Shown here: piece after piece, positions 1-64,000 of the stretch
Position numbering within the stretch: position 1 is the first letter of the stretch
Layout of the letters: each line of letters opens with the position of its first letter
Assembly (NCBI GenBank): GCA_022711665.1
Contig: JAKLEN010000001.1
Span: 124,001 to 188,000, forward strand
DNA from: Acidobacteriota bacterium
GTDB taxonomy: Bacteria > Acidobacteriota > Aminicenantia > Aminicenantales > Saccharicenantaceae
Length of the DNA stretch: 64,000 bases
Reading direction: 5' to 3'
Made by a program: the position numbers and the translations under genes
Notes under the pieces: model-generated
The model's input: the letters and a program-made list of their open reading frames with translations, nothing else
Databases searched by the model: none
What the model was told of the DNA's origin: nothing

Positions 1-1
1 C

Positions 2-3000
2 GTCGCGCGTCAGATCTGCGAAGAGCGGCTTCGGGAGGCCATGATCCGGGGCGCCGCCCTCTCGACGGGGTCCGATGAACGGCCTATCGCCTTCAAGCTC
101 CACCAGTTCATAAGCCAGGGCCGGGCGGCCTTTGCGACTGTCGAGCCCGCGGACAAACGGGAGTTCTCGATGGAAGGCCAGGTCAGGGCCGGGGAAGGAA
201 AGCTCTTCTTCCCGGTCAAGTTCTGCCGGCTGTGCGGGCAAGAGTACTACCACGTTCTCACCGACCCGGAAGGAAAGACGTTCCTGCCTCATCCGGTCAG
301 CATCTCCTCCGAAAACGAGGAATTCCATGCCGGTTATCTCATGCTCGCCGAAAACGAGACCGGCTGGAGTCTCGATGACCTCCCCCAGGAATGGCGCGAC
401 CGGGACGGCCGGGTCAAATCGACATGGAAGACGCGCGTCCCCGACCTCGTTTGGATCAAGCCCGACGGAACGATAGCGTCAAACGAGGACCGGTCGGCCG
501 TCCGGATGTGGCGTCAGTCCCAGCCCTTTTCCTTGTGTCTCTCCTGCGGCGAGTTTTATACGAAAAGGGACCAGGAATTCAAGAAGCTCGCCTCGCTGTC
601 GAGCGAAGCGCGGTCGAGCGCGACCACGGTGATCTCGTCCGCCATGCTGCAGCGGGCGGCCTCGAACGGGGAGGCGCGGGACAAGCTCCTCAGCTTCACC
701 GACAACCGCCAGGATGCTTCCCTTCAGGCGGGCCATTTCAACGATTTCGTCCATATTTCCGTCCTTCGCTGCGCCCTACACGCCGCGCTGCTCAAGGAAA
801 AGAAACTCGGATTCGATCTTGTGGCCTCCGCCGTGGTCAAGGAATGCGGGCTGACGATCCGCGACATCGCCCGCAACCCCGAGATTTTTCCCGGTTCGAG
901 CGCGGCCAAAGAAGTGTGGCGGGCGTTTGCCGAGCTCGCGGAATATCGCCTCTATGAAGACCTGCGGCGGGGATGGCGCGTCGTCCAGCCCAATCTCGAG
1001 AGCGTCGGGCTTCTCGAAATCGCCTATCGGGGGCTCGAAGGTCTCTGCGACGACGACGACGCCTGGGCCTTCGATCCTCGGACGGCCGGCCTCTCTTCCT
1101 CGGAGCGCGGGAACCTGGTCAGGCCGATACTCGATCATTTTCGTCGCAAGAGGGCGATCGCCGTTCCTTGTCTTCGCGAGACCCAGCAGCAGCAGATCCG
1201 GAAGCGCGCCGAACAGACCTTAAATGAGTTTTGGGGGATCGACGAGCGCGGCGGAGAATTGCGCCCGGCCGAACGTTTTGTCCTCGAAGGCCGGTCCCCC
1301 CAGCCGGCCGAGGGATTCACCCTGGGCGCGCGAGGCACGCTGGGGCGCTTCATCCGGCGCTACATCGATCTGGAGCCTGACGAATACACCCGCTTTCTTC
1401 CCGGACTGCTGGCTCTTCTCGCCGGCCATGGCCTCCTCTCCCGGCTCGATCCCATCGATGACCACGAATTCTTCCAACTCGATGCCGCCTGTCTTCTCTG
1501 GCGCCTCGGTGACGGGACGCCTCAGGGGCCCGATCCGATCTACAGCCGGCGTGCGGGAGGGCCACGCTATGTCGAGGGGATCCCCCCGGTGAACACGTTC
1601 TTTCAAACCCTCTACCGGACCCCGGTCGTCGGATTAGCGGGGCTCGAGGCCCGGGAGCACACAGCCCAGGTCGTCGAAGATGGGGAACGGGAGCGCCGCG
1701 AACGGCGGTTTCGCTGGGACGCCTCCGACGCAGCAAAAGAACGCGATCTCGGAAGACGGCTGCCTTTCCTGGTTTGCTCCCCGACGATGGAACTTGGCGT
1801 AGATATCGCCGACCTCGATTTCATCCATCTCCGGAACGTGCCGCCCACGCCGGCCAACTATGCCCAACGGAGCGGGAGGGCGGGACGCCAGGGCCAGCCG
1901 GGACTTGTTTTCACCTACTGCGGGGCCATCAACAGCCATGACCAGTATTATTTCAACAAGCGGGCGGAGATGGTCGCGGGCAGCGTTAGGCCGCCGCGTC
2001 TCGACCTGGCCAATGAAGCGCTGCTCAGGGCTCATCTCCAAGGCGTGTGGCTCGCCGAGGTCCGGTTGCCGCTCGGGCAGTCGATCGAAAACGTGATCGA
2101 TACGGACGATCCGGAAATGAAGCTCCGAGACCAGGCTTCGGCCTCGATCCGTCTCGGAAGCGCGGCCCAAGGGCGGGTCTGCGAGGGGGCGCGCCGGCTC
2201 CTGGAGGGAGACCAAGGCCTGCTCGAAGCGACGGGGTGGTTTTCGGCGGGCTGGATCGAGCGGGTCATCGCGGAGGCTCCCGAGTCATTCGATAAGGCTT
2301 TCGACCGCTGGCGTGAACTCTACAAGATCGCCACGCGGCAATTGATCGAAGCCCAGAACGAGATGCGCCGGGTACGGCGCAGGGACGAACAGGAAAAAGC
2401 GAAGCAGCGGCAAGAGGAGGCGCTTCGTCAGCTCAATCTCCTGCGCCAAATGGGCGTCAACCGTGAAGAGAGCGATTTCTATCCTTACCGGTATCTGGCA
2501 AGCGAGGGCTTTCTTCCCGGCTATAACTTCCCCGCCCTCCCCGTACGGGCCTGGGTGCCAAGGAAAGGCGGCGAGTTCATCTCCCGGCCGAGGTTCCTGG
2601 CCATCCGGGAGTTCGGACCGGGCAACATCGTCTATCACGAAGGCCACAAGTGGGAGATCACGAGCTTTCAGTCGCCTCCGGGAGGGCTGGACGAGCGGCG
2701 CAGCCGCAAGCGGCTATGCCACGTCTGCGGCTATTTCGACGCGCCGGACAACGACCTTTGCCCTGCCTGCCAAAGCCGACATGACGGGGAGAACAGTCTT
2801 CTCGTCTCGTTGCTCGAAATGCCGAATGTCCGCTGCCGGCCCCGCGAAAGGATCACAAGCGACGAGGAAGAACGGCGGAGAAAGGGATTCGAAATAACGA
2901 CCGCCTACCGATTCGCCCTGGATCCGGACGAAAAACCAAGGACTCAGGAGGCTGACGTCACGGCCGGGGGGAGCCCCATGCTTCGCCTCACCTATGCTCC

Positions 3001-3955
3001 CGCGGCGACCCTTCTCCGGATCAATCACCGCTGGCGTTCGGCCGAGCAGCCGGGTTTCCTGATCGACTTCGAAAGCGGCGAAATGACCGGTGCGGGCGTT
3101 GAGGACGGGGAGGGCATCTCCAACCGGAGAAGCAGGATCGAATCGGTTCGGTTGAGCGTCCAGGACACCCAGAATATGCTGCTCATCCGGCCGGTCAGGG
3201 CCGAACTCAAGGGCAATCCGGTCCTAGAGGCCACCCTCCAATATGCGTTCCAGCGCGCCTGCGAGAGACTCTTCGAACTCGAAGAGACGGAACTCTCGGC
3301 GGAACGGATCGGTCGCGGCGATCACCGGTCGATCTTGATCTATGAGGCTGGCGAGGGCGGCGCGGGGGTGCTGAGGCGGCTCGTCGAAGAGCAGGGCGCG
3401 TTCGCCCGGCTCGCCGCGGAGGCGATGGCGATCTGCCATTTTGATCCATCGGGAAATGACCTTCGTCCCGAATGCCACGCCGCCTGCTACCATTGTCTGA
3501 TGAGCTACAGCAACCAGCAGGAGGCCCTCCTTCTCGATAGGCATGAGATCCTGCCCCACCTGCTCGGTTTGACGGCGTCCGTCACGCTTCCGCGTTACGG
3601 GGAGAGAGATTGGACGGCCCAATTGGTCTGGCTCAAGTCGTTGACTGATTCCCGCTCGGATCTGGAGCGAGATTTTCTAGAGGCACTCGCGGGGGATTTT
3701 CTGAGACTGCCCGACGAAGCCCAGAAGTCCATTCCTGAGCCGAGATGCATCCCGGATTTCTTCTATGAACCGAACATCTGTGTTTTCTGCGATGGCTCGG
3801 TCCACAACGGACATCCGCAGAAAGAAAAAGACGAGGCCGTCCGGAGCGAGCTTGCGGCGCGCGGGTATCGAGTTGTTGTGATCAGGTACGACCGACCCAT
3901 TTCCGATCAGATCGCCTCCTATCCGGATATCTTTGGAAAACCGCGCCCTTCCTGA
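2..3955 (+). CDS. DUF1998-type superfamily 2 helicase with C-terminal nuclease-like domain, 5'-truncated by window
   Basis: The frame is open to the window edge without a stop, so the true start and the DEAD/Walker half lie upstream; the first ATG at 41 is internal. Visible parts in order: a cysteine pair (FCRLCGQEY) typical of COG1205 helicases, the helicase C domain with motif V ([14 protein letters not shown]) and motif VI ([11 protein letters not shown]), a coiled segment, a four-Cys zinc ribbon (CHVCGYF...CPAC), and the DUF1998/MZB cysteine cluster (CHAACYHCL). The last ~90 residues (FCDGSVH, then KDE and an [10 protein letters not shown] strand) resemble Vsr/DUF559-type PD-(D/E)XK nucleases. 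Such proteins occur alone or as DISARM-like (DrmA/DrmB) defence components. GC is visibly lower than in following genes, suggesting transfer. The helicase family is clear; a defence role is inference. Confidence 0.85.
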
Positions 3956-4187
3956 GCTAAAGCGACTGGATTCTCCCCGGCTCTCGATATACTGTCGGCG
4001 ACGATCAGGAGCTTGTCCTTGACCTAGATAACGTTTCCATCCCTTCCTCCGCGGGCCTTTAGCGTACCGTTAACGCCGCTCCGGCTAAACAAACGCTTCC
4101 TCGCGGACCCGCCTCACTAATGACCTCGATAGTTCCTTTCGCTTTTATTATGCCGGACCTGAAGCGCGGAAACCGGGCGGAAAGGAG

Positions 4188-4925
4188 CTAGATTTCCTGC
4201 CGCGTCAGGCCGATGAAGTTATACATCCGTCGGGGGTCGGCGGGGTGGCGGCGATAGGAGAACAGGCGCGGGTCGCAATGCGTGCAGACGGCCCCGGGAT
4301 TGAATATGTTCTCTTTCTTGACACCCAGCGCGCCGAGGAGCCAGGCGTTCGCCGCCCGCAGGTCCAGAAGGAACTTGCCCTTCAGCCCGGGGACGCTGAC
4401 CCCGGGGACGTCCCCCCGGGCGGCGAAGACCGACGGCGGGAAGCCGGCCAGCAGGAATCCTTCGCGCACCTCGGGCCCGACCTCGTAGCAGGCCGCGCCG
4501 ATGCAGGGGCCCAGGGCGGCCTTCAGGCCGGCGGGCGTCGAGCCATAGGCCTCGCCCATGGCCCGGACGGATTTCTCCAGGATGCGCATCCCGGTGCCCC
4601 GCCAGCCGCAGTGAACCGCGGCCACGGCCCGGCGGTCCTCGTCGACAAGGAGCGCGGGCAGGCAGTCGGCCGTGCGGATGACCAGGAGCAGGCCGGGGAC
4701 ATCGGTCATCAGGGCGTCGCCTTCGAGCTCGGCCGCAGGCCCGGCCTCGATCCGGTGGATGATGTCCGAGTGGAGCTGGCGCATGATAACCGGCCGCAGG
4801 CCCCGGGATCCGGCGAAGGCCAGGAAATCCGCCTCGCTCCAGCGGGCGTCGCCGAAGCCGTGGACCAGCCCGGGGACGGGCGCCAGCGGCGGCGCGACGA
4901 GGAAGGGGCTTTTATTGCCGGTCAC
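4188..4925 (-). CDS. pgeF: PgeF/YfiH family peptidoglycan editing factor (purine nucleoside phosphorylase-like, laccase-domain)
   Basis: A 245-residue protein of the YfiH/PgeF family (DUF152), reported to remove wrongly placed serine from peptidoglycan precursors and to act on purine nucleosides. Family hallmarks are present: a conserved HSD, RTADCLP with the metal-binding Cys, HCGWRG with the metal-binding His, and CTHCDPRLFSYRR near the C terminus. The open frame runs on to 6143, but that part is antisense to the next gene. I place the start at a GTG at 4925, which gives a normal family N terminus; a TTGAGC-17-TAATAC promoter ends only seven bases before it, so the mRNA may be leaderless. 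It is divergent from the DmpA-like gene. Confidence 0.9.
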   Translation of the reverse strand: MTGNKSPFLVAPPLAPVPGLVHGFGDARWSEADFLAFAGSRGLRPVIMRQLHSDIIHRIEAGPAAELEGDALMTDVPGLLLVIRTADCLPALLVDEDRRAVAAVHCGWRGTGMRILEKSVRAMGEAYGSTPAGLKAALGPCIGAACYEVGPEVREGFLLAGFPPSVFAARGDVPGVSVPGLKGKFLLDLRAANAWLLGALGVKKENIFNPGAVCTHCDPRLFSYRRHPADPRRMYNFIGLTRQEI

Positions 4926-4932
4926 GGCACAA

Positions 4933-4961
4933 GTATTAGCAGAAAGCCCCGGCCCGCTCAA
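4933..4961 (-). promoter_or_regulatory. Sigma70-type promoter of pgeF
   Basis: On the minus strand TTGAGC (4956-4961) and TAATAC (4933-4938) are 17 bases apart. The -10 box is seven bases from the GTG at 4925, so transcription would start at or next to the start codon. No Shine-Dalgarno sequence lies between. Confidence 0.6.
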
Positions 4962-4980
4962 GACACGGAGGCGGCCGCGC

Positions 4981-5009
4981 TTGTCATCCGGCAACCGACC
5001 TCGTATGAT
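4981..5009 (+). promoter_or_regulatory. Sigma70-type promoter of the DmpA-like peptidase operon
   Basis: TTGTCA (4981-4986) and TATGAT (5004-5009) with a 17-base spacer. The predicted transcript start (about 5016) lies just before ATG 5019 and 27 bases before ATG 5043. Confidence 0.65.
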
Positions 5010-5042
5010 GGGGACACCATGTTTGCCAACAAGGATAAAGCC

Positions 5043-6191
5043 ATGTCCATCAACGTCGTTGCCGGTCTGGCCCTCGGGCTCGGCCTGGCGGCGCTGGCCG
5101 CCGCGGCCGCCGGCCAGGCCTCCGAGCCGCGGCCCCGGGCCCGGGAGTTCGGCCTGGTCGTCGGCGTCCTGCCGACCGGCCCCCTGAACGCCATCACCGA
5201 CGTGGCCGGCGTCAAGGTCGGCCAGGTCACGATCATCGAAGGCCGGGACGTCCGGACGGGCGTCACGGCCATACTGCCGCACGGCGGCAACGTCTTCCAG
5301 GACAAGGTCCCGGCCGCGATCTCGGTGGCCAACGGCTACGGCAAGCTCGCCGGCGCGACCCAGGTCCGGGAGCTGGGTACGCTCGAAACGCCCATCATCC
5401 TGACCAACACGCTGAGCGTGCCGGCGGCCGCCGACGCCCTCATCGACTGGACGCTCGGCCGGCCCGGCAACGAAACGGTGGTCTCGGTCAACCCGGTCGT
5501 CGGCGAGACCAACGACAGCTGGCTCAGCGACATCCGCGGCCGGCGCGTCACCAAGGCCCATGTCCTCGAGGCCCTCCGGGCGGCCGCCGGCGGCCCTGTG
5601 GCCGAGGGGGTGGTCGGGGCGGGAACGGGGACGACGTGCTTCAACTTCAAGGGAGGCATCGGGACGTCCTCGCGCCGGCTCCCCGAGGCCAAGGGCGGCT
5701 ACACGGTCGGCGTCATCGTCCAGACGAACTTCGGCGGCGTCCTGACGCTCCGCGGCGTTCCCTTCGACCGCAAGTACGCCCGGCCCGCCCCGGCCGCGGG
5801 CGCGGCGGAAGCCAACCCGGCCGGCGACGGCTCCTGCATGATCGTCGTGGCCACCGACGCCCCGCTCGACGCCCGCAACCTCGAGCGCCTGGCCAAGCGG
5901 GCCCTGCTCGGCATCGGCCGCACCGGCGGCTATTTCTCGAACGCCAGCGGCGATTACGCCCTGGCCTTCTCGACCGCCGAAACGGTCCGCTTCCCCCACG
6001 AGGCGGCGTCGCCGCTCCGGACGGTCACACTGCTCCGCGAGGACGCGGTCTCGCCGCTCTTCCAGGCCGCGGCCGAGGCGGCCGAGGAGGCCATCTGGAA
6101 CTCCTTGTTCAAGGCCGTCCGGACCGAGGGCAAGGACGGGCACGTGGCCGAGCCGCTGCCTCTCGACCGGGTCCGGGAGCTGCTGCGATGA
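5043..6191 (+). CDS. P1 family peptidase (DmpA/BapA-like, S58), exported
   Basis: 382 residues with a hydrophobic N-terminal export signal (about residues 5-24). The rest matches the DmpA family of N-terminal nucleophile aminopeptidases (L-aminopeptidase/D-esterase or beta-peptidyl aminopeptidase), which self-cleave before a catalytic Ser. Ser264 in GDGSCMIVVATDAP fits the cleavage and nucleophile site; GPLNAITDVAGVKVG near the N terminus and GRTGGYFSNASGDYALAF near the C terminus are further signatures. ATG 5043 has AAGGA seven bases upstream and is preferred; ATG 5019 is in frame and would be nearly leaderless. It overlaps the racemase by four bases, so the two are coupled, and a joint role in amino-acid or peptide stereochemistry is an inference. 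Confidence 0.9.
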   Translation: MSINVVAGLALGLGLAALAAAAAGQASEPRPRAREFGLVVGVLPTGPLNAITDVAGVKVGQVTIIEGRDVRTGVTAILPHGGNVFQDKVPAAISVANGYGKLAGATQVRELGTLETPIILTNTLSVPAAADALIDWTLGRPGNETVVSVNPVVGETNDSWLSDIRGRRVTKAHVLEALRAAAGGPVAEGVVGAGTGTTCFNFKGGIGTSSRRLPEAKGGYTVGVIVQTNFGGVLTLRGVPFDRKYARPAPAAGAAEANPAGDGSCMIVVATDAPLDARNLERLAKRALLGIGRTGGYFSNASGDYALAFSTAETVRFPHEAASPLRTVTLLREDAVSPLFQAAAEAAEEAIWNSLFKAVRTEGKDGHVAEPLPLDRVRELLR

Positions 6192-6919
6192 GCCGGAAGA
6201 GGCTCCGGACGATCGGCATCCTCGGCGGCATGGGCCCCGAGGCTGGGGCCTCGTTCCTGGTCCGGATCATCCGCGAAACCGCGGCCGGGCGCGACCAGGA
6301 CCACGCGCCGGTCATCCTCTACAGCCGTCCCCAGGTCCCGGACCGGACCCGGGCGATCCTCCACGGCGGGCCCAGCCCGGTCGCGGCCCTGCGGCGCGGC
6401 CTGCGGGCCCTGCGCGACGCCGGCGCTGATTTCGCCGTCATGCCGTGCGTCACGGCGCATCATTTCCACGCCCGGCTCGCCGCCGGGGCGCCCCTGCCCC
6501 TGATCAGCCTGGTCGACGAGACCGTGGCGGCCGTCCGGAAGATGAGGCCCGCGACGAAGACGGTCGGCCTCATCGCCACGACCGGGACGGTGCGCTCCGG
6601 CCTCGTCGCCCGGGCCTTCGCGGCCGCCGGGATCGAGGTCCTCGTCCCCGCGCCGCGGGACCAGGAGCGGGTCATGGCCGCCATCTACGGGAAGAAGGGG
6701 ATCAAGGCTGGCGTCACGGCCGGGCCGCCGCGGACGGTCCTGCTCGGCGTTGCGGCCGGCCTGGTCCGCCGGGGCGCCCAGGCGGTCATGGCCGGCTGCA
6801 CCGAGGTCCCCCTGGCGCTGCGGCCGGGCGACCTGACCGTGCCCCTGGTCGATCCCCTGACGATCGGGGCCCGGGCGGCCGTCCGCCGCTCCGGGGCCCG
6901 GCTCCGGCGGGCCGATTGA
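6188..6919 (+). CDS. Aspartate/glutamate racemase family protein
   Basis: 243 residues. The two catalytic cysteines of PLP-independent Asp/Glu racemases are present in their usual settings (VMPCVTAHHF and VMAGCTEVPL), and the N terminus has the family glycine motif GILGGMGPEAG. The ATG lies inside the stop region of the DmpA-like gene (ATGA overlap), so translation is coupled. Substrate cannot be assigned; aspartate, glutamate or a hydantoin-type substrate are all possible. Paired with an exported DmpA-like peptidase, it may help use D-amino acid-containing material. Confidence 0.88.
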   Translation: MSRKRLRTIGILGGMGPEAGASFLVRIIRETAAGRDQDHAPVILYSRPQVPDRTRAILHGGPSPVAALRRGLRALRDAGADFAVMPCVTAHHFHARLAAGAPLPLISLVDETVAAVRKMRPATKTVGLIATTGTVRSGLVARAFAAAGIEVLVPAPRDQERVMAAIYGKKGIKAGVTAGPPRTVLLGVAAGLVRRGAQAVMAGCTEVPLALRPGDLTVPLVDPLTIGARAAVRRSGARLRRAD

Positions 6920-6944
6920 CTTTTCAGGGGCAATCAGGTATAAA
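6916..6944 (+). promoter_or_regulatory. Sigma70-type promoter of rpsU
   Basis: TTGACT (6916-6921), 17-base spacer, TATAAA (6939-6944). It begins inside the last codons of the racemase gene and is followed by the GAGGAGGTG ribosome binding site of rpsU. Confidence 0.7.
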
Positions 6945-6980
6945 TCGGCGGTACTTTCCCCAGTGAGGAGGTGAAAGTTT

Positions 6981-7187
6981 TTGGCTTTTGTACAGCTTGA
7001 CGAAGGTGAGAATCTCGAGTCCGCGCTGCGCCGGTTCAAGAGGAAGGTCCAGCAGGAAGCGATCATCAAGGAGATCAAGAAGCACTCGGTCTACTTCAAG
7101 CCCGGCGAGAAGAAGCGGATGAAGCAGGCCCAGGCGCGCAAGCGGATGAGACGGCGCATCAAGAGAGAGCGCGACGTCGAGTATTAA
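6981..7187 (+). CDS. rpsU: 30S ribosomal protein S21
   Basis: A 68-residue, strongly basic protein matching bS21: FVQLDEGENLESALRRFKRKV at the N terminus and a Lys/Arg-rich tail (KRMRRRIKRER). It belongs to the small ribosomal subunit near the anti-Shine-Dalgarno region. The start is TTG at 6981, seven bases after a strong GAGGAGGTG; no ATG or GTG in this frame would give the family N terminus. It has its own promoter and appears monocistronic. Confidence 0.96.
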   Translation: MAFVQLDEGENLESALRRFKRKVQQEAIIKEIKKHSVYFKPGEKKRMKQAQARKRMRRRIKRERDVEY

Positions 7188-7265
7188 GAACTTTCATCTC
7201 TTCCCGGCCATTCTTCGCCCCGCCTGAAACGGATTCCGACCGACGATAGAAGGGCCGGGCCCTTT

Positions 7266-8162
7266 ATGAGAGGGGGAGTGACGGCGACCCAAAAACCCGC
7301 CTGGCTGAAGGTCCGGCTCCCGTCGCACGGCGAATTCTTCCGTGTCGCGGAGATCGTCAAGGCCGGACGTCTGCACACGATCTGCCAGAGCGCCCGCTGC
7401 CCGAACATCGGCGAGTGCTGGGAACGGCGGACGGCCACGTTCCTCATCCTGGGGGACGTCTGCACCCGCCGCTGCGGCTTCTGCGCCGTGACCAAGGGAA
7501 CGCCCCTGCCCCCCGACCCGGAGGAGCCGGCCCGCCTGGCCGAGGCGGCGGCCTCGCTCGGCCTGGCTCACGCCGTCATCACATCGGTCACCCGCGACGA
7601 CCTCCCCGACGGCGGGGCGGCGCATTTCGCGGCCGTCATCGCGGCCATCCGGGCGAAGAGCCCGGGCACGCGGATCGAGGCCCTCATCCCCGACTTCGGG
7701 GGCGACGCCGCCGCGCTGGAGACGGTCCTGGCCGCCCGGCCGGATGTCCTCAACCACAACCTGGAAACGACCGAATCGCTCTACCCGGCCATCCGCCGCC
7801 CCCGCGAGAACTACCGCCGCTCGATCGCGGTCCTGGCGGCGGCCAAGGCCCGGGGGGCGCTGACCAAGTCGGGCCTGATGATCGGGCTGGGCGAGACCGA
7901 GGCGGACGTCCTCCAGGCCTTCGCCGACCTGAGGCGGGCCGGCTGCGACCTGCTGACCGTCGGGCAGTACCTCCAGCCGACGGCGGCCCATCCCCCGGTC
8001 GTGAAGTATTACGCGCCGGAGGAGTTCGAGGCCCTCGCGGCGGCCGCCCGCCGGGCGGGCTTCCGGGAGGTCGTGTCCGGACCGCTCGTCCGGAGCTCCT
8101 ACGAGGCCGGCCGGCTTTACGAAGTGGTCCGCCGCAAGGACGAGGGAACATGCGCTACCTGA
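7266..8162 (+). CDS. lipA: Lipoyl synthase
   Basis: 298 residues, the usual LipA length. It inserts two sulfurs into protein-bound octanoyl groups using S-adenosylmethionine. Both iron-sulfur sites are intact: Cys40/45/51 for the auxiliary sacrificial cluster and Cys66/70/73 (CTRRCGFC) for the radical SAM cluster. The C-terminal RSSYEAG carries the serine that ligates the auxiliary cluster. The ATG at 7266 has no strong ribosome site; a GTG at 7278 after a purine run is possible. Its end overlaps the next gene by 13 bases. Confidence 0.96.
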   Translation: MRGGVTATQKPAWLKVRLPSHGEFFRVAEIVKAGRLHTICQSARCPNIGECWERRTATFLILGDVCTRRCGFCAVTKGTPLPPDPEEPARLAEAAASLGLAHAVITSVTRDDLPDGGAAHFAAVIAAIRAKSPGTRIEALIPDFGGDAAALETVLAARPDVLNHNLETTESLYPAIRRPRENYRRSIAVLAAAKARGALTKSGLMIGLGETEADVLQAFADLRRAGCDLLTVGQYLQPTAAHPPVVKYYAPEEFEALAAAARRAGFREVVSGPLVRSSYEAGRLYEVVRRKDEGTCAT

Positions 8163-8890
8163 TCTTCACCGACATCCACGGCAACATGGAGGCCTTCCAG
8201 GCGGTTCTCAAAGCCGTCCAGAAGAAGAGAATCGACCACTATATCTGCCTCGGCGACCTCGTCGGCTACGGCGCCTCCCCCAACGAGGTCATCCAGCGCA
8301 TCCTGACCCTCAAGCCGCTGTCCATCATACGCGGCAACCACGACAAGGCCGTCTCCGGGCTCGATTCCGTCCAGACCTTCAATCCCATCGCCGCCTCGGC
8401 CATCTTCTGGACCAAGAAGACGATCGTCCGCAAGCACCTGGACTTCCTGGTCCGGCTGAAGCAGAGCCCCGAGGTCGTCCAGGACTCGATCACCATCTGC
8501 CACGGCGCCCCCTTCGACGAGGATTACTACATCTTCGGCGAGTTCGACGCGGCCGAGGCCTTCTCCTACATCCAGACGCCCGTCTGCTTCTTCGGCCACA
8601 CCCACTTCCCCTTCGTCTATTCCGAGAAGGACGGCAACGTCGAGGGCACGTTCCTCGAGGGCAACTCCAACGAGATCAAGCTCGAAAAGGGCGTCCGCTA
8701 CCTCATCAACCCCGGCTCGGTTGGACAGCCGCGCGACCGCAACCCCCGGGCGGCTTACGCCGTCTACGACTCCGCGGCCCGGACGGTCAAGTTCGGCCGC
8801 GTCGAGTACGACATCGAAGAGGCCAAGCGGAAGATCATCGAGGAAAAGCTGCCGCCGGCCCTGGCCGAGCGCCTGAGCCTCGGCATCTGA
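8150..8890 (+). CDS. Metallophosphoesterase (YfcE/MJ0936-like calcineurin fold)
   Basis: 246 residues with all calcineurin-type metal motifs: FTDIHGN at the N terminus, LGDLVGYG, RGNHD, ICHGAP and FGHTHFP. The class hydrolyses phosphodiesters or phosphomonoesters; proteins of this form are often annotated as diadenosine tetraphosphatase-like or YfcE-like, and I cannot name the substrate. It overlaps lipA by 13 bases, with GAGGGAAC just before the ATG, so it is translated from the lipA mRNA. A terminator hairpin follows. Confidence 0.9.
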   Translation: MRYLIFTDIHGNMEAFQAVLKAVQKKRIDHYICLGDLVGYGASPNEVIQRILTLKPLSIIRGNHDKAVSGLDSVQTFNPIAASAIFWTKKTIVRKHLDFLVRLKQSPEVVQDSITICHGAPFDEDYYIFGEFDAAEAFSYIQTPVCFFGHTHFPFVYSEKDGNVEGTFLEGNSNEIKLEKGVRYLINPGSVGQPRDRNPRAAYAVYDSAARTVKFGRVEYDIEEAKRKIIEEKLPPALAERLSLGI

Positions 8891-8904
8891 CCCGCCCCGC
8901 CGGA

Positions 8905-8936
8905 GCCCGCCGAAAACGGGGGCATTTTCCCTTTTC
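8905..8936 (+). terminator. Intrinsic terminator after the lipA-phosphoesterase operon
   Basis: A stem of GCCC-CCG pairing with CGG-GGGC across an AAAA loop (8905-8923, one bulged G), followed by ATTTTCCCTTTT. It sits between convergent genes. Confidence 0.6.
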
Positions 8937-9791
8937 CTAAACTCCCGGATTGGCGTAGCAGTAGACGCAGCCGTGGGGGCAGGCCTGCTCGTAGCTGCCG
9001 ATGTCCTTCGACGCCGTGCACAGGCAGTCCCGCCGCTGGCCGCGGTCCTTGCGCCGCGAGGCCGGCGCGCCCTTCGGGTGCAGGGATTCGAGGAGCGCTC
9101 CGTCGATGCAGGCCGAGGGCCGCAGGCCGGGAACGCCGGCCAGGAAGGGCTGCGAACAGGCGTGAAGAGTGAGCCCTTTGGCCGCCGCGAGCCGGGCCAT
9201 CTCGGCCGCCCGGGCCCGCTTTTCCCCGTCGGGCGGGTCGACGAAACGGAAGCCGCGGGCCCGGGCCCGCCGCGCGGCCTTGCCGTACCACTGGGCGAAG
9301 CTCATCCGGATGTCCGCCAGGCCGTTCTCCGCCGCGGCTGCCGCGACGGCCGGGAAGAAGTCGATGTTCGAGCGGACCCGGCCCTCCTCCTCCCAGAAGA
9401 CCACGGGATCGAACCGCAACGAGACGCGCCGGGGCCGGCCGGCCAGGGCGGCCAGGGCCGGGATCTGGGCCAGGGCCCGGCGAGGCTCGGGCGCGCCAGG
9501 CTCGACCGCCGTCGCTCCCAGGCCCGTTATCGTGAAATGCAGATAGAGCTGGTCATAGGCGGCCAGCAGGTCCCGCAATCCGTGCCGATCGGCGAGCAGG
9601 TTCGAGAAGTCCTTGGACCAGAGGACGAAGGTGTGGACATTTTCGGGCGCGAGATCGACCAGGTAGGGGCGGCCCGAGGGACCGGCCGCCGCCTCGCGCC
9701 GGCGCAGGCAGCCGGCCAGCCACTCCGGGTACTCCGCCACCAGGTCGGTGCGCCGCGAGGCGCTGATGACGGTCTTCAGCCGCTTATTCAC
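8937..9791 (-). CDS. DUF1848 family protein with C-terminal cysteine cluster
   Basis: 284 residues matching DUF1848: N-terminal VISASRRTDLVAEYPEW, a central TITGLGATAVEPGAPE segment, and the C-terminal motif KDIGSYEQACPHGCVYCYAN. Cys256, Cys258, Cys271, Cys275 and Cys278 cluster in the last 30 residues; the final CxxxCxxC resembles a radical SAM cluster-binding motif but at the wrong end of the protein. The biochemical role is unknown. Its ATG overlaps the end of the zinc-ribbon gene by eight bases, so the two form an operon. Confidence 0.85.
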   Translation of the reverse strand: MNKRLKTVISASRRTDLVAEYPEWLAGCLRRREAAAGPSGRPYLVDLAPENVHTFVLWSKDFSNLLADRHGLRDLLAAYDQLYLHFTITGLGATAVEPGAPEPRRALAQIPALAALAGRPRRVSLRFDPVVFWEEEGRVRSNIDFFPAVAAAAAENGLADIRMSFAQWYGKAARRARARGFRFVDPPDGEKRARAAEMARLAAAKGLTLHACSQPFLAGVPGLRPSACIDGALLESLHPKGAPASRRKDRGQRRDCLCTASKDIGSYEQACPHGCVYCYANPGV

Positions 9792-11478
9792 GCCGGCGGA
9801 AGAGCCGGTCGCCGAGGGTCTCGCCGAGGAAGAACCTGAACAGGAAGAAATAGATCAGCAGGAACGCGCCGTAGAGGAGGAGCATCGGCCCGGACATTCC
9901 CCCCAGGACCTCGAACAGGGTCCGGCCGAGCGATCCGGCGGCCAGCCAGAGCGCGGCGATCCAGAAGACTCCGACGAAAAGGATGTCGAAGGCCTTGGAC
10001 TTGAAGAAGACCGAGAAGCTGAACGGCGGCCGCGCCTCGGGCTCCCCGGCTTCCTCCTCGGCCTCGAAGGCCGGGACGGCGCCCGCGCCGGCGGCTTCCC
10101 GGGGCCGGCCCGGCAGGATGGGCTCGCGCCTCGGCCCGACCTGGCCGGCGGGCAGGATCGCTTCCTCGGGGGTCAGGTCTCGCGGCTCGGCGGAAGCGGC
10201 GGCCGCTTCTCCGCTCCCCTCCCATTCCCCCTGTTCTTCGTCCGCCAGCTCCTCGTCCCCTTCCTCTCCCGCCTCCTCCCCGGCTTCGCCGGTTCCGAAC
10301 GGCAGCGGCGCCTGGCGGACCGTCTCCGGCAGTCCGATCGTCGAGTCCGAACCCCGCCGGCGCGGGAAGATCTCGACTTCGTCCCCGGTGTCGGCGTCCG
10401 GTTCGCCATGCAGCCGGCGCGCCTCGACCGGCCCCGTGTCCCCCGGGAAAACGGGCGCGCCTTTCAGCGTGCTGGCCCACGGCGGGAGCGATCCCGTCGG
10501 CGGCTCGGATGCCGCAGGCGGGGGCGGCGGCCCGGCCTCCGCGCCGGACCGCTCCTCCGGTTCGGGCCCGGGTTCGGCCGCAGGTCGGGCCTGGTCTTCA
10601 GCTTCTGGTCCGGGCTCAGGCCCGGGCCCGGCGTCAGGCTCGGGTTCAGGCTCTTCTTCGAGCCCGGGTCCGGGCTCAGGCTCCATCGGCGGCGGAGGGA
10701 CTTCAGCCGCCGGGCGCGCCCCGGCCGAGGCCCGGCCCTCGATGAACCGGTCCACTCTTTCCTTGCTCAATTCGACCGTGCGCCCCAGGTTTTCCAGGTC
10801 CTTGCTGTCGAACGTGACCGGCCGCAGGGACCCTTCGCCGGCCGTGGCGGCCTCGTCGGGAGGAGGCGTTTCCGAGACGTACTCGACTTCGGGTTCGTCG
10901 CCGGAGGGCGGAGGCGGCTCCAGCTCCTCCTCGATCTCTTCCCCGGCTTCTTCCTCGATCTCTATCGGCGCGGCCCCCTTTTTGTCTTCGCCGCCGTCTT
11001 CTTCTTCCTCTTCGCCCTCGGGCTCGTCCGCTTTCTTGTCCCCTTCCGGTTCGGCCGGCCGGGCCGCAAACTTCGTTTCGGCGGTCCCGGCCTCTTCCGC
11101 GGACCCCGGGCCTTCCTCCCCGGCCCCGGCTTCTTCGATCTCGTCGACCAGGATCACCTCTTCGTCGGGCTCGCTCTCCCCGGGTTCGTCCTCGTCCCCG
11201 CCGGCGAGCTCGTCGGGGGGCACGACCTCGGTCTCTTCCTCGAGCTCTTCCTCGATCTCGTCCTCGAGGTCGCGGGGCGCGGCCGGGCGCTTCTCTCCCT
11301 CGGGCTCGTCGATCGTGTAGTCCTTCTCTTCGACCTCGGCGTCGATGATCTTTTCGCCCGGGATCTCCTCTTCCACCTCGTCATCGGCGGCGAACAGCAG
11401 CTGGGTGCCGCAGTTGTTGCAGTACTTGTCGGCTTCGTCGATGATGGCGTGGCAATAGGGGCAGCGGGTGATGGCCAT
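9784..11478 (-). CDS. Zinc-ribbon, long acidic disordered, C-terminal membrane-anchored protein
   Basis: 564 residues. The N terminus is a zinc ribbon (Cys6, Cys9, Cys21, Cys24 in CPYCHAIIDEADKYCNNCG). Residues about 30-470 are highly acidic and rich in Glu, Pro and Gly, so probably disordered, with one less biased stretch (VTFDSKDLENLGRTVELSKERVDRFI). Near the C terminus come two hydrophobic segments (about 505-525 and 530-552) ending in GETLGDRLFRRRE, which recalls the RDD-type membrane domain. I do not recognise a function; a membrane-bound scaffold or sensor is possible. It is the first gene of an operon with the DUF1848 gene and appears leaderless. Confidence 0.8.
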   Translation of the reverse strand: MAITRCPYCHAIIDEADKYCNNCGTQLLFAADDEVEEEIPGEKIIDAEVEEKDYTIDEPEGEKRPAAPRDLEDEIEEELEEETEVVPPDELAGGDEDEPGESEPDEEVILVDEIEEAGAGEEGPGSAEEAGTAETKFAARPAEPEGDKKADEPEGEEEEEDGGEDKKGAAPIEIEEEAGEEIEEELEPPPPSGDEPEVEYVSETPPPDEAATAGEGSLRPVTFDSKDLENLGRTVELSKERVDRFIEGRASAGARPAAEVPPPPMEPEPGPGLEEEPEPEPDAGPGPEPGPEAEDQARPAAEPGPEPEERSGAEAGPPPPPAASEPPTGSLPPWASTLKGAPVFPGDTGPVEARRLHGEPDADTGDEVEIFPRRRGSDSTIGLPETVRQAPLPFGTGEAGEEAGEEGDEELADEEQGEWEGSGEAAAASAEPRDLTPEEAILPAGQVGPRREPILPGRPREAAGAGAVPAFEAEEEAGEPEARPPFSFSVFFKSKAFDILFVGVFWIAALWLAAGSLGRTLFEVLGGMSGPMLLLYGAFLLIYFFLFRFFLGETLGDRLFRRRE

Positions 11479-11486
11479 TGCTTTTT

Positions 11487-11515
11487 ATTATCATGGGGAA
11501 AAGGGGCGATGTCAA
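11487..11515 (-). promoter_or_regulatory. Sigma70-type promoter of the zinc-ribbon/DUF1848 operon
   Basis: TTGACA (minus strand, 11510-11515), 17 bases, GATAAT (11487-11492). The ATG at 11478 begins eight bases after the -10 box and no ribosome binding site fits between, so the transcript may be leaderless. Confidence 0.7.
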
Positions 11516-11544
11516 TTGAATTGCGGCCCCCGTTTCCGTAGACT
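11516..11544 (+). promoter_or_regulatory. Sigma70-type promoter of the SDR gene
   Basis: TTGAAT (11516-11521), 17 bases, TAGACT (11539-11544). Its -35 box directly abuts the -35 box of the divergent promoter at 11487-11515. Confidence 0.6.
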
Positions 11545-11561
11545 AGCCGGCGGAGGGACCG

Positions 11562-12365
11562 ATGCCTGTTACGAAGTTCCGGACTGCGTTGATCACCGGC
11601 GCCTCGACCGGGCTGGGCTCGGAATTCGCCCGCCAGCTGGCCGCCGCGGGGACGAACCTCGTCCTGGTCGCCCGCCGTCTGGACCGGCTCGAAGCGCTGG
11701 CCGGCGAGCTCCGGGCCCGGCACGGCGTGACGGTCGCGACGCTCCGGGCCGATCTCTCGACGCCGGAGGGGATGGCGGCCGTCGAAGCCCGCATCGCCGC
11801 CAGCCCCGATCTCGACCTCCTCGTCAACAACGCCGGCTACGGCGGCCGGACGGGCTTCGTCCGCGGCGACGTCGCGGACCAGGCGGCCATGATCCGGGTC
11901 CATATCGACGCGCCCGTCCGGCTGACCAAGGCCGCCCTGCCGGGAATGATCGACCGCGGCCGGGGGGCCGTCATCAACCTGGCCTCCGTGGCCGCCTTTT
12001 CGCCGTTCTCGGGGGCCATGTACAGCGGCACGAAGGCGTTCCTGGTGATGTTCTCCGAGAACCTGCAGGCCGGGCTGCGGTCCAAGGGCGTCGTTGTCCA
12101 GGCCCTCTGTCCGGGCCTGACCCATACCGAGTTCCACGCCGCCGCCGGCCTGGATCTTTCGCGCGTCCCCCGGATCGCCTGGATGACGGCCGGGAAGGTC
12201 GTCCGGATCTCCCTGAGGCGGCTCGGCCGGGGCGTGGTCTGCATCCCCGGCGGGGTGAACAAGGCCGTGACCTTCCTGATGCGCTGCCCGCTGACGGCGG
12301 CTCTCGTCCGGCTGGCCGGCCGGAGCCGGGCCGTGCGGGGGCGATCGGGCGGGGACAAGGCCTGA
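11562..12365 (+). CDS. SDR family NAD(P)-dependent oxidoreductase
   Basis: 267 residues, a classical short-chain dehydrogenase/reductase: cofactor motif TGASTGLG, NNAG, the catalytic Ser in LASVAAFSPFSG, and Tyr/Lys in YSGTK. The overall form is that of DltE/YqjQ-like reductases, but the substrate cannot be read from sequence. The RVD-like VARR after the second strand suggests NADP(H). The gene has its own promoter, and its start follows a GGAGGGACC ribosome site. Confidence 0.93.
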   Translation: MPVTKFRTALITGASTGLGSEFARQLAAAGTNLVLVARRLDRLEALAGELRARHGVTVATLRADLSTPEGMAAVEARIAASPDLDLLVNNAGYGGRTGFVRGDVADQAAMIRVHIDAPVRLTKAALPGMIDRGRGAVINLASVAAFSPFSGAMYSGTKAFLVMFSENLQAGLRSKGVVVQALCPGLTHTEFHAAAGLDLSRVPRIAWMTAGKVVRISLRRLGRGVVCIPGGVNKAVTFLMRCPLTAALVRLAGRSRAVRGRSGGDKA

Positions 12366-12434
12366 AACGGTCCGCTGAGAGCCGGCAGCGAGGGATCATT
12401 GTCCGCCGGGTCCTACCGTGACCGAGTGGTCGGA

Positions 12435-12462
12435 TTGACAATCTCCTTTGAAAAGGTAAAAT
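12435..12462 (+). promoter_or_regulatory. Sigma70-type promoter of tRNA-Val (and probably nikR)
   Basis: A consensus TTGACA (12435-12440), 16-base spacer and TAAAAT (12457-12462). The predicted transcript start is a few bases before the tRNA. Confidence 0.75.
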
Positions 12463-12472
12463 ATTGCACCTG

Positions 12473-12547
12473 GGGCGATTAACTCAGCGGTAGAGTGCTA
12501 CCTTCACACGGTAGAAGTCAGAGGTTCAAGTCCTCTATCGCCCACCA
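12473..12547 (+). tRNA. tRNA-Val(CAC)
   Basis: A full cloverleaf can be drawn: acceptor GGGCGAT/ATCGCCC, D arm ACTC/GAGT, anticodon stem CTACC/GGTAG with loop TTCACAC (anticodon CAC, reading GTG valine codons), T arm AGAGG-TTCAAGT-CCTCT, discriminator A and an encoded CCA end. Confidence 0.96.
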
Positions 12548-12557
12548 TTCCTTCATC

Positions 12558-12974
12558 ATGAGCAAGCTCGTTCGATTCGGCATCTCTCTTGGGGAAGACC
12601 TTCTGTCCCGGTTCGACAAGCTTGTGGCCCAGCGGAAGTACTCCAGCCGCTCGGAGGCTTTCCGCGATCTCATCCGGGCGGCGCTCGTCGAGGAGGAGTG
12701 GAAGGAGGGGGGCGAGGTCGCCGGGGCCATCACCCTGGTATACGACCACCACCGCAAGGACCTCGTCAATCGCCTGGCCGACATCCAGCACGACGCGCAC
12801 GGCCTGGTCGTCTCCACCCAGCACATCCATCTCGACCACGACCACTGCCTGGAGATCATCGCCGTACGGGGACGGGCTCAGAGGGTCCGCCTTCTGGCAG
12901 ACAGCTTGCGCTCGGTCAAGGGCGTTCTCCAGGGAACGATCAGCATGGCCAGCACCGGCAAGAAGCTTGATTGA
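12558..12974 (+). CDS. nikR: Nickel-responsive transcriptional regulator NikR
   Basis: 138 residues. An N-terminal ribbon-helix-helix domain (VRFGISLGEDLLSRFD...SSRSEAFRDLIR) is followed by the ACT-like nickel domain. By alignment with E. coli NikR, the nickel ligands are His78, His89, His91 and Cys97 (TQHIHLDHDHC), all present. It would repress nickel uptake or enzyme genes when nickel is plentiful. The ATG begins only ten bases after the CCA end of tRNA-Val, with no room for a promoter and no Shine-Dalgarno, so it is likely read from the tRNA promoter. No nickel transporter gene is in the window. Confidence 0.93.
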   Translation: MSKLVRFGISLGEDLLSRFDKLVAQRKYSSRSEAFRDLIRAALVEEEWKEGGEVAGAITLVYDHHRKDLVNRLADIQHDAHGLVVSTQHIHLDHDHCLEIIAVRGRAQRVRLLADSLRSVKGVLQGTISMASTGKKLD

Positions 12975-12977
12975 AGC

Positions 12978-12995
12978 CGGCCCGGATCCGGGCCG
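12978..12995. repeat. 18-base perfect palindrome after nikR
   Basis: CGGCCCGGATCCGGGCCG lies three bases past the nikR stop. As RNA it forms a strong hairpin but no U-run follows. It may be a terminator or a 3' stabilising hairpin. Confidence 0.45.
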
Positions 12996-13111
12996 CGCAA
13001 GTCCTAGACATGGGGCCGGGTCTTATTCTGGGCGGCCATGAGGGCTCAAGTCATACCCGGGTGAAGGCCGCGTTCACCATCCCGGGCCTCCGGACGCCGT
13101 TCATTCATCCG

Positions 13112-13140
13112 TTGACACCACGGACCTCGCGTGCTATCAG
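13112..13140 (+). promoter_or_regulatory. Sigma70-type promoter of the secreted SnoaL-like gene
   Basis: TTGACA (13112-13117), 17 bases, TATCAG (13135-13140) with an upstream TGC that gives an extended -10 character. Confidence 0.6.
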
Positions 13141-13167
13141 GAAGAGCGCAAGGGGAGGCCAATCGTC

Positions 13168-13653
13168 ATGAAGAAGAACGTTGTCATCATGTTCGTCCTG
13201 GTTGCCTTTCTCGGGGCATCCGCGCCTGGCCGGCCGGCCGGCGGTCCCGGCGGCGGCGAAATGGCCCTGATCGAACAATCCATCCGGGACAGCATCGGCT
13301 GGGCCAAGGACAAGGATTTCGCCCGGCTTTACGCCATCATCGCCAACGACCCGGATTTCCTCGAGGTCCATCCGGACGGCGTCGTCGTCAAGGGCTTCGA
13401 GGAATTCCGGAAGGCGGAACGGATCTGGAAGAGCGCCGATTTCCGGGCGATCCGCTACGAGATCCGGGACCTCCGGATCAACCTTTCGAAGTCGGGCGAC
13501 GTGGCCTGGTTCTTCTGCCTCCTCGACGACATCAACGAATGGCGGGGCCAGCCCGCGAACTGGGAAGACACCCGCTGGACCGGCGTCCTCGAGAAACGGG
13601 AGGGACACTGGATCGTGGTCCAGCAACACTTCTCGTTCGCCGCCAAGGATTGA
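13168..13653 (+). CDS. Secreted SnoaL/DUF4440-like (NTF2-fold) protein
   Basis: 161 residues with a short signal peptide (MKKNVVIMFVLVAFLGASA). The rest reads as an NTF2-like cone fold: an N-terminal helix with DSIGWAKDKDFARLYAIIA, then FLEVHPDGVVVKGFEEFRK and a final GHWIVVQQHFSFA strand, as in SnoaL_3/DUF4440 proteins. These bind small molecules or act as uncharacterised enzymes. Start set by AAGGGGAGG before the ATG. No clear link to its neighbours. Confidence 0.8.
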   Translation: MKKNVVIMFVLVAFLGASAPGRPAGGPGGGEMALIEQSIRDSIGWAKDKDFARLYAIIANDPDFLEVHPDGVVVKGFEEFRKAERIWKSADFRAIRYEIRDLRINLSKSGDVAWFFCLLDDINEWRGQPANWEDTRWTGVLEKREGHWIVVQQHFSFAAKD

Positions 13654-13775
13654 GGATCTCCGCCGGAAGGGCTCGCCCGTCGCCGGTCTTCTCCCCCGGT
13701 CGAACGGGGAAGCGGGGGGCCTCCGCCCATGTTATAATGGCGCCCGGTTCCGCGATCAATCAGGGGAGACAGGCC

Positions 13776-13913
13776 ATGAGCGAAAAGCCCGTCGTATTCG
13801 ACGACAAGCCGGGGCTGGACCGGATCTTGTTCTTCAGCGACGCGGTCATGGCTTGCGCCATCACCCTGCTGGTGATGGACCTCCGCATGCCGGAGATGGG
13901 CCGCGGGGCCTGA
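13776..13913 (+). pseudogene. Truncated TMEM175 (DUF1211) potassium channel fragment
   Basis: 45 residues beginning MSEKPVVFDDKPGLDR and continuing RILFFSDAVMACAITLLVMD, which is the first transmembrane helix of bacterial TMEM175 channels with its signature FSD motif. Full-length members have about 200 residues and six helices; here a stop follows directly after helix 1. It has a proper TATAAT-like element upstream and a GGGGAGACAGGCC ribosome site. The next gene starts four bases later, so an internal deletion that joined the stub to the AraC gene is likely. It could still be translated as a one-helix peptide. Confidence 0.7.
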
Positions 13914-13917
13914 CGTC

Positions 13918-14892
13918 ATGCCTTCGATCGACCGCCGCGGCCTCCTTCGGACGGAGTACATGGCCCGCATCAACCGGGTCATCGATCACATCGAAAGGAA
14001 CATCGGCCGCGACCTCTCCCTGGACGAGCTGGCCCGCGCGGCCAACTTCTCCCCATTCCACTTCCACCGGATCTTCGCGGCCGTCGTCGGCGAGCCCCTC
14101 CACGCCTTCGTCCTCCGGATCCGCGCCGAGCGCGCGGCCGGCGCCCTGCTCTCCGATCCCAAGGCCACGATCACCGCGATCGCCCTGGACCACGGCTACT
14201 CGAGCTCGGCCGCCTTCGCCCGGGCCTTCCGCGACCGCTTCGGCATGAGCGCCTCCGAGTGGCGCCGCGGCGGCGGGCGCCCCGCGCCCCGGGCCGGCGC
14301 GTCGAAAAGCAAGAAAGGGCAAACGGTCCGCAAGATCCGGAAAGCGCCGGGCCGGGCCTTCGGCTATCCTGCCGGGGAACGATCACGATTTCCCAGGAGG
14401 ATGCCAATGAGCAATGTGAAGATCGATGTCGAGGTCAAGGACCTGCCGGCCCTGGAAGTGTCCTACGTCCGGCACATCGGCCCGTTCCAGGGCGTGGCCG
14501 GGGCTTTCGAAAAGCTGATGCGCTGGGCCGGCCCCCGGGGTCTTATCCGCTTTCCCGAGACGAAGCTCCTCGCCGTCTACCACGACAACCCGGACATCAC
14601 CGAGGCGGACAAACTCCGCTCCAGCGCTTGCATCACGGTGCCCGCGGAGACGAAAGCCGACGGCGAGATCGGCCGGATGTCCATCCCCGGCGGCCGCTTC
14701 GCCGTGGCCCGCGCCGAGATCCTCCCCCACCAGTTCGGAGAGGCCTGGAACGCCCTGATGGGGGATTGGTTCCCCGAGAGCGGCTACCAGCCCGACGACC
14801 GGATGTGCTACGAGGTCTATCTCAACGACCCCAAGAGCCACCCCGAGGGGAAGTTCCTGATCGAGATCTGCGAGCCCGTCCGGCCGCTTTAG
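13918..14892 (+). CDS. AraC family regulator with GyrI-like effector-binding domain
   Basis: 324 residues. Residues about 15-115 form the double helix-turn-helix of AraC/XylS regulators (INRVIDHIERNIGRDLSLDELA, then the ITAIALDHGYSSSAAFARAF recognition region). A basic linker leads to a GyrI-like domain from about residue 165 (KIDVEVKDLPALEVSYVRHIGPF, ending FLIEICEPVRPL), which binds amphipathic drugs or other ligands. It resembles Rob/SoxS-related multidrug regulators. It starts four bases after the TMEM175 stub and is probably co-transcribed. Confidence 0.92.
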   Translation: MPSIDRRGLLRTEYMARINRVIDHIERNIGRDLSLDELARAANFSPFHFHRIFAAVVGEPLHAFVLRIRAERAAGALLSDPKATITAIALDHGYSSSAAFARAFRDRFGMSASEWRRGGGRPAPRAGASKSKKGQTVRKIRKAPGRAFGYPAGERSRFPRRMPMSNVKIDVEVKDLPALEVSYVRHIGPFQGVAGAFEKLMRWAGPRGLIRFPETKLLAVYHDNPDITEADKLRSSACITVPAETKADGEIGRMSIPGGRFAVARAEILPHQFGEAWNALMGDWFPESGYQPDDRMCYEVYLNDPKSHPEGKFLIEICEPVRPL

Positions 14893-14940
14893 CGGCCCGG
14901 GCCCGCGGACCGGCCCCCGGGGCGACCGGCCGGCCCGTCC

Positions 14941-15519
14941 CTAGAAGGCCAGGCCGATCGTGGCCGAAAGGACGCCGTTCTTCAGATCGATCGTTTCCAG
15001 GTCGGGGATCTCGAGCTTCTGGAGCCCCATCGTGTACCGGGCGTCGATGTGGATCGAGCGGCCCAGCTGGAGCCCGCCGCCCATGACGGCGCTATAATCG
15101 GACGTCGGCATGTCGTCGATCTCGTAGCCCTCGATCGCCGCTTTCAGGTTCCAGCCGAAGGCCGGGCCGGCGAAAACGAAGGGATGGACGCTGCCCATCG
15201 GGATGCGGATCTTGAGCAGGACCGGGATCTCGATGTAGTCGAACTTGAGCTTGCCGCCGCCCGCGTCCGCCCCCTTGACCGTGTAGAGGACCTCGGGCTG
15301 GATGGTCACGATCCGGCCGAAGTTCAGCTCCAGGAAGACGCCGCCGCAGAAGCCGACGGTGCTCTTCCAGTCGGAGAGGGATTCGGAGAAATCGCCGTTG
15401 ACGTTGGCGATGTTCGCCCCGCCCTTGAGACCGAACTTGATGCCGGCTTCGGCCGGCCGGGGAAGGGCCAGGGCCGCCGCGATGGCTCCGATCGCCAGGA
15501 TCTTCGACAGGTTCTTCAT
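14941..15519 (-). CDS. Outer-membrane beta-barrel protein (porin family, OMP_b-brl-like)
   Basis: 192 residues with a signal peptide ending near PAEAG (about residue 25). The mature part alternates polar and hydrophobic residues in strands (IKFGLKGGANIANV, IVTIQPEVLYTVKG, YIEIPVLLKIRIP, SIHIDARYTMGL) and ends in an aromatic residue (SATIGLAF), as expected for outer-membrane insertion. The FDYIEIPVLLKIRIP strand is typical of small PorT-like barrels. Function unknown. The start follows AAAGGAG. Confidence 0.85.
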   Translation of the reverse strand: MKNLSKILAIGAIAAALALPRPAEAGIKFGLKGGANIANVNGDFSESLSDWKSTVGFCGGVFLELNFGRIVTIQPEVLYTVKGADAGGGKLKFDYIEIPVLLKIRIPMGSVHPFVFAGPAFGWNLKAAIEGYEIDDMPTSDYSAVMGGGLQLGRSIHIDARYTMGLQKLEIPDLETIDLKNGVLSATIGLAF

Positions 15520-15585
15520 GGGAACTCCTTTCGGGCGAAGCGGGTCCGCGTCCCCCCTCCTTCGCCGGCATGGCTCACGGCCGGC

Positions 15586-15614
15586 ATCGTAGCACAGAAC
15601 GCCGGCCCTGCCAA
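15586..15614 (-). promoter_or_regulatory. Sigma70-type promoter of the small barrel gene
   Basis: Minus strand TTGGCA (15609-15614), 17 bases, TACGAT (15586-15591). Confidence 0.5.
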
Positions 15615-15692
15615 CGCCCGGCCGGCGCCGGAGCATTGCCGATCATGAGCCTGGAACGTCCCCCGCACTTCTATAAGGGAGGCGCCCCGGCC

Positions 15693-17303
15693 TCAGAACA
15701 GGCCGAAGACGCCGTTCGGGGTGATTCCCAGAAGGTGGAACCATGTCTCGCCGGCGACGATGTTGAGCAGCCAGGCGATGGACATCATCGCGATGCCGAA
15801 CTTGAACGTGTCGCCATAGCTGTACATCTCCGTTTCGTACAGGAGGGCGGCAGGCTTGCTGTTGAATGGCAGCACGTAGACGTGTTCGATCATGAAGGCC
15901 GTGGGCAGGGCCAGGCTGATCACCGGAAGGCCGAACCTGTTGGCCACGCCGATGGCGATGGGGACGAAGATCATGGCCCGCATGGTCTTCGACTCGAAGA
16001 TCAGCGCGCTGAAGATCATGACCCCCGTCAAGACCAGATAGAGCACCCAGAAGGGGGTGTTTTGGCCGATGCCGAGATGGTCGAAGGCCGCATTGACGCT
16101 GGTCAAGGGCAGGTCCGTAATGGACAGGCCTGCGCCCAGGGCGTAGGCCCCGGCCGAGAACAGCATCAGGTGCCAGGGGATGTCCACTTCGTTCCACTTC
16201 ACGATGCCGATGCCGGGCAGCAGCGCCACGACGGCCCCGACGAAGGCCACCGCGGTCGGACTGATGCCGTGGATCCTGTCCGTGGCCCAGAATCCCAGGA
16301 TCAAAGCAAAGATGACGATGGCCTTCACTTCCTGGGCGTCGAGCTTGCCCATCTGACGCAGTTCCCGGCGCAGCCGGTCCATCCCCCCTTCGATCTGAGG
16401 GACCCGTTCGTTCGGCGCCAGGGGGAAGAACACCTTCATGGCCAGGACATACCCGATGAGCATCAATCCGGCCACCATCGGGAGCATGGCCCTCATCCAG
16501 TCGGAGAAGTACACGGAGCCGCCGATGGCGCCGCCGATGAGGGCCGCAGCCAGGAGGTTCGCGCCCGAGCCCGTGACGAATGCGCCGGCGCCGATGTTGA
16601 TATCGAGCAGGTTCTGCAAGACGATGCTGCGGCCGAAATTCGTCTTGCCCCCGCCGCTGCGGGCGCCGTAGATCGCCGCGATGACCATGAAGATCGGCAG
16701 GAGAATGGCCGCCTTGGCGGTCGTGGCCGAAATGAAGGCCGAGAGCACGAGGTTGATGACGATGAAGCTGAGAAAGATGCGGGAGGCGCTCTTCCCGAAC
16801 TTGAGAAGGAACCACAACGCGAAACGCTTGGCCACCCCCGTCTTGACGAGCATGCTGGCCAGGACGAACGACATGATGTTGAGCCACATCACGGGATGGC
16901 CCAGCTGGGCGTAGGCCTCCTTTTCGGGCAGAACGCCCGAGAGCACCAGGCTGACGATCACGATGAGCGACGTCAGGTAATTGGGCAGGGCCTCTGTTAT
17001 CCAGAGGATGATGGCCGCCGCGAAGATGGCCAGCATCAGGTAGTTGCTGCGGATGAACGCCTCGGAGCCGACGGCTTCGAAAGCCTTCCTGGCCGAAGCG
17101 TCGACCAGTCGGGTCGGGTCGATCCTTTCCAGGAACGGCAGTTTGATGACAAATCCCAGGAGCATGAAGGCGATCAGGGCCAACGGCCCGCCGGCCAACG
17201 CCAGGGTCCTGGCGAATCCGGTCCGGGTTCGCTTCGGAAGCTTCTCGATCCGGTAGTTGGCCATGTCCAGAGGATCGAACGTCCGCGGCAGTTCGTTCGT
17301 CAT
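15693..17303 (-). CDS. SLC13/DASS family anion:Na+ symporter
   Basis: 536 residues with about 12-14 hydrophobic segments. The signature regions of SLC13-type transporters are visible: WITEALPNYLTSL, ISATTAKAAILLPIF (the SNT/SATT loop), GAGAFVTGSGANLLAAALI and VAFVGAVVALLP. Family members carry dicarboxylates, sulfate, citrate or, in yeast Pho87/90/91, phosphate. The ATG overlaps the end of the PiT gene by four bases, so the proteins are made together. That coupling makes phosphate or a phosphorylated anion a reasonable substrate, though only by context. Confidence 0.88.
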   Translation of the reverse strand: MTNELPRTFDPLDMANYRIEKLPKRTRTGFARTLALAGGPLALIAFMLLGFVIKLPFLERIDPTRLVDASARKAFEAVGSEAFIRSNYLMLAIFAAAIILWITEALPNYLTSLIVIVSLVLSGVLPEKEAYAQLGHPVMWLNIMSFVLASMLVKTGVAKRFALWFLLKFGKSASRIFLSFIVINLVLSAFISATTAKAAILLPIFMVIAAIYGARSGGGKTNFGRSIVLQNLLDINIGAGAFVTGSGANLLAAALIGGAIGGSVYFSDWMRAMLPMVAGLMLIGYVLAMKVFFPLAPNERVPQIEGGMDRLRRELRQMGKLDAQEVKAIVIFALILGFWATDRIHGISPTAVAFVGAVVALLPGIGIVKWNEVDIPWHLMLFSAGAYALGAGLSITDLPLTSVNAAFDHLGIGQNTPFWVLYLVLTGVMIFSALIFESKTMRAMIFVPIAIGVANRFGLPVISLALPTAFMIEHVYVLPFNSKPAALLYETEMYSYGDTFKFGIAMMSIAWLLNIVAGETWFHLLGITPNGVFGLF

Positions 17304-18499
17304 GGGACGGTCCTTTCGGCCGGCCGGACGTCCGGCGCGGCCCTTGGGATGTCGATCGTCAGGCCGGGCGGGGCGCCGGCCGGCAGGATCGTCGTCCGCG
17401 GCGGCGGCAGCGGCGCGGGGACGACGGCGGGAGCAGCCGGGGCGACCGTCGCGGCCCGGCGGACGACCTCTTGTCCGAAGACGTTCTGCAGGACAAAAAG
17501 GCCGAAGAAGGTGATCACCCCGGCCAGGACCGGCGCAGCCAGCCATCCGAGAGCGATCTCCCCCAGCATGCGATAGCGGACAGTCCTGCCTCTGCGGACG
17601 ATCGCGATGCCGATGATGCCCCCGATGACCGACTGCGAGCTCGAGATGGGAACGAGCGGGATGGCCGGCAGGCCATGCGCCAGCAACCAGCCCTCGAGGC
17701 CCCTGGAAGAGAAGAGGAAAAGCACCAGCGACGTGGCCAAAACGACGATGAAGCCCGCCAGCGGAGAGAGCTTCAGCAGGTCGTTGCCGACGGTCTGGAT
17801 GACCTTGTGCGAGTAGGTGAACACCCCGACGGCGATGGCGATGCCGCCCAGGAGGAAGAGCTGATGGACTCCCGTCAATGTGAACATCCCGGCGACTTCG
17901 ATATTCCGGAACGGCACAACGGGGACGAAGACGCCCATGACGTTGGCGATGTTATTCGCGCCCAGGCTGTAGGCTCCGAAGGCGCCGACGATGATCAGGC
18001 CGGCGCGGGTGTAGGCATCAAGGACCAGCAGACGGACGCGCGTTCTCTTGAGCACGGCCCGGAACAGCGAGTATAAGGCGGCCGCCAGCGTCGCCGTCAG
18101 GACGATGGCCGCCCCCCAGCTGAGAACGATCCGCGCCAAGGAAGGAATATCCGTGGCCGAGCCCGCAAACAGGTTCCATCCCAGGATCGAGCCGATAATG
18201 GCCTGTGAGGTCGAAACGGGCAGCTTGAGCTTGGTCATCCAGTAGACCGCGAGGGCCGCGGCCAGGGTGACCATGAAGGCGCCGGGCAGGGCATTCACCG
18301 CGCCCAGCTTGTCGAGCGTAGCGGTCGTTCCGGCCCCTCCGAGGACCGCCCCCAGGATAACGAACACACTGCACAGGGTCGCCGCGGTCTTGAACCGGAC
18401 CATCTTGGCGGCGACGGCAGTGCCGAAGACGTTGGCGGCATGGTTAGCGCCCAGCGCCCAGCCCAGGAAGATGCCGCTGACGAGATACAGATAGATCAT
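17300..18499 (-). CDS. pit: PiT family inorganic phosphate transporter
   Basis: 399 residues. The two PiT signatures are present: GANHAANVFGTAVAAK near the N terminus and GANNIANVMGVFVP in the second half, with the paired motifs PVSTSQAIIGSILG and PISSSQSVIGGIIG. A Pro/Ala-rich tail of about 50 residues follows the last helix and is unusual. MIYLYLVSG is the likely N terminus; the upstream extension to 18568 is antisense-like filler. The gene lies 13 bases after the PhoU-like gene and overlaps the SLC13 gene by four bases. Confidence 0.93.
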   Translation of the reverse strand: MIYLYLVSGIFLGWALGANHAANVFGTAVAAKMVRFKTAATLCSVFVILGAVLGGAGTTATLDKLGAVNALPGAFMVTLAAALAVYWMTKLKLPVSTSQAIIGSILGWNLFAGSATDIPSLARIVLSWGAAIVLTATLAAALYSLFRAVLKRTRVRLLVLDAYTRAGLIIVGAFGAYSLGANNIANVMGVFVPVVPFRNIEVAGMFTLTGVHQLFLLGGIAIAVGVFTYSHKVIQTVGNDLLKLSPLAGFIVVLATSLVLFLFSSRGLEGWLLAHGLPAIPLVPISSSQSVIGGIIGIAIVRRGRTVRYRMLGEIALGWLAAPVLAGVITFFGLFVLQNVFGQEVVRRAATVAPAAPAVVPAPLPPPRTTILPAGAPPGLTIDIPRAAPDVRPAERTVP

Positions 18500-18512
18500 C
18501 TCATGCTCGGGC

Positions 18513-19160
18513 TCAGAAACCGCGCTTGATGGTGCTGATCCCCAGGCGGTCGGCGACATCCTCGGCATGGTCGGAGATGTCCTCGACGTGCAAGGCGAAA
18601 TAGCGCAAGTGGATCTTGTGGCTCAGATCGAGCTTGGAGCTGAAGATCCGCCGCTTGAGCCGGTCGCTGATCTTGTCCGCCTCTTTTTCATGAAAATAGA
18701 CCTTGTGCAGGGAGTTCGTCACCATGTTGAAATCGTGGAAAAAGGCGCGGACGGCCGTCACCAACTCCTCCGCGGCGCTCACGCTGACGTCGGCGAGGGC
18801 AAGGTAGTCCTTGCCAAACGCGGCCGGGATCACAGGCATTTCCACGGAGAATTGAAGCAGCGTCTTCTTTTCGGCGTTGATCACGGTGTCCATGTTCTCC
18901 AGCAGGCCCAGGACATCGCCACGGATCTCGGGAATCAGCGAATGCTTGTACAGCTGGGTCTCGATGGAATGCCGGAGCTCGTCGGCGCGGTTTTCCATCC
19001 GGGCCATCTCGCCGATCGTACCCTCAAAATGGCCGATTTCCCCGTCCAGATATTCCTTGATGCCGTTGCGGAAGGCGAGCGAGGCCTGGCTGATCGTGTC
19101 CAGGAATTCGTCGATTTGCGCTTGAACGATCTTCGATTGCTTCAAATGGATGATGCTCAT
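18513..19160 (-). CDS. PhoU-like DUF47 family protein
   Basis: 215 residues, nearly all helical, matching the DUF47/TIGR00153 family of PhoU-like proteins (REs such as EMARMENRADELRHSIE and KEADKISDRLKRRIF with metal-binding Glu/Asp repeats, then FALHVEDISDHAEDVADRL). DUF47 genes nearly always precede a pit gene and are thought to control or assist PiT transport. That arrangement holds here with a 13-base gap. Confidence 0.93.
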   Translation of the reverse strand: MSIIHLKQSKIVQAQIDEFLDTISQASLAFRNGIKEYLDGEIGHFEGTIGEMARMENRADELRHSIETQLYKHSLIPEIRGDVLGLLENMDTVINAEKKTLLQFSVEMPVIPAAFGKDYLALADVSVSAAEELVTAVRAFFHDFNMVTNSLHKVYFHEKEADKISDRLKRRIFSSKLDLSHKIHLRYFALHVEDISDHAEDVADRLGISTIKRGF

Positions 19161-19242
19161 GCGCTCCTCTCCCCGGCCACGGCACCCCCTTACGGCGCGG
19201 GCTTCGCGGCGGCGGCCTTCCCGCTCTTCAGCCGGCTGCGGC

Positions 19243-19707
19243 TCACCACTTCGTGTAGGGATGCCGGATCAGGTTTGAGTTGAAATAGCGGGGATCCCCG
19301 GAGACCTCGGTGCCAATCCAGTCGGGGAGGTCGATCTTCTGCTTTTCGTCTTCGAGCTCGACCTCGGCCACGACCAGCCCCGCGTTCTCGCCGAAGAACT
19401 CGTCGACCTCGAAGACCAGGCCGTCGACCGGGATCTTGTAGCGTTTCTTCTCGATGAGCGGCTTTTCGCACATGTTGTCGAGCATGACGTTGGCGTCCTC
19501 GACGGAGATCTCGTACTCGAACTCCGAGCGCGACACCCCTTGGGTGATCCCCTTGATGGTCAGGAAGCCCTTCTCCTCGATGGTGCGGACGCGGACGACC
19601 CGCTCCTTGATAGAGGAGAGGTAGCCCTGCCGGTAGACGGCGCCCTTGGCCCCGGCCTTCCAGGCGTCGCTCTTGACCAGGAATTTTCTTTCGATCTCTC
19701 GGCTCAT
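19243..19707 (-). CDS. CYTH domain protein (triphosphate tunnel metalloenzyme family)
   Basis: 154 residues. The CYTH hallmark ExExK is present at the N terminus (REIERKFLV), followed by tunnel-lining basic and acidic strands: VVRVRTIEEKGFLTIKG, SEFEYEISVEDA, EKKRYKIPVDGLVFEVDEF and VVAEVELEDE. Bacterial members of this size hydrolyse inorganic tripolyphosphate or act as class IV adenylate cyclases or thiamine triphosphatases; the short, stand-alone form best fits tripolyphosphatase. The start at the third Met is set by GAGGAAG six bases before it. It lies between the porin and the phoU-like/pit operon. Confidence 0.92.
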   Translation of the reverse strand: MSREIERKFLVKSDAWKAGAKGAVYRQGYLSSIKERVVRVRTIEEKGFLTIKGITQGVSRSEFEYEISVEDANVMLDNMCEKPLIEKKRYKIPVDGLVFEVDEFFGENAGLVVAEVELEDEKQKIDLPDWIGTEVSGDPRYFNSNLIRHPYTKW

Positions 19708-19729
19708 GGACATCTTCCTCATAGGGGAC

Positions 19730-19759
19730 GGCGGGGGCGGGGCGGCCCGCCCCCTCGCC
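19730..19759 (-). repeat. GC-rich hairpin between porin and CYTH genes
   Basis: GGCGGGGGCGGG pairs with CCCGCCCC..CGCC around a short GCGG loop. It lies downstream of the porin stop and just before the CYTH ribosome site; there is no U-run, so attenuation or mRNA processing is as likely as termination. Confidence 0.45.
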
Positions 19760-19783
19760 GTTTCATTCTCTCCCGCGCGGCGG

Positions 19784-20992
19784 TCAGAAGGAGAAGTAGA
19801 AGCCGCCCTGCAGGATGGTGAAGTCGTCGTTGCCGGTGTAGTCGCCGTGGCCGGTGGCGTACACGTCCAGGTTGACGAAGGTGTAGTTCAGGATGAACCG
19901 CAGGTTGGCGTAGGGCCGCCAGTTGAGGCCCAGGGTGACGTTGTTGGCCTTGCCGCCCAGGACGTCGGCGGCCGCGTCGTTGAGGTTGAGGCTGCTGACG
20001 CGGACGGCCAGCTCGAAGGCGCCGAGCTTTTTATTCCGGGGGTGGATGGGGCCGGCGGGCTCGCCTTCCTCGACGCTGTAGACGCGCTTTTCGCCGGTGA
20101 TCATCCAGCTGGCAAAGGCGTAGTAGCCCGAGAAATCGGCCCGCGGGGCCTCGATCTGCTTGACGCTCGTGGCCAGGTACTCGCCTTGCACCAGGACGGG
20201 GCCGGCCGCGGCGGCCAGCTCGAGGCCGTAGCTGTCCCAGCTTTCGGCGTCCATCCAGCCGGTGTGCAGGAAGCGGGCATCGGCCACGTGGGTCTCGGGC
20301 CGGGCCCGGAAGCGCACCCGCCCCTCGTCGTTGGCGAACGGCGTGGAGTGGCCGTACGAGCCGCCGATGTGGATGAAGCCGTTGTCCGAGAGGATGGGCA
20401 GGTAATTGGCGCGGACGTTGTAGTTGAGGGCCTCGTTCTCGCCCGTCTCGTCCACGTTGCCGGCCTCCTCGCCGAAGAGCCCGGCGAACAGGCGCCAGTT
20501 CTTCCCCCACTTGGCGATGCTCAGGCCCAGGCGCCGGTCAGGGACCAGGGCATTCGGCAGGGCCCGCTCGAGGAAGGTGATGTAGCGGGACGAGGTGACC
20601 TCTTCCACGCTGTACTGGCTCTTGTGGTTGCCGAGGGTGATCTGCATGTTCTTGAAGCCCCGGTAGCCGATCCACATGTCCTTGACGTCGACCTCGTTGC
20701 CGGCGAAGTCGATGTCGAACTGCGCCACCCAGTTGCCCCACACCGGCTTGAGGCCGAGGCGGGCGCGGCGGACTTCCGTGCCGTTGCCGAGCGGGTTGTC
20801 GTTGCCCGAATAGAGCCCGAAGGCCAGGTTGATGCGGCCGTCGAGCCGGAACTGGAACTTACCGTCCTCGGACTGGAAGACGAGCAGCCCGTCCTCGCTG
20901 TGACCGGTGATGGCCGGGGTTTCGGCCTCCTGGGCCGCCAGCGCCAGGGCGCCGCCGAGCATCAGCAAGCTCAATAGGAAAATTTTCTTCAT
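19784..20992 (-). CDS. Phosphate-selective porin O/P family protein
   Basis: 402 residues with a signal peptide (MKKIFLLSLLMLGGALALAAQ). The mature sequence has the OprP/OprO family layout: DGKFQFRLDGRINLAFGLY, RRARLGLKPVWGNWVAQFDIDFAG, ITLGNHKSQYSVEEVTSSRYITFLER and a terminal aromatic strand ILQGGFYFSF. This family forms trimeric anion channels in the outer membrane; true phosphate or pyrophosphate selectivity needs a lysine ladder that I cannot verify. It lies 18 bases after the CYTH-like gene. A phosphate role is supported by the downstream pit operon. Confidence 0.9.
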   Translation of the reverse strand: MKKIFLLSLLMLGGALALAAQEAETPAITGHSEDGLLVFQSEDGKFQFRLDGRINLAFGLYSGNDNPLGNGTEVRRARLGLKPVWGNWVAQFDIDFAGNEVDVKDMWIGYRGFKNMQITLGNHKSQYSVEEVTSSRYITFLERALPNALVPDRRLGLSIAKWGKNWRLFAGLFGEEAGNVDETGENEALNYNVRANYLPILSDNGFIHIGGSYGHSTPFANDEGRVRFRARPETHVADARFLHTGWMDAESWDSYGLELAAAAGPVLVQGEYLATSVKQIEAPRADFSGYYAFASWMITGEKRVYSVEEGEPAGPIHPRNKKLGAFELAVRVSSLNLNDAAADVLGGKANNVTLGLNWRPYANLRFILNYTFVNLDVYATGHGDYTGNDDFTILQGGFYFSF

Positions 20993-21010
20993 AGGAACCT
21001 CCTTGGGCGA

Positions 21011-21601
21011 TTAGGATATCTCCATGCCTGCGAAGCGCTTCAGCGCTTTCAGGTAATTGACGTTCTCATAGCCCCCGAGGCTGAGCCCGCGGACGGTCCG
21101 GATGACCGCGGCCGGGTCCTCCATCTCGACGGCGACCGTGCGAATGGGGCTCCCGTCGAACTTGAGGTCGGCGATCTCGACGATGCAGCCGTCGATCTTG
21201 AAGCCCCGGCGCTGTTTGTCCACCCGGATTGTCCGCAGGTCGGGGTGGGGCGCGACGAGCTCGTTCAGGAACTCGTCGTAGGCGTAGGCCTCGCGGCGGA
21301 GCTCCGGCAGGGGGGCCCGCCAGGCCCGGAAAACGTCCTCGAGGACGGGGCGGGCCAGGGGGAAGCCGGCTTTCATGACCGGGTACCACTGCTCCAGGCC
21401 GTCGGCGTCGACCTGCTGGAGTGTCTTGATGTCCATGAGCATGTCCCGGATCTTGGTGTTGTCCATGCTCCGGCGGGACAGGATATAGACCTCCGCGCTC
21501 ATCCGGACTTGCTCGGCCGGGTGGGCGTTGATGCGGACCTCGGCTTCCCCAAACGACACCCCGAACGTCCGCCATTCCCAGCGCGCGATGATCTGTGCCA
21601 T
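21011..21601 (-). CDS. Divergent CYTH-like protein
   Basis: 196 residues with no signal peptide. I do not recognise a named family, but the layout follows a CYTH/TTM fold: an N-terminal strand with ARWEWRTFG in place of ExExK, a strand SAEVYILSRRS, a basic strand KIRDMLMDIKTLQQ, and late strands DLRTIRVDKQRRGFKI, CIVEIADLKF and RTVAVEMED. The acidic/basic alternation is what lines a triphosphate tunnel. The first residues keep only one of the canonical glutamates, so activity may differ from ordinary CYTH enzymes. It is first in the phosphate gene cluster. The fold call is inference. Confidence 0.6.
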   Translation of the reverse strand: MAQIIARWEWRTFGVSFGEAEVRINAHPAEQVRMSAEVYILSRRSMDNTKIRDMLMDIKTLQQVDADGLEQWYPVMKAGFPLARPVLEDVFRAWRAPLPELRREAYAYDEFLNELVAPHPDLRTIRVDKQRRGFKIDGCIVEIADLKFDGSPIRTVAVEMEDPAAVIRTVRGLSLGGYENVNYLKALKRFAGMEIS

Positions 21602-21683
21602 GGGCAGTCCCTCCGTCCTAGCTTAAGAACATACTATCGTCCGCGGGCGGCCGGCTGGCAATAAGGGGAAGCCCCGGTTTCTT

Positions 21684-21703
21684 TGTCGGGGACAGCCCCG
21701 ACA
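21684..21703. repeat. Perfect inverted repeat with 8-base arms
   Basis: TGTCGGGG-ACAG-CCCCGACA lies between the response regulator end and the CYTH-like start. Neighbouring CCCCG (21672-21676) and CGGGGG runs can pair with either arm, so alternative stems exist. No U-run. It may be a dispersed repeat or a terminator. Confidence 0.5.
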
Positions 21704-21739
21704 GCGGGGGCCGACGCAGAAAGAGGCCGTAACGCGGGG

Positions 21740-22423
21740 CTAGCGGGGGTCCTCGGGCCGCTCGAGGTCGGCCCGCCAGGCGATGGCCATCTGGAGGAGC
21801 TCGGAGGCGTCCTTGATGTGGAGCTTCTGCTTAATGCGGGAATAGTAGGTCTCCACGGTCTTGACGCTCAGGTTGAGATCCTCGGAGATGCGCTGGGTCC
21901 GCAGGCCGCGGCCGACGAGCTTGAAGATCTCGAGCTCGCGGTCGCTGAGGGCGGCCAGGGGGGACTCGTGGCCGGCGGCTTCGGTCCGGGCCATTTTGTC
22001 CAGGAGCTTGTCGGTCATGGCCGGGCTGAGGTAGACCCGGCCGTCCAGGACCCGGCGGATCGCGGCGAGCAGGATCTCAGCCGAGGCGTGCTTCATGACG
22101 TACCCCTTGGCCCCGGCCCGGACGGCCCGCTCGGCGTACAGGGACTCGTCGTGCATGGAGAGGACGAGCAGGGGCAAGCGGGCCGCGCGCTTCCGCACGG
22201 CCTTGATGAGCTCGATACCGTCCATCCCCGGCAGGGAGATGTCGACGAGCATGAGGTCGGGCTCCAGCCGGTCGAGCGCCGTCAGCGCCTCGGGGCCGCT
22301 GCTAGCCCCGCCGCAGACGCGGAGGTCGGGCTGCTGGTCGATGAGCTGGGAGATGCCGTCCCGCATGAGGGGATGATCGTCGACGACGAGGACGGCTCTC
22401 TTGCGCGGCGCCCGCTCTGTCAT
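21740..22423 (-). CDS. NarL/FixJ-type response regulator
   Basis: 227 residues. The receiver domain has the acidic pair in VLVVDDHPLMRDG, the phosphorylated Asp61 (LMLVDISLPG), the switch Ser/Thr in LVLSMHD and Lys in GAKGYVMK. The C-terminal LuxR-type helix-turn-helix is LSDRELEIFKLVGRGLRTQRISEDLNLSVKTVETYYSRIKQKL. It begins one base after the histidine kinase stop and is its partner. Confidence 0.95.
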   Translation of the reverse strand: MTERAPRKRAVLVVDDHPLMRDGISQLIDQQPDLRVCGGASSGPEALTALDRLEPDLMLVDISLPGMDGIELIKAVRKRAARLPLLVLSMHDESLYAERAVRAGAKGYVMKHASAEILLAAIRRVLDGRVYLSPAMTDKLLDKMARTEAAGHESPLAALSDRELEIFKLVGRGLRTQRISEDLNLSVKTVETYYSRIKQKLHIKDASELLQMAIAWRADLERPEDPR

Positions 22424-22424
22424 G

Positions 22425-23606
22425 TCAGCCCCGGTTCCCGAAGGCCGCCGGGTCGGCGAACACGCACTTGACGACGGCCCCGCGCGTCCGGCCGCGCTCG
22501 ACGCGAAACGAGGCGCCTATGGAGGCCGCCCGGTATTCCATGATGTTCAAGCCCATGCCCTTGCGGTTGGGCTTCTCGGGGAAACCGGTGCCGTTGTCGG
22601 CGATGGTCAGCACGACCGCGCCCTTGCGCCGCTCCAGCCGGACGGCGATCCGGCCGGCCTGGCCGTGCCGCAGGGCGTTGTTCACGGCCTCCTGGACGAT
22701 GCGGTAGCCGTGGAAGATGACGGCCTCGTCGGTCGAGTTCAGGCCCGGCTCGCTCTCGACGGTGATGCGGACCTTGAACAGCTCCCCGACCGAGCAGGCC
22801 AGCTCGTTGAGGGCGGCCACGAGGCCGCCCTTGGCCCGGGTCGGATACAGGCCCCGGGCCAGATCCCGGGTGTGGGTCAGGGCGTTCTGCAGGTGGGCGA
22901 CCAGCTTTTCCAGGTCTCCGGCCTCGTCCAGGCCTCGCGCCTTCAGCCGCCCGACCAGGGCCTGCCCCATGAACACGATCCCGCCCAGCTGCTGGGACAG
23001 GCTGTCGTGGAGGTCCTGGCCGATGCGCCGCTGCTCTTTCTCGCTGATCTCCATCATCTGACGCTGCAGGTCGGTCTTGATGCCGATCTCGCGCCGCAGC
23101 CGGTCGTTCGATTCGACGAGGGCCCGGGTGCGGTCCCGGACGCGCTCCTCCAGGGCGTCGAAGGCATATTTCCGTTCGGTCTTGTCGTGGATGCTGCCCA
23201 TAACGCGCCTGGGGACGCCGCGCGGCCCCAGGCACACCCCGCCGCGGACGCGCATCCAGCGGATCGCGCCGTCGCTCCGCTCGACGCGGAACTCCTCGTC
23301 GAAGGAAGCCTGTTGATCGACGGCCTTTTTCAGGGCGGCCGAGAAACGCGCCCGGTCCTCGGGGTGGACTATCTTCAGGAAGGCCCCGAAGGGCTCGTCG
23401 CCGTCGCCCGCCCCGATGGCCAGAAGGGCCTTCATGTTGGCCGACATCAGGAGGCGGTCGGTCCGCAGGTCCCAGTCCCAGAGCCCGATATCGGCGGCCT
23501 CGAGGGCCTGGTGCAGCTGGTCGGACCGCTCGTCACGGCAGGCCCGCGGCCGCCGCCGGGGCGAGACGGCCGCCGGCCGGGCTTTCTTCCTCCTGGGCGT
23601 TCCCAT
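22425..23606 (-). CDS. PAS domain-containing HisKA_3 sensor histidine kinase
   Basis: 393 residues from the ATG at 23606. A basic N-terminal tail is followed by one PAS domain (LEAADIGLWDWDLRTDRL, then the PAC strand and GSIHDKTERK), a coiled coil, the HisKA_3 dimerisation helix with His200 (RRIGQDLHDSLSQQLGG) and an HATPase_c domain (RIVQEAVNNALRHG and ADNGTGFPE with GMGLNIMEYRA). No transmembrane helix or signal peptide, so it senses a cytoplasmic cue, perhaps redox or a small ligand. It is translationally adjacent to its response regulator. Confidence 0.94.
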   Translation of the reverse strand: MGTPRRKKARPAAVSPRRRPRACRDERSDQLHQALEAADIGLWDWDLRTDRLLMSANMKALLAIGAGDGDEPFGAFLKIVHPEDRARFSAALKKAVDQQASFDEEFRVERSDGAIRWMRVRGGVCLGPRGVPRRVMGSIHDKTERKYAFDALEERVRDRTRALVESNDRLRREIGIKTDLQRQMMEISEKEQRRIGQDLHDSLSQQLGGIVFMGQALVGRLKARGLDEAGDLEKLVAHLQNALTHTRDLARGLYPTRAKGGLVAALNELACSVGELFKVRITVESEPGLNSTDEAVIFHGYRIVQEAVNNALRHGQAGRIAVRLERRKGAVVLTIADNGTGFPEKPNRKGMGLNIMEYRAASIGASFRVERGRTRGAVVKCVFADPAAFGNRG

Positions 23607-23624
23607 CTCGCTCGCTCCGAACGC

Positions 23625-23653
23625 ATTGTATGCCCGGCGGCCCCGAGGCGCAA
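23625..23653 (-). promoter_or_regulatory. Sigma70-type promoter of the two-component operon
   Basis: Minus strand TTGCGC (23648-23653), 17 bases, TACAAT (23625-23630). Confidence 0.55.
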
Positions 23654-23667
23654 GCCGGCGGGCGGCC

Positions 23668-23696
23668 TTGCGTCGGACCGGGCTTCCCATTATGAT
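23668..23696 (+). promoter_or_regulatory. Sigma70-type promoter of the FkbM methyltransferase gene
   Basis: TTGCGT (23668-23673), 17 bases, TATGAT (23691-23696), divergent from the kinase promoter. Confidence 0.6.
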
Positions 23697-23726
23697 GGGG
23701 CCTGATCCGCCGTCGAAGGAGGAACG

Positions 23727-24515
23727 ATGAGCGTCAAACCGGTGTGCGTCAGGCTGCTCGTCCTAATCGGGCTCCTGCTGGTCACGGTCCTGGCCGCGTT
23801 AATTCTCCGCACCAGGGTCCGCGACGGGAACGGCGCCCCGGCCGGATCCGCCCTCAAGCGGCCGGTGCTGACCGACGAACTCGCGCCGTTCAAGGCCCGT
23901 TGGGGCGCGGCGCGCTACTCGTCGCACGACGAGGAGCTCTTCGTCCGGGATTTCTTCGCCGACCGGCGCGACGGCGTCTTCGTGGATATCGGCGCCGGCC
24001 ATTACCGCGACCGGAGCAACACCTACTTCCTGGAAAAGGAGCTCGGCTGGTCCGGCCTGGCCGTGGACCCGCTGCCGGAGCTGGCCGACGGCTGGCGCCG
24101 CCACAGGCCCCGCACGAAGTTCTTCACCGCCTTCGTCTCCGATGTCCCCGACCGCCCGGCGGCCCTCCGTGTCGGCGACAACTCCCTGTTCTCCTCGGCC
24201 GAGGCCGGATTCACGGAATCCTACACCGGCGTCAAGAAGACCCTTCAGGTCCGGACGGTCACGCTCGACGGCCTGCTCGAGGCCGAGGGCCTGACCCGGA
24301 TCGACTTCCTGTCCGTGGACGTCGAGCTCCACGAGCCGCAGGTGTTCGCGGGCTTCGACCTTGGCCGCTTCCGTCCCGGGCTCGTCTGCGTCGAGTCCCA
24401 CCCCCAGGTGCGCCAGCAGATCCTCGATTATTTCGCCAAGCGGGGTTATGCCGTCGTCGCCAGGTACCTGCGGGCGGACCCCCAGAACCTGTGGTTCGCG
24501 CCGCTTCCGGAATGA
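23727..24515 (+). CDS. FkbM-type SAM-dependent methyltransferase, membrane-anchored
   Basis: 262 residues. An N-terminal transmembrane helix (about residues 8-28) precedes a Rossmann methyltransferase: GVFVDIGAGHYRDRSNTYFLEKELGWSGLAVDP, the FkbM acidic and hydrophobic motifs, and IDFLSVDVELHEPQVFAGFD. FkbM enzymes O-methylate sugars and other small molecules; the anchor suggests work at the membrane, perhaps on glycans. The start follows GAAGGAGG. It has its own promoter. Confidence 0.87.
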   Translation: MSVKPVCVRLLVLIGLLLVTVLAALILRTRVRDGNGAPAGSALKRPVLTDELAPFKARWGAARYSSHDEELFVRDFFADRRDGVFVDIGAGHYRDRSNTYFLEKELGWSGLAVDPLPELADGWRRHRPRTKFFTAFVSDVPDRPAALRVGDNSLFSSAEAGFTESYTGVKKTLQVRTVTLDGLLEAEGLTRIDFLSVDVELHEPQVFAGFDLGRFRPGLVCVESHPQVRQQILDYFAKRGYAVVARYLRADPQNLWFAPLPE

Positions 24516-24613
24516 CCCCCGCCTGACGGGCCGGCCCGCCTCCGCCCTCCCCCGACGCGGCGCTCCGGCGCCGGAGGCATTTCCGCCGTCCGGTATAATG
24601 TAAGGTCGGAGTG

Positions 24614-25732
24614 ATGAAGCCAGCCATGCCGAAAAAGACGGCCGCGTGGATCGCGCTTGTCCTGGCCCTGCTCGCGGGCCGCTGCCGGTACGGAGTCGAG
24701 GACGGCGGATATGACCTGTCCCGGTTCCGGGACGATCCCGGGCTCGTCGCCGTCCCCGAGCCGCTGAAAGGGCTCGTCCCGACCAACGCCGAGGCCGTCC
24801 GGACGATCCGGAGCCGCGACCGCGGCGGCGACCTGCGGTTCGTCATCATCGGAGACACGGTCTCCGACGGCAACGAGACCTTCAAGGGCTTCCTCGGCGA
24901 GATCGCGACCCTCGATCCCCGGCCGGCCTTCATCGTCCACCTGGGGGACCGGGCCGTCTCGCCTGTCGTCGAATCATTCGGCGCCTACCTCAAAGCCATC
25001 CGGCACCCGCCCTGCCCCATCCTGCACGTCGACGGCAACCACGACGTCCGCGAGGAGGGCGAGCGCCTGGCCCGGGCCTTCTTCGGCGACAGGGATTACA
25101 CCCTCGACCTGGGCGACAAGCGCTTCGTGTTCATGGGCAATGCCTGGGCTCGCGGCAGGCACGGCCTCAGCCGCGAACAGCTGGACTGGCTCGAGGCCGC
25201 CCTGGCCGCGCCCGCCCCGGCCCGCAAGTTCGTCTTCGCCCACGTCCCGCCGCGGGCCCCGTTCAGGCGGATCGATCCGGGCGCGGCCTCGCTCCTCACG
25301 CCGGCCTTCGAGAACGAGCCGGAGTTCCTGGATATCCTGGCCCGCCATCACGTCGTCCTGGCCGCCTTCGGCCACCGCCATGTCCACGCCTCGCTCGTCT
25401 ACAACGGCGTCCTCATGGTCATGACTGGAGGCGGGGGCCAGAGGAATTTCCTGGACCCGAACGTCAAAGAGCCCCTGTTCACCAAGAAGCACCATTACAC
25501 GCTGGTGGACATCCCGGCCTCGGGGCCGGGCCGGCCGCTCCAGGGCGTTCTCTCCTGCATGGGGCCCGGGCACGAGACCCTGTTCATCTCGTCGTTCAGC
25601 CAGCCGGCCGAGTTGGCGGGCGGTTCTCCTCTCGCCGTGGCCCTCCGGCCCTACCCCGCATCCCAGGCCGGCCCATTCCGGCCGGGCGATCCCGCCGCGG
25701 CCGGGCTGGCCGTCTCCGGCCGCACGCCCTGA
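24614..25732 (+). CDS. Exported calcineurin-like metallophosphoesterase
   Basis: 372 residues with an N-terminal hydrophobic export segment (WIALVLALLAG). Metal motifs: VIIGDTVSDG, VHLGDRA, VDGNHDVR, FAHVPP and FGHRHVH. The usual first D-x-H is replaced by GDT, so one metal ligand is altered. A Pro/Ala-rich C-terminal tail follows the domain. The substrate is not predictable. TATAAT ends 12 bases before a GTG (24611) and 14 before the ATG (24614), so the leader is very short with only CGGAG available. Confidence 0.85.
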   Translation: MKPAMPKKTAAWIALVLALLAGRCRYGVEDGGYDLSRFRDDPGLVAVPEPLKGLVPTNAEAVRTIRSRDRGGDLRFVIIGDTVSDGNETFKGFLGEIATLDPRPAFIVHLGDRAVSPVVESFGAYLKAIRHPPCPILHVDGNHDVREEGERLARAFFGDRDYTLDLGDKRFVFMGNAWARGRHGLSREQLDWLEAALAAPAPARKFVFAHVPPRAPFRRIDPGAASLLTPAFENEPEFLDILARHHVVLAAFGHRHVHASLVYNGVLMVMTGGGGQRNFLDPNVKEPLFTKKHHYTLVDIPASGPGRPLQGVLSCMGPGHETLFISSFSQPAELAGGSPLAVALRPYPASQAGPFRPGDPAAAGLAVSGRTP

Positions 25733-25788
25733 GCGCCTTGATTCCGGCCGGCCCTTCTGACATCATGGCGGCAGGCAGCGAGGTGCCC

Positions 25789-26256
25789 ATGGCTCTCTTC
25801 GTCAGGCGGCTGAGCCCGCGCCGCCTCAAGGCCCTGCTCGGCCGCGAGGTCGGCCTGTCCGACTGGTTCACGGTCACCCAGGAGCGCATCGACGCCTTCG
25901 CCGCGGCCACCGAGGACCGCCAATGGATCCACGTCGACCCGGAGCGGGCCGGCCGCGGCCCCCTCGGCGGCACGGTCGCCCACGGCTTCCTGCTGCTCTC
26001 GCTCGTCCCCTTTTTCAATTTTTCGAACGAGGTCTTCCAGGGACGCTTCCGCCTGGCCGTCAACTACGGCCTCGACCGGGTCCGCTTCCCCGCCCCGGTC
26101 CGCGCCGGGTCGCGCGTCCGCAACAGGGCCGTCCTGAAGAGGATCGAGAAACGCGGCTTCCGCCGGGTCCTGCTGACGGTCCAGAACACCATCGAGATCG
26201 AGGGCGCGGAGAAGCCGGCCATGGTGGCGGACGTCCTGGCCCTGATCTACCTCTAG
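25789..26256 (+). CDS. MaoC-like (R)-enoyl hydratase/dehydratase
   Basis: 155 residues, a single hot-dog domain of the MaoC type. The hydratase motif is DxxxxHxDPExA here (EDRQWIHVDPERA) with the glycine-rich GGTVAHGFLLLSL. It would hydrate trans-2-enoyl-CoA to (R)-3-hydroxyacyl-CoA or act in a related acyl pathway; several NodN-like proteins look the same. The start at MALFVRR is set by GAGG seven bases upstream. No acyl-CoA partner gene is adjacent. Confidence 0.9.
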   Translation: MALFVRRLSPRRLKALLGREVGLSDWFTVTQERIDAFAAATEDRQWIHVDPERAGRGPLGGTVAHGFLLLSLVPFFNFSNEVFQGRFRLAVNYGLDRVRFPAPVRAGSRVRNRAVLKRIEKRGFRRVLLTVQNTIEIEGAEKPAMVADVLALIYL

Positions 26257-26266
26257 GGGCGGGCTG

Positions 26267-26295
26267 TTGAAGCCGGGGCGGCGCCTCCCTATAAT
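26267..26295 (+). promoter_or_regulatory. Sigma70-type promoter of the PF04008 gene
   Basis: TTGAAG (26267-26272), 17 bases, TATAAT (26290-26295); AAGGAG then precedes the ATG at 26323. Confidence 0.65.
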
Positions 26296-26322
26296 GAACC
26301 CAGTCCGACCAAGGAGCGTGCC

Positions 26323-26805
26323 ATGGACATCAAGGCCATCGCCATCGACAAGCCCGAGGACATGAACTTCATCCTCGGCCAGTCCCATTTCATCAAGACG
26401 GTCGAGGACATCCACGAGGCCATCGTCACCACCGCGCCGCAGATGAAATTCGGCCTGGCCTTCTGCGAGTCGTCGGGCCCGGCCCTCGTCCGCCATACCG
26501 GGAACGACGAGGCGCTCGTCCGGCTCGCGGTGAAGAACGCCCAGGAAATCGGCGCCGGGCACTCGTTCCTGATCTTCATGACCGGCGGCTTCCCGGTCAA
26601 CATCCTCAACGCCGTCAAGGCCGTGCCCGAGGTCTGCGGCATCTACTGCGCCACCGCCAACCCGGCCGAGATCGTCGTGGCCGAGACGGCCCAGGGTCGG
26701 GCCATCATCGGCGTCGTGGACGGCGTCCGGCCGGCGGGCGTCGAGGACGCGGAAGGGATCGCCTGGCGCAAGGGCTTCCTCCGCCGGATCGGCTACAAGC
26801 TCTGA
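26323..26805 (+). CDS. Adenosine-specific kinase family protein (PF04008/DUF355)
   Basis: 160 residues matching PF04008 along its whole length: MDIKAIAIDKPEDMNFILGQSHFIKTVEDI, LAFCESSGPALVRHTGNDE, FLIFMTGGFPVNILNAVK, CGIYCATANPAEIVVAET and GVVDG. The name comes from an archaeal structure said to bind adenosine; the catalytic role is not well established. It is common in archaea and thermophiles, so the gene may have been exchanged. It has its own promoter and sits convergent with the GntR gene. Confidence 0.9.
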   Translation: MDIKAIAIDKPEDMNFILGQSHFIKTVEDIHEAIVTTAPQMKFGLAFCESSGPALVRHTGNDEALVRLAVKNAQEIGAGHSFLIFMTGGFPVNILNAVKAVPEVCGIYCATANPAEIVVAETAQGRAIIGVVDGVRPAGVEDAEGIAWRKGFLRRIGYKL

Positions 26806-26818
26806 GCCGCGTTGCCGG

Positions 26819-27508
26819 CTACCCGGCCTTCTCGTCGATCGCCGGATAGTACAGGCGGATGAACCGCTCCTGGACCTCGAAGGACCAGTGCACGTCGCGG
26901 ACGTGGTTGGCCGCGTCCCCGCTCCGGCCCTGGCGCAGCAGGTCGACGACCGTCTGGTGCTCGCCGATCGAGGCCTCCTCCCATTCCTTGACGAAGCCGG
27001 CGACGCGCGGGAAATCGTAGAGTCGCTTCTTCAGGTTGTTGACGATCTTGACCAGGCTGTCGTTGCCGCAGAGATCGAGAAAGGTGTTGTGGAAGGCCAG
27101 GTTCTTCTCGTAATAGGCGTCGAAATCGTTCTTCTCCAGGGAGGCGGCCATGTCCCGGTTCAGGGCCTCCATGCGGTCGATGTCGGCCGGCTTCATCCTT
27201 TCGAAGGCCTTGAGCAGGGCCATGCTCTCGAGCGGGCCGATGATCTCGTAGTAATCGCGGATGTCGTGCCCGGACAGGGTGTTGACGACGATCATGCGCC
27301 GCGGCAGGATGGTGACGAAGCCCTCCATCTCGAGCTGGAGCAGGGCGTCGCGCAGGGGGGTCTTGCTGACGCCCAGCTTCTTCGATGTCTCCCCCATGTC
27401 GATGGCCGATCCGGGCAGGATCTGGCCGTGCCGCATCTGGTCGCGGAGATACTCGTAGACCTGCTCTTTGAGGGACTTGACGTTAAGGATCGGCTGACGG
27501 TCCATCAT
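26819..27508 (-). CDS. GntR family (FadR/FCD) transcriptional regulator
   Basis: 229 residues. An N-terminal winged helix typical of GntR (LKEQVYEYLRDQMRHGQILPG, then KKLGVSKTPLRDALLQLEMEGFV) and an all-helical FCD ligand domain with metal-binding His and Asp positions (LAFHNTFLDLCGN, IGEHQTVVDLLRQG, AANHVRDVH). Such regulators respond to organic acids. Two Met codons stand at the start. Its own upstream region has a TTTC..GAAA inverted repeat (CTTTC-GTTT-GAAAG, 27517-27530) that could be an autoregulatory site. The target genes are unknown. Confidence 0.93.
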   Translation of the reverse strand: MMDRQPILNVKSLKEQVYEYLRDQMRHGQILPGSAIDMGETSKKLGVSKTPLRDALLQLEMEGFVTILPRRMIVVNTLSGHDIRDYYEIIGPLESMALLKAFERMKPADIDRMEALNRDMAASLEKNDFDAYYEKNLAFHNTFLDLCGNDSLVKIVNNLKKRLYDFPRVAGFVKEWEEASIGEHQTVVDLLRQGRSGDAANHVRDVHWSFEVQERFIRLYYPAIDEKAG

Positions 27509-27809
27509 CGGGTGCCTTTCAAACGAAAGGAGTCGTTGGGATCAGAATAGCCAATCCCCCAGGCCTAGTCAAATGGTCCCGGCGCCGGCGCGGAGCGGAC
27601 TCTGGGGAGCGGAGGTCAGGATCACGGCCGAGCACTCGAGGCCGGGATTCTGAGAAATATCCTTAGATAGCGCTTTCTTCCGATATCTCCCAGAAGCGTG
27701 GCTCCGAGTTGCTCCGCCATGCTTCTGATGGTCTCTTCGATGACTCCGCTCCGCGCTGGCCCTGAGCCAAGCCGAAGAGAGGGATACTCCCGGAGATGGA
27801 AGAAGAGCC
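27509..27809. other. Intergenic region without a supported gene
   Basis: It holds the GntR promoter (below). In the remaining ~230 bases I see only a 32-codon minus-strand reading frame from an ATG at 27720 (MAEQLGATLLGDIGRKRYLRI...) without a convincing ribosome site. GC is lower than in flanking genes. It may be the remnant of a decayed gene or a dispersed sequence. Confidence 0.5.
27544..27572 (-). promoter_or_regulatory. Sigma70-type promoter of the GntR gene
   Basis: Minus strand TTGACT (27567-27572), 17 bases, TATTCT (27544-27549). Confidence 0.6.
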
Positions 27810-30692
27810 CTATTTTTTCCGCGGCGGCGAAGCCCGCGGGGCCATGATGCGGCGGGTGTACTCGGTCTCGACGTTCTCGAAGAAGGCCCCCTCGAACTGG
27901 CCCGGCCGCAGCGTCGGCAGCGTCGCCTCGATGTCGATCGGCGTATCGGGGCGGACCCGGCTGAGGTCGGCGTAGTGGCCGATGAAGGTCCGGCCCGGCG
28001 AATGCGGGTAAACGCTGTTGTAGGCCTTGAGAACCTCGACCGGGGAGCCGTTGACGGTCAGGGACACGGCCATGTCGTCCGTTCCCTCGACGATGGGCAG
28101 GTGGAGCAGGAGCCGCCAGGGCCCGAGCCAGGGGGCGCGAAGGTCGTCGTCGGTGTAGGCCACCGGCCAGCTTTTCTTCCGCTCGGCCAGCTGGGCCAGG
28201 ACGCGCTGCGGCACGGTGATCCGGGCCTTGTAGATCCCTCCCGTGAATCCGTCCGGGACCGGCCCGGCGCTCTGGGACTGTCCGAAGGCCCGTCCGGCGA
28301 AGCGCACCGTCGCCGTGACCACGCCCTGGTCGAGCTTGAAGGGGTGGACGACGCCGTTGACGGTCAGGGCCCGGACGCGGGCCCGGTCCGGCACCCGGAC
28401 GACGATCGTCATCGAAGTCCCGGGCTCGGCCACAACCCCGGTCAGGGCCAGCCGGCCGGCGGCCAGCTCGGCCGCGCCCCGGACGTTGAAGAGCACGGGC
28501 TCGGTGATCTCGGCCGGGGCCGGGAAGATCTCGTAGACGGCCGCTTCCCGCCCCCGGAGGGTCCAGGCGGCCTGGCCGCCTCTCGACCAGAAGCCCTCCG
28601 GGGAGCCGACCAGGCGGCCCTCCTCGGGGTAGAGCTCCTTGATCATCAGCTTGTCGCCCTTGGCCAGGCCGATCGCGGCGTCGAGCCCGAAGCGGGCCTC
28701 GCGGCGGCCGGGGTTGGGGTTGAAGAGGAAGACGAGGCCCCTGTCCCCGACGATGGCCGCCGTGCCGTCCACCCGGCCGGCCAGGGGCGGGCCGATGATC
28801 GGCCGCAGGGCGTGGAGGTAGCGGGCGTTCTCGTCGGTCCAGTCGAGCCATCTGCGGAACCAGGCCTTGTCCTCGTCGGACAAGGCGGCGTACTCTTCCG
28901 CGTCGCGGGCCGGGATGAAGTTTACGACGTGGTGGAAGGGGGCCGTGCCGATCGACGAGAGGAGCGAGTACCTCCAGCCGAGGGCGTCCCAGTCCCTGGG
29001 CCGGAAACGGTCGCGGCGCATGACCTGCTTCTCGTCGTTGCGCTCGGACTGGTGGGTGATGAAGCCGGGCATGATCTCGGGCGGGGTAAGCCGCTCGACG
29101 CTGTAGGTCCAGGCGGCGAAGCGCTGGCGGTCGGCCGAGACCCGGTCGGTATGGAGGTCGGGAAAGGCCTTGAAGCTCTCCGGCTGCTCGTCGGTCAGGG
29201 TCGGGTGCGGGTAGGAGCCGGCCAGCCAGGTCCAGGGCCCGAAGTTCTGGTACTGCTGGCGGCCGTCGACGACGGCCTCGAAGGACTCGCGCCGCAGGCC
29301 CTCGAGGATGCGCCGGCAGCCGAACCACTGGGCGTACTTGCCCGAGGCCTTGTCCTGCGCGATCCACCAATGGTCGAAGGAGAAGCCGGCGGCGCTGGTG
29401 GCTCTCATGAAGTTCAGGAGCTTGTCCAGCCACCAGTCCTGGAACGAGCGCAGGCCGGTGTCGGCCCCGGCTTTGGCCGCGTTCGGCCCGGCCCATGCCG
29501 TCCAGGCAGGGTCCTGGAGGAAGGGCAGCGACGGGTAGGCGTAGGCCATGAGCTTGAGGTTCTTGGAGGCGGCGTAGGCCAGCATGTCCTTGAGCCCGGC
29601 CGGGACGTCGTCGCGGCGCGGGTCCCACTCGCCCTTGCGGAGCTTCTGGCCCAGGCCGAACCAGAGGACGTTCTCCCAGCCCCAATCGTCGGCGTTGTCC
29701 TCGAGCCTGGAGAGCTCGCTGTTGGCCGGGGTGTAGAGGAGGTGGGTGACGCCGAGCTCGGCGGCCCGGTCCATGATCCGCTTGTACTCCTCGACGCCGC
29801 CGGGCGTGCCGACGTCGATCTGGTAGTCGTTCTCGCACCAGGGGATGTGGACGCGGACGCTCCGGCCGGGATAGTAGAGGAGGAAGGCACGCACGCAATC
29901 GACCAGGGCGTTCGATTCGGCGGCGTCGATCCACGGCGAGCCGGCCAGGAGCTTGGGATAATCGGCCACGAATCTCCATTCGGGCACGGCCTGGGCCGGG
30001 AAGCGCGTTCCGCTGAGCTCGACCAGGCCGAGGCAGAGGCGGTCGGAGGCGAAAGCGCCCAGGTCCCGGCTCCACTCCATGTCCGGGGCGTAGGAAACGG
30101 CGACGGTCGAGCCCTGGCGGCTCCAGGCCATGAACGGGTTCTGGAGCAGGACGAACGCGCTCCAGGCGGGCCCGGACGAGGCGTCGGCCCCGGCGAAGCG
30201 GCAGAGGACGCCGAACGAGCCGTCGCGGAGCTTCAGCTCCCCGGCGACGGGCCGGCCGAGCTCGGTGGCCAGCGGCGCGACCGCGTTGACGCGGAAAGCG
30301 CGGCTCCGGGCCGAGGTGACGACGATCTGCTTGGTCAGGAAATGCCAGGCCGGCTTGAGCTCGTAAACGATGTCGAAGGTGTAGGGATCGCGGGCGTAGC
30401 GATAGGCGATCCTGGCCGGCGTCATCTCGATCTCGGCCGGGCCGAGGCGGCCGATATCGACCGCCGTGCCGTCGATGGTGATCGAGGCCGGGTCGGCTGA
30501 AAAGGCCAGCGTCCGCCCGGAGGCGGGCGACGCGAGCGAGACGAGCCCATGGTCGTCGAACTCGGCCCGCAGGCGGCCGTTGTCGAGAGCCATCTCCGCG
30601 GCCGCCGCGGACAGGGCCGCGACGAGCAGCCAGACCGCCAGGACCGGGAAGAGGCGGAAACGGGGCGGGCGTCCGGCAGGGATCGCGGTCAT
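27810..30692 (-). CDS. Large secreted glycoside-hydrolase-like protein
   Basis: 960 residues with a signal peptide ending near SAAAAEM. An N-terminal beta-sandwich (ALDNGRLRAEFDDHGLVSL) resembles that of GH36/GH31-type enzymes. A TIM-barrel-like middle has FIXED-order features: RVHIPWCENDYQIDVGTP, GVTHLLYTPANSELS, KLMAYAYPSLPF, GFSFDHWWIAQDK and GFITHQSERND. The C-terminal part is built of beta domains. Acidic residues in GFSFDHWW are candidate nucleophile positions. I cannot place it in a numbered family; a galactosidase-like role is possible. The start at MTAIPAG is set by AAGGAGAG. It lies next to a GH127 enzyme on the same strand. Confidence 0.7.
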   Translation of the reverse strand: MTAIPAGRPPRFRLFPVLAVWLLVAALSAAAAEMALDNGRLRAEFDDHGLVSLASPASGRTLAFSADPASITIDGTAVDIGRLGPAEIEMTPARIAYRYARDPYTFDIVYELKPAWHFLTKQIVVTSARSRAFRVNAVAPLATELGRPVAGELKLRDGSFGVLCRFAGADASSGPAWSAFVLLQNPFMAWSRQGSTVAVSYAPDMEWSRDLGAFASDRLCLGLVELSGTRFPAQAVPEWRFVADYPKLLAGSPWIDAAESNALVDCVRAFLLYYPGRSVRVHIPWCENDYQIDVGTPGGVEEYKRIMDRAAELGVTHLLYTPANSELSRLEDNADDWGWENVLWFGLGQKLRKGEWDPRRDDVPAGLKDMLAYAASKNLKLMAYAYPSLPFLQDPAWTAWAGPNAAKAGADTGLRSFQDWWLDKLLNFMRATSAAGFSFDHWWIAQDKASGKYAQWFGCRRILEGLRRESFEAVVDGRQQYQNFGPWTWLAGSYPHPTLTDEQPESFKAFPDLHTDRVSADRQRFAAWTYSVERLTPPEIMPGFITHQSERNDEKQVMRRDRFRPRDWDALGWRYSLLSSIGTAPFHHVVNFIPARDAEEYAALSDEDKAWFRRWLDWTDENARYLHALRPIIGPPLAGRVDGTAAIVGDRGLVFLFNPNPGRREARFGLDAAIGLAKGDKLMIKELYPEEGRLVGSPEGFWSRGGQAAWTLRGREAAVYEIFPAPAEITEPVLFNVRGAAELAAGRLALTGVVAEPGTSMTIVVRVPDRARVRALTVNGVVHPFKLDQGVVTATVRFAGRAFGQSQSAGPVPDGFTGGIYKARITVPQRVLAQLAERKKSWPVAYTDDDLRAPWLGPWRLLLHLPIVEGTDDMAVSLTVNGSPVEVLKAYNSVYPHSPGRTFIGHYADLSRVRPDTPIDIEATLPTLRPGQFEGAFFENVETEYTRRIMAPRASPPRKK

Positions 30693-30798
30693 GGGGCTCT
30701 CCTTGAAAGGCATGGCCCGATTATAACCGAACGGAACCCGGTTTGGGGAGAGGAAGCGCGCCTGTCCCGGCCCGGCCGCGGAGCGGAGCCGGGAGCCG

Positions 30799-32880
30799 TC
30801 AGTCGACCTTCATGTCCAGGCGCTTGGGCGGCCGCACGGCGGCGGACGTGCGGGGCAGCCAAACGAGCATCTGGCCGCCGCCCCGGTTGGCCCAGGCGTA
30901 ATAGGGGATCGCCAGGAACGGGCGGGGGCTTTCCACGGTCTTCCCGGCGGCGGTCTTCGAGACGGCCGCCGCTTCGCCAGAGATGACCACGACCCCGTCG
31001 AGGAGATCCGGCCGGAAGCCGGCCGAAAGCGGCACGCCGTCGCCGAGGACCAGGTCGAACACGCGGTCGCCGTTGTCGACGCCCTCGACGGAGAAGACCA
31101 CCGGCCCGCGCTGGAGGGCGACGCGCCCGGCGTCCTCGGCCACGGCATCGGCGGCGACGACGCGGCGCACCGGCATCGGCAGGGCGAGCTCGATCGTTTC
31201 CCCGGTCTTCCACTCCCGCCGGATCCGGGCGTAGCCGTCGCTGAGGTCTAGGGCGACGGTCTGGCCGTCGACTTTCAGGACGGGCTCGCCGGCGCCGGCG
31301 TCGAGAAAGCGGTAAAGGCCAGCAGGCATGGCCTGGCCGCGGGCCCAGCCGGGGATGCGCACGGCCAGCTCGAACGGCCCCGGCCTATCGGGAGCGACGG
31401 TCATGACGACCGTGCCGTCCCAGGGATACCGGGTCTCCTGGGTCAGGACGACGGTCCGGCCCGGGAGCGCGACCCGGCCGGAGCCGGCGATAAAGAGGTT
31501 GACGAAGACGACGTCGTCCCGGGTCGCGTAGACGTAGCCCGGCAGCGAGGGCAGGAAGCGGGTCATGTTCGGCGGGCAGCAGGACACTTCGAACCAGGGG
31601 CTGCGCTGGTAGCCGCCGGCCGACTCGAGCGGGTTCTGGTAGAAGAAGCGGTCGCCGGAGAGCGAGACGCCGGAAAGCAGGCCGTTGTAGAGGACGCGCT
31701 CGAAGACGTCCATATACTTCGACTCGCCGTGGAGCAGGAACAGGCGGTAGTTCCAGAGGGCGTTGCCGATGGCGGCGCACGTCTCGGCGTAAGCCTCGGC
31801 GTTGGGCAGCTCGTAGGCATCGCCGAAGGCCTCCGAGCCGCTGCGGGCCCCGATGCCGCCGGTCAGGTACTGCTTCCGGCCGGCCACGTCCAGCCAGAGC
31901 CGGTCGATGGCGGCGACGTATCCAGGATAGCCGCCGAGGGCGGCCACATCGGCCAGGCCCGAGTACATGTACATGGCCCGGACGGCGTGGCCGACGGCCT
32001 GGTCCTGCTCGAGGACGGGCCTGTGGTTCTGCAGGTACTCGTCGGAATCGTAGAGGGCGAAAGGATCGCCCGGGGCGTGCCGCTCGCCGCCGAAATAGCG
32101 GCCGCGCTCGTCGAGGAAGAACCTGGCCAGGTCGAGATAGGCGCTGTTCCCGGTGGCGCGATAAAGCTTGGCCAGCCCGATCTCGATCTCCTGGTGGCCG
32201 GGAAAGCCGTGCCGCTGCCCCGGGCCCGTTCCGAAGGTGCGCAGGAGTAGCCCGGCGTTCTTCTCGGCGATGGCCAGGAAGGTCCGCTTGCCGGTGGCCT
32301 GGAAGTGGGCCACGGCCGCCTCGTACATGTGGCCGACGTTGTAGAGCTCGTGGCTGACCCGGAGGTTGGACCAGCGTTCGGGGCCGGCGCCGGCGGCCGG
32401 GCGGGCCGGATCGGCCGTCCGGGTCGTGTAGAGGTAGCCGTCTGGTTCCTGGGCCCGGCCGATGAGGGCGACGAGATCGTCCAGCGTCTTTTCGAGCGCC
32501 GGATCGGGGTGGAGGCGCAGGGTGTAGGCGGCCGCCTCCATGGCCTTGAAGACGTCCGAGTCGTTGAAGCGCCGGCCGATGGTCGGCCCGGTCATGAGAT
32601 GCGCGGCCTTGCGGAAGTTGTCGACCCGGCCGGTCTCCTCTATCAGCCGCAGGGCGTAGGGAACGGAAACCGTCCGGTTGGTCTCCAGGCGCGGCGCCCA
32701 GAACGCGTCCGTGAGCCGGACCTCGGTGAAGGCGACGGGACGGATGGGGTAATCCCGGTCCGGCGCGGCGGCGCCGGGGGCGGCGGACCGGCCGCGGCAG
32801 GCGGCCGACGCGAGGCCGCCGGCCAGGAGCAGGACCAGGGCCAGGACCGCCGGACGGGGGAAGCGGTCGGGTGATCTCAT
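30799..32880 (-). CDS. GH127 family beta-L-arabinofuranosidase-like protein
   Basis: 693 residues, exported, with a hydrophobic leader and Cys28 in a lipobox-like SAAC. It matches GH127 (HypBA1-like): VRLTDAFWAPRLETNR at the start of the catalytic (alpha/alpha)6 barrel, GHAVRAMYMYSG, and the zinc/nucleophile set. By alignment with HypBA1, Glu366 and Cys368 (AETC) and Cys434-Cys435 (CCPPN) are the zinc ligands and nucleophile, all present. GH127 removes terminal beta-L-arabinofuranose from plant glycoproteins or glycans. With the neighbouring secreted hydrolase it suggests plant-polysaccharide use. A TGGTATAGT extended -10 box lies upstream at 32898. Confidence 0.9.
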   Translation of the reverse strand: MRSPDRFPRPAVLALVLLLAGGLASAACRGRSAAPGAAAPDRDYPIRPVAFTEVRLTDAFWAPRLETNRTVSVPYALRLIEETGRVDNFRKAAHLMTGPTIGRRFNDSDVFKAMEAAAYTLRLHPDPALEKTLDDLVALIGRAQEPDGYLYTTRTADPARPAAGAGPERWSNLRVSHELYNVGHMYEAAVAHFQATGKRTFLAIAEKNAGLLLRTFGTGPGQRHGFPGHQEIEIGLAKLYRATGNSAYLDLARFFLDERGRYFGGERHAPGDPFALYDSDEYLQNHRPVLEQDQAVGHAVRAMYMYSGLADVAALGGYPGYVAAIDRLWLDVAGRKQYLTGGIGARSGSEAFGDAYELPNAEAYAETCAAIGNALWNYRLFLLHGESKYMDVFERVLYNGLLSGVSLSGDRFFYQNPLESAGGYQRSPWFEVSCCPPNMTRFLPSLPGYVYATRDDVVFVNLFIAGSGRVALPGRTVVLTQETRYPWDGTVVMTVAPDRPGPFELAVRIPGWARGQAMPAGLYRFLDAGAGEPVLKVDGQTVALDLSDGYARIRREWKTGETIELALPMPVRRVVAADAVAEDAGRVALQRGPVVFSVEGVDNGDRVFDLVLGDGVPLSAGFRPDLLDGVVVISGEAAAVSKTAAGKTVESPRPFLAIPYYAWANRGGGQMLVWLPRTSAAVRPPKRLDMKVD

Positions 32881-32924
32881 GGGGCCTCCGGGCTTTCACT
32901 ATACCACACGGGCGCCGAATCCAT

Positions 32925-32930
32925 TATAAT
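32925..32930 (+). promoter_or_regulatory. TATAAT -10 box seven bases before the TauE start
   Basis: TATAAT at 32925-32930 is followed by seven bases and the ATG at 32938. I find no good -35 box. The mRNA would have no leader. Confidence 0.45.
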
Positions 32931-32937
32931 CGCGGAC

Positions 32938-33717
32938 ATGACAGGGCCGTGGCTGATCGCGATCGGCATCGTGGCCGGCGTTTTCGCCGGGCTCTTCGGC
33001 ATCGGCGGTGGCATCATCATCGTGCCGGCCCTCATACTTTTCGCCGGCTTCCCGCTCGTCCGGGCCACCGGCACGTCGCTCGCGGCCATCCTGCTGCCGG
33101 TCGGCATCCTCGGGGTCATCGCCTATTACAAGGCCAGGATCATCGACCTGCGGGCTTCGCTCTATATCGCCGCCGGCCTGCTGGCCTCGGTCATCGCCGG
33201 GGCCTGGCTGGCCAACGCCTTGCCGGTCGATGTGATGCGCAAGTTCTTCGCCGTCTTCTGCTTCTACGTCGGTTGGAATTTCGTCGATCCGGTCGGCCGG
33301 TTCAGGAAGTGGCGGGGTCTGTCGGTCGCGGCCGGGCCGGAGCCGGAGAGCGACCCCCATCCGTCACCGTTCCCGCTCGTCGGGATCGGCCTCCTGGCCG
33401 GGATCATGGCCGGCATGTTCGGCATCGGAGGCGGCAACATCATCGTCCCTCTGTTGACGCTGGCCCTCCGCTACCCGCCGAAGCGGGCCATCGCCACGTC
33501 GCTCGGGGCCATCCTGTTCCCCTTCGGCATCCCGGGCGTCCTTTACTACGCCAAGGCCGGCAATCTCGATCTCGGCGCCGCGGCCTGGATCGCGGCGGGC
33601 CTGTTCCTGGGCACCGTCTTCGGCGCGCTGATCACCATCAAGCTGCCGGGCCGGACGGTCAAGCTCCTCTACGGGCTCTTCCTCCTGTTCGTCGCCTGCC
33701 GCTTCTTCTTTTCCTAG
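32938..33717 (+). CDS. TauE/SafE family sulfite/anion exporter
   Basis: 259 residues, two repeated halves of membrane helices as in TauE/SafE (DUF81): GLFGIGGGIIIVPALIL with ATGTSLAAILLPVG in the first half and GMFGIGGGNIIVPLLTL with AIATSLGAILFPFG in the second. The family exports or imports sulfite, sulfoacetate and related anions. Short hydrophilic linker in the middle. No substrate-linked gene is adjacent. The gene appears leaderless. Confidence 0.92.
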   Translation: MTGPWLIAIGIVAGVFAGLFGIGGGIIIVPALILFAGFPLVRATGTSLAAILLPVGILGVIAYYKARIIDLRASLYIAAGLLASVIAGAWLANALPVDVMRKFFAVFCFYVGWNFVDPVGRFRKWRGLSVAAGPEPESDPHPSPFPLVGIGLLAGIMAGMFGIGGGNIIVPLLTLALRYPPKRAIATSLGAILFPFGIPGVLYYAKAGNLDLGAAAWIAAGLFLGTVFGALITIKLPGRTVKLLYGLFLLFVACRFFFS

Positions 33718-33836
33718 GCGCCCGACGAGCCGGCCGGGCCGGTCCAAATAAACGGATTAATTCAAATTTTTGGATGCCGAGATCGAAACAAATCGTTCAT
33801 TTCGTTTATTATCTATTGGTTAGAAAAAAGGGTGGC

Positions 33837-33852
33837 TGGCATTCTTTTTGCA
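33837..33852 (+). promoter_or_regulatory. Candidate sigma54 promoter
   Basis: TGGCATTCTTTTTGCA matches the -24/-12 pattern: GG and GC are separated exactly as in TGGCAC-N5-TTGCW. It lies in an AT-rich patch 53 bases before the BsuPI lipoprotein ATG. No sigma54 activator is in the window, so this is tentative. Confidence 0.45.
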
Positions 33853-33904
33853 TGAATTTTAATGCCCCCGTATGGAAAGGGATCACTCTCGTCGGGAGGA
33901 TTCC

Positions 33905-34378
33905 ATGAAAAGAGCTTTATTCCCCGCGGCCGTCATCCTGCTGGCCTTGGGCGCCGGCGCCTGCGGTTCCGCGACGTCGCCCTCGACGCCCGTCAGCCGG
34001 AGCCAGCTGAAAGCGGGAGACATCCATATCGCCGTGGCCATCACCGGGCAAGGAACGGGCGTCCTGAATTTCCGGATCGGCGTCCAGAACGGCGGTCCGG
34101 TCAAGGAAACACTGGAATTCAGCTGCGGCCAATTCTTCGACATCGAGGTCCGCGACGGCGGCAGCCTCGTCTGGCGCTGGTCGCACGACAAGGCCTTCAC
34201 CCAGGCCCCGTGGGAGCTCGAGCTCGACCCCCGCGAATCCTTCAGCCAGACCACGGATTGGGACCTCGCCGGAAACGATGGGAGGCCGCTCGCTCCCGGG
34301 TCCTATGAAAGCCGGGTCTTTATCACGAATTCCGACGGCGGCGAGTCGCTGGTCTATCAAACCTCGCTAAAGATTTGA
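33905..34378 (+). CDS. BsuPI-like lipoprotein
   Basis: 157 residues. An N-terminal signal with Cys20 in a lipobox-like GAGAC, then a Ser/Thr linker and a beta-sandwich: LNFRIGVQNGGPVKETLEFSCGQFFDIEVRDGGSLVWRWSHDKAFTQAPWELELDPRESFSQTTDWD and GSYESRVFITN. This is the layout of BsuPI, the intracellular proteinase inhibitor domain, found in secreted proteins of unknown function. The start at MKRALF is set by GGGAGGATT. A sigma54-type promoter lies upstream. Confidence 0.78.
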   Translation: MKRALFPAAVILLALGAGACGSATSPSTPVSRSQLKAGDIHIAVAITGQGTGVLNFRIGVQNGGPVKETLEFSCGQFFDIEVRDGGSLVWRWSHDKAFTQAPWELELDPRESFSQTTDWDLAGNDGRPLAPGSYESRVFITNSDGGESLVYQTSLKI

Positions 34379-34446
34379 GAAGGCGCCAAAGATAAGGCCA
34401 TTCCGGAGACGAAATAAGGGCCTGAAGCGCGTTCCCGGCCGGCTTC

Positions 34447-34875
34447 TTATGGATCCGGCCCGCCGATCGGGCCGGGGACCCTGAAGAGCTTCCCCGACGC
34501 CCGGGCGATCTCCCGCCCCTCGCTGTCGACGAGCCGGCTTTCGGCCAGGACGATGCGCCCCTTATCCTCGACCAGGCGGCCGGCCAGCTTCAAGGGCGCG
34601 CCGGTCAGGGCGGGCTTGACGAAGCGCACCGTGATCTCGCCGGTGACGCACTTGATCCCCTTCGCCCCCGCGGCGTAGATCAGGGCCTCGTCGAGGACGG
34701 CCGCCACGAGGCCGCCGTGGACGACGCCCGCCCAGCCCTGGAAACCGGCCGGGAAGGTCACTTCGGCGGCCGACTCGCCGCGCTCGGGATCGACCCGGAG
34801 CCGGAGCTTCAGGCCGATCGGGTTCCTCTCGCCGCAGATGAAACAGGCCCGGTCGTCGCGGATATCCTTGTCCAT
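34447..34875 (-). CDS. PaaI-like hot-dog thioesterase
   Basis: 142 residues. N-terminal CFICGERNPIGLKL is the mark of one PaaI-type subfamily, followed by the catalytic loop GWAGVVHGGLVAAVLDEAL (HGG). It should hydrolyse acyl-CoA or acyl-ACP thioesters; substrate unknown. A TTGCGG-17-TAAACG promoter ends six bases before the ATG, so it may be leaderless. Confidence 0.9.
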   Translation of the reverse strand: MDKDIRDDRACFICGERNPIGLKLRLRVDPERGESAAEVTFPAGFQGWAGVVHGGLVAAVLDEALIYAAGAKGIKCVTGEITVRFVKPALTGAPLKLAGRLVEDKGRIVLAESRLVDSEGREIARASGKLFRVPGPIGGPDP

Positions 34876-34881
34876 GAGGCT

Positions 34882-34910
34882 CGTTTAGCACATTCGTGGA
34901 GGGCCCGCAA
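34882..34910 (-). promoter_or_regulatory. Sigma70-type promoter of the thioesterase gene
   Basis: Minus strand TTGCGG (34905-34910), 17 bases, TAAACG (34882-34887); the -10 box matches the consensus weakly. Confidence 0.4.
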
Positions 34911-34932
34911 CCCCGGCCGCGACCCGGCCCCC

Positions 34933-34961
34933 TTGCCCGCCGCCCCGCAATCGATTATAAG
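34933..34961 (+). promoter_or_regulatory. Sigma70-type promoter of pyrE
   Basis: TTGCCC (34933-34938), 17 bases, TATAAG (34956-34961); then AAAGGAGAG before the ATG at 34988. Confidence 0.55.
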
Positions 34962-34987
34962 AAAGGGAGACAGAAAGGAGAGCCGCG

Positions 34988-35587
34988 ATGACCGACCTCG
35001 CCGCCGACGAGACCGTCCTCAACCTGTTCAAGCAGAGTGACGCCCTGCTCCACGGGCACTTCAAGCTGACCTCGGGCAAGCACTCGGAGTGGTACTTCGA
35101 GAAGATCCGGCTGATCGAGAAGCCGGCCGCCCTGGAAAGGATCGTCGACCTCCTGGCCGCCAGGATCCGCCGCGAAGTCCCGGAGTTCGACTACGTCGTC
35201 TCTCCCGCCTACGGCGCCATCGCCATCGGCTTCCTGGCCGCCCTCAAGCTGGGCAAGAAGTTCGCCTTCACCCAGCGGGCCGACGAGAAGATGACCCTGC
35301 GCTCGGGCTTCTCCGGGCTCGACGGCTCGAAGGCCGTCATAGTCGAGGATATCCTGACGACGGGCGGGTCCATCCAGGAGGTCGTCGCCTGCCTCAAGGA
35401 GCGCGGGACGGCCGTGGCCGGCATCTACGTCCTGGTCGACCGCACCGGCGGCGCCGTCCCGATCGAGGGCCGGGCCGTCGGAAGCCTGCTGGCGCTCAAG
35501 GTCGAGGCCTTCGAGCCGGACGCCTGCCCGTTCTGCGCCGAGGGCATCCCGATCACCAAGCCCGGCGCCTCCGACAAGAAGGCCTGA
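34988..35587 (+). CDS. pyrE: Orotate phosphoribosyltransferase
   Basis: 199 residues. It joins orotate to PRPP in pyrimidine synthesis. The PRPP-binding motif is VIVEDILTTGGSI, preceded by the mobile loop RADEKMTLRSGF. The C-terminal segment DACPFCAEGIPITKPG is typical of the Thermus-type, longer PyrE. Single gene with its own promoter. No other pyr gene nearby. Confidence 0.95.
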   Translation: MTDLAADETVLNLFKQSDALLHGHFKLTSGKHSEWYFEKIRLIEKPAALERIVDLLAARIRREVPEFDYVVSPAYGAIAIGFLAALKLGKKFAFTQRADEKMTLRSGFSGLDGSKAVIVEDILTTGGSIQEVVACLKERGTAVAGIYVLVDRTGGAVPIEGRAVGSLLALKVEAFEPDACPFCAEGIPITKPGASDKKA

Positions 35588-35605
35588 CGCGGTCGGGCCC
35601 GCCGG

Positions 35606-38600
35606 TCACTCCTTTTCGGCGACGGCGGCCGCCGCGCTTTTCTTCCTGCCCGCCAGCCTGTCGGCCACGACGTAGAACGCCGGGACGACGATCAGGCTGA
35701 GCGCCGTAGAGAGCACCAGCCCGCCGATGACGGCGATGGCCATGGGCATGCGGATCTCCGAGCCCGAGCCGAGCCCGAGGGCCGGCGGGATGGAGGCCAT
35801 CAGGGTCGCCGTGGCCGTCATCAGGATGGGCCGCAGCCGGATGGGCCCGGCCTTCTCCATGGATTCGCGGGCCGAGATGCCCTGGGTCCGGAAGGCGTTG
35901 GCGTAATCGACGAGGATGATGGAATTCTTCTTGACGATGCCCATCAGCAGCAGCAGCCCGATCATGCTGAAGATGTTCAGCGACTGGCCGGCGGCGAGCA
36001 GGGCGAAGGCCGCCCCGGCGACCGACAGCGGCAGGATGGTGATGATGGTCACCGGGTCCTTGAACGAGTTGAACTGCGAGGCCAGGATCATGTAGGCGAT
36101 CAGGATGCCCAGGCCCATGGCGAAGAGCAGCGAGCTCATGGAATCGCGGAAGGCCACGCTCGACCCGCCGAGCACGACCCGGTAGCCGACCGGCAGGGTC
36201 TTGCCCATCCCCTCGACCACGCGCAGGACCTCGGCTTGGGCGTGGCCGGGCGCGACGTTGGCGTAGATGGAGATGGCCCGCTCGCGGTCGCGCCGGGTGA
36301 TGGCCTGGAGGGCCGCCTGCTCCTCGAACAGGACCAGGGACGACAGAGGCACCAGCTCGCCGTTCCGGGCCCGAACACGCAGCCGCGAGATGTCCTCGGG
36401 CCGCGACCGCTGCCCGGCCATGAGCTTGACCCGGACGTCGAGCCGCCGGCCGCCGGTGCTGTATTTGCCCACCCGGATGCCGCCGACCAGGGCGTTGATG
36501 GTCGTGGCCACGTCGTCGACGGAAACGCCGACGTCGGCGCAGACGGCCCGGTCCGGCGTCACCCGCAGCTCGGGCATGCCGACCCGGTAGTCCGAGTCGA
36601 GGTCGACGACCAGACCGCTGGCCGTCAGGTCCTGCATCAGCTTCTGGCTTAGCGGCACGAGCTCATTCCAGTCGGCGCCGCGGACCGAGAACTCGATCGG
36701 GAAGCCGCGCTGGGCCGTGAAGCCCTGCTGCGAGGTGTCCTGGATGACCGCCCGGATGCCCGGGATGGCGTTGAGCTCGCGGCGGACGACGGCCGAGAGC
36801 TCGGCCTGGCTGAGGCGGCGCTCTTTGGGCTGGACCAGGGTGACGAACATCATCCCGGAATTTACCCCGCCGCCGCCCATGCCGCCGACGAAGCTGAAGA
36901 TCTGTGTGACCTCGGGGTGCCTGTTGATCACGTCCTCGGCCTTGATCAGCAGGGCGTCGGTCTCGGTGATATCCGAGCCGACCGCGGTCTGGATGCGGAC
37001 CGACATCTGGCTCTGGTCCTGCGACGGGACGAACTCGCTCGGCAGGACCATGAAGACCGCGATGGCGGCCGCGAACAGGACGCCGGCCAGGGCCAGGATC
37101 AGGCCGGGCCGGCCCAGGCTGCGGCGGAGGATGGCGCCGTAGCCCCGCTCCAGCCGGCCGAAAGCCCTGTCGACCGCCTGGCCGACCTTGTTCCGGCCCT
37201 CCCGCGTCGTCTTGAGGAACTGGGAGCAGCGGGCCGGGGCCAGGGTGACGGCCTCGATATACGACAGCAGGACGGCCAGGCAGAGAGTGATGCCGAACTG
37301 GAGGAAATAGCGCCCGATGATGCCCTTCATGAAGACGACCGGGACGAAGATGGCCACGACAGCCAGGGTCGCGGCCAGGGCGGCGAAGGCGATCTCCTTG
37401 GTCCCGTTGAGGGCGGCCGGCACCAGCCCCTCCCCGCCCTCGCGGTGGCGAAAGATGTTCTCCATGACCATGATGGCGTCGTCGACGACCAGGCCGACGG
37501 CCAGGGCCATGGCCAGCAGGGTGAAGGTGTTGAAGGTGAAGCCCAGGAAGTAGATGATGGCCACCGTGCCGAGGAGCGACATGGGGATGGCCAGGATGAC
37601 GTTGAGCGTGCTCGACAGCGATCCCAGGAACAGCCAGCAGACGAAGGCCGTCAGGGCGACCGAGAGCAGCAGCTCGAACTCGATCTCGTTGACGGAGTCG
37701 CTGATGAACTTCGTGCTGTCGTTGGTGATGCCCAGGGTCATATCGGCCGGCAGCGTCTTGCGGTAGGCGTCGACGGCCGCCCGGACGCGCTTGGCCAGGG
37801 CCACGGCGTTGGCGCCGCGCTGCTTCTTGACCCCCAGGCCCTGGGCCGGGCCGCCGTCGACCCGGGCGATGCGCCGGATGTCCTCGAAGCCGTCCTCGAC
37901 GAGGGCCACGTCGCTGAGGTAGATGGGGCTGCCGGAGACCTCGCGGACCACGATCTTCCGCAGGGTGTCGAGGTCGAGGGCCTCGCCCAGGACGCGGACG
38001 TTGACCTCGCGGCCGGGCGTCTCCAGCCGGCCGGCGGGCAGCTCGATGTGCTCGCGGGCCAGGGCCGTCGTGACGTCGCCGACGGTCAGGTTCTTTTCGT
38101 CGAGCTTGGCGGCGTCAAGCCAGATGCGGACATTCCGCGTCAGCGTGCCCATGAGCGAGATCTCGCCGATGCCGGGAATGGTCTGGAGCTTCTCCTTGAG
38201 GCCGTACTGGACGAAATCGCTGAGGACGCGCTGGGGATAGGGCCCGCCGAGGCGGATCATCATGATCGGGTTGTCCTCGGGATTGGACTTGGAGACGGTC
38301 GGCGGGTCCATGTCCCGGGGCAGGCGCCGGACGGCCTGCGAAACCTTGTTCTGGACGTCCTGGAGGGCGATGTCGACGTCGCGCGACAGCTCGACCTCGA
38401 CGGTGATGTAGCAGGAGCCCTGGCGCGAGCTCGAGGTCAGGGAGCGGATGCCCTCGATCTGGACCAGCGTTTCCTCGAGGGGCTCGACGACCTCGTTCTC
38501 CATGACCTCCGGCGCCGCGCCTTCCCAGGTGGCGGAGACGTTGATCGTGGGGAAGTCGACGTCCGGGAATTGGCTGATGCCGATCCGCCCCCCGGCGACG

Positions 38601-38677
38601 AGGCCGAAGACGATCGTGGCGGCCATGAGCATCCAGGCCAGGACCGGTTTCTTGACACAGACTTCCGTGAGGTTCAT
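35606..38677 (-). CDS. RND efflux pump inner-membrane transporter (HAE1/AcrB-like)
   Basis: 1023 residues, full length for a hydrophobe/amphiphile RND transporter with 12 membrane helices and two large periplasmic loops. The N terminus is KKPVLAWMLMAATIVFG and GISQFPDVDFPTINVS. The proton-relay aspartates of helix 4 are in GLVVDDAIMVMENI. A C-terminal Lys/Ala-rich tail follows. It exports drugs, solvents or other hydrophobic compounds. It follows the adaptor gene by 23 bases as the third gene of the operon. Confidence 0.96.
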   Translation of the reverse strand: MNLTEVCVKKPVLAWMLMAATIVFGLVAGGRIGISQFPDVDFPTINVSATWEGAAPEVMENEVVEPLEETLVQIEGIRSLTSSSRQGSCYITVEVELSRDVDIALQDVQNKVSQAVRRLPRDMDPPTVSKSNPEDNPIMMIRLGGPYPQRVLSDFVQYGLKEKLQTIPGIGEISLMGTLTRNVRIWLDAAKLDEKNLTVGDVTTALAREHIELPAGRLETPGREVNVRVLGEALDLDTLRKIVVREVSGSPIYLSDVALVEDGFEDIRRIARVDGGPAQGLGVKKQRGANAVALAKRVRAAVDAYRKTLPADMTLGITNDSTKFISDSVNEIEFELLLSVALTAFVCWLFLGSLSSTLNVILAIPMSLLGTVAIIYFLGFTFNTFTLLAMALAVGLVVDDAIMVMENIFRHREGGEGLVPAALNGTKEIAFAALAATLAVVAIFVPVVFMKGIIGRYFLQFGITLCLAVLLSYIEAVTLAPARCSQFLKTTREGRNKVGQAVDRAFGRLERGYGAILRRSLGRPGLILALAGVLFAAAIAVFMVLPSEFVPSQDQSQMSVRIQTAVGSDITETDALLIKAEDVINRHPEVTQIFSFVGGMGGGGVNSGMMFVTLVQPKERRLSQAELSAVVRRELNAIPGIRAVIQDTSQQGFTAQRGFPIEFSVRGADWNELVPLSQKLMQDLTASGLVVDLDSDYRVGMPELRVTPDRAVCADVGVSVDDVATTINALVGGIRVGKYSTGGRRLDVRVKLMAGQRSRPEDISRLRVRARNGELVPLSSLVLFEEQAALQAITRRDRERAISIYANVAPGHAQAEVLRVVEGMGKTLPVGYRVVLGGSSVAFRDSMSSLLFAMGLGILIAYMILASQFNSFKDPVTIITILPLSVAGAAFALLAAGQSLNIFSMIGLLLLMGIVKKNSIILVDYANAFRTQGISARESMEKAGPIRLRPILMTATATLMASIPPALGLGSGSEIRMPMAIAVIGGLVLSTALSLIVVPAFYVVADRLAGRKKSAAAAVAEKE

Positions 38678-38700
38678 GGTTGAGATCCTTCAGGCCCGGG

Positions 38701-39873
38701 TCATTTCCGGGCCGCCACCCCGCCCGCCTCGGCCGGCTTGCCGGGGACCGCGGGCTGGCCGGCCGGGGCCCCGATGCGCACGGTCACGCCGTTCGACAGG
38801 GCCTCGGAGCCGCGGACGACGAGGGTTTCGCCGCCATTCAGGCCGGACAGGACCTCGACCTTGCCGTCGGCCGAGCGCATGCCCAGGGTCAGGATGCGCT
38901 CGACGGCCTTGTCGCCCTCGACGACATAGGCGATGAAGCCGCGCTCGCTCGGCCGAACCGCGGCCACCGGGACGACCGGCGCCTCGCCGGCGGAGGCCAC
39001 GGGCACGGTGATCTCGGCGAAAGAGCCCGGGCGCAGGGACTTGTCCGTCGGGTCGTCGATGTTGGCCGTGATGGCGACCAGGCGCGAGGTGTCGTCGGCC
39101 GATTCGGCCACGTGGACGACCTTGGCCGTGAACTCGCGGCTGTCCTCCCGGACCGTGAACTTGGCCACCTGGCCGGGCTTGATCCGGGCGGCGTCGCGCT
39201 CGGGTACGCGGAACCGGAGCAGGAGCGGATCGCGGCGGACGAGCGTCGCCAGGACCGTCCCGGTATTCACATACTGGCCGGTCTGGACCGTCCGCGTCTG
39301 GATGATGCCCGGGATGGGGGCCTTGACGAAGGCGTCGCTCAGGTTGAGCTTGGCCTGGTTGAGGGCCGAGCGGGTCTGGGCCACTTCGGAGGCGGCCGTC
39401 AGCACTTTGGTCCGCCAGGTCTCGACCTCCTCGCCCGGTATGAGCCCCGGGTTCTGGGTGGTGACCGTCTCGCGGCGCTTGAGCCCGGCCTCGGCGTCGG
39501 CCTGGGCCGCCTGGGCCTTTTCGTAGGCGGCCTGGGCCGATTCGACAGCCAGCCGGTAGCGCTCGGTCTCGATCTCGACCAGCACCTGGCCGGCCGCGGC
39601 ATATTCGCCTTCGGCGAAGCGCACCCGGTCGACGGCGCCGGAAACCCGGGCCGTGACCTGGACCTTCTCGAAGGCCTCGACCGAACCGACCGCGGTCACG
39701 GTGTAAACGAGCGAGCGGACCGGGACCTGTTCGACGTCGACGGGGAATTGGACGCGTCCGCGCCCCCCGCCGGCCGGCCCGGAGGCCTCCTTCCTGCACG
39801 CGCCGGACAAGACGATGAGGCCGGCGGCGGCCAGGATGAGGGCGACGAAAGGCTTGGGCTTCAAGGTGATCAC
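38701..39873 (-). CDS. RND efflux periplasmic adaptor (membrane fusion protein)
   Basis: 390 residues. A lipobox-like LSGAC at Cys26 suggests a lipid anchor. The adaptor layout is intact: a barrel-sandwich lipoyl half (VTARVSGAVDRVRFAEGEYAAAGQVLVEIE), an alpha hairpin, the second half (VKAPIPGIIQTRTVQTGQYVNTGTVLATLV) and beta-barrel and membrane-proximal domains. It bridges the RND pump to TolC. It overlaps the TolC gene by four bases. Confidence 0.94.
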   Translation of the reverse strand: MITLKPKPFVALILAAAGLIVLSGACRKEASGPAGGGRGRVQFPVDVEQVPVRSLVYTVTAVGSVEAFEKVQVTARVSGAVDRVRFAEGEYAAAGQVLVEIETERYRLAVESAQAAYEKAQAAQADAEAGLKRRETVTTQNPGLIPGEEVETWRTKVLTAASEVAQTRSALNQAKLNLSDAFVKAPIPGIIQTRTVQTGQYVNTGTVLATLVRRDPLLLRFRVPERDAARIKPGQVAKFTVREDSREFTAKVVHVAESADDTSRLVAITANIDDPTDKSLRPGSFAEITVPVASAGEAPVVPVAAVRPSERGFIAYVVEGDKAVERILTLGMRSADGKVEVLSGLNGGETLVVRGSEALSNGVTVRIGAPAGQPAVPGKPAEAGGVAARK

Positions 39874-41213
39874 GTGCGTGGCTCCTTCCCGAAGGGGTCG
39901 AGGCCCAGGGCGGCTTCCAGGCTGAGGAAGGCGACGCCCAGACCGTAGCGTTCCTGGACAAAGGCGACCTCGGCCTCGAAGAGACTGACGTTGGCGTCGG
40001 CGACCTCGAGGGCGGAGGCCAGGCCCTGGCGGTAGAGTTCGGTGGTTTCGGCGGCGTTCTTCTTGGCTACCTCGTGAGCGACGGAAGCCTGCTTGAGCGA
40101 GGCGCGCTGGTTGGCCAGGGAGACCAGGGCCTGGCGGACCTCCAGGTCCACCCTGCGGCCGGCGGCCTGAACGTCCAGGTCGGCCAGCCGGGCCAGGGCT
40201 TTCTGCTCCTTCCGCTGGCCTAAGCGGGTCAAGCCGTCGAAGATCGTCCAGTTCAATGTCGCGCCGACGCTCCAGTTCCAGTTCCTGTTGTTGAAGCTGG
40301 CCTCGTTCGTCAGCCGGTACTGGCCCGTGGCGGAGAGGGACGGCAGGAGGCCGAGCATGGGCAGCTTGGCCAGGGAGCGCTGGGCCGAGGCCGTCCAGCG
40401 CAGGGCACCGATGTCGAGCCTGCGGGCCAGGGCCTCCTCGATCAGGGCCTCGGCGTCGGCGGCCTCGGCCGAGGCGGCCTCGATCAGGAAGTCGGGGACG
40501 ACGAGGGAGTTCCGGACGGCCTCCGGCGCGGCCAGGAGGTTGCCCAGCTGCAGGGTGCTGGTCTCGACCTCGCCCTTGACCTGGGTCAGGCCGACCTCGG
40601 CCGTGGCGTATTCGAGCTCGGCCCGGGTGACGTCGTTGACCGAGGCCAGGCCGGCCGAGAAGCGGGCCTTGGCCGCCGCCAGGTTCTGGCCGGCGAAGGC
40701 GAAGCGCCGGGCCGAGGCCTCGCGGACCTGGGTCGTGCCCAGGGTGGCCAGAAAGGCCTGGCTGACCTCGAAGGCCAGCTGGCGGCGGCTCTCGGCGGCC
40801 GAAGCCATGTCGGCGTTCCGCTGGGCCCGGACGGCCGAGAGGCTGGTCAGGCTCCGGGCGTCGAAGAGGGATTGGGAGAGGGCCAGGGTCTCCGACAGGG
40901 CGTTGTAGCGCTGCATGATGACTTCGGCGCCGCCGACCACGCGCCTCGTCTCATAGGCTCGGCGGGTGTAGGTGCCGGTGCTGCTGATGGTCGGCAGGAA
41001 GAACGAGCGGGCCTGGGCGACGCGGGCATCGGCGGCGTTGACGCTCTCCCTGGCGGCCAGGGCCCGTTCGTTCCGTTCCAGGGCCAGGCTGACCGCCTCG
41101 TCGAGGGTCAGGGGCTTGTCCTGGGCGGCCGCGAGAGGGGCCAGGGCGACGAACAGGCCCAGGGCAACCGCCGCCGGGCGCCGGCCCCGGATCGGTCCGG
41201 AGTTGTGTGCCAT
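39870..41213 (-). CDS. TolC family outer membrane efflux protein
   Basis: 447 residues with a signal peptide (GLFVALAPLAAAQ). Two OEP repeats of long amphipathic helices: LTLDEAVSLALERNERALAARESV and ATAEVGLTQVKGEVETSTLQLGNLLAAPE, then the second repeat ending LSLEAALGLDPFGKEP. It forms the outer-membrane channel of the tripartite efflux system. First gene of the operon, with an AGGAGAAAGAGG ribosome site. Confidence 0.95.
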   Translation of the reverse strand: MAHNSGPIRGRRPAAVALGLFVALAPLAAAQDKPLTLDEAVSLALERNERALAARESVNAADARVAQARSFFLPTISSTGTYTRRAYETRRVVGGAEVIMQRYNALSETLALSQSLFDARSLTSLSAVRAQRNADMASAAESRRQLAFEVSQAFLATLGTTQVREASARRFAFAGQNLAAAKARFSAGLASVNDVTRAELEYATAEVGLTQVKGEVETSTLQLGNLLAAPEAVRNSLVVPDFLIEAASAEAADAEALIEEALARRLDIGALRWTASAQRSLAKLPMLGLLPSLSATGQYRLTNEASFNNRNWNWSVGATLNWTIFDGLTRLGQRKEQKALARLADLDVQAAGRRVDLEVRQALVSLANQRASLKQASVAHEVAKKNAAETTELYRQGLASALEVADANVSLFEAEVAFVQERYGLGVAFLSLEAALGLDPFGKEPRT

Positions 41214-41328
41214 CCTCTTTCTCCTGATAAACCGGGCGAAATTCCACCCTAATACCTTGAGACGTCCAAGAAGCTGTTTTCTTCCCTCCGCCGTCAGGGC
41301 GAAACCCGGGGGCGGAGGAGGGGGCGGC

Positions 41329-42246
41329 CTACCACTTCTTATATTTCCAGAAGGCCAGGAAGCTGACCATCGAGATGCCGGCCAGGCCCATGATGATCCA
41401 GAAGGCCGGGGTCTCCCGCAGGCCGAAGGGCAGGGTCACGTTCATCGAGAAGATCGAGACGACCAGGGTCGGCACCATGATCGAGATGGTGATGATGTTC
41501 AGGGTCTTCATCAGGACGTTGAGGTTGTTGCTGACGATCGAGGCCCGGGCGTCCATCAGGCTGGCCAGGATGTTGGAGTAAACCTCGGCCTGGCGATAGC
41601 ACTGGTTGTTCTCGATGACGATATCGTCGAGGAGCTCCAGCTCCTCCTGCGTGAAGCCGAACTTGACGGCGTTGTGACGGATCTTTTCGATCAGGGCGCC
41701 GTTGGAATTGACCGCGTTCTGGTAATAGACCAGGCTCTTCTGCAGGGCGAAGAGGTTGATGAGGTAGCGGTTCTCCATGGCCCTGTTGATCTTCTGCTCG
41801 ACGTCGTCGGCGATCTGGTTGATGATCTTGAGGTGCTCCATGAAGTGGTAGATGGCCCGGTAGATGAGCCGGATGACGAGCTCGCGCAGGCTCACGACCT
41901 TGGCCAACTGCTTGCCCTCGAAGACCGTGGTGTCGTCGGCCGTGACCAGGATGAGGATCTCGCCGAAGTAGAAAACGCCCATGGTCGAGGCCTTGAACAG
42001 GAGCTGGTCGCCGCCGGAATAGTTCTTGGGCCGCTTGTAGATGAAGGCGATGTGGTTCGGCTCGCACTCCAGGCGGGCCTGCTCGTCGGGGTCGAGGGCG
42101 GAATTCAAGGTGTGCTCGTCGATCTGGTACGTCTCGACGAGGAGGCGCTTCTCGGCCTCGTCCGGATTGACATAGAGCAGGACCGGGGCCGCTTCGTCCG
42201 CGGTCTCGACGATCTTCGAGTTCTCGATCCGGTAGCGTTTCAACAT
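41329..42246 (-). CDS. CorA family divalent metal transporter
   Basis: 305 residues. A cytoplasmic funnel with long helices and two C-terminal membrane helices (NIITISIMVPTLVVSIF and AFWIIMGLAGISMVSFLAFW). The normally invariant GMN motif at the pore mouth is SMN here (IFSMNVTLPFG), a variant seen in some CorA-like proteins. Substrate is probably Mg2+ or another divalent cation. The start at MLKRYR is set by GGAGGAGGC. Lysine tail at the C terminus. Confidence 0.92.
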   Translation of the reverse strand: MLKRYRIENSKIVETADEAAPVLLYVNPDEAEKRLLVETYQIDEHTLNSALDPDEQARLECEPNHIAFIYKRPKNYSGGDQLLFKASTMGVFYFGEILILVTADDTTVFEGKQLAKVVSLRELVIRLIYRAIYHFMEHLKIINQIADDVEQKINRAMENRYLINLFALQKSLVYYQNAVNSNGALIEKIRHNAVKFGFTQEELELLDDIVIENNQCYRQAEVYSNILASLMDARASIVSNNLNVLMKTLNIITISIMVPTLVVSIFSMNVTLPFGLRETPAFWIIMGLAGISMVSFLAFWKYKKW

Positions 42247-42289
42247 CCGCAGCCTCCTCCGGCGGGCCGGCCCTGTCTTCCTCCCGGCC

Positions 42290-42318
42290 ATTATGCCCCG
42301 CCGCCGCGGGGATGGCAA
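42290..42318 (-). promoter_or_regulatory. Sigma70-type promoter of corA
   Basis: Minus strand TTGCCA (42313-42318), 17 bases, CATAAT (42290-42295). Confidence 0.55.
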
Positions 42319-42343
42319 GCGCCGCCCGGGCCGGGGCGGGGGA

Positions 42344-43984
42344 TCAGAACGAAAATTCGACGCCGGCGAAGAGCCGCTTTTCCAGGCCGTGGGCGCGGAC
42401 TTCGAGGACCCGCCCCCGCCGCCGGATGACCTCGTACCGGGCGTAGATCTCGAACGACGTCCCCGGGACTCGCCAGCCGGCGCCGGCGAGCCAGCGGAAC
42501 CTGCCGTCGCTGAGATGGGCGTTGTTCGTGATCTCGCCCTGGAACCTGTCCAGGGCCTCGGCGGAGCCCCAGGCGCCGAAGCCGACCGAGGCCTGGGCCC
42601 GGAAATCCCCCCATTCCAGGCGGGTGCGCCCGGAGAAGGTGCCGCCGAAACCGTAGTAATACCCGTAGTAGGTGACCGTCGTCTTCATGCCGGCGATGGT
42701 GTCGTCGGGCGGCGTGTGGTGAAGCTCCGAGTAGGCGTTGAGGGCCCAGGCGTTGATCAGCCCGAAATCGAAATAGGCCTCGGCCACCGTCCGGAGCCTC
42801 AGGCCGGGCCGGAACACCGTCCAATCCACGACCGGTCCGGCGAGATGCACCAGGGCCAGCTTGTCGGTGAAGGCCCGCGGCCGCTCGAGGTGAAGGTCGT
42901 AGCCCTGCTTGACGGGCACCGGGGCGCAATCGTAGGTGTCGAAGGGTCTTTTCTTGAAATATTCGAACGAGGTCCCGAGACCCATGATCAGGCTGAATCC
43001 GGCCGGGCCGGCGGCGATCTTCTGCCGGAAAGATCCCAGGGTCACCGCGGACGTGGAGAAGCCGGTCTCGTCGGCGCGCCCATTCCGGACGGCGTAGTCC
43101 AGGGTTATGCCGGCGAAATGGACGTCCTTCAGGCTCCTCCGGACGTCGCCGGTCCGGCCGTAATCGGACGGCCAGAGCAGCTGCGCCCGGAGGCCGAAAT
43201 CGAGGCTGGTCCGGGCGGGCTCGCCGGCCCGGGAGAGGCTGCGGCCTCCGATGAACACCGCCAGGTCCCGCCACCCCGGCGGCGCGTAATCCCTGGCGCC
43301 CGGCTTCTTGCGGTCCAGCCAATGGTTGAACCTGACCGCGGGGTTGACGAAGCTCAAAACCCGGGCCAGGAGGCCGGGCTGGTGGGTCAGGTAATGGCCG
43401 ACCTGATACCAGGGCTCGCCTGTAGAGAAGGAGCCGAGCCCGGTCGTGATCTGGTCGTTGAGAGAGATGACTTCCTTCCATTCGACCACGGTTTCCCAGT
43501 AGGTCGAGGCGGCGACGGCCATCAGCCAGGACTCGAGCCAGGTCAGGTTGTTGGATCTGGCGAACTGGTAATAGACGCCGCCGGCCAGGACATGGCTCCA
43601 GTTGAGCTTGAAATTGTTCGAATCGAAACGCCAGCCCTTGAGCAGGACGACCCGCTCGAACTGATCATGGACGTTGAGCTGGAATTGCCAGTCCTCGGGG
43701 AAGGCGGCCCGGGTCCAGTAGCTGGTCGTGGAATATGTCAGGAAGGCGCCCAATTCGATCCAGGCGCGGCCGGGCCTCTTCTTGTGCGCCTGGCTGACGG
43801 CCGGGGCCGCCAGGGAGAACGGGACGGGATCCGCGTCGGCGTCGGCCCGGGACGCCTGAACGAGGGAGAAGCGAGGCTCCGGGATCGGCGCGCCAAGCTC
43901 CGCGGCGGTCAGAACCTCTCCCAGGATGACGATCGACGATCCGGCCAACAGGATCGCAGCGATCCGCCTCGTCCGTCCGCCCAT
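42344..43984 (-). CDS. DUF3943-like outer-membrane protein
   Basis: 546 residues with a signal peptide (AAILLAGSSIVILGEVLTAAE). Middle part has NFKLNWSHVLAGGVYYQFARSNNLTWLESWLMAVAASTYWETVVEWKEVISLNDQITT, typical of DUF3943 proteins, and the second half is strand-rich and ends with RLFAGVEFSF, as in beta-barrels. Membership of DUF3943 is my best recognition; function is unknown. The start is set by AAAGGAG. It is preceded by its own promoter. Confidence 0.75.
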   Translation of the reverse strand: MGGRTRRIAAILLAGSSIVILGEVLTAAELGAPIPEPRFSLVQASRADADADPVPFSLAAPAVSQAHKKRPGRAWIELGAFLTYSTTSYWTRAAFPEDWQFQLNVHDQFERVVLLKGWRFDSNNFKLNWSHVLAGGVYYQFARSNNLTWLESWLMAVAASTYWETVVEWKEVISLNDQITTGLGSFSTGEPWYQVGHYLTHQPGLLARVLSFVNPAVRFNHWLDRKKPGARDYAPPGWRDLAVFIGGRSLSRAGEPARTSLDFGLRAQLLWPSDYGRTGDVRRSLKDVHFAGITLDYAVRNGRADETGFSTSAVTLGSFRQKIAAGPAGFSLIMGLGTSFEYFKKRPFDTYDCAPVPVKQGYDLHLERPRAFTDKLALVHLAGPVVDWTVFRPGLRLRTVAEAYFDFGLINAWALNAYSELHHTPPDDTIAGMKTTVTYYGYYYGFGGTFSGRTRLEWGDFRAQASVGFGAWGSAEALDRFQGEITNNAHLSDGRFRWLAGAGWRVPGTSFEIYARYEVIRRRGRVLEVRAHGLEKRLFAGVEFSF

Positions 43985-44025
43985 CGCAGCTCCTTTCCGC
44001 CGTTCGACGCAGAATTCAATGAGCA

Positions 44026-44054
44026 ACTCTAGACGGTTCAAGCCCGCCCGTCAA
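44026..44054 (-). promoter_or_regulatory. Sigma70-type promoter of the DUF3943-like gene
   Basis: Minus strand TTGACG (44049-44054), 17 bases, TAGAGT (44026-44031). Confidence 0.55.
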
Positions 44055-44129
44055 GGCAGGACGGCGGAGAAGCCGGGCGGCGGAGCGGCGGAACGCCGTC
44101 CCGGACGGCCGTTCGGGACGGCGGACGGC

Positions 44130-45887
44130 TCACTGGAGCTTGATCGTCTTCGACAGCTTGCCGCCGTGGCGCGAGGCGAAGCGGACCGTGATCTCGCCCT
44201 TCCCCTGGACCAGGAACTGGTGCTCAACCTTGCCGAAGCCGGGCACGACCAGGAATTGCAGCTCCGGCCGGGCCTTGGCGTAGGCGACCTGGTCGGTGTA
44301 GGGATCGAGGAGCGGCCCGCCGGCCACGACCTTGGCCCCCGGCCCGCCGACCGTCAGCGTGTCCTGGGGATAGAGCCTGGCCCGCTGGGCCAGGTAGCTC
44401 ATGGTCGGAAGGGCCTTGGGATTGGACAGCCGCGTCCGGACGCGATACAGGCCGCCGCCGAGGGGCTTGACCTCGAAGACGTCGAGGGCGACGTCGGGCA
44501 GGTGCTTGGCCGAGAACAGAACGGCCATGGCGTTGCGGTGGACGAGGTCCTTGATCATGAAGGGCGCGCCCAGCCGGGAGCTCATCTTGGCCCAGCCGCC
44601 GATCTCAATGTCGCCGTAGACGGGATGCTGGAACGGCTTCCAGGGCTTGTAGAGCTCGCCCTGGACGACGTTGTCGCTGTATTTCAGCCGCTCGCGATCC
44701 GACGATCCGCCGAAGATGTCCCGCACGGCTTCTTCGCCGCGGCTGCCCTCCTCGGGCCGCTCCGAGGCGCCCTTGAAGGTTTCCGATTCGGTCTGGAAGA
44801 CCTCGGCGCAGTAGAAGTAGGCCCCCATCGTCTGGGTCATCCACTCGCCGGAGTCGCCGTAGGTCGAGTAGAGGTCCTTCCAGGAGATCAGGTAGCGGTA
44901 CCCGGGGATGATGCGCTCGCCCTGCTTGCCCAGGAAGTCATAAACGGCCACGTCCTGGGGCGGGTATTCGCCCAGTCCCTTCCGGCTGGGGCCGCGCAGG
45001 AACATTCCGCCGTTGTTGTGGAAGGACCAGGCGAAACAGATGTTCGGCTTGGTCATCGTCCACTCGGCCAGGGCCTTGAGCCCGCTGCCGGAGAAGGGGA
45101 AGTCGCCCGAGCCGCTCTGGACGTAGGGCGGGGCCCAATCGAAGCCCCAGTTCCGGTTGCCGTCGACGTAGCCCGGTTCGTCCTCGTTGACCTGGCCGTC
45201 GCCGTCGTTGTCCAGGCCCTCGTCGCCGAGCAGCGTCCATTCGCCCTTCTCGCCCGGCTTGACGCGGACCATCAGGCGCGGCTCCTCGGGGTCGGTCCGA
45301 TATTGGCCGAAGGGGTCCTTCTTGCGCATCGTGCAGATGTTGCCGTCGCCGTCGAGATCTTCGGGCGGGTCCTCGTCGAGGAGCCCGTCATGGTCGTCGT
45401 CGGTCGGGATGCGCAGGGTCCGGCTGCTGTCGGGCGTGTTGGCGTCGGCGAAGAAATGATAGCGGCCGTCGACGTTGACGACCGGCACGACGTAGAAGCA
45501 GGCCTTGTCGACCAGGGCCGTGACCTCCGGGTTCTTGCCGTAGTTCCCGAGCAGGTAGTCGAGGAGATAGAGCGAGATGTCCCCGCCCTGGATCTCGTTG
45601 CCGTGCATGTTGCCGTCGACGTACATCCCGGGCTTGTCGAGCGCCGCGCCGGTCTTGGGATTGACGACGGTCATGGCCATGATCGGCCGGCCCTCGTCGC
45701 TCCGGCCGACGGTCTCGAGCGTCGTCAGCCGGGGATAGGCCTTGTGGAGAGCCTGGAGGGCCTCGTAAACCTGGTCCAGGGGGTAGTACTGGTCGAAGCG
45801 CAGGGGCGCCGTGATCGCGGTCCCCTGGGCGGGGAGGGCGGCGGCCAGGGCCAGGAGCATCAGGACGGAACCGGCGAGCTTCTTCAC
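44130..45887 (-). CDS. Secreted M14 family zinc carboxypeptidase
   Basis: 585 residues with a signal peptide (LAALPAQG). M14 active site intact: His95 and Glu98 (DGNMHGNEIQ) and His290 (WSFHNNGG) as zinc ligands, Asn244-Arg245 (DGNRNWG) for the substrate carboxylate, and catalytic Glu362 (CAEVF). Two calcium-binding-like acidic loops, DDDHDGLLDED and DNDGDGQVNED, interrupt the fold, and a C-terminal beta domain follows. It would trim peptides outside the cytoplasm. It is overlapped by four bases by the degenerate paralogue upstream. Confidence 0.92.
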   Translation of the reverse strand: MKKLAGSVLMLLALAAALPAQGTAITAPLRFDQYYPLDQVYEALQALHKAYPRLTTLETVGRSDEGRPIMAMTVVNPKTGAALDKPGMYVDGNMHGNEIQGGDISLYLLDYLLGNYGKNPEVTALVDKACFYVVPVVNVDGRYHFFADANTPDSSRTLRIPTDDDHDGLLDEDPPEDLDGDGNICTMRKKDPFGQYRTDPEEPRLMVRVKPGEKGEWTLLGDEGLDNDGDGQVNEDEPGYVDGNRNWGFDWAPPYVQSGSGDFPFSGSGLKALAEWTMTKPNICFAWSFHNNGGMFLRGPSRKGLGEYPPQDVAVYDFLGKQGERIIPGYRYLISWKDLYSTYGDSGEWMTQTMGAYFYCAEVFQTESETFKGASERPEEGSRGEEAVRDIFGGSSDRERLKYSDNVVQGELYKPWKPFQHPVYGDIEIGGWAKMSSRLGAPFMIKDLVHRNAMAVLFSAKHLPDVALDVFEVKPLGGGLYRVRTRLSNPKALPTMSYLAQRARLYPQDTLTVGGPGAKVVAGGPLLDPYTDQVAYAKARPELQFLVVPGFGKVEHQFLVQGKGEITVRFASRHGGKLSKTIKLQ

Positions 45888-47911
45888 TTGGCACCTCCGA
45901 GGTCGACCGCGCGGGCATCGCCCCAGGCGGTCCGGGTCTCCGCGTTGATCTCGATCTTGACCGGCTTGGCGGCCCGGACGATCCAGGTCACGGCCTGGGC
46001 GCCGCGGGCCGGGACGGCCTGAACGAGGCTTCGCTTCCTGCCCTGGGCGATCTCGAAGCCCTCGCCGCGGAGGGTGACGACGACCGGCGGGATGCGCTGG
46101 TTCCGGGCGCCCATGGCCGTCGGATAGGGCAGGTCGCCCGTGTTCTCGATCCAGGCCTTGACCTCGTAGACGCCGCCGCCGAGATTGGTGACCTTGGCGT
46201 CGGCGATCCGGATCCGGGCCATCTTCCCGGCCACCTCGAAAACCCAGGGGGCCTGGCCCCGGACGAGGCCCTCGATCATGCCGGCCGGAGGCGTGGTCGC
46301 GGCGTAGGGCACGAACCCGCCGATCTCGACGTCGCCCAGGGTCGGGTGCTTGAACGGCTTCCAGGGCACGAAGCCCTTGCCGCCGAGCTCTTTGTCGCTC
46401 CAGGCCAGCAGGGCCTTCTCCTTCGTATCGGCCCCGCCTTCATCCGGCTTCTTGGGCATCTGCTTCATCATTTCGGCCATCTTTTTGGTGTCCATCATGC
46501 CGCCCTTGAGGGCCTCGATGACCTGCTTGGCCTTGAACCCGTCGGGGGCGCCGGAGGCCTTGAGGAAAGCCCCGATCTTCTCCTCGCCCAGGGCGATGAA
46601 CTCGTCGTTGGTCATCTTTTCGAGCTTCTCGGGCGTCAGCTCGTCGGCCGGCTTCTCCTCCTTGACCTCGGGCGGGGTCCAGAAGTCTAGGGCGAAGGAC
46701 GGCAGGCCGAGCTGGTAATAGGCGTAGAGCTCGAGCGAGCCGTCCTTGTCGCCGGCCGGCTCGAGGCGCTTGCCGTCGAGCTTGGCGGCCTTGAGGAACT
46801 CCGCGTACTTCCCGGCGAGCTCCTTGTAGAACTTCAGGTCGTCCTCGAGCGGATTGACCGCCGCGCCGAGATCGAGGAAGCCGGCGATCAGGCTCTCGGT
46901 GACCTCCATGCCCGGCGGCATGAGCGGCTTGACCATCTCGATGATCTCGGCCAGGGCATAGGTCCGGGTCGGATCGGCGTTGATGTAGCCGGCGAGGCGC
47001 TCGGGGACCTTGATCTGGCTGAGGTCGGCGTCGCCCTTGCGCCCGGCGCGCGGCGGATTGAGGCAAAAGTTCGATTCGCCGAAGACGAAGGCCAGGCCGA
47101 TCTCGCGGTGGGCGTCGAAGAACTTCAGCAAGGCGTAGGTCTCGGGCTCGCTGCCGGGCCAGGGGCCGGCGTCGGGGGCATGGTATTTGTAGAGGTGGGG
47201 AAAGGCCGTGCCCAGGCTGACGCCGCCGGGCCCGTCCTCGTTGTACTGGCCGTCGCGGTCGTTGTCGAGGCCCTCGGTGTAGAGCGTCCAGACGCCCGTC
47301 TCCCCCTTCGTGCCGTCGGCCTTCTTCATGAGGCGGGGCTCGGCCCCGACGGACATCCAGGTTCCGACGGGTTCCTTGACCCTCATCTGGGTGATCAGGC
47401 CGTCGCCGTCGAGATCGTCCGGCCCGTCCTCGTCGGCCGCGTCGTCCTGGTCGTCGTTCATCGGCCGGCCATTGCGGGTGTCGCGGCGCAGGGGCTTGGC
47501 GAAGTAGAGCGAGGCGGCGTCGGGATTGCCGCAGGCCAGGATGTACCAGGTCCGGTCGGCGCGCAGGTCGGCCCTGGCGCAGATGGACTTGGCCAGCCAG
47601 AGACCGGCCTCCGCGGCCAGCGGCGCCGCGCCGTCCATGTCGGCCGCGACGAAGACGGCCGGCAGGGTTTTGGCGGTCTTGGCGGCTTCGGGCCCGATCT
47701 CGAGCAGAACGAGGTCGCGGCCGCCGGGGCTCTTGGCCAGGACATGGGCCCTGGCGAACGAGGGGTTGGCCTTGGCCAGCTCCTGGAGCGCTGCGGCTAT
47801 CTCTTCCGGCCGGTGGTAGCGGTCGAAGGCCAGGTCGGCGGCGGCCAGGTGAACGAGGCCGGAACAGGCCAGGACCACGGCGAGGACAACGGGTATGCGG
47901 CGAAGGGTCAC
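45884..47911 (-). CDS. Catalytically degenerate M14 carboxypeptidase paralogue, secreted
   Basis: 675 residues from a GTG at 47911 (ribosome site GGGAGG), with a hydrophobic signal. It shares the order, acidic calcium loops (NDDQDDAADEDGPDDLDGDG, DNDRDGQYNEDG) and C-terminal domain of the next gene. But the zinc and catalytic positions are changed: where the active enzyme has H..E it has Asp93 and Ala96 (ADMDGAA), where it has His it has Gly278 (FVFGES), and the Asn-Arg pair is lost. So it is probably inactive: a binding or regulatory partner, or an inhibitor decoy. It also has an extra ~130-residue helical insert. The ATGA overlap ties it to the active peptidase. Confidence 0.85.
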   Translation of the reverse strand: MTLRRIPVVLAVVLACSGLVHLAAADLAFDRYHRPEEIAAALQELAKANPSFARAHVLAKSPGGRDLVLLEIGPEAAKTAKTLPAVFVAADMDGAAPLAAEAGLWLAKSICARADLRADRTWYILACGNPDAASLYFAKPLRRDTRNGRPMNDDQDDAADEDGPDDLDGDGLITQMRVKEPVGTWMSVGAEPRLMKKADGTKGETGVWTLYTEGLDNDRDGQYNEDGPGGVSLGTAFPHLYKYHAPDAGPWPGSEPETYALLKFFDAHREIGLAFVFGESNFCLNPPRAGRKGDADLSQIKVPERLAGYINADPTRTYALAEIIEMVKPLMPPGMEVTESLIAGFLDLGAAVNPLEDDLKFYKELAGKYAEFLKAAKLDGKRLEPAGDKDGSLELYAYYQLGLPSFALDFWTPPEVKEEKPADELTPEKLEKMTNDEFIALGEEKIGAFLKASGAPDGFKAKQVIEALKGGMMDTKKMAEMMKQMPKKPDEGGADTKEKALLAWSDKELGGKGFVPWKPFKHPTLGDVEIGGFVPYAATTPPAGMIEGLVRGQAPWVFEVAGKMARIRIADAKVTNLGGGVYEVKAWIENTGDLPYPTAMGARNQRIPPVVVTLRGEGFEIAQGRKRSLVQAVPARGAQAVTWIVRAAKPVKIEINAETRTAWGDARAVDLGGAK

Positions 47912-48104
47912 GTGACGGTACCTCCCTTGTAGAGGATCGAAGGAAGAATCTCGCAAAAAAGCCGGGGCGAAGTCGACGCGGGCCCCGGCGTCTCCTCTAT
48001 ATACGCCATATCGGCGGCAAATGCTCAAAAAATTTTTAGCTCATCTCCCGTCTCCGGGATCCCCTTCTGCGGCGGCGATGGGTCCGGCCTTCGGCCTCGC
48101 CGGC

Positions 48105-48133
48105 TTGACGAAGGGAGCGGCCGGTGGTAGAAC
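48105..48133 (+). promoter_or_regulatory. Sigma70-type promoter of the M24 peptidase gene
   Basis: TTGACG (48105-48110), 17 bases, TAGAAC (48128-48133), divergent from the M14 genes. Confidence 0.5.
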
Positions 48134-48173
48134 CCACTTGATGGCTAATCGATTGTTCATGAGGAGGGCGCCC

Positions 48174-49526
48174 ATGATCAGGAAAACTGTACTGGCCGTC
48201 ATCGCCGCCGGCCTGCTGGCCGTTGCCGCACCAAATCCCGCCTCGGCCGGGCCGGGCCAGGCGCCGTCGGTCCTGTCCATCCGCGACCGGGCCGCGCTCA
48301 CCTACCGCATCACGGCCGCGCGCCTCGATACGCTCCTCCCCCGGCTGATGCGCGAGACCGGCTTCGATATGTGGATCGTCTCGTGCAACGAGGACAACCT
48401 CGACCCACTCTTCGAGACCATGGTCCCCTACGAGAACTGGAACCCCATCACCCAGATCCTGGTCTTTTTCGACCGGGGGCCGGCCAAGGGCGTCGAACGG
48501 CTGAACATCTCGCGCACCGACACCCAGGGCCTGTTCCAGAACGCCTGGGACGCCACGGCCTTCGACAAGAAGAAGGGCGAAGGCCAATGGGAAGCCCTCG
48601 GCCGCGTCGTCCGCGAACGCGACCCGAAGAGGATCGGCCTCAACGAGGGCGAGGTCCAGTGGCTGGCCGGCGGGCTGACCGTGGTCCTCAAGAAGAGGAT
48701 CGTCGACGCGGTCGGGCCGAAATACGCCTCGCGCCTCCAGTCGGCCGAGCCGCTGGCCACGCTCTGGGCCGAAACGCTCGTCGACGACGAGGTCGAGCTC
48801 ATGGAGCGGACGGCCGCCCTGTCCCGGTCCATCATCGCCGACATGTTCTCGTCCAAGGTCGTCACGGTCGGCCTGACGACGGTCGACGACCTGCGCTGGT
48901 ATTACTGGCAGCGCGCGGCCGACCTCGGCCTCAAGGTCTCCTTCAGCCCCTTCGTCTCGCGGCGCGGTCGGTCCCCGAAGGATGCGGAGAAGTGGGGCAA
49001 GGACGACAAGGTCATCCGGCCCGGCGATCTCCTCCACTGCGACGTCGGGATCAAGTACATGCGCTGGAACAGCGACCATCAGGAGATGGCCTACGTCCTG
49101 CGCCCGGGCGAGACGGACGCGCCGGAATCCTTCAGGAAGCTCCTGGCCGAGTGCAACCGGCTCCAGGACGTGTATTGCGGCGAGTTCCGGACCGGCCTGA
49201 CCGGCAACCAGATCCTGGGCAACATCCTGGGGAAGGCCGGCGAGCTCGGCATCCCGGGACCGCGCGTCTACTCGCACTCGATGGGCCTCTTCCTCCACGA
49301 GCCCGGACCGCTGATCGGCCTGCCCTGGGAGCAGGTCAACAATGCCGGCCGCGGCGACGTCAAGCTCGTGCCGATGAGCACGTTCACGGCCGAGATGAGC
49401 GTCACCGGGCCCGTCGCCGAGTGGGGCGTCGATTTCCGCGTGCCGCTCGAAATGGACATTCTTTTCGACGGCGGGAAGGCCGTCATCCTGGCCGGACGCC
49501 AGACGTCCTTCCACCTGATCAGATAG
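48174..49526 (+). CDS. Secreted M24 (Xaa-Pro aminopeptidase/creatinase-fold) peptidase
   Basis: 450 residues with a signal peptide (AVIAAGLLAVAAPNPASA). N-terminal creatinase-like domain (RLMRETGFDMWIVSCNEDN) then the pita-bread fold. Metal-binding positions: LHCDVGIKYMRWNSDHQEM, YSHSMGLFLHEPG and STFTAEMSV; the last ligand falls in the terminal MDILFDGGKA, where the usual Glu looks changed to Asp. It may be a proline-specific peptidase or a weakened homologue. The start at MIRKTV follows GAGGAGG. Divergent from the M14 operon, suggesting peptide use outside the cell. Confidence 0.87.
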   Translation: MIRKTVLAVIAAGLLAVAAPNPASAGPGQAPSVLSIRDRAALTYRITAARLDTLLPRLMRETGFDMWIVSCNEDNLDPLFETMVPYENWNPITQILVFFDRGPAKGVERLNISRTDTQGLFQNAWDATAFDKKKGEGQWEALGRVVRERDPKRIGLNEGEVQWLAGGLTVVLKKRIVDAVGPKYASRLQSAEPLATLWAETLVDDEVELMERTAALSRSIIADMFSSKVVTVGLTTVDDLRWYYWQRAADLGLKVSFSPFVSRRGRSPKDAEKWGKDDKVIRPGDLLHCDVGIKYMRWNSDHQEMAYVLRPGETDAPESFRKLLAECNRLQDVYCGEFRTGLTGNQILGNILGKAGELGIPGPRVYSHSMGLFLHEPGPLIGLPWEQVNNAGRGDVKLVPMSTFTAEMSVTGPVAEWGVDFRVPLEMDILFDGGKAVILAGRQTSFHLIR

Positions 49527-49547
49527 AAAACGGGGGCGATCCCTTCC

Positions 49548-50123
49548 TCAAAGGTCCTTCGGGGCGCCCTTCCGCTCGATCCTGACGTTCAGGCGGTCAC
49601 CCAGGTAATCGGCCGCCGATACGACCAGCTGTTCCAGGGCGCGGCCTTCCCGCTCGAGCGGCGACTCGGCCTCATTCAGGGTCCGGCGCAGGTCCCCGGG
49701 CGCGGCCGCCAGCCTCTCGAAGGCCGCCCGGGCGGCGGCCGGGCCGCCGGCCGGCGGCGCCGGCTCGCGTCGCGCCGTCCGGAAGAGAACGAGCCCGGCC
49801 GCGATGAGGATCAGGGCCGCCGCCGCGATAGGCAGCGGGCGAAGGACGGCCAGGGAACGAGGCCGCCGTTCCCGGCCGGCTCCGCCGGGCCGGGTCTTGT
49901 CCCCCGCCGTCTCGAGATCGAGCGGCCCGCCGGCAGCGGCCGGGGAGACATCGTCGAGCCAGGCCGACCGCTCCGACCGGAGCCGCAACGAAAGCGTCTC
50001 CGACGCCAGGGCGTATTCGCCGCAGGCGCGGCAGCGCCCGAGGTGACGCCCGACCCAGCGGGGCGCCTTTTTCCCGGAGTCTTCCGCCCTCGAAACGAAC
50101 CAGCGGCAGAGCGCGCAGACCAT
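49548..50123 (-). CDS. Anti-sigma factor-like membrane protein with zinc-finger N terminus
   Basis: 191 residues. N-terminal cysteine/histidine set CALCRWF...HLGRCRACGEY resembles the zinc-binding anti-sigma domain (HxxxCxxC). One membrane helix (LPIAAAALILIAAGLVLF) follows, then an extracytoplasmic Ala/Arg-rich region. It lies 17 bases after the ECF sigma gene, so it very probably controls that sigma. Start set by GGGAGAAAG. Confidence 0.85.
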   Translation of the reverse strand: MVCALCRWFVSRAEDSGKKAPRWVGRHLGRCRACGEYALASETLSLRLRSERSAWLDDVSPAAAGGPLDLETAGDKTRPGGAGRERRPRSLAVLRPLPIAAAALILIAAGLVLFRTARREPAPPAGGPAAARAAFERLAAAPGDLRRTLNEAESPLEREGRALEQLVVSAADYLGDRLNVRIERKGAPKDL

Positions 50124-50140
50124 CGTCTTTCTCCCTTCCT

Positions 50141-50746
50141 TCACGGCTGGACCGCCGTCCGCGCCGTCCCTGGCCGCGGCCGCGCGGCCTGGCCGGCTTC
50201 CGGCCCGAGGCGCTCGGCCAGCTTCGTCCGGGCCCGGTGCAGGAGCACCCGGACGGCCACCCGCGACCGGCCCATCACGGCGGCGATCTCCTCGACGCTC
50301 ATGTCCTCCCCGTAGCGCAGCCACAGGACCCGGAAACGGTCCCCGCCCAGGGTCCGCGCCGCGTCCCAGGCGCCGGAGGCGCCGTCCCAGTTCCCAGCCC
50401 GGGCCTCCGGGTCCGGCGCGTCCCCCAGCGGCTTCGCGGCCAGGTGCTTCCGGGCCACCGCGCCGCGGCGGTAGGCGTCGATGGCCAGCCGGCCGGCCGA
50501 GGTGTAAAGCCAGGTCGAGAAGCGGCAGTCCGGGTCATACGCCGCGATGTTCCGGTAGAGCTTGAGGAATGTTTCCTGGACCAGGTCCTCGGCGTCCTCG
50601 TCGCTCCCGACCCGGGAGCGCAGATAGACGAAGAGCCGGCGCCTGTAGCGGGACGCCAGCTCCTCGAACGGCCGGCGCGAGCCGGCCCGCGCTTCGCGGG
50701 CCAGCTCCTCGTCGGTCCTCGCCTCAGTCGGACCGTGTTCGGTCAT
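50141..50746 (-). CDS. ECF-type RNA polymerase sigma factor
   Basis: 201 residues. Region 2 (FEELASRYRRRLFVYLRSRVGSDEDAEDLVQETFLKLYRNIAAYDPDCRFSTWLYTSAGRLAIDAYRR) and region 4 (DRFRVLWLRYGEDMSVEEIAAVMGRSRVAVRVLLHRARTKLAE) are clear. A basic, Pro-rich tail follows. The start is ATG 50746, or the in-frame GTG 50755. Divided from a secreted protein gene upstream by about 60 bases and followed directly by its probable anti-sigma factor. Confidence 0.94.
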   Translation of the reverse strand: MTEHGPTEARTDEELAREARAGSRRPFEELASRYRRRLFVYLRSRVGSDEDAEDLVQETFLKLYRNIAAYDPDCRFSTWLYTSAGRLAIDAYRRGAVARKHLAAKPLGDAPDPEARAGNWDGASGAWDAARTLGGDRFRVLWLRYGEDMSVEEIAAVMGRSRVAVRVLLHRARTKLAERLGPEAGQAARPRPGTARTAVQP

Positions 50747-50807
50747 CCTCTCCACTCGGCCCCGGACGGCCGGGGCCCTCTCATCCGGGGCCGGTCTCCC
50801 GGCCGCC

Positions 50808-51737
50808 TCAATCCAGGAAGCCGTGCAGGCCGTGGAAACCGGACCCTTTCGTGATCATCTCCGCGATCTCCTTGGCCGGCCTCTCGAACTCGAGCTTGAA
50901 GACCTTGCCGTCCACGCCGAACTTGATCCCCTCGAGGAGCGAGGCGATCATCGCCGCGTCCGGCTGGCCCTCGCTCAGCTTGGCCATGGCCACCAGGCCC
51001 TGGGCGACGTCGGCCATGCTCCTGGCGCTCTCGGGCGAATCCGCGGTGACCTGGAGCCGGACCTGCAGGACCTCCTTCTTCTCCTGGGCCATGAAGAACA
51101 GGCCGCTGGCCTTTTCCAGGATCTTGGACCGGCCGATCTCCCGGCTCAGCCCGCCGAGGTCCGGCAGGGCGCCGCTGATGAAGGCCGTTTGGGGAACGTC
51201 CTTGAGCCAGGCGCTAAGAGCGGACCCCTCGTAGCTCCTGGCCTTGCCGCCGGCCGTGTCCAGCACCTTTTCGACGGCCGCCCGGCCCTCGGAGAAGACG
51301 ACGAGGTTGTCGTTGACGAAGGCGCCGCACTCGTCGTCGTCGATCGAATAAAGGATGTAGGCGCCGTAGGCCGTCTCCTGGTGCTCTTCGGCCTTCTTGA
51401 ACTGGCTGATGATGCCGGCCTTGTCGAACCTGCCGGCGACGGCGAAGACGACCTTGTCGTCGCCGGGCCCGAGCCCGAAGACCGTCACGCCGGTGATATC
51501 TTTGGGCACGTCGATCTTGAACCAGCGTTCGAGATCCCGGTTCTTGATCTCGAGCTTGCCGTCCTTGTTCAGGAGGCTGAAGAGATCCGTGGCCACGAAC
51601 TTCTCCATGTCCAGGTGGACGACCCACTTGGCGCCCTCGGGGACGATCGACGCCGGCACGGTCCCGGGGAAGGCCGGGACGGCCCAGAAGAGGGCCAGGG
51701 CAAGCAGGGCCGCGATCAAAAGGGCAGTTTTTTTCAT
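50808..51737 (-). CDS. Secreted protein of unknown function, ECF-operon neighbour
   Basis: 309 residues with a clear signal peptide (LLIAALLALALFWAVPAFPG). The mature part has alternating strands such as AKWVVHLDMEKF, DITGVTVFGLGPGDDKVVFAVAGRFD and AFVNDNLVVFSEGRAAVEKVLD. I do not recognise a family. The start at MKKTALL follows AAGGAGTGGG. Gene order secreted protein - ECF sigma - anti-sigma suggests it is a sigma target or part of its sensing; an ECF-like promoter lies upstream. Confidence 0.8.
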   Translation of the reverse strand: MKKTALLIAALLALALFWAVPAFPGTVPASIVPEGAKWVVHLDMEKFVATDLFSLLNKDGKLEIKNRDLERWFKIDVPKDITGVTVFGLGPGDDKVVFAVAGRFDKAGIISQFKKAEEHQETAYGAYILYSIDDDECGAFVNDNLVVFSEGRAAVEKVLDTAGGKARSYEGSALSAWLKDVPQTAFISGALPDLGGLSREIGRSKILEKASGLFFMAQEKKEVLQVRLQVTADSPESARSMADVAQGLVAMAKLSEGQPDAAMIASLLEGIKFGVDGKVFKLEFERPAKEIAEMITKGSGFHGLHGFLD

Positions 51738-51774
51738 CGTTCCCACTCCTTATCGAATTATCCGTCCGCCCTGT

Positions 51775-51802
51775 GATACGCGCCGGGAGTCCGGTTGTTT
51801 CA
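51775..51802 (-). promoter_or_regulatory. Candidate ECF-type promoter
   Basis: Minus strand TGAAAC (51797-51802), 16 bases, CGTATC (51775-51780). This fits the AAC/CGT form of ECF promoters and lies upstream of the secreted-protein/sigma operon, suggesting self-activation. Confidence 0.4.
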
Positions 51803-51933
51803 CTTCCAGCGCCTCCTCCGCGGCCGGCCTCGATGAGGCTGGAGGCCGTTCCCGGGCGGATTATAACAGAGAGGGCTGCGCCGGGGCGACCCGCGCGCCG
51901 GATCGAGATAACCCCTATCCCGTGTCTCCTATC

Positions 51934-51963
51934 TTGCGCCGCCGAGGGCTTCTTTAGTATGAT
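51934..51963 (+). promoter_or_regulatory. Sigma70-type promoter of the small basic protein gene
   Basis: TTGCGC (51934-51939), 18 bases, TATGAT (51958-51963). Confidence 0.5.
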
Positions 51964-51993
51964 ATTGGCGAAAATCCGAAGCTAGGAGGTCTG

Positions 51994-52188
51994 GTGGGTA
52001 GAGGAAACAGAGCATTTAAGAGCGAAAAGCGGTCCAAAGAGCTGAGAAGACTGAAGAAACAGGAAGAGAAGCGGCTCCGGCGCCTGGGCAAGCTTGCCAC
52101 TCCAGAAGGCGAACCCGAGGTTTTCTCGCCCGACGAGGCGCCGGCGGCCCCTCCCGACCCGGACGCCCCCAAGCAGGAAGAGTCCTGA
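51994..52188 (+). CDS. Small basic protein (MGRGN...KKQEEKRLRR type)
   Basis: 64 residues from a GTG after AGGAGGT, a strong ribosome site. The first half is highly basic and helical (AFKSEKRSKELRRLKKQEEKRLRRLGK); the second half is acidic and Pro-rich, probably disordered. Small proteins of this form occur in several Gram-negative lineages, but the function is unknown. Nucleic-acid or ribosome contact is possible from composition alone. Confidence 0.75.
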   Translation: MGRGNRAFKSEKRSKELRRLKKQEEKRLRRLGKLATPEGEPEVFSPDEAPAAPPDPDAPKQEES

Positions 52189-52280
52189 GGCGGTCCGCGA
52201 ACGGATTCATTTCTTATCCTTCCGGCCTTGATCCCCAAGAGGGAGCGCGCCTCCGGCCGGACCCGATCCCGAAAGGCCCC

Positions 52281-53615
52281 ATGAAGCCCGAGTTGCGCCT
52301 CGGCGGAGCCTGCCTGGCGCTCGCGGCGGCGCTGACCCTGGCAGCCGCCGCCGCGGGACGCGAGCGGATCCTGTTCAAATCCCTGCCCCCGGCCGACCCG
52401 GCCAGGCGGATCATCCAGGCCGTCCTCGACTCGCCGCGCCTGGCCCCGGGCCGGGGACCGGCCGCCTCGCCCTGGAAGGGCCCGGACATCGAGGGCGCGT
52501 GGCGGCGGGCCCGGAGCTACTTCCCGGCCAGCGCCTTCCTGGTCCGGCCGGGCACGTATTTCATGACCCACGGCTTCGACGCCGGCGGCCGGCTGTTCAT
52601 GGAGATCCACGAATCGGCCTACCTGGCCCTCTGCGTCGAGAACCTGGGGACGTTCGCGCCGGACGCGATCGTGGGAGAGTACGGCCGGATGCTCGGCGCG
52701 GCGAACGGCCGCGAGGCCGCCGCCTTCCGGGAGAAGGTCGGCCGGCTCGAGCGCTGTTTCCGCGACGAAGCCTCGAATCGCTCCCTGCGGAAAGCGCTCG
52801 GCGGCGACCTCTATGCCCGGCTCCTGGACGGCCTGCGCCGGGAGGATTATCACATGCTGGCCGGCGGCCTGGTGCACGAGGGCACGCACGCCGGCCTCGA
52901 CGACGCCCTGGTCGCCCGGCTCCAAACCGAGTTCGGCGCCGGCCGGCGGCCCGTCCAGTGGGACGAGCTCGGCGCCTTCATGGCCGAGATCGTCTATCAC
53001 GCGCCCCTCTGCGTCAGGGCCGCGGACGACATCGCCGGCGGCTGGCGGCGCATCGAGGCCCGGCTCGGCGGGCTCGAGGGGCTGCGCCGGAGCCGCGGCC
53101 TGCCGGCGGGCGCAAGTCTGACCCGGTTCGAGAAAGCCAGGACCGGAGCCTGGGCCGAGGCCGCCCTCGTCCGGCTGCGCCTGCGCGAGATCTGGCAGTC
53201 CGCCGGACGCGTCCAGGACCTGGCCGCCGTCTTCCGGAAGGACTATGTCGGGGACGGCGTCCCCCCGGACGTCGGCGCCCTCCTCGACCGGCTGGACCGC
53301 GACGCGGCCGGCTTCGCCGCCTCGGCCGGAGAGGCCATCGGGGAGACCGAGGCCCTGGTACGCTCGCTAGAAGAGGTGCTGGACGCCTGGGGCGAGTGGG
53401 CGTCCGGAGGCCGGCCTTTCCCGCCGCCGGTCACGGACTCCCGGGCGCTCGCCAAGCGGGCGGGGAGCATCCGCTGGCCGGAACCCGACGCCGGCGCGGC
53501 GGCCGCCCTGCTGACGCGGGCCGGAGAAGAGCTGTCTAGGGAGAAGGCGTCCTGGTCAGGAGGCCTTCGACGCCCCACTTTCTCTCCGCGGCCAGGTAGC
53601 GGACGGGCTTCTTAG
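52281..53615 (+). CDS. Exported HEXXH-motif protein, putative gluzincin-like metallopeptidase
   Basis: 444 residues with a signal peptide (LAALTLAAAAAG). His199-Glu200-Gly-Thr-His203 (VHEGTHAG) is a metallopeptidase zinc motif, and Glu229/Glu236 (WDELGAFMAEIV) are in range to be the third ligand. The remaining sequence is helical and not from a family I can name. Its last 80 bases overlap the 3' end of the GMC oxidoreductase gene on the other strand. The tail after residue ~415 is coded within that overlap and looks unconstrained. Confidence 0.75.
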   Translation: MKPELRLGGACLALAAALTLAAAAAGRERILFKSLPPADPARRIIQAVLDSPRLAPGRGPAASPWKGPDIEGAWRRARSYFPASAFLVRPGTYFMTHGFDAGGRLFMEIHESAYLALCVENLGTFAPDAIVGEYGRMLGAANGREAAAFREKVGRLERCFRDEASNRSLRKALGGDLYARLLDGLRREDYHMLAGGLVHEGTHAGLDDALVARLQTEFGAGRRPVQWDELGAFMAEIVYHAPLCVRAADDIAGGWRRIEARLGGLEGLRRSRGLPAGASLTRFEKARTGAWAEAALVRLRLREIWQSAGRVQDLAAVFRKDYVGDGVPPDVGALLDRLDRDAAGFAASAGEAIGETEALVRSLEEVLDAWGEWASGGRPFPPPVTDSRALAKRAGSIRWPEPDAGAAAALLTRAGEELSREKASWSGGLRRPTFSPRPGSGRAS

Positions 53616-55203
53616 GCGGGACGAACGACATGGCCCGCTCAGCGAAGGCCGTGATCGACAGGGCCGGATTGACGCCCAGGTTCTCCGGGATCTGGGAGCC
53701 GTCGCAGACGATCATCCCGGCATAGCCCTTGACCCGGTTACGCTCGTCGATGACGCCCTCCGCCGGGGTCGGGCCGAACGAGCAGCCGCCCAGAATGTGG
53801 GCCGTGATGGGCGCGCCCACCGTGACCTCGGTGATGACGTTGGCCGGGACCGCGTCCATCCGCCTGGCCATCCGCCGCCCGAAATCGTTGCCGGCCGGGA
53901 GCCAGGTCGGGTTCCGGCGGTCCGTGCCGGGTTCGGAGACAAGGACCGCTCCGAACGGGGCGTACCAGCGCCGGCGCCGCTTCAAATGGAAATAATTGTC
54001 GACCGTCTGCATGCCCAGCAGGATGATCGTCTGCCGGGCCCAGCCGGGCGGCCGGCGCAGGCGCAGATGGCGCAGGGGATGGCGCAGCTCGTTGGCCAGC
54101 CAGCGCAGGAACCGGGGCGTCCTTTTCCCGCCGTCCGTCAGGGCGGCGACCAGCGCGCACATGACGTCGTGGCCTTTCCCGAAGCGCACCGGCTCGAGGT
54201 GCGTATCGGCGTCCGGGTGGACGCTCGAGGTGATGGCCACGCCCCGGCTGAAGTCGGCCTCCCGGGCCAGCGAGCGCACGCCGAGCATCGTCTCGCTGTT
54301 CGTCCGGGCGTACCTGCCGAGAGGCTCCGGCAGGTTCGGCAGCCGGCCCTTGCGCTTCATGTCCAGCAGCAGCGTATTCGTTCCCAGGGCTCCGGCCGCG
54401 ACAACCAGTCCCTTGGTCCGGAAAACCAGGCCCCGGCTGCCCCGCAGCAGGCCGGTGGTCTTTCGCGTCCGGACACGATAGCCTTCGCTCCCGTCGGCGG
54501 AGAGCGGCTCGATATCGACGGCTTTATTCTCGGCGAAGACCCGGGCCCCGAACTTCTCGGCGAAGTAGAGATAGTTCTTGTCCAGGCTGTTCTTGGCGTC
54601 CTTGCGGCAGCCGGTCATGCACTCGCCGCAGAGCTCGCAGCCGACGCGGTCGGGCCCTTCGCCCTCGAAATAGGGGTCCGCCGCCGGCTCCCCTTCGCGG
54701 CCGAAATAAACGGCCACGTCGGTCAGGCGGTAGGTCGCCTCGCGGCCGATCTCGGCCGCCGTCTCCTTCATCAGGACGTCCTGGGCCGTCTCGACCGGGT
54801 TGCGGACGATCCCGAGCATGCGGCCGGCCAGGTCGTAGTACGGCAGGAGCCCGGTCTTGCCGCCGAGCCGGCGGACGCTGGGCCGCTCGAAGAAGACGTC
54901 GGGCGGGACGTAGAGCGTGTTGGCGTAGTTGAGGCTGCCGCCGCCGACGCCGGCCCCAGCCAGGATGAAGGCCCCGTTGAGGAGGCGCAGGCGCCAGGTG
55001 CCGTAGAGGCCGAGCCCGGGCATCCAGAGGAACTTGCGCAGGTTCCAGTTGCGGCGCGGGAACTGGTCGGCGTGCCAGCGCCGGCCGGCTTCGACGACGC
55101 CGACCGTGTAGCCCTTCTGGGCCAGGCGCATGGCCGCGACGGAGCCGCCGAATCCGGACCCGACGACCAGGTAATCGAAAACGAGCTCTTCGCTCTTCTT
55201 CAT
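53536..55203 (-). CDS. GMC-type FAD oxidoreductase (cholesterol oxidase-like) with cysteine insert
   Basis: 555 residues. FAD-binding motif VVGSGFGGSVAAMRLA, GMC signature GAGVGGGSLNYANT, the second FAD segment HILGGCSFG and CDGSQIPENLGVNPALSITAFAERA. An insert CELCGECMTGCRKDAKN holds four cysteines and is common in the cholesterol oxidase-like branch. It would oxidise sterols, sugars or other alcohols; substrate unknown. No signal peptide is visible. It is divergent from the MerR gene. Its 3' end overlaps the HEXXH gene by 80 bases. Confidence 0.9.
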   Translation of the reverse strand: MKKSEELVFDYLVVGSGFGGSVAAMRLAQKGYTVGVVEAGRRWHADQFPRRNWNLRKFLWMPGLGLYGTWRLRLLNGAFILAGAGVGGGSLNYANTLYVPPDVFFERPSVRRLGGKTGLLPYYDLAGRMLGIVRNPVETAQDVLMKETAAEIGREATYRLTDVAVYFGREGEPAADPYFEGEGPDRVGCELCGECMTGCRKDAKNSLDKNYLYFAEKFGARVFAENKAVDIEPLSADGSEGYRVRTRKTTGLLRGSRGLVFRTKGLVVAAGALGTNTLLLDMKRKGRLPNLPEPLGRYARTNSETMLGVRSLAREADFSRGVAITSSVHPDADTHLEPVRFGKGHDVMCALVAALTDGGKRTPRFLRWLANELRHPLRHLRLRRPPGWARQTIILLGMQTVDNYFHLKRRRRWYAPFGAVLVSEPGTDRRNPTWLPAGNDFGRRMARRMDAVPANVITEVTVGAPITAHILGGCSFGPTPAEGVIDERNRVKGYAGMIVCDGSQIPENLGVNPALSITAFAERAMSFVPPKKPVRYLAAERKWGVEGLLTRTPSP

Positions 55204-55221
55204 TTTCCCCGAATGCGCCCC

Positions 55222-55250
55222 ACTTTATAAAAGACGGCCGGGGAGGTCAA
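55222..55250 (-). promoter_or_regulatory. Sigma70-type promoter of the GMC oxidoreductase gene
   Basis: Minus strand TTGACC (55245-55250), 17 bases, TAAAGT (55222-55227). Confidence 0.5.
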
Positions 55251-55271
55251 GGCCGGCCCCGGAGAAATCCC

Positions 55272-55300
55272 TTGACAGCCCCATGCCCATAGAATATATT
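55272..55300 (+). promoter_or_regulatory. Near-consensus sigma70 promoter of the MerR/radical SAM operon
   Basis: TTGACA (55272-55277), 17 bases, TATATT (55295-55300), in an AT-rich patch that stands out from the GC-rich surroundings. Confidence 0.75.
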
Positions 55301-55317
55301 CGTGTACGTATAGGTTA

Positions 55318-55335
55318 TATGAATATTAATTCATA
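55318..55335 (+). promoter_or_regulatory. Palindromic candidate operator upstream of merR
   Basis: TATGAAT-ATTA-ATTCATA: seven-base arms with a four-base centre, starting about 17 bases past the -10 box and before the ATG at 55356. Autoregulation by the MerR-like protein is inference. Confidence 0.5.
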
Positions 55336-55355
55336 ATTGAACGCGAAGGTACAAA

Positions 55356-56093
55356 ATGAACAAAGACCTCCTGACCCTCCAGGACCTGGCCGCCAGGGCC
55401 GGGGCCCCGGCCGAGCGCGTCGCCGAGTGGACCAAGGTCAAGCTCCTCAAGCCCGACGGCTACGGCGAGAACAAGGCGCCCCTGTTCCCCGTCGCGGCGC
55501 TCGACCGCGTCGCCCACCTCCAGCGGCTGGCCGACCTCGGCTACGGCACCGAGGAGATCCTCAAGATCGCCAAGAAGGTCGGCCTGCCCCACGACGGCCG
55601 CGGCCGCAAGAAGTCCCCGGAGAAGGACCATTACCTGACGGTCGGCAACCTGGCCGAGCGCTCCGGGGTCAGCCCGCGGACGATCAAGCATTGGGAGGAC
55701 AAGGGCATCATCGAGCCCGACATGCGGACCGAGGGCGGCTTCCGGCTGTACTCAGAATCCTACGTCGTCCTCTGCCAGCTCATCCGCGACCTCCAGCTCT
55801 TCGGCTATTCGCTCGAGGAGATCAAGGCCGTCTCGGACGACGTCCGGACGCTCCTGGCCATCGAAGCCGATCTCGAGGCCACCCCGCCGGCCGAGGTCGA
55901 AAAGCGGCTGGCCGCCATGCTCGAGGCCGTCCGGGATCTCTCCGACAAGATGAAGCTCCTCGAGGAGGGCATCGAGCGCTGGCGGGACCTTCTCAAGAAG
56001 AAAAAGAAGGACATCGTCGCCCTCCAGGGCCGGAACAGAAAGCGCTCGAGGGAGGCCAGGGAGGGAAAGGCGAAGGAGAAGGACCGTGCCTAA
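55356..56093 (+). CDS. Double MerR-domain transcriptional regulator
   Basis: 245 residues. Two MerR-type winged helices occur in tandem: residues about 5-75 (LTLQDLAARAGAPAERVAEW...LFPVAALDRVAHLQRLADLGYGTEEIL) and 93-160 (YLTVGNLAERSGVSPRTIKHWEDKGIIEP...FRLYSESYVVLCQLIRDLQLFGYSLEEI). A coiled coil (180-220) and a Lys-rich tail follow. No cysteine metal site is seen. It overlaps the radical SAM gene by eight bases, so it likely controls it. Confidence 0.9.
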   Translation: MNKDLLTLQDLAARAGAPAERVAEWTKVKLLKPDGYGENKAPLFPVAALDRVAHLQRLADLGYGTEEILKIAKKVGLPHDGRGRKKSPEKDHYLTVGNLAERSGVSPRTIKHWEDKGIIEPDMRTEGGFRLYSESYVVLCQLIRDLQLFGYSLEEIKAVSDDVRTLLAIEADLEATPPAEVEKRLAAMLEAVRDLSDKMKLLEEGIERWRDLLKKKKKDIVALQGRNRKRSREAREGKAKEKDRA

Positions 56094-57525
56094 GATCGTT
56101 TTCATCGAGCCGAAGGCCCCCAACCTCCACATCTTCTCCCAGTTCCCCCTGCCGCGGCTGGGCACGCTCATCCTCGGGACGATGATGAAGGAGCGCGGCT
56201 GGGAGGTCGAGCTCTTCGTCGAGGACTTCCGCAAGGTCGATTACGGCGTCATCGCCAGGGCCGACCTGGTCGGCATCTCGACCATCACCTCCACGGCGCC
56301 CCGGGCCTACGCCATCGCCGACCGGGTCCGGGACATGGACATCCCCGTCTTGATGGGCGGGCCCCACGTCACCTACCTGCCCGACGAGGCGATGCAGCAC
56401 GCCGATTTCGTCGTCCGCGGCGAGGGCGAGGCGGCCCTGGCCGCCTTCATCGACGCCCGCGAGAAAGGCGGGGGCTACGCCGGCGTAGCAAACCTCTCCT
56501 ACCGGGACGTCTCCGGCGCCGTCATCCACAATCCCCTGGCGCCCCGGGCCTCGGACCTCGACCGCATCCCCTTCCCCGACTTCTCGCTCCTGCGGCCCGA
56601 CGCCAAGGGCACGAAGCATATGTCCTCCATCCCGGTCATGACCTCGCGGGGCTGCCCTTTCGATTGCTCCTTCTGCTCGGTGACCGGCATGTTCGGGCGC
56701 AAGTACCGCTTCCGCTCGACCGCGAACATCATCGAGGAGCTGCGCCGCTATACGGGCCGCAGGACCATGGTCTTCTTCTACGACGACAACTTCGCCGCCG
56801 ACCCGAAGCGGACCCGCGAGCTGTGCCAGGCCATGATCCGGGAGGGGATCCGGGTCAGATGGACGACCCAGGTCCGGGCCGACGTGGCCCGCGACCCGGA
56901 TCTCGTCCGCCTGATGAAGGAATCCGGCTGCCACACCGTCTATATCGGCTTCGAATCGGTCAATCCCGGCGCCCTCGAGGACATGCACAAGAAGCAGACC
57001 GTCGAGGAGATCGCCCGGGCCGTCCGGGTGTTCCGGCAGAACCGCATCCACATCCACGGCATGTTCGTCCTCGGCTTCGACCAGGACGACTGGCGGACGG
57101 TGCGCAAGACGGTCCGCTGGGCCAAGCGGGCCCGGCTGACCTCGACCCAGTTCCTCATCCTGACGCCGCTGCCCGGCTCGGCCTTCTACGACCGCTGCGC
57201 CGCCGAGCACCGCATCACCTTCCGCGACTGGGCCCTCTACGACGCCCACCACGCCGTCTTCCAGCCGGCCCGCCTCTCGATCCCCGACCTCCAGAAGGCC
57301 CAGAGCTTCGCCCACCGCAAGTTCTATTCGCTCAAGGGCTCGGTCCGCAAGGTCCTGTCCGGCCAGTGGCTGGCCCTCGGCATCGCCCACTACGCCAGGC
57401 GTCTCGACCGGACCTGGAAGAAGCGCAACCGGACCTTCCTCCGCGTCGCCGCCCTCCTCAAGCCCCGGCCGGGCTCGCGGGCCAGGGTTTCGGTGGATTA
57501 CCGGGAGGACGTCCGCCTCGAATGA
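56086..57525 (+). CDS. B12-binding-domain radical SAM protein
   Basis: 479 residues from a GTG. An N-terminal B12-binding-like Rossmann domain (LGTLILGTMMKERGWEVELF, GISTITSTAPRAYAIA, VLMGGPHVTYLPDEAM, FVVRGEGE) precedes the radical SAM core with Cys190, Cys194 and Cys197 (CPFDCSFC). The later part has GFESVNPGALEDMHKKQTVEEI and MFVLGFDQDD, typical of COG1032. Such enzymes methylate or rearrange lipids, cofactors or natural products; the substrate is unknown. Overlaps the MerR gene by eight bases, an unusual regulator-enzyme pairing. Confidence 0.92.
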   Translation: MPKIVFIEPKAPNLHIFSQFPLPRLGTLILGTMMKERGWEVELFVEDFRKVDYGVIARADLVGISTITSTAPRAYAIADRVRDMDIPVLMGGPHVTYLPDEAMQHADFVVRGEGEAALAAFIDAREKGGGYAGVANLSYRDVSGAVIHNPLAPRASDLDRIPFPDFSLLRPDAKGTKHMSSIPVMTSRGCPFDCSFCSVTGMFGRKYRFRSTANIIEELRRYTGRRTMVFFYDDNFAADPKRTRELCQAMIREGIRVRWTTQVRADVARDPDLVRLMKESGCHTVYIGFESVNPGALEDMHKKQTVEEIARAVRVFRQNRIHIHGMFVLGFDQDDWRTVRKTVRWAKRARLTSTQFLILTPLPGSAFYDRCAAEHRITFRDWALYDAHHAVFQPARLSIPDLQKAQSFAHRKFYSLKGSVRKVLSGQWLALGIAHYARRLDRTWKKRNRTFLRVAALLKPRPGSRARVSVDYREDVRLE

Positions 57526-57597
57526 GGGCCGGGCCGACAGGCCGCCGCCGGGGGGGCGCGCTTCCCCAGCCGCCTTCCGGCCGCGTTTCCCGAACCG

Positions 57598-57626
57598 TTT
57601 ACTTCCCCATCCGTATCCAATAGAAT
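57598..57626 (+). promoter_or_regulatory. Sigma70-type promoter of the ABC exporter operon
   Basis: TTTACT (57598-57603), 17 bases, TAGAAT (57621-57626). Confidence 0.5.
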
Positions 57627-57657
57627 AATCCAGAATCTCACCCCTATGGAGTCGCCG

Positions 57658-58380
57658 ATGCCCAATGTTTTGACCGTCCGGGGACTGAAGAAGTCCTACG
57701 GCGCCCAGCACGCCCTGGCCGGAATCGATTTCGATGTCCGGGCCGGCGAGGTCTTCGCCCTGATCGGCCCGAACGGGGCCGGCAAGACGACGACCCTCCG
57801 GATCGCCGCCACCCTGCTGACCTCGACAGCCGGCCAGATCACCTTCCTCGACCACGATCTTTGCCGGGAGCCCGATTTCGTCCGGGAGAAGATCAGCTAC
57901 CTGCCGGAAGAAGCCGGCGCCTACAAGGACATGAAAGGCCTGGATTACCTCCACTTCATGGCCAACTTCTACGCCCGGACGCCGGAAGAGGAGAAGGAAT
58001 TCGTCGACCGCGCCGTGGCCATCACCGAGCTCGGCGACCGGCTGGCGACCAAGGTCGGCACCTACAGCAAGGGCATGACCCGCAAGCTCCTCCTGGCCCG
58101 GGCCCTGATGACCAAGCCCGTGCTGGCCATCCTCGACGAGCCGACCTCCGGCCTCGACGTCCTCAACGCCCTCGAGGTCCGGGAGATCGTCCGCCGCTAT
58201 GTCAAGGAAGGAACCTCGGTCCTGCTCTCCTCCCATAACATGCTGGAGATCGAGTTCCTGTCCGACCGCGTCGGGCTCATCAACAAGGGCCTGATCCTCG
58301 ACACCGGCACGCCGGCCGAGCTCAAGGAGAAGCACGCCGCCAAGAACCTCGAAGAGGTCTTCAGGAGTTCCCTGCGATGA
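57658..58380 (+). CDS. ABC transporter ATP-binding protein (NatA/CcmA-like)
   Basis: 240 residues. Walker A GPNGAGKTT, ABC signature YSKGMTRK (a variant of LSGGQ seen in Na+/drug exporter ATPases), Walker B LAILDEP and the switch His in LSSHN. The start at MPNVL is set by GGAG six bases upstream; an earlier in-frame ATG at 57646 lacks one. It powers the ABC-2 permease that follows with a four-base overlap. Confidence 0.94.
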   Translation: MPNVLTVRGLKKSYGAQHALAGIDFDVRAGEVFALIGPNGAGKTTTLRIAATLLTSTAGQITFLDHDLCREPDFVREKISYLPEEAGAYKDMKGLDYLHFMANFYARTPEEEKEFVDRAVAITELGDRLATKVGTYSKGMTRKLLLARALMTKPVLAILDEPTSGLDVLNALEVREIVRRYVKEGTSVLLSSHNMLEIEFLSDRVGLINKGLILDTGTPAELKEKHAAKNLEEVFRSSLR

Positions 58381-59672
58381 AAAGATTCGCCAACCTTCTC
58401 AGGAAAGAGATCAAGGAGCTGGCGACCAAGCAGCTGGTCGTCTCTCTCGTTTTCACCGTCGTCCTGTTCAACTTCATCGGGCAGGTCAGCAAGAAGGAGG
58501 TCCAGAAGGCCGTCGGCATCCAGACCATCTCGGCCCTCGACCAGGACGGCACGCCCGCGTCCCAGGCCCTGATCAAGGGCCTCGAGTCGGCCCGCTTCAA
58601 GGTCCTTGACCAGTCGGGCAAGGCCAAGGAGCAGGCCCTGGAAACGGCCCGGGCCGGCGAGTCCAAGCTTCTCCTCGTCATCCCCAAGGGCTTCGGCGAC
58701 TCCCTCCGGGAGCTCAAGCCCAGCGAGATCGAGACCTACTCCTTCATGCGCAGCTTCTCGCTCATCGGGGCCCGGGGCCAGGTCGTCGTCCAGGGCGTCA
58801 TCGCCGCCCTCAACGAGGCCGTGTCCAACGATTTCCTCAAGGAGAAGCTGCCCGGCCTCGACCCGGCCGGCCTCAAGAAGCCCATCAGGAGCCGTGATTT
58901 CGTCGTCGTCAGGGACCGCGTAGCCGAGGGCTCGGCCAACATGGTCGCCGGCCTGATCTCCCAGCAGTCCATGCTCATCCCCATCGTCCTGATGATGATC
59001 GTCATTTATTCCTCGCAGATGGTCATCTCGGCCGTGGCCCTGGAGAAGCAGAACAAGACCCTGGAGACGCTCCTGACCGTGCCCATCAAACGGACCTCGA
59101 TCATCACCGCCAAGATGCTGGCGGCCGGGCTCGTCGGCCTCATATCGGCCGGCGTCTACATGTTCGGCTTCCAGGGCTTCGTCGGCGGCATCGGGGAAGA
59201 AGCGGCCCGGGCGGGCGCCCAGGACGGCGGAGCGGCGCTGATGCAGAAGCTCGGCCTGACCTTCAGCACCGGCGGCTACGCCATCCTCGGCCTGTCAATC
59301 TTCCTGGCCATCCTGGTGGCCCTGGCCGCGGCCATGATCCTCGGCGTCCTGGCCGAGGACCTCCGCAGCGCCCAGAGCATGATGATGCCGCTCATGTTCA
59401 TGGTCATGATCCCCTACTTCATCTCGCTGTTCGCCGACCTGAACACGATGTCGCTGCCGCTCAAGGTCTTCGTCCTGGCCATCCCGTTCACGCACCCCTT
59501 CCTGGTTTCGCAGAACCTCTACCTCGGCAACTACGGCCTGATCGCCGCCGGGCTCGGGTATATGCTCCTCGTCTTCGCGGTCCTGGTGGTCTACGCGGCC
59601 AAGATCTTCTCGACCGACAAGATCCTGACCATGAAGCTGCGCTTCGGCAAGAAGAAGGCGGCCGTCGCCTGA
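58377..59672 (+). CDS. ABC-2 type permease (NatB-like)
   Basis: 431 residues. One N-terminal helix (LVVSLVFTVVLFNFIGQV), a large extracytoplasmic domain, then five or six helices in the C-terminal half (SMLIPIVLMMIVIYSS, MLAAGLVGLISAGVYMFG, YAILGLSIFLAILVALAAAMILG, MMMPLMFMVMIPYFISLF, LGYMLLVFAVLVVYAAKIF). EKQNKTLETLLTVPIKRTSIITAKMLA is the ABC-2 exporter signature. With the ATPase it forms an efflux system of the Na+ or drug type; substrate unknown. Confidence 0.92.
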   Translation: MKRFANLLRKEIKELATKQLVVSLVFTVVLFNFIGQVSKKEVQKAVGIQTISALDQDGTPASQALIKGLESARFKVLDQSGKAKEQALETARAGESKLLLVIPKGFGDSLRELKPSEIETYSFMRSFSLIGARGQVVVQGVIAALNEAVSNDFLKEKLPGLDPAGLKKPIRSRDFVVVRDRVAEGSANMVAGLISQQSMLIPIVLMMIVIYSSQMVISAVALEKQNKTLETLLTVPIKRTSIITAKMLAAGLVGLISAGVYMFGFQGFVGGIGEEAARAGAQDGGAALMQKLGLTFSTGGYAILGLSIFLAILVALAAAMILGVLAEDLRSAQSMMMPLMFMVMIPYFISLFADLNTMSLPLKVFVLAIPFTHPFLVSQNLYLGNYGLIAAGLGYMLLVFAVLVVYAAKIFSTDKILTMKLRFGKKKAAVA

Positions 59673-59677
59673 AGGCC

Positions 59678-60856
59678 GTGACGACCGATCCGGCAAGGCA
59701 GGTCCGGTCTCCGATCGTCTTCGCGGTCGGGGCCCGGACCTTGTCCAACACCGCCTACCGGATGGTCTATCCGTTCCTGCCCGTCTTCGCCCGCGCTTTC
59801 GGGGTCGATCTGGCGGCCATGTCGATCGCCCTGTCGGCCCGCTCCGCCTCCGGCGCGTTGGGGCCGCTCCTGGCGCCGTTCACGGACCGGCGCGGCCGGC
59901 GCTTCGGCCTGACCTTAGGGTTGGGCCTGTTCGCGGCCGGGGCGTTCCTGGGCGCCGTCGGTCCCGGCCTTCCTGGCTTCGCCGCCGCCCTGGTCCTGAT
60001 GACCGTCGGCAAGTACGTCATCGACCCGGCCCTCCTGGCCCACTTGAGCGACGTCGTGCCCTACGCCCGGCGCGGCCGGGCCCTGGCCCTGACCGAGCTC
60101 AGCTGGTCCCTGGCCTTCATCGCCGGCGTGCCGGCCGCGGGCTTCCTCATCGGCCGCTTCGGCTGGCGCTCGCCCTTCGCCGCGCTGGCCGTCCTCGGCC
60201 TGGCCGGCCTGGTCGCCGTCCGGACGATCGGCGCGGGCATGGCGCGGGCGGGCGCGGCCGGCGCCGCGGGCCATCGCGAAAGCTTCAAGTCCGTGTTCCG
60301 GTCCGGGGCGGCCCTTGCCGGCATCGCCGCCATCCTGGCCGTCAGCGTCTCCAACGAGCTGGTCAACTTCGTCTTCGGCGCCTGGCTCGAGGACTCCTTC
60401 GGTCTCAAGCTGGCCGGCCTGGGGGCCGCGGCGGCGGCCATCGGCCTGGCCGAGTTCGGGGGCGAAGGCCTGGTCGCGGCGACCATCGACCGCATCGGCA
60501 AGATGCGGGCCCTGATGATCGGCCTGGCGGCCAACGCCGTCGCGGCCGCCGCCCTGCCCCTGGCGGGGGGCGCGGTCACGACGGCGCTCATCGGCCTGGC
60601 CCTGTTCTATCTGACCTTCGAGTATACGGTCGTCAGCCTGCTCCCGGTCATGAGCGAGATCCTGCCCCGGGCGCGGGCCACCCTGCTGGCTTTCTATGCC
60701 GCCTCGTTCTCGGTCGGCCGGGCCATCGGGTCGCTGGCCTCCCCGCGGCTCTACGGCCTGGGATTCCCGGCCGTGGCTCTGGCCGCGGCCGGCCTCAACG
60801 CCGTCGCTTTCCTCTTCCTCATCCGCCTGCGCCGCCTGACCGCCGGCGCGCGTTGA
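59678..60856 (+). CDS. Major facilitator superfamily transporter
   Basis: 392 residues, 12 hydrophobic segments. The loop 2-3 motif is PFTDRRGRRFGL, a standard MFS signature. The start is a GTG at 59678, five bases after the permease stop, with GAAGGCC before it, so it is a third gene of the exporter operon. Drug or metabolite efflux is likely; substrate unknown. Confidence 0.9.
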   Translation: MTTDPARQVRSPIVFAVGARTLSNTAYRMVYPFLPVFARAFGVDLAAMSIALSARSASGALGPLLAPFTDRRGRRFGLTLGLGLFAAGAFLGAVGPGLPGFAAALVLMTVGKYVIDPALLAHLSDVVPYARRGRALALTELSWSLAFIAGVPAAGFLIGRFGWRSPFAALAVLGLAGLVAVRTIGAGMARAGAAGAAGHRESFKSVFRSGAALAGIAAILAVSVSNELVNFVFGAWLEDSFGLKLAGLGAAAAAIGLAEFGGEGLVAATIDRIGKMRALMIGLAANAVAAAALPLAGGAVTTALIGLALFYLTFEYTVVSLLPVMSEILPRARATLLAFYAASFSVGRAIGSLASPRLYGLGFPAVALAAAGLNAVAFLFLIRLRRLTAGAR

Positions 60857-60885
60857 CAACGGCTCCCCCTTCCTGCCAAGATAGG
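60853..60885 (+). promoter_or_regulatory. TTGACA element with downstream AAGATAGG before the GlsB-like gene
   Basis: TTGACA (60853-60858) is followed 19 bases later by AAGATAGG (60878-60885). The same pair recurs at 61180-61211, so this is a promoter-like element specific to these two transcripts. Confidence 0.45.
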
Positions 60886-60902
60886 CCCGAAAGGGAGGGA
60901 TA

Positions 60903-61151
60903 ATGCACATCCTGTGGACCATTGTTCTGGGGTTGCTGGCCGGCGTCATCGCCAAGTTCATCTATCCCGGCAAGGAGAACATGAGCTGGCTCTGGACGAT
61001 CATCCTGGGCGTCGCCGGTTCGTTCGTCGCCACCTATCTCGGCAAGCTCGTCGGCATCTACAAGCCCGGCGAGACGGCCGGCTTCATCGGCGCCATCGTC
61101 GGGGCGCTGATCCTGCTCTTCGTCTACAACCTGGTCAAGAAAAAAGCCTGA
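60903..61151 (+). CDS. GlsB/YeaQ/YmgE family small membrane protein
   Basis: 82 residues, three short hydrophobic helices with conserved glycines: ILWTIVLGLLAGVIAKFIYPGKE, WTIILGVAGSFVATYLGKLVGIY and GETAGFIGAIVGALILLFVYNLVKKK. This is the transglycosylase-associated (PF04226) family, often stress-induced; the name is historical. Ribosome site AAAGGGAGGG before the ATG. Confidence 0.92.
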   Translation: MHILWTIVLGLLAGVIAKFIYPGKENMSWLWTIILGVAGSFVATYLGKLVGIYKPGETAGFIGAIVGALILLFVYNLVKKKA

Positions 61152-61179
61152 AAGCCGGGGCCCAAGACTCCGCACGGGC

Positions 61180-61211
61180 TTGACATCGCCCGTCTTTCCG
61201 CTGAAGATAGG
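61180..61211 (+). promoter_or_regulatory. TTGACA element with downstream AAGATAGG before the transglutaminase-like gene
   Basis: TTGACA (61180-61185), 18 bases, AAGATAGG (61204-61211). Same arrangement as upstream of the GlsB-like gene. Confidence 0.45.
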
Positions 61212-61286
61212 GGCAACGCCGAAGGAGGACATCATGGGGAATCCTCGAGGTCTGCGTCTGCTTTATCCTCCGCTCGGGAGGATGTC

Positions 61287-62882
61287 ATGAAACCCGCTCA
61301 GCTGCGGCTCGCCGGCGGCGTCCTGGCCGCCCTCGGCGTCGTGCTGGGCGGCCTGGCGTTCCTGTTGGGATCCGGCTCGGCCAAGGGGGACCTGACCCTG
61401 GACCTCAAGTTCAAGGACCGGGTCGTCAGCGGGGCCTACAAGGCCTACGGCTCGAAGGACTGTCCCGTGCCGATGTGGCTGGCCAAGTCGGTCTTCCGCA
61501 ACCAGACCGGCCTGCGCCTCACGGATCTCCGTGTCCGCTACCGCGTCTCCGAGTACGCCGAATCCGACTGGAACACCTGGCACAAGTACGCGGCCGTGGA
61601 TCCCGGCCAGACGGTCGTCGATCTCTACTATCCCATCTTCACGGCCCAGACGGCCCGCCTGACCAGCCGGGCCCCGGCCGACCTGACCGTCGAGTGCCAA
61701 TACACGGACGGCCGCGGCCGGAAGCAGGAGTTCTCCGAGTCGCGCCGCCTGACGATCATGAGCCGCTACGAGTTCTTCTTCTCGGACCTGACCGCCGAGG
61801 AACGGACGGGCGCCTTCCAGGACTCCGACACCAACTATCCGCTGATGGCCGCCTGGGTCTCGCGCAGCGACGACGCCGTGGTCGGCCGCCTGGCCTCCCT
61901 GGCCAACAAGAAGGCCGGCGGGCTGGGCGCCTCCGAGAGCGACGAGTCCTGCATCGAGGTCCTGGGCCAGCTCTACGAGATGATGCGGGCCATCCACATC
62001 AGCTACCAGCACCCGCCCAACCTTCAGGATTCCAGCATGTCCTACGACATCAAGTCGGTCCAGAGCCTGCAGTTCCCCCGCGACACCATCGAGAAGCGCA
62101 GCGGCACCTGCATCGACCTGGCCATCCTGATGGCGGCCATGATGAATTCGGTCAACATCGAGCCCATCCTGGTGAGCATGGACGGCCACTGCTTCCCCAT
62201 GGCCCGGCTGCCGCAGAGCCGCAGGTTCGTGCCGGTCGAGGCCACGGGGGTCGGCGACGGATACGCCAAGAGCATGAGCTTCGCCGAAGCCTACAAGAGC
62301 GCCATGGAGACCTGGAACAAGATCAACCGGACCGGCCGCTACAACCTGATCGACGTCCGGACCCTCTGGACCCAGGGCATCGGCAATCCTGAGCTCGACC
62401 CGCTGCCGCCCGACATCCTGGAAAAATGGGGCATCATGGAGACGGCCGAGCGGGGCGGAGGCGGGGGCGGGCGGCGACCCGCGCCCGACCAGAACAGGCC
62501 GGCCCCGACGCCGGCCCGGGGCAGCCTGGCCGGGAACTGGGCCTGCCAGCTGACGATGCCGAACGGCCAGGGCGTGACCGGCGGCTGCCAGATCGTCCAA
62601 CAGGGCAGCCAGGTCCAGCTGATCTTCCGCTTCGCCTATCAGCAGATGGGCGAGGACGGCCAGATGCACCAGGTCCAGGAGATGAACCCCTTCCAGGGCT
62701 CCTTCGACGGCGCCACCGTCCAGGCCGTCTGCAGCCAATCGCAGGTGGCCATCGACGGCATGACCGTGCCCAGCCAGGGCCTGCCCTACCGCATCGTCCT
62801 CCAGGCCGTCTCGGGCGGCCTGCAGGGCCAGTTCGCCAACTCTGCGGGCATCACCGCCAGCCTCGCCCTGGTGCGCCAATGA
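61287..62882 (+). CDS. Transglutaminase-like secreted protein with C-terminal beta domain
   Basis: 531 residues. N-terminal export segment (GVLAALGVVLGGLAFLLG), a beta-rich N-terminal domain, then a transglutaminase/protease-like core with Cys275 (RSGTCIDLAILMAAMM), His301 (MDGHCFPM) and an acidic third residue near Glu318 (VPVEATG). A Gly/Arg/Pro linker (GGGGGGRRPAP) leads to a C-terminal lipocalin/calycin-like beta domain (GNWACQLTMPNGQGV). Role unknown; such cores cleave or crosslink peptides or proteins. It overlaps the next gene's upstream ATG and is probably co-transcribed. Confidence 0.82.
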   Translation: MKPAQLRLAGGVLAALGVVLGGLAFLLGSGSAKGDLTLDLKFKDRVVSGAYKAYGSKDCPVPMWLAKSVFRNQTGLRLTDLRVRYRVSEYAESDWNTWHKYAAVDPGQTVVDLYYPIFTAQTARLTSRAPADLTVECQYTDGRGRKQEFSESRRLTIMSRYEFFFSDLTAEERTGAFQDSDTNYPLMAAWVSRSDDAVVGRLASLANKKAGGLGASESDESCIEVLGQLYEMMRAIHISYQHPPNLQDSSMSYDIKSVQSLQFPRDTIEKRSGTCIDLAILMAAMMNSVNIEPILVSMDGHCFPMARLPQSRRFVPVEATGVGDGYAKSMSFAEAYKSAMETWNKINRTGRYNLIDVRTLWTQGIGNPELDPLPPDILEKWGIMETAERGGGGGGRRPAPDQNRPAPTPARGSLAGNWACQLTMPNGQGVTGGCQIVQQGSQVQLIFRFAYQQMGEDGQMHQVQEMNPFQGSFDGATVQAVCSQSQVAIDGMTVPSQGLPYRIVLQAVSGGLQGQFANSAGITASLALVRQ

Positions 62883-62902
62883 GCGGCGCGGGGAGACACG
62901 CC

Positions 62903-63568
62903 ATGACGAACAACGTACGTTTCCGGAACGCCGCGGTCACGGCCGCGGCCGCGATATTGGCCCTGGCCGTCTTCGCGGTCCCCGCCCGGGCCCAGGACGT
63001 CGGCTATGACGGCAATTTCACGCTGACGCCCGTCGGCGACCTGGACATGGTCCTCAAGATGACCCTGCCGATGGAGCGCTACCAGAGCCTGCGGGACAGC
63101 GTCAGCAACCTTTACCTGTTCACGCGCGATCTGGCGTCCAGCCGGGCCGACGCCGAAGTGACGCAGAAGAAGGCCGAGTGGGACGACGCCTCGCGCACCG
63201 TGACCTTCACGATCCGCATGCTCGGGGCGGCCCGGAACACGGGCAATCACTGGGAATTCGACGTCGGCCCGGGCGCCGTCTTCAGCAACCTCGACGAGGA
63301 CAAAAGGACCGTTTATTTCAACGAGACGATGGGCGGCGAGGGCGGGGCGATCCGGGGCAACAGCCGCCTGGTGCTGCCGGCGGAGGCGAGGCAGGCCAAG
63401 TATGACGCCGGGCGGAGGATCGTGACCTACGTGATGCCGTCGCCGGGGGGCGGCGCGGGCCGCCGGATCCTGTTCATCCCGGCGATCCTTCTCTTCGTCG
63501 CCGGCCTGGGCCTCCTGGGCGCGTCGTTCGCCGTCAAGGGCAAGCCCTCCGTGCCGCCGCCCGCCTGA
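62903..63568 (+). CDS. Exported protein of unknown function with C-terminal membrane helix
   Basis: 221 residues. Signal peptide (AAAAILALAVFAVPARAQ), a strand-rich domain (NFTLTPVGDLDMVLKMTLPMERYQSL, RTVTFTIRMLGAARNTGNHWEFDVGPG) and a C-terminal hydrophobic helix (ILFIPAILLFVAGLGLLGASFAV). The start is set by GGGGAG before ATG 62903; an earlier ATG at 62879 overlaps the preceding stop. It probably acts with the transglutaminase-like protein just upstream. No family recognised. Confidence 0.75.
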   Translation: MTNNVRFRNAAVTAAAAILALAVFAVPARAQDVGYDGNFTLTPVGDLDMVLKMTLPMERYQSLRDSVSNLYLFTRDLASSRADAEVTQKKAEWDDASRTVTFTIRMLGAARNTGNHWEFDVGPGAVFSNLDEDKRTVYFNETMGGEGGAIRGNSRLVLPAEARQAKYDAGRRIVTYVMPSPGGGAGRRILFIPAILLFVAGLGLLGASFAVKGKPSVPPPA

Positions 63569-63596
63569 AGCCCCGGGCGGCGAGGCCGCTAGGCTT

Positions 63597-64000
63597 TCAG
63601 CCCTTCTTGACCCAGGCGCCGTTCTCCTGCTGGATCCACCAGCCGGGGGCGGCGCTCTTGGCCCATTCCGCGGCGAAGATCTTCTGGATCCGCTCGACCT
63701 GGCCGGCCTCGATGTTCAGGGCTTTGGCCACCTCGGCGTAGAGCTTGGTCCGGTCGCCGTTCTCGTCCTTGACCAGATTCCGCAGCGCGGCCTTGGCCTG
63801 GAGATTGAGGCCGGCCTCGTCGCGGACGTCCAGCAGGCCCTTGTTCGACTCGCCGATGTTGCCCGCCGCCAGGTAGGGTTGAAGGGCGGCGAAGCGGGCC
63901 TTCATCGACTCCTTGAGGGCCCGGATGGCCGGCGTCGAGACGCTCGTGGCTTCCTGGGCGTAGGCGGCCGGAACGAGCGAGAAAGCCGACGGGCCGCCGA
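63597..64000 (-). CDS. YdbL/DUF1318-like exported protein, 5'-truncated by window
   Basis: The frame is open to the window edge; 134 residues are seen. A signal-peptide end is visible (SLVPAAYAQEA), followed by the DUF1318 pattern: ALKESMKARFAALQPYLAAGNIGESNKGLLDVRD, ALRNLVKDENGDRTKLYAEVAKALNIE and WAKSAAPGWWIQQENGAWVKKG. YdbL is a periplasmic protein linked to YnbE and YdbH in outer-membrane lipid transport. The gene starts outside the window. Confidence 0.85.
   Translation of the reverse strand, partial: GGPSAFSLVPAAYAQEATSVSTPAIRALKESMKARFAALQPYLAAGNIGESNKGLLDVRDEAGLNLQAKAALRNLVKDENGDRTKLYAEVAKALNIEAGQVERIQKIFAAEWAKSAAPGWWIQQENGAWVKKG

Follow-up and report, generated by a model that had tools for sequence, protein, structure and literature searches.

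A conserved bacterial gene cluster of triphosphate tunnel proteins, a porin and anion carriers, with a possible role in condensed-phosphate import

Eight neighbouring genes in the window (the whole 64,000-nucleotide stretch of Acidobacteriota DNA that was analysed) belong to a firmly supported conserved module, with a fixed core of an unnamed tunnel-fold protein (TTM2), a second tunnel protein, TTM1 (or else Ppx), and an anion carrier. We tentatively read the eight genes, at somewhat less than an even chance, as a single unit that would import short-chain condensed phosphate and degrade it to orthophosphate; the substrate would most likely be tripolyphosphate, possibly other di- to oligophosphates.

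A first-pass annotation of this DNA had described six same-strand genes at 15693-21601, and a check of ORFs and profiles found all six on the minus strand, in the order and at the coordinates it gave and, for genes 2 to 6, with the expected Pfam families. It had missed a histidine kinase (HK) and response regulator (RR) pair directly upstream of TTM2, which brings the cluster to eight genes. We count this pair as part of the cluster because it is retained in relatives: beside TTM2 and the porin in L006 and L046, whose kinases share 61-62% identity with that of the window, and in more diverged form in L047, L048 and L061. The PAS-domain kinase is likely the regulator of the cluster. In order of transcription the genes are:

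22425..23690, minus strand, PAS-domain sensor histidine kinase (Pfam PAS_3, HisKA_3, HATPase_c)
21740..22423, minus strand, NarL/LuxR-type response regulator (Pfam Response_reg and GerE)
21011..21601, minus strand, TTM2, CYTH-like triphosphate tunnel protein (from predicted structure; Pfam and NCBIfam blank)
19784..20992, minus strand, OprP/OprO-family outer-membrane porin (Pfam PF07396, Porin_O_P, 6.5e-59)
19243..19707, minus strand, TTM1, predicted NeuTTM-like inorganic tripolyphosphatase (Pfam CYTH, 1.7e-16)
18513..19160, minus strand, DUF47/PitR-type PhoU-like accessory protein (Pfam PhoU_div, 1.7e-20)
17300..18499, minus strand, PiT-family phosphate transporter (Pfam PHO4, 6.9e-51)
15693..17303, minus strand, SLC13/DASS carrier (Pfam Na_sulph_symp, PF00939, 1.4e-49)

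As had been reported, the end of the PiT gene shares four bases (ATGA, 17303-17300) with the beginning of the SLC13 gene. The annotated coordinates stand, but inspection of in-frame starts by hand puts two gene starts most likely downstream of the points from which the ORFs are open: PiT at 18499 (open from 18568) and TTM1 at 19707, a conserved start (open from 19722). The DUF47 gene (18513-19160) adjoins the PiT gene (17300-18499) in a pair of the PitA-PitR type, and its product matches TIGR00153 at 1e-19, under the model cut-off. Pfam found no VTC or SPX domain in any cluster gene, and there are no Pst or PhoB genes within the cluster. The first-pass claim that the combination is undescribed agrees with the literature that we searched, where no description of it was found.

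Conservation of the module

Whether the neighbourhood is conserved had been set beforehand as a test that could refute the first-pass proposal, and the same genes cluster across phyla. The frequency counts given here concern one phylum, sampled as 396 genomes. TTM2 occurs in 23 of these, and in 19 of the 23 it lies beside TTM1, an OprP/O porin and either the SLC13 carrier (18 genomes) or TctA/TctC (one genome). The SLC13 subfamily is found in 20 of the 396 genomes, in TTM2 clusters in 18 and at contig ends in the other two; co-occurrence with TTM2 (18 genomes; positives 23 and 20, n = 396) gave a Fisher P = 1e-24, uncorrected for phylogeny. TTM1 is bound to the cluster as well, all 19 of its loci in TTM2-bearing genomes falling inside it, while none of the 19 TTM1 loci examined that lack TTM2 had a porin, SLC13 or TctA neighbour. 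Similar clusters were found in other phyla, in Caldithrix (L013), in Rhodospirillales (L014) and on a Citrobacter plasmid (L005), the last with no DNA-level relative in the E. coli genome collection. Gene order is shuffled and content retained in several phyla, and one carrier has been exchanged for another in L061 and in the window. Distribution is patchy, with the cluster in only one of 34 genomes of the window's family.

TTM2 is usually accompanied by a short-chain polyphosphatase, either TTM1 or Ppx/GppA, the latter being adjacent to TTM2 in L007-L012 and fused to it in L004 and L053; any transporter seen beside it belongs to the anion carriers (SLC13, Tct or, in L015, a Na/Pi cotransporter). 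None of the recurrent cluster genes encodes an enzyme of carbon metabolism. PPK1 is present in 12 of the 19 cluster genomes and absent from seven, and in these seven, which include the window's genome, neither PPK1 nor PPK2 was detected, so that polyphosphate produced by the cell itself is improbable as the substrate in those genomes.

The two tunnel proteins

TTM2 matched no family in Pfam or NCBIfam. The window protein did not reach Pfam PF01928 (CYTH), for which the best value was E = 0.052, from one of 13 relatives; profile-profile comparison did not link TTM2 significantly to TTM1 (probability 0.9%), and comparison of the TTM2 profile with PDB sequences was likewise insignificant, although two of the nine chance-level matches were archaeal CYTH proteins (1yem, 2dc4), recognised as such through the fold search. 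The first-pass call of a divergent CYTH-like protein is nonetheless borne out at the level of fold: the AlphaFold2 model (pLDDT 96.2, pTM 0.89) is an eight-stranded beta tunnel, with as many strands as that of NeuTTM, and all 34 Foldseek matches in the PDB at E<=1e-3 are CYTH/TTM proteins. A model lacking the tunnel had been named as a second result that could refute the first-pass proposal, which thus withstood this check too. On the strength of the model and Foldseek, TTM2 is assigned as a triphosphate tunnel protein, and it is a new TTM/CYTH-like subfamily.

In a census of 33 TTM2 sequences, with positions equated by strand order rather than by superposition, the N-terminal ExExK motif of the superfamily is absent and RxExR stands in its place (Arg for the first Glu in 31, the Glu in 33, Arg for the Lys in 33). 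The metal-1 glutamate of strand 8 (E159) is invariant (33/33), and the basic tunnel residues are largely kept (K50 in 29, R52 in 32, K59 in 33, K129 in 32 and R131 in 29). The metal-2 ligands of a catalytically active two-metal TTM, both ExExK glutamates and the second glutamate of the strand-8 ExE, are incomplete: the first ExExK glutamate has become arginine, and no more than 20 of the 33 sequences, among them that of the window, have the second strand-8 glutamate. TTM2 is more likely to act as a binder, a sensor or an altered enzyme, because one catalytic-metal ligand is thus replaced and a second is variable.

TTM1 has its nearest solved structures in the Nitrosomonas NE1496 group (3typ/2fbl), NeuTTM (NE1496) itself being the best match and sharing every catalytic residue. 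The 15 catalytic positions (ExExK, RxR, KxR, ExE and a Tyr/Lys pair) are all invariant in 18 of 18 sequences, and we predict from this complete set that TTM1 is a NeuTTM-like tripolyphosphatase. The Tyr/Lys pair has been proposed as a dyad in NeuTTM, an enzyme specific for PPPi, in a paper that mentions neither transport nor neighbouring genes and leaves the role open (PMC3440374). Adenylate cyclase activity was considered for TTM1 and rejected: TTM1 has the two ExE glutamates as well as the RxR pair, features missing from class IV cyclases (PMC8233210).

The porin and the carriers

The porin, present in all 19 TTM2-TTM1 clusters of the phylum sample, has as its closest solved relatives the Pseudomonas phosphate and pyrophosphate porins of the same family, OprP (5.5e-24) and OprO (1.4e-18); unlike these, it has no Pst or PhoB neighbours. 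Some PF07396 porins are not phosphate porins. OprO has been described as pyrophosphate-specific (PMC9769906).

PitR and PitA are known to form a regulatory unit (PMC13170248), and genes 4 and 5 of the original six are such a pair. In contrast to the PitA-PitR system, the pair is accessory here, since only nine of the 19 phylum-sample clusters have it and ten lack it, the core being TTM2, TTM1, porin and SLC13/Tct.

The SLC13 model has the DASS fold, with Foldseek matches to DASS structures at E down to 2.8e-17, and the protein scores 188.5 bits against TIGR00785, below the cut-off of 198.6. The suggested link to yeast Pho87/90/91 gained no special support, since the model fits Pho90 no better than it fits NaS1, INDY or plant DiT. 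Where SLC13/DASS carriers have SNT motifs in both hairpins, motif alignment finds SATTAK/PATAxR and SKTxR in all cluster carriers, and the substrate hairpins of the window protein bear extra Lys/Arg in SATTAK, ESKTMR and SKP. Basic residues stand at DASS substrate positions (K/R, SKTxR, KP) in 21 of 21 cluster carriers, and in all cluster members one of the TPP positions of VcINDY is occupied by Lys. As an argument for a polyanion site these residues are suggestive only; we dropped the idea that they are unique to the cluster, because in DiT1, too, Arg/His lie close to two of these sites. The window carrier is 43% identical to that of L046, where the other seven genes reach 62-88%. It has been replaced by a different member of its subfamily, an exchange suggestive of selection to retain the function. 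Related SKT-motif SLC13 proteins on Klebsiella and Macrococcus plasmids have as neighbours not TTMs but a histidine phosphatase and a protein resembling phosphoglycerate mutase.

Condensed-phosphate import and its alternatives

From the genes, their conservation, the TTM2 fold and the residue patterns we infer a substrate, a direction of transport, the way in which TTM1 and TTM2 share the work, and a mode of regulation. The two-component system would turn the cluster genes on; the OprP/O-like porin would let the polyanion across the outer membrane, and the SLC13 carrier, with its extra Lys/Arg in the substrate hairpins, would take it across the inner membrane. TTM1 would then cleave the condensed phosphate in the cytoplasm, and PiT with its DUF47/PitR partner, where present, would balance the released orthophosphate. 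The TTM2 tunnel would hold a triphosphate-metal complex, and TTM2 may serve as a sensor or regulatory partner, since its binding residues are retained and part of its catalytic metal site is gone. We favour import because the genes stay together in 19 of 23 TTM2 genomes of the phylum sample and recur in other phyla, because TTM1 and the SLC13 subfamily are tied specifically to the cluster, and because the partners of TTM2 are usually short-chain polyphosphatases and the transporters seen beside it anion carriers. The OprP/OprO-like porin, the catalytically complete TTM1, the basic SLC13 hairpins, the seven cluster genomes without detected PPK and the carrier swap within its subfamily point the same way. 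Against import, SLC13/Tct carriers of known function mostly take carboxylates or sulfate, and we know of none that carries condensed phosphate; moreover, bacteria can hydrolyse polyphosphate outside the cytoplasm and import Pi alone.

A serious contender, if an unlikely one, is orthophosphate homeostasis, in which Pi would be the cargo of SLC13 and PiT alike, as it is of yeast Pho87/90/91. The TTMs would read or adjust an intracellular tri- or polyphosphate signal, with nothing condensed imported. The PiT-DUF47 pairs of nine clusters and of L013 and L014 fit this, as do L083 and L084, where TTM1 lies beside DUF47-PiT without SLC13, the PhoU domain of the L015 Na/Pi cotransporter, and the regulatory precedent of PitR-PitA (PMC13170248). 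Half of the clusters nevertheless lack DUF47/PiT, whereas none lacks the porin and SLC13/Tct; carriers of sulfate or carboxylates match the SLC13 model at least as closely as Pho90 does; and a polyphosphate signal would need another source in the seven genomes without detected PPK.

It is rather improbable that the substrate is an organic phospho-anion or a tri- or dicarboxylate, with TTM1/Ppx stripping phosphate or guarding against toxic triphosphate. Carboxylates are the classic cargo of both SLC13 and Tct families, and a phospho-organic substrate would also fit the plasmid SKT-motif carriers, which stand in LysR-controlled pairs with other phosphatases; citric acid has been found in a TTM crystal (PMC4641920). 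The clusters, however, have no recurring carbon-metabolism enzyme, Ppx and TTM1 have one class of substrate in common, condensed phosphate, and NeuTTM, the relative of TTM1, is PPPi-specific (PMC3440374).

We give little credence to TTM2 as a VTC4-like phosphotransferase that makes polyphosphate without PPK from phosphate supplied by the carriers. TTM2 does resemble VTC4, which also lacks part of the acidic patch, in keeping the metal-1 Glu and the basic tunnel while one acidic-patch ligand is lost and another varies, and the seven genomes without PPK1 and PPK2 would suit such an enzyme; but TTM2 is a single soluble domain accompanying polyphosphate-degrading enzymes, no gene matches a VTC or SPX family, and 12 of 19 cluster genomes have PPK1. 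That the genes are neighbours by chance or shared mobility is barely credible: patchiness and a plasmid-borne relative would fit, but content is kept through shuffled orders in several phyla, carriers replace one another (L061, window), and the SLC13 subfamily is exclusive to the cluster and co-occurs with TTM2.

The first-pass proposal, phosphate uptake together with making, breaking or sensing tri- or polyphosphate, thus still names the best family of explanations, sharpened here to condensed-phosphate import, with PiT/DUF47 reduced to an accessory role. It is possible, though we hold it with real doubt, that this is the first bacterial importer of intact condensed phosphate, be it tripolyphosphate or short polyphosphate, to be identified, a dedicated SLC13/Tct carrier working with a tunnel enzyme that consumes the substrate and with TTM2, a new class of non-hydrolytic tunnel protein, as sensor or gate. 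Specific bacterial tripolyphosphatases exist, yet PPPi is barely detectable in cells, for reasons left open (PMC3440374), and microbial access to exogenous polyphosphate and its cellular import have been stated to be unknown (PMC13318637). Both questions, the role of tripolyphosphatases and the route of exogenous polyphosphate, become testable with the cluster, which supplies candidate genes, a new TTM subfamily overlooked by automatic annotation and SLC13 carriers of a subfamily for which a polyanion site is predicted. The cluster may be a missing means for bacteria to bring in short phosphate chains and feed on them; if the import reading is true, bacteria would have an uptake system devoted to condensed phosphate as a nutrient.

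Gene content and conservation of the cluster

All six same-strand genes claimed in the first-pass annotation at 15693-21601 were found on the minus strand, including the overlap of PiT and SLC13, whose shared bases are ATGA. A two-component pair (HK-RR) lies directly upstream, and because it holds the same position in relatives we counted the cluster as eight genes, listed here in transcription order.

Genes of the cluster (window coordinates, strand, product)
22425-23690, -, PAS histidine kinase (HK), directly upstream of the six
21740-22423, -, NarL-type response regulator (RR), directly upstream of the six
21011-21601, -, TTM2, divergent triphosphate-tunnel protein, first of the six
19784-20992, -, OprP/O-family porin, second
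19243-19707, -, TTM1, predicted tripolyphosphatase, third
18513-19160, -, DUF47, PhoU-like accessory protein, fourth
17300-18499, -, PiT phosphate transporter, fifth
15693-17303, -, SLC13 anion carrier, sixth

All cluster frequencies refer to a single phylum (396 genomes), probably Acidobacteriota going by L006, its closest relative with a name, in which a TTM2 profile search found the gene in 23 genomes. TTM1 and a Porin_O_P porin stood at the same locus in 19 of the 23; the carrier in these clusters was SLC13 in 18 and, in its place in one (L061), a Tct system (TctA and a TctC-TctB protein). Nine of these 19 clusters include DUF47-PiT and 5 include HK-RR; content was kept while gene order varied. 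TTM1 itself occurred in 41 genomes (E<=1e-15), and all 19 that also had TTM2 carried an in-cluster TTM1 copy. Near the 19 TTM1 loci without TTM2 that were read, porin, SLC13 and TctA were never found, and DUF47-PiT only twice, in the same genus; this control covered those loci plus genome G170, with four TTM1-only genomes outside the count. G170 contributes the additional locus, a contig end that bears the remaining cluster genes. The SLC13 subfamily (E<=1e-60) occurred in 20 genomes: 18 in clusters, one at the G170 contig end, and one, G255, as an incomplete copy at a contig start. Co-occurrence of TTM2 and SLC13 gave a Fisher value of 1e-24, which ignores shared ancestry, eight genomes being one family. 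We hold with great confidence that the conserved gene module is real.

TTM2 was present in just 1 of 34 genomes of the window's family. Compared with L046, a related locus, identities were 67-88% for TTM2, porin, TTM1, DUF47, PiT and RR and 62% for HK, but only 43% for SLC13. The window's SLC13 is closer, at 62-70%, to those of L047, L048, L049, L054, L062 and L013. By these identities the carrier was swapped for a different member of its own subfamily; such exchange, like the Tct replacement in L061, is expected if a particular anion needs carrying.

Two tunnel proteins

TTM1 has its nearest solved structures in the Nitrosomonas europaea group (3typ, 2fbl), has 15 catalytic positions invariant across 18 cluster copies, and carries the RxR and ExE motifs that distinguish triphosphatases from class IV cyclases (PMC8233210); by its residues it looks fully active. 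The window's genome has another CYTH gene elsewhere, with a weaker match (34.5 bits; G000:C12:9076-9501), and at L085:7525-9480 a TTM1-like gene without TTM2 adjoins a PPK2-family kinase, a further CYTH-polyphosphate link.

TTM2 matched no Pfam or NCBIfam family, and profile comparison with TTM1 gave no significant match. Its predicted structure (pLDDT 96.2, pTM 0.89, built from 31 aligned sequences) has eight strands, and all 34 PDB matches at E<=1e-3 were tunnel metalloenzymes, among them thiamine triphosphatase, AtTTM3, ygiF, SaTTM and other CYTH proteins; on this model TTM2 is a predicted new tunnel subfamily. Mapped by strand order and topology, not by coordinate superposition, the motif RxExR stands at the canonical ExExK position, and the other equivalents are KxR and K (strands 3 and 4), KxR (strand 6), E142 (strand 7) and E159 (strand 8). 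E9, R11, K59 and E159 are invariant in 33 relatives, of which 20, the window protein included, have the second strand-8 glutamate. Studied TTMs use different ligands for their two metals: the first strand-8 glutamate for the substrate metal, and both ExExK glutamates together with the second one of strand 8 for the catalytic metal (PMC4641920, PMC8233210); the catalytic site of TTM2 therefore lacks one ligand throughout and two in some members, with the substrate site kept. The simplest inference is that TTM2 would bind substrate without ordinary hydrolysis, though it may possibly catalyse an altered reaction. In one family (L051, L052, L055-L059) two TTM2 copies flank TTM1-SLC13; in the members that were read, the TTM1-adjacent copy lacked several conserved tunnel residues that the other retains.

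Clusters outside the phylum

Related clusters occur in Caldithrix (L013; TTM2-TTM1-SLC13-DUF47-PiT-porin), Rhodospirillales (L014; TTM2-TTM1 with TctA, PiT and DUF47) and on a Citrobacter freundii plasmid (L005; LysR-TTM1-TTM2-SLC13), where the fourth gene (L005:11252-12727) is a 491-aa ORF without Pfam match. A Ppx/GppA (polyphosphatase family) gene directly follows TTM2 in MAGs labelled, as recorded and perhaps wrongly, Hungatella, Clostridiales, Synergistetes and Bacteroidota, with Tct transporter genes next in L008-L012 (L011 ends at a contig edge), and the two are fused in Cupriavidus (L004) and genome G157 (L053). In L015, a MAG whose Spirochaeta label is subject to the same doubt, TTM2 is followed by a Na/Pi cotransporter gene, and a DHH-DHHA2 phosphoesterase is encoded close by.

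MgtC or MgtC-like DUF4010 membrane proteins repeatedly adjoin TTM2 clusters in several lineages. Tripolyphosphate chelates magnesium, and a magnesium link of these neighbours is possible. In two phyla, a PhnD-like binding protein of the phosphonate type (PF12974) also adjoins TTM2 loci, together with a response-regulator-like protein and a histidine kinase of the membrane; this set could be the sensor input.

Recurrent neighbours of TTM2
MgtC/DUF4010 proteins: L008:10240-11700, L009, L010, L064:9948-10424, L052:10190-11623, L056:8515-9855, L063:4336-5697
PhnD-like/kinase/regulator sets: L007:5384-7764, L050:13173-16886, L054:13597-17262

The putative substrate

What TTM2's enzyme partners, TTM1 and Ppx/GppA, have in common is condensed-phosphate hydrolysis. 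Among solved structures the porin comes nearest to OprP and OprO. In each of the 21 cluster SLC13 copies the first hairpin contains K or R, the second contains SKTxR and a later loop contains KP; the VcINDY counterparts are SNTAT, SNTAS and TPP. The predicted site suits a highly charged anion, though plant DiT1 is partly alike, with basic residues near two of the basic positions. The same SKT hairpin motif occurs, with no TTM, in LysR-SLC13-phosphatase operons on Klebsiella and Macrococcus plasmids (L088:4786-8014, L089:4844-8536). Because SLC13 relatives there are paired with other phosphatases, an organic phosphate is a possible substrate of the cluster. As to condensed phosphate, PPK1 and PPK2 were undetected in seven cluster genomes, including the window's and single-contig G156, so that polyphosphate from known kinases is not a likely source there, and an origin outside the cell fits best.

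Every single fold in the cluster is already known, and the cluster resembles a known kind, the uptake operon with an intracellular hydrolase; in the literature searched we found no description of the gene combination, the TTM2 subfamily or its exclusive tie to this SLC13 subfamily. How microbes gain access to exogenous polyphosphate, and whether it enters the cell by transport, was stated as unknown in a 2026 paper (PMC13318637). Our tentative reading, held at somewhat under even confidence, is that the cluster serves condensed-phosphate import and hydrolysis: condensed phosphate would be imported from outside and then hydrolysed inside the cell.
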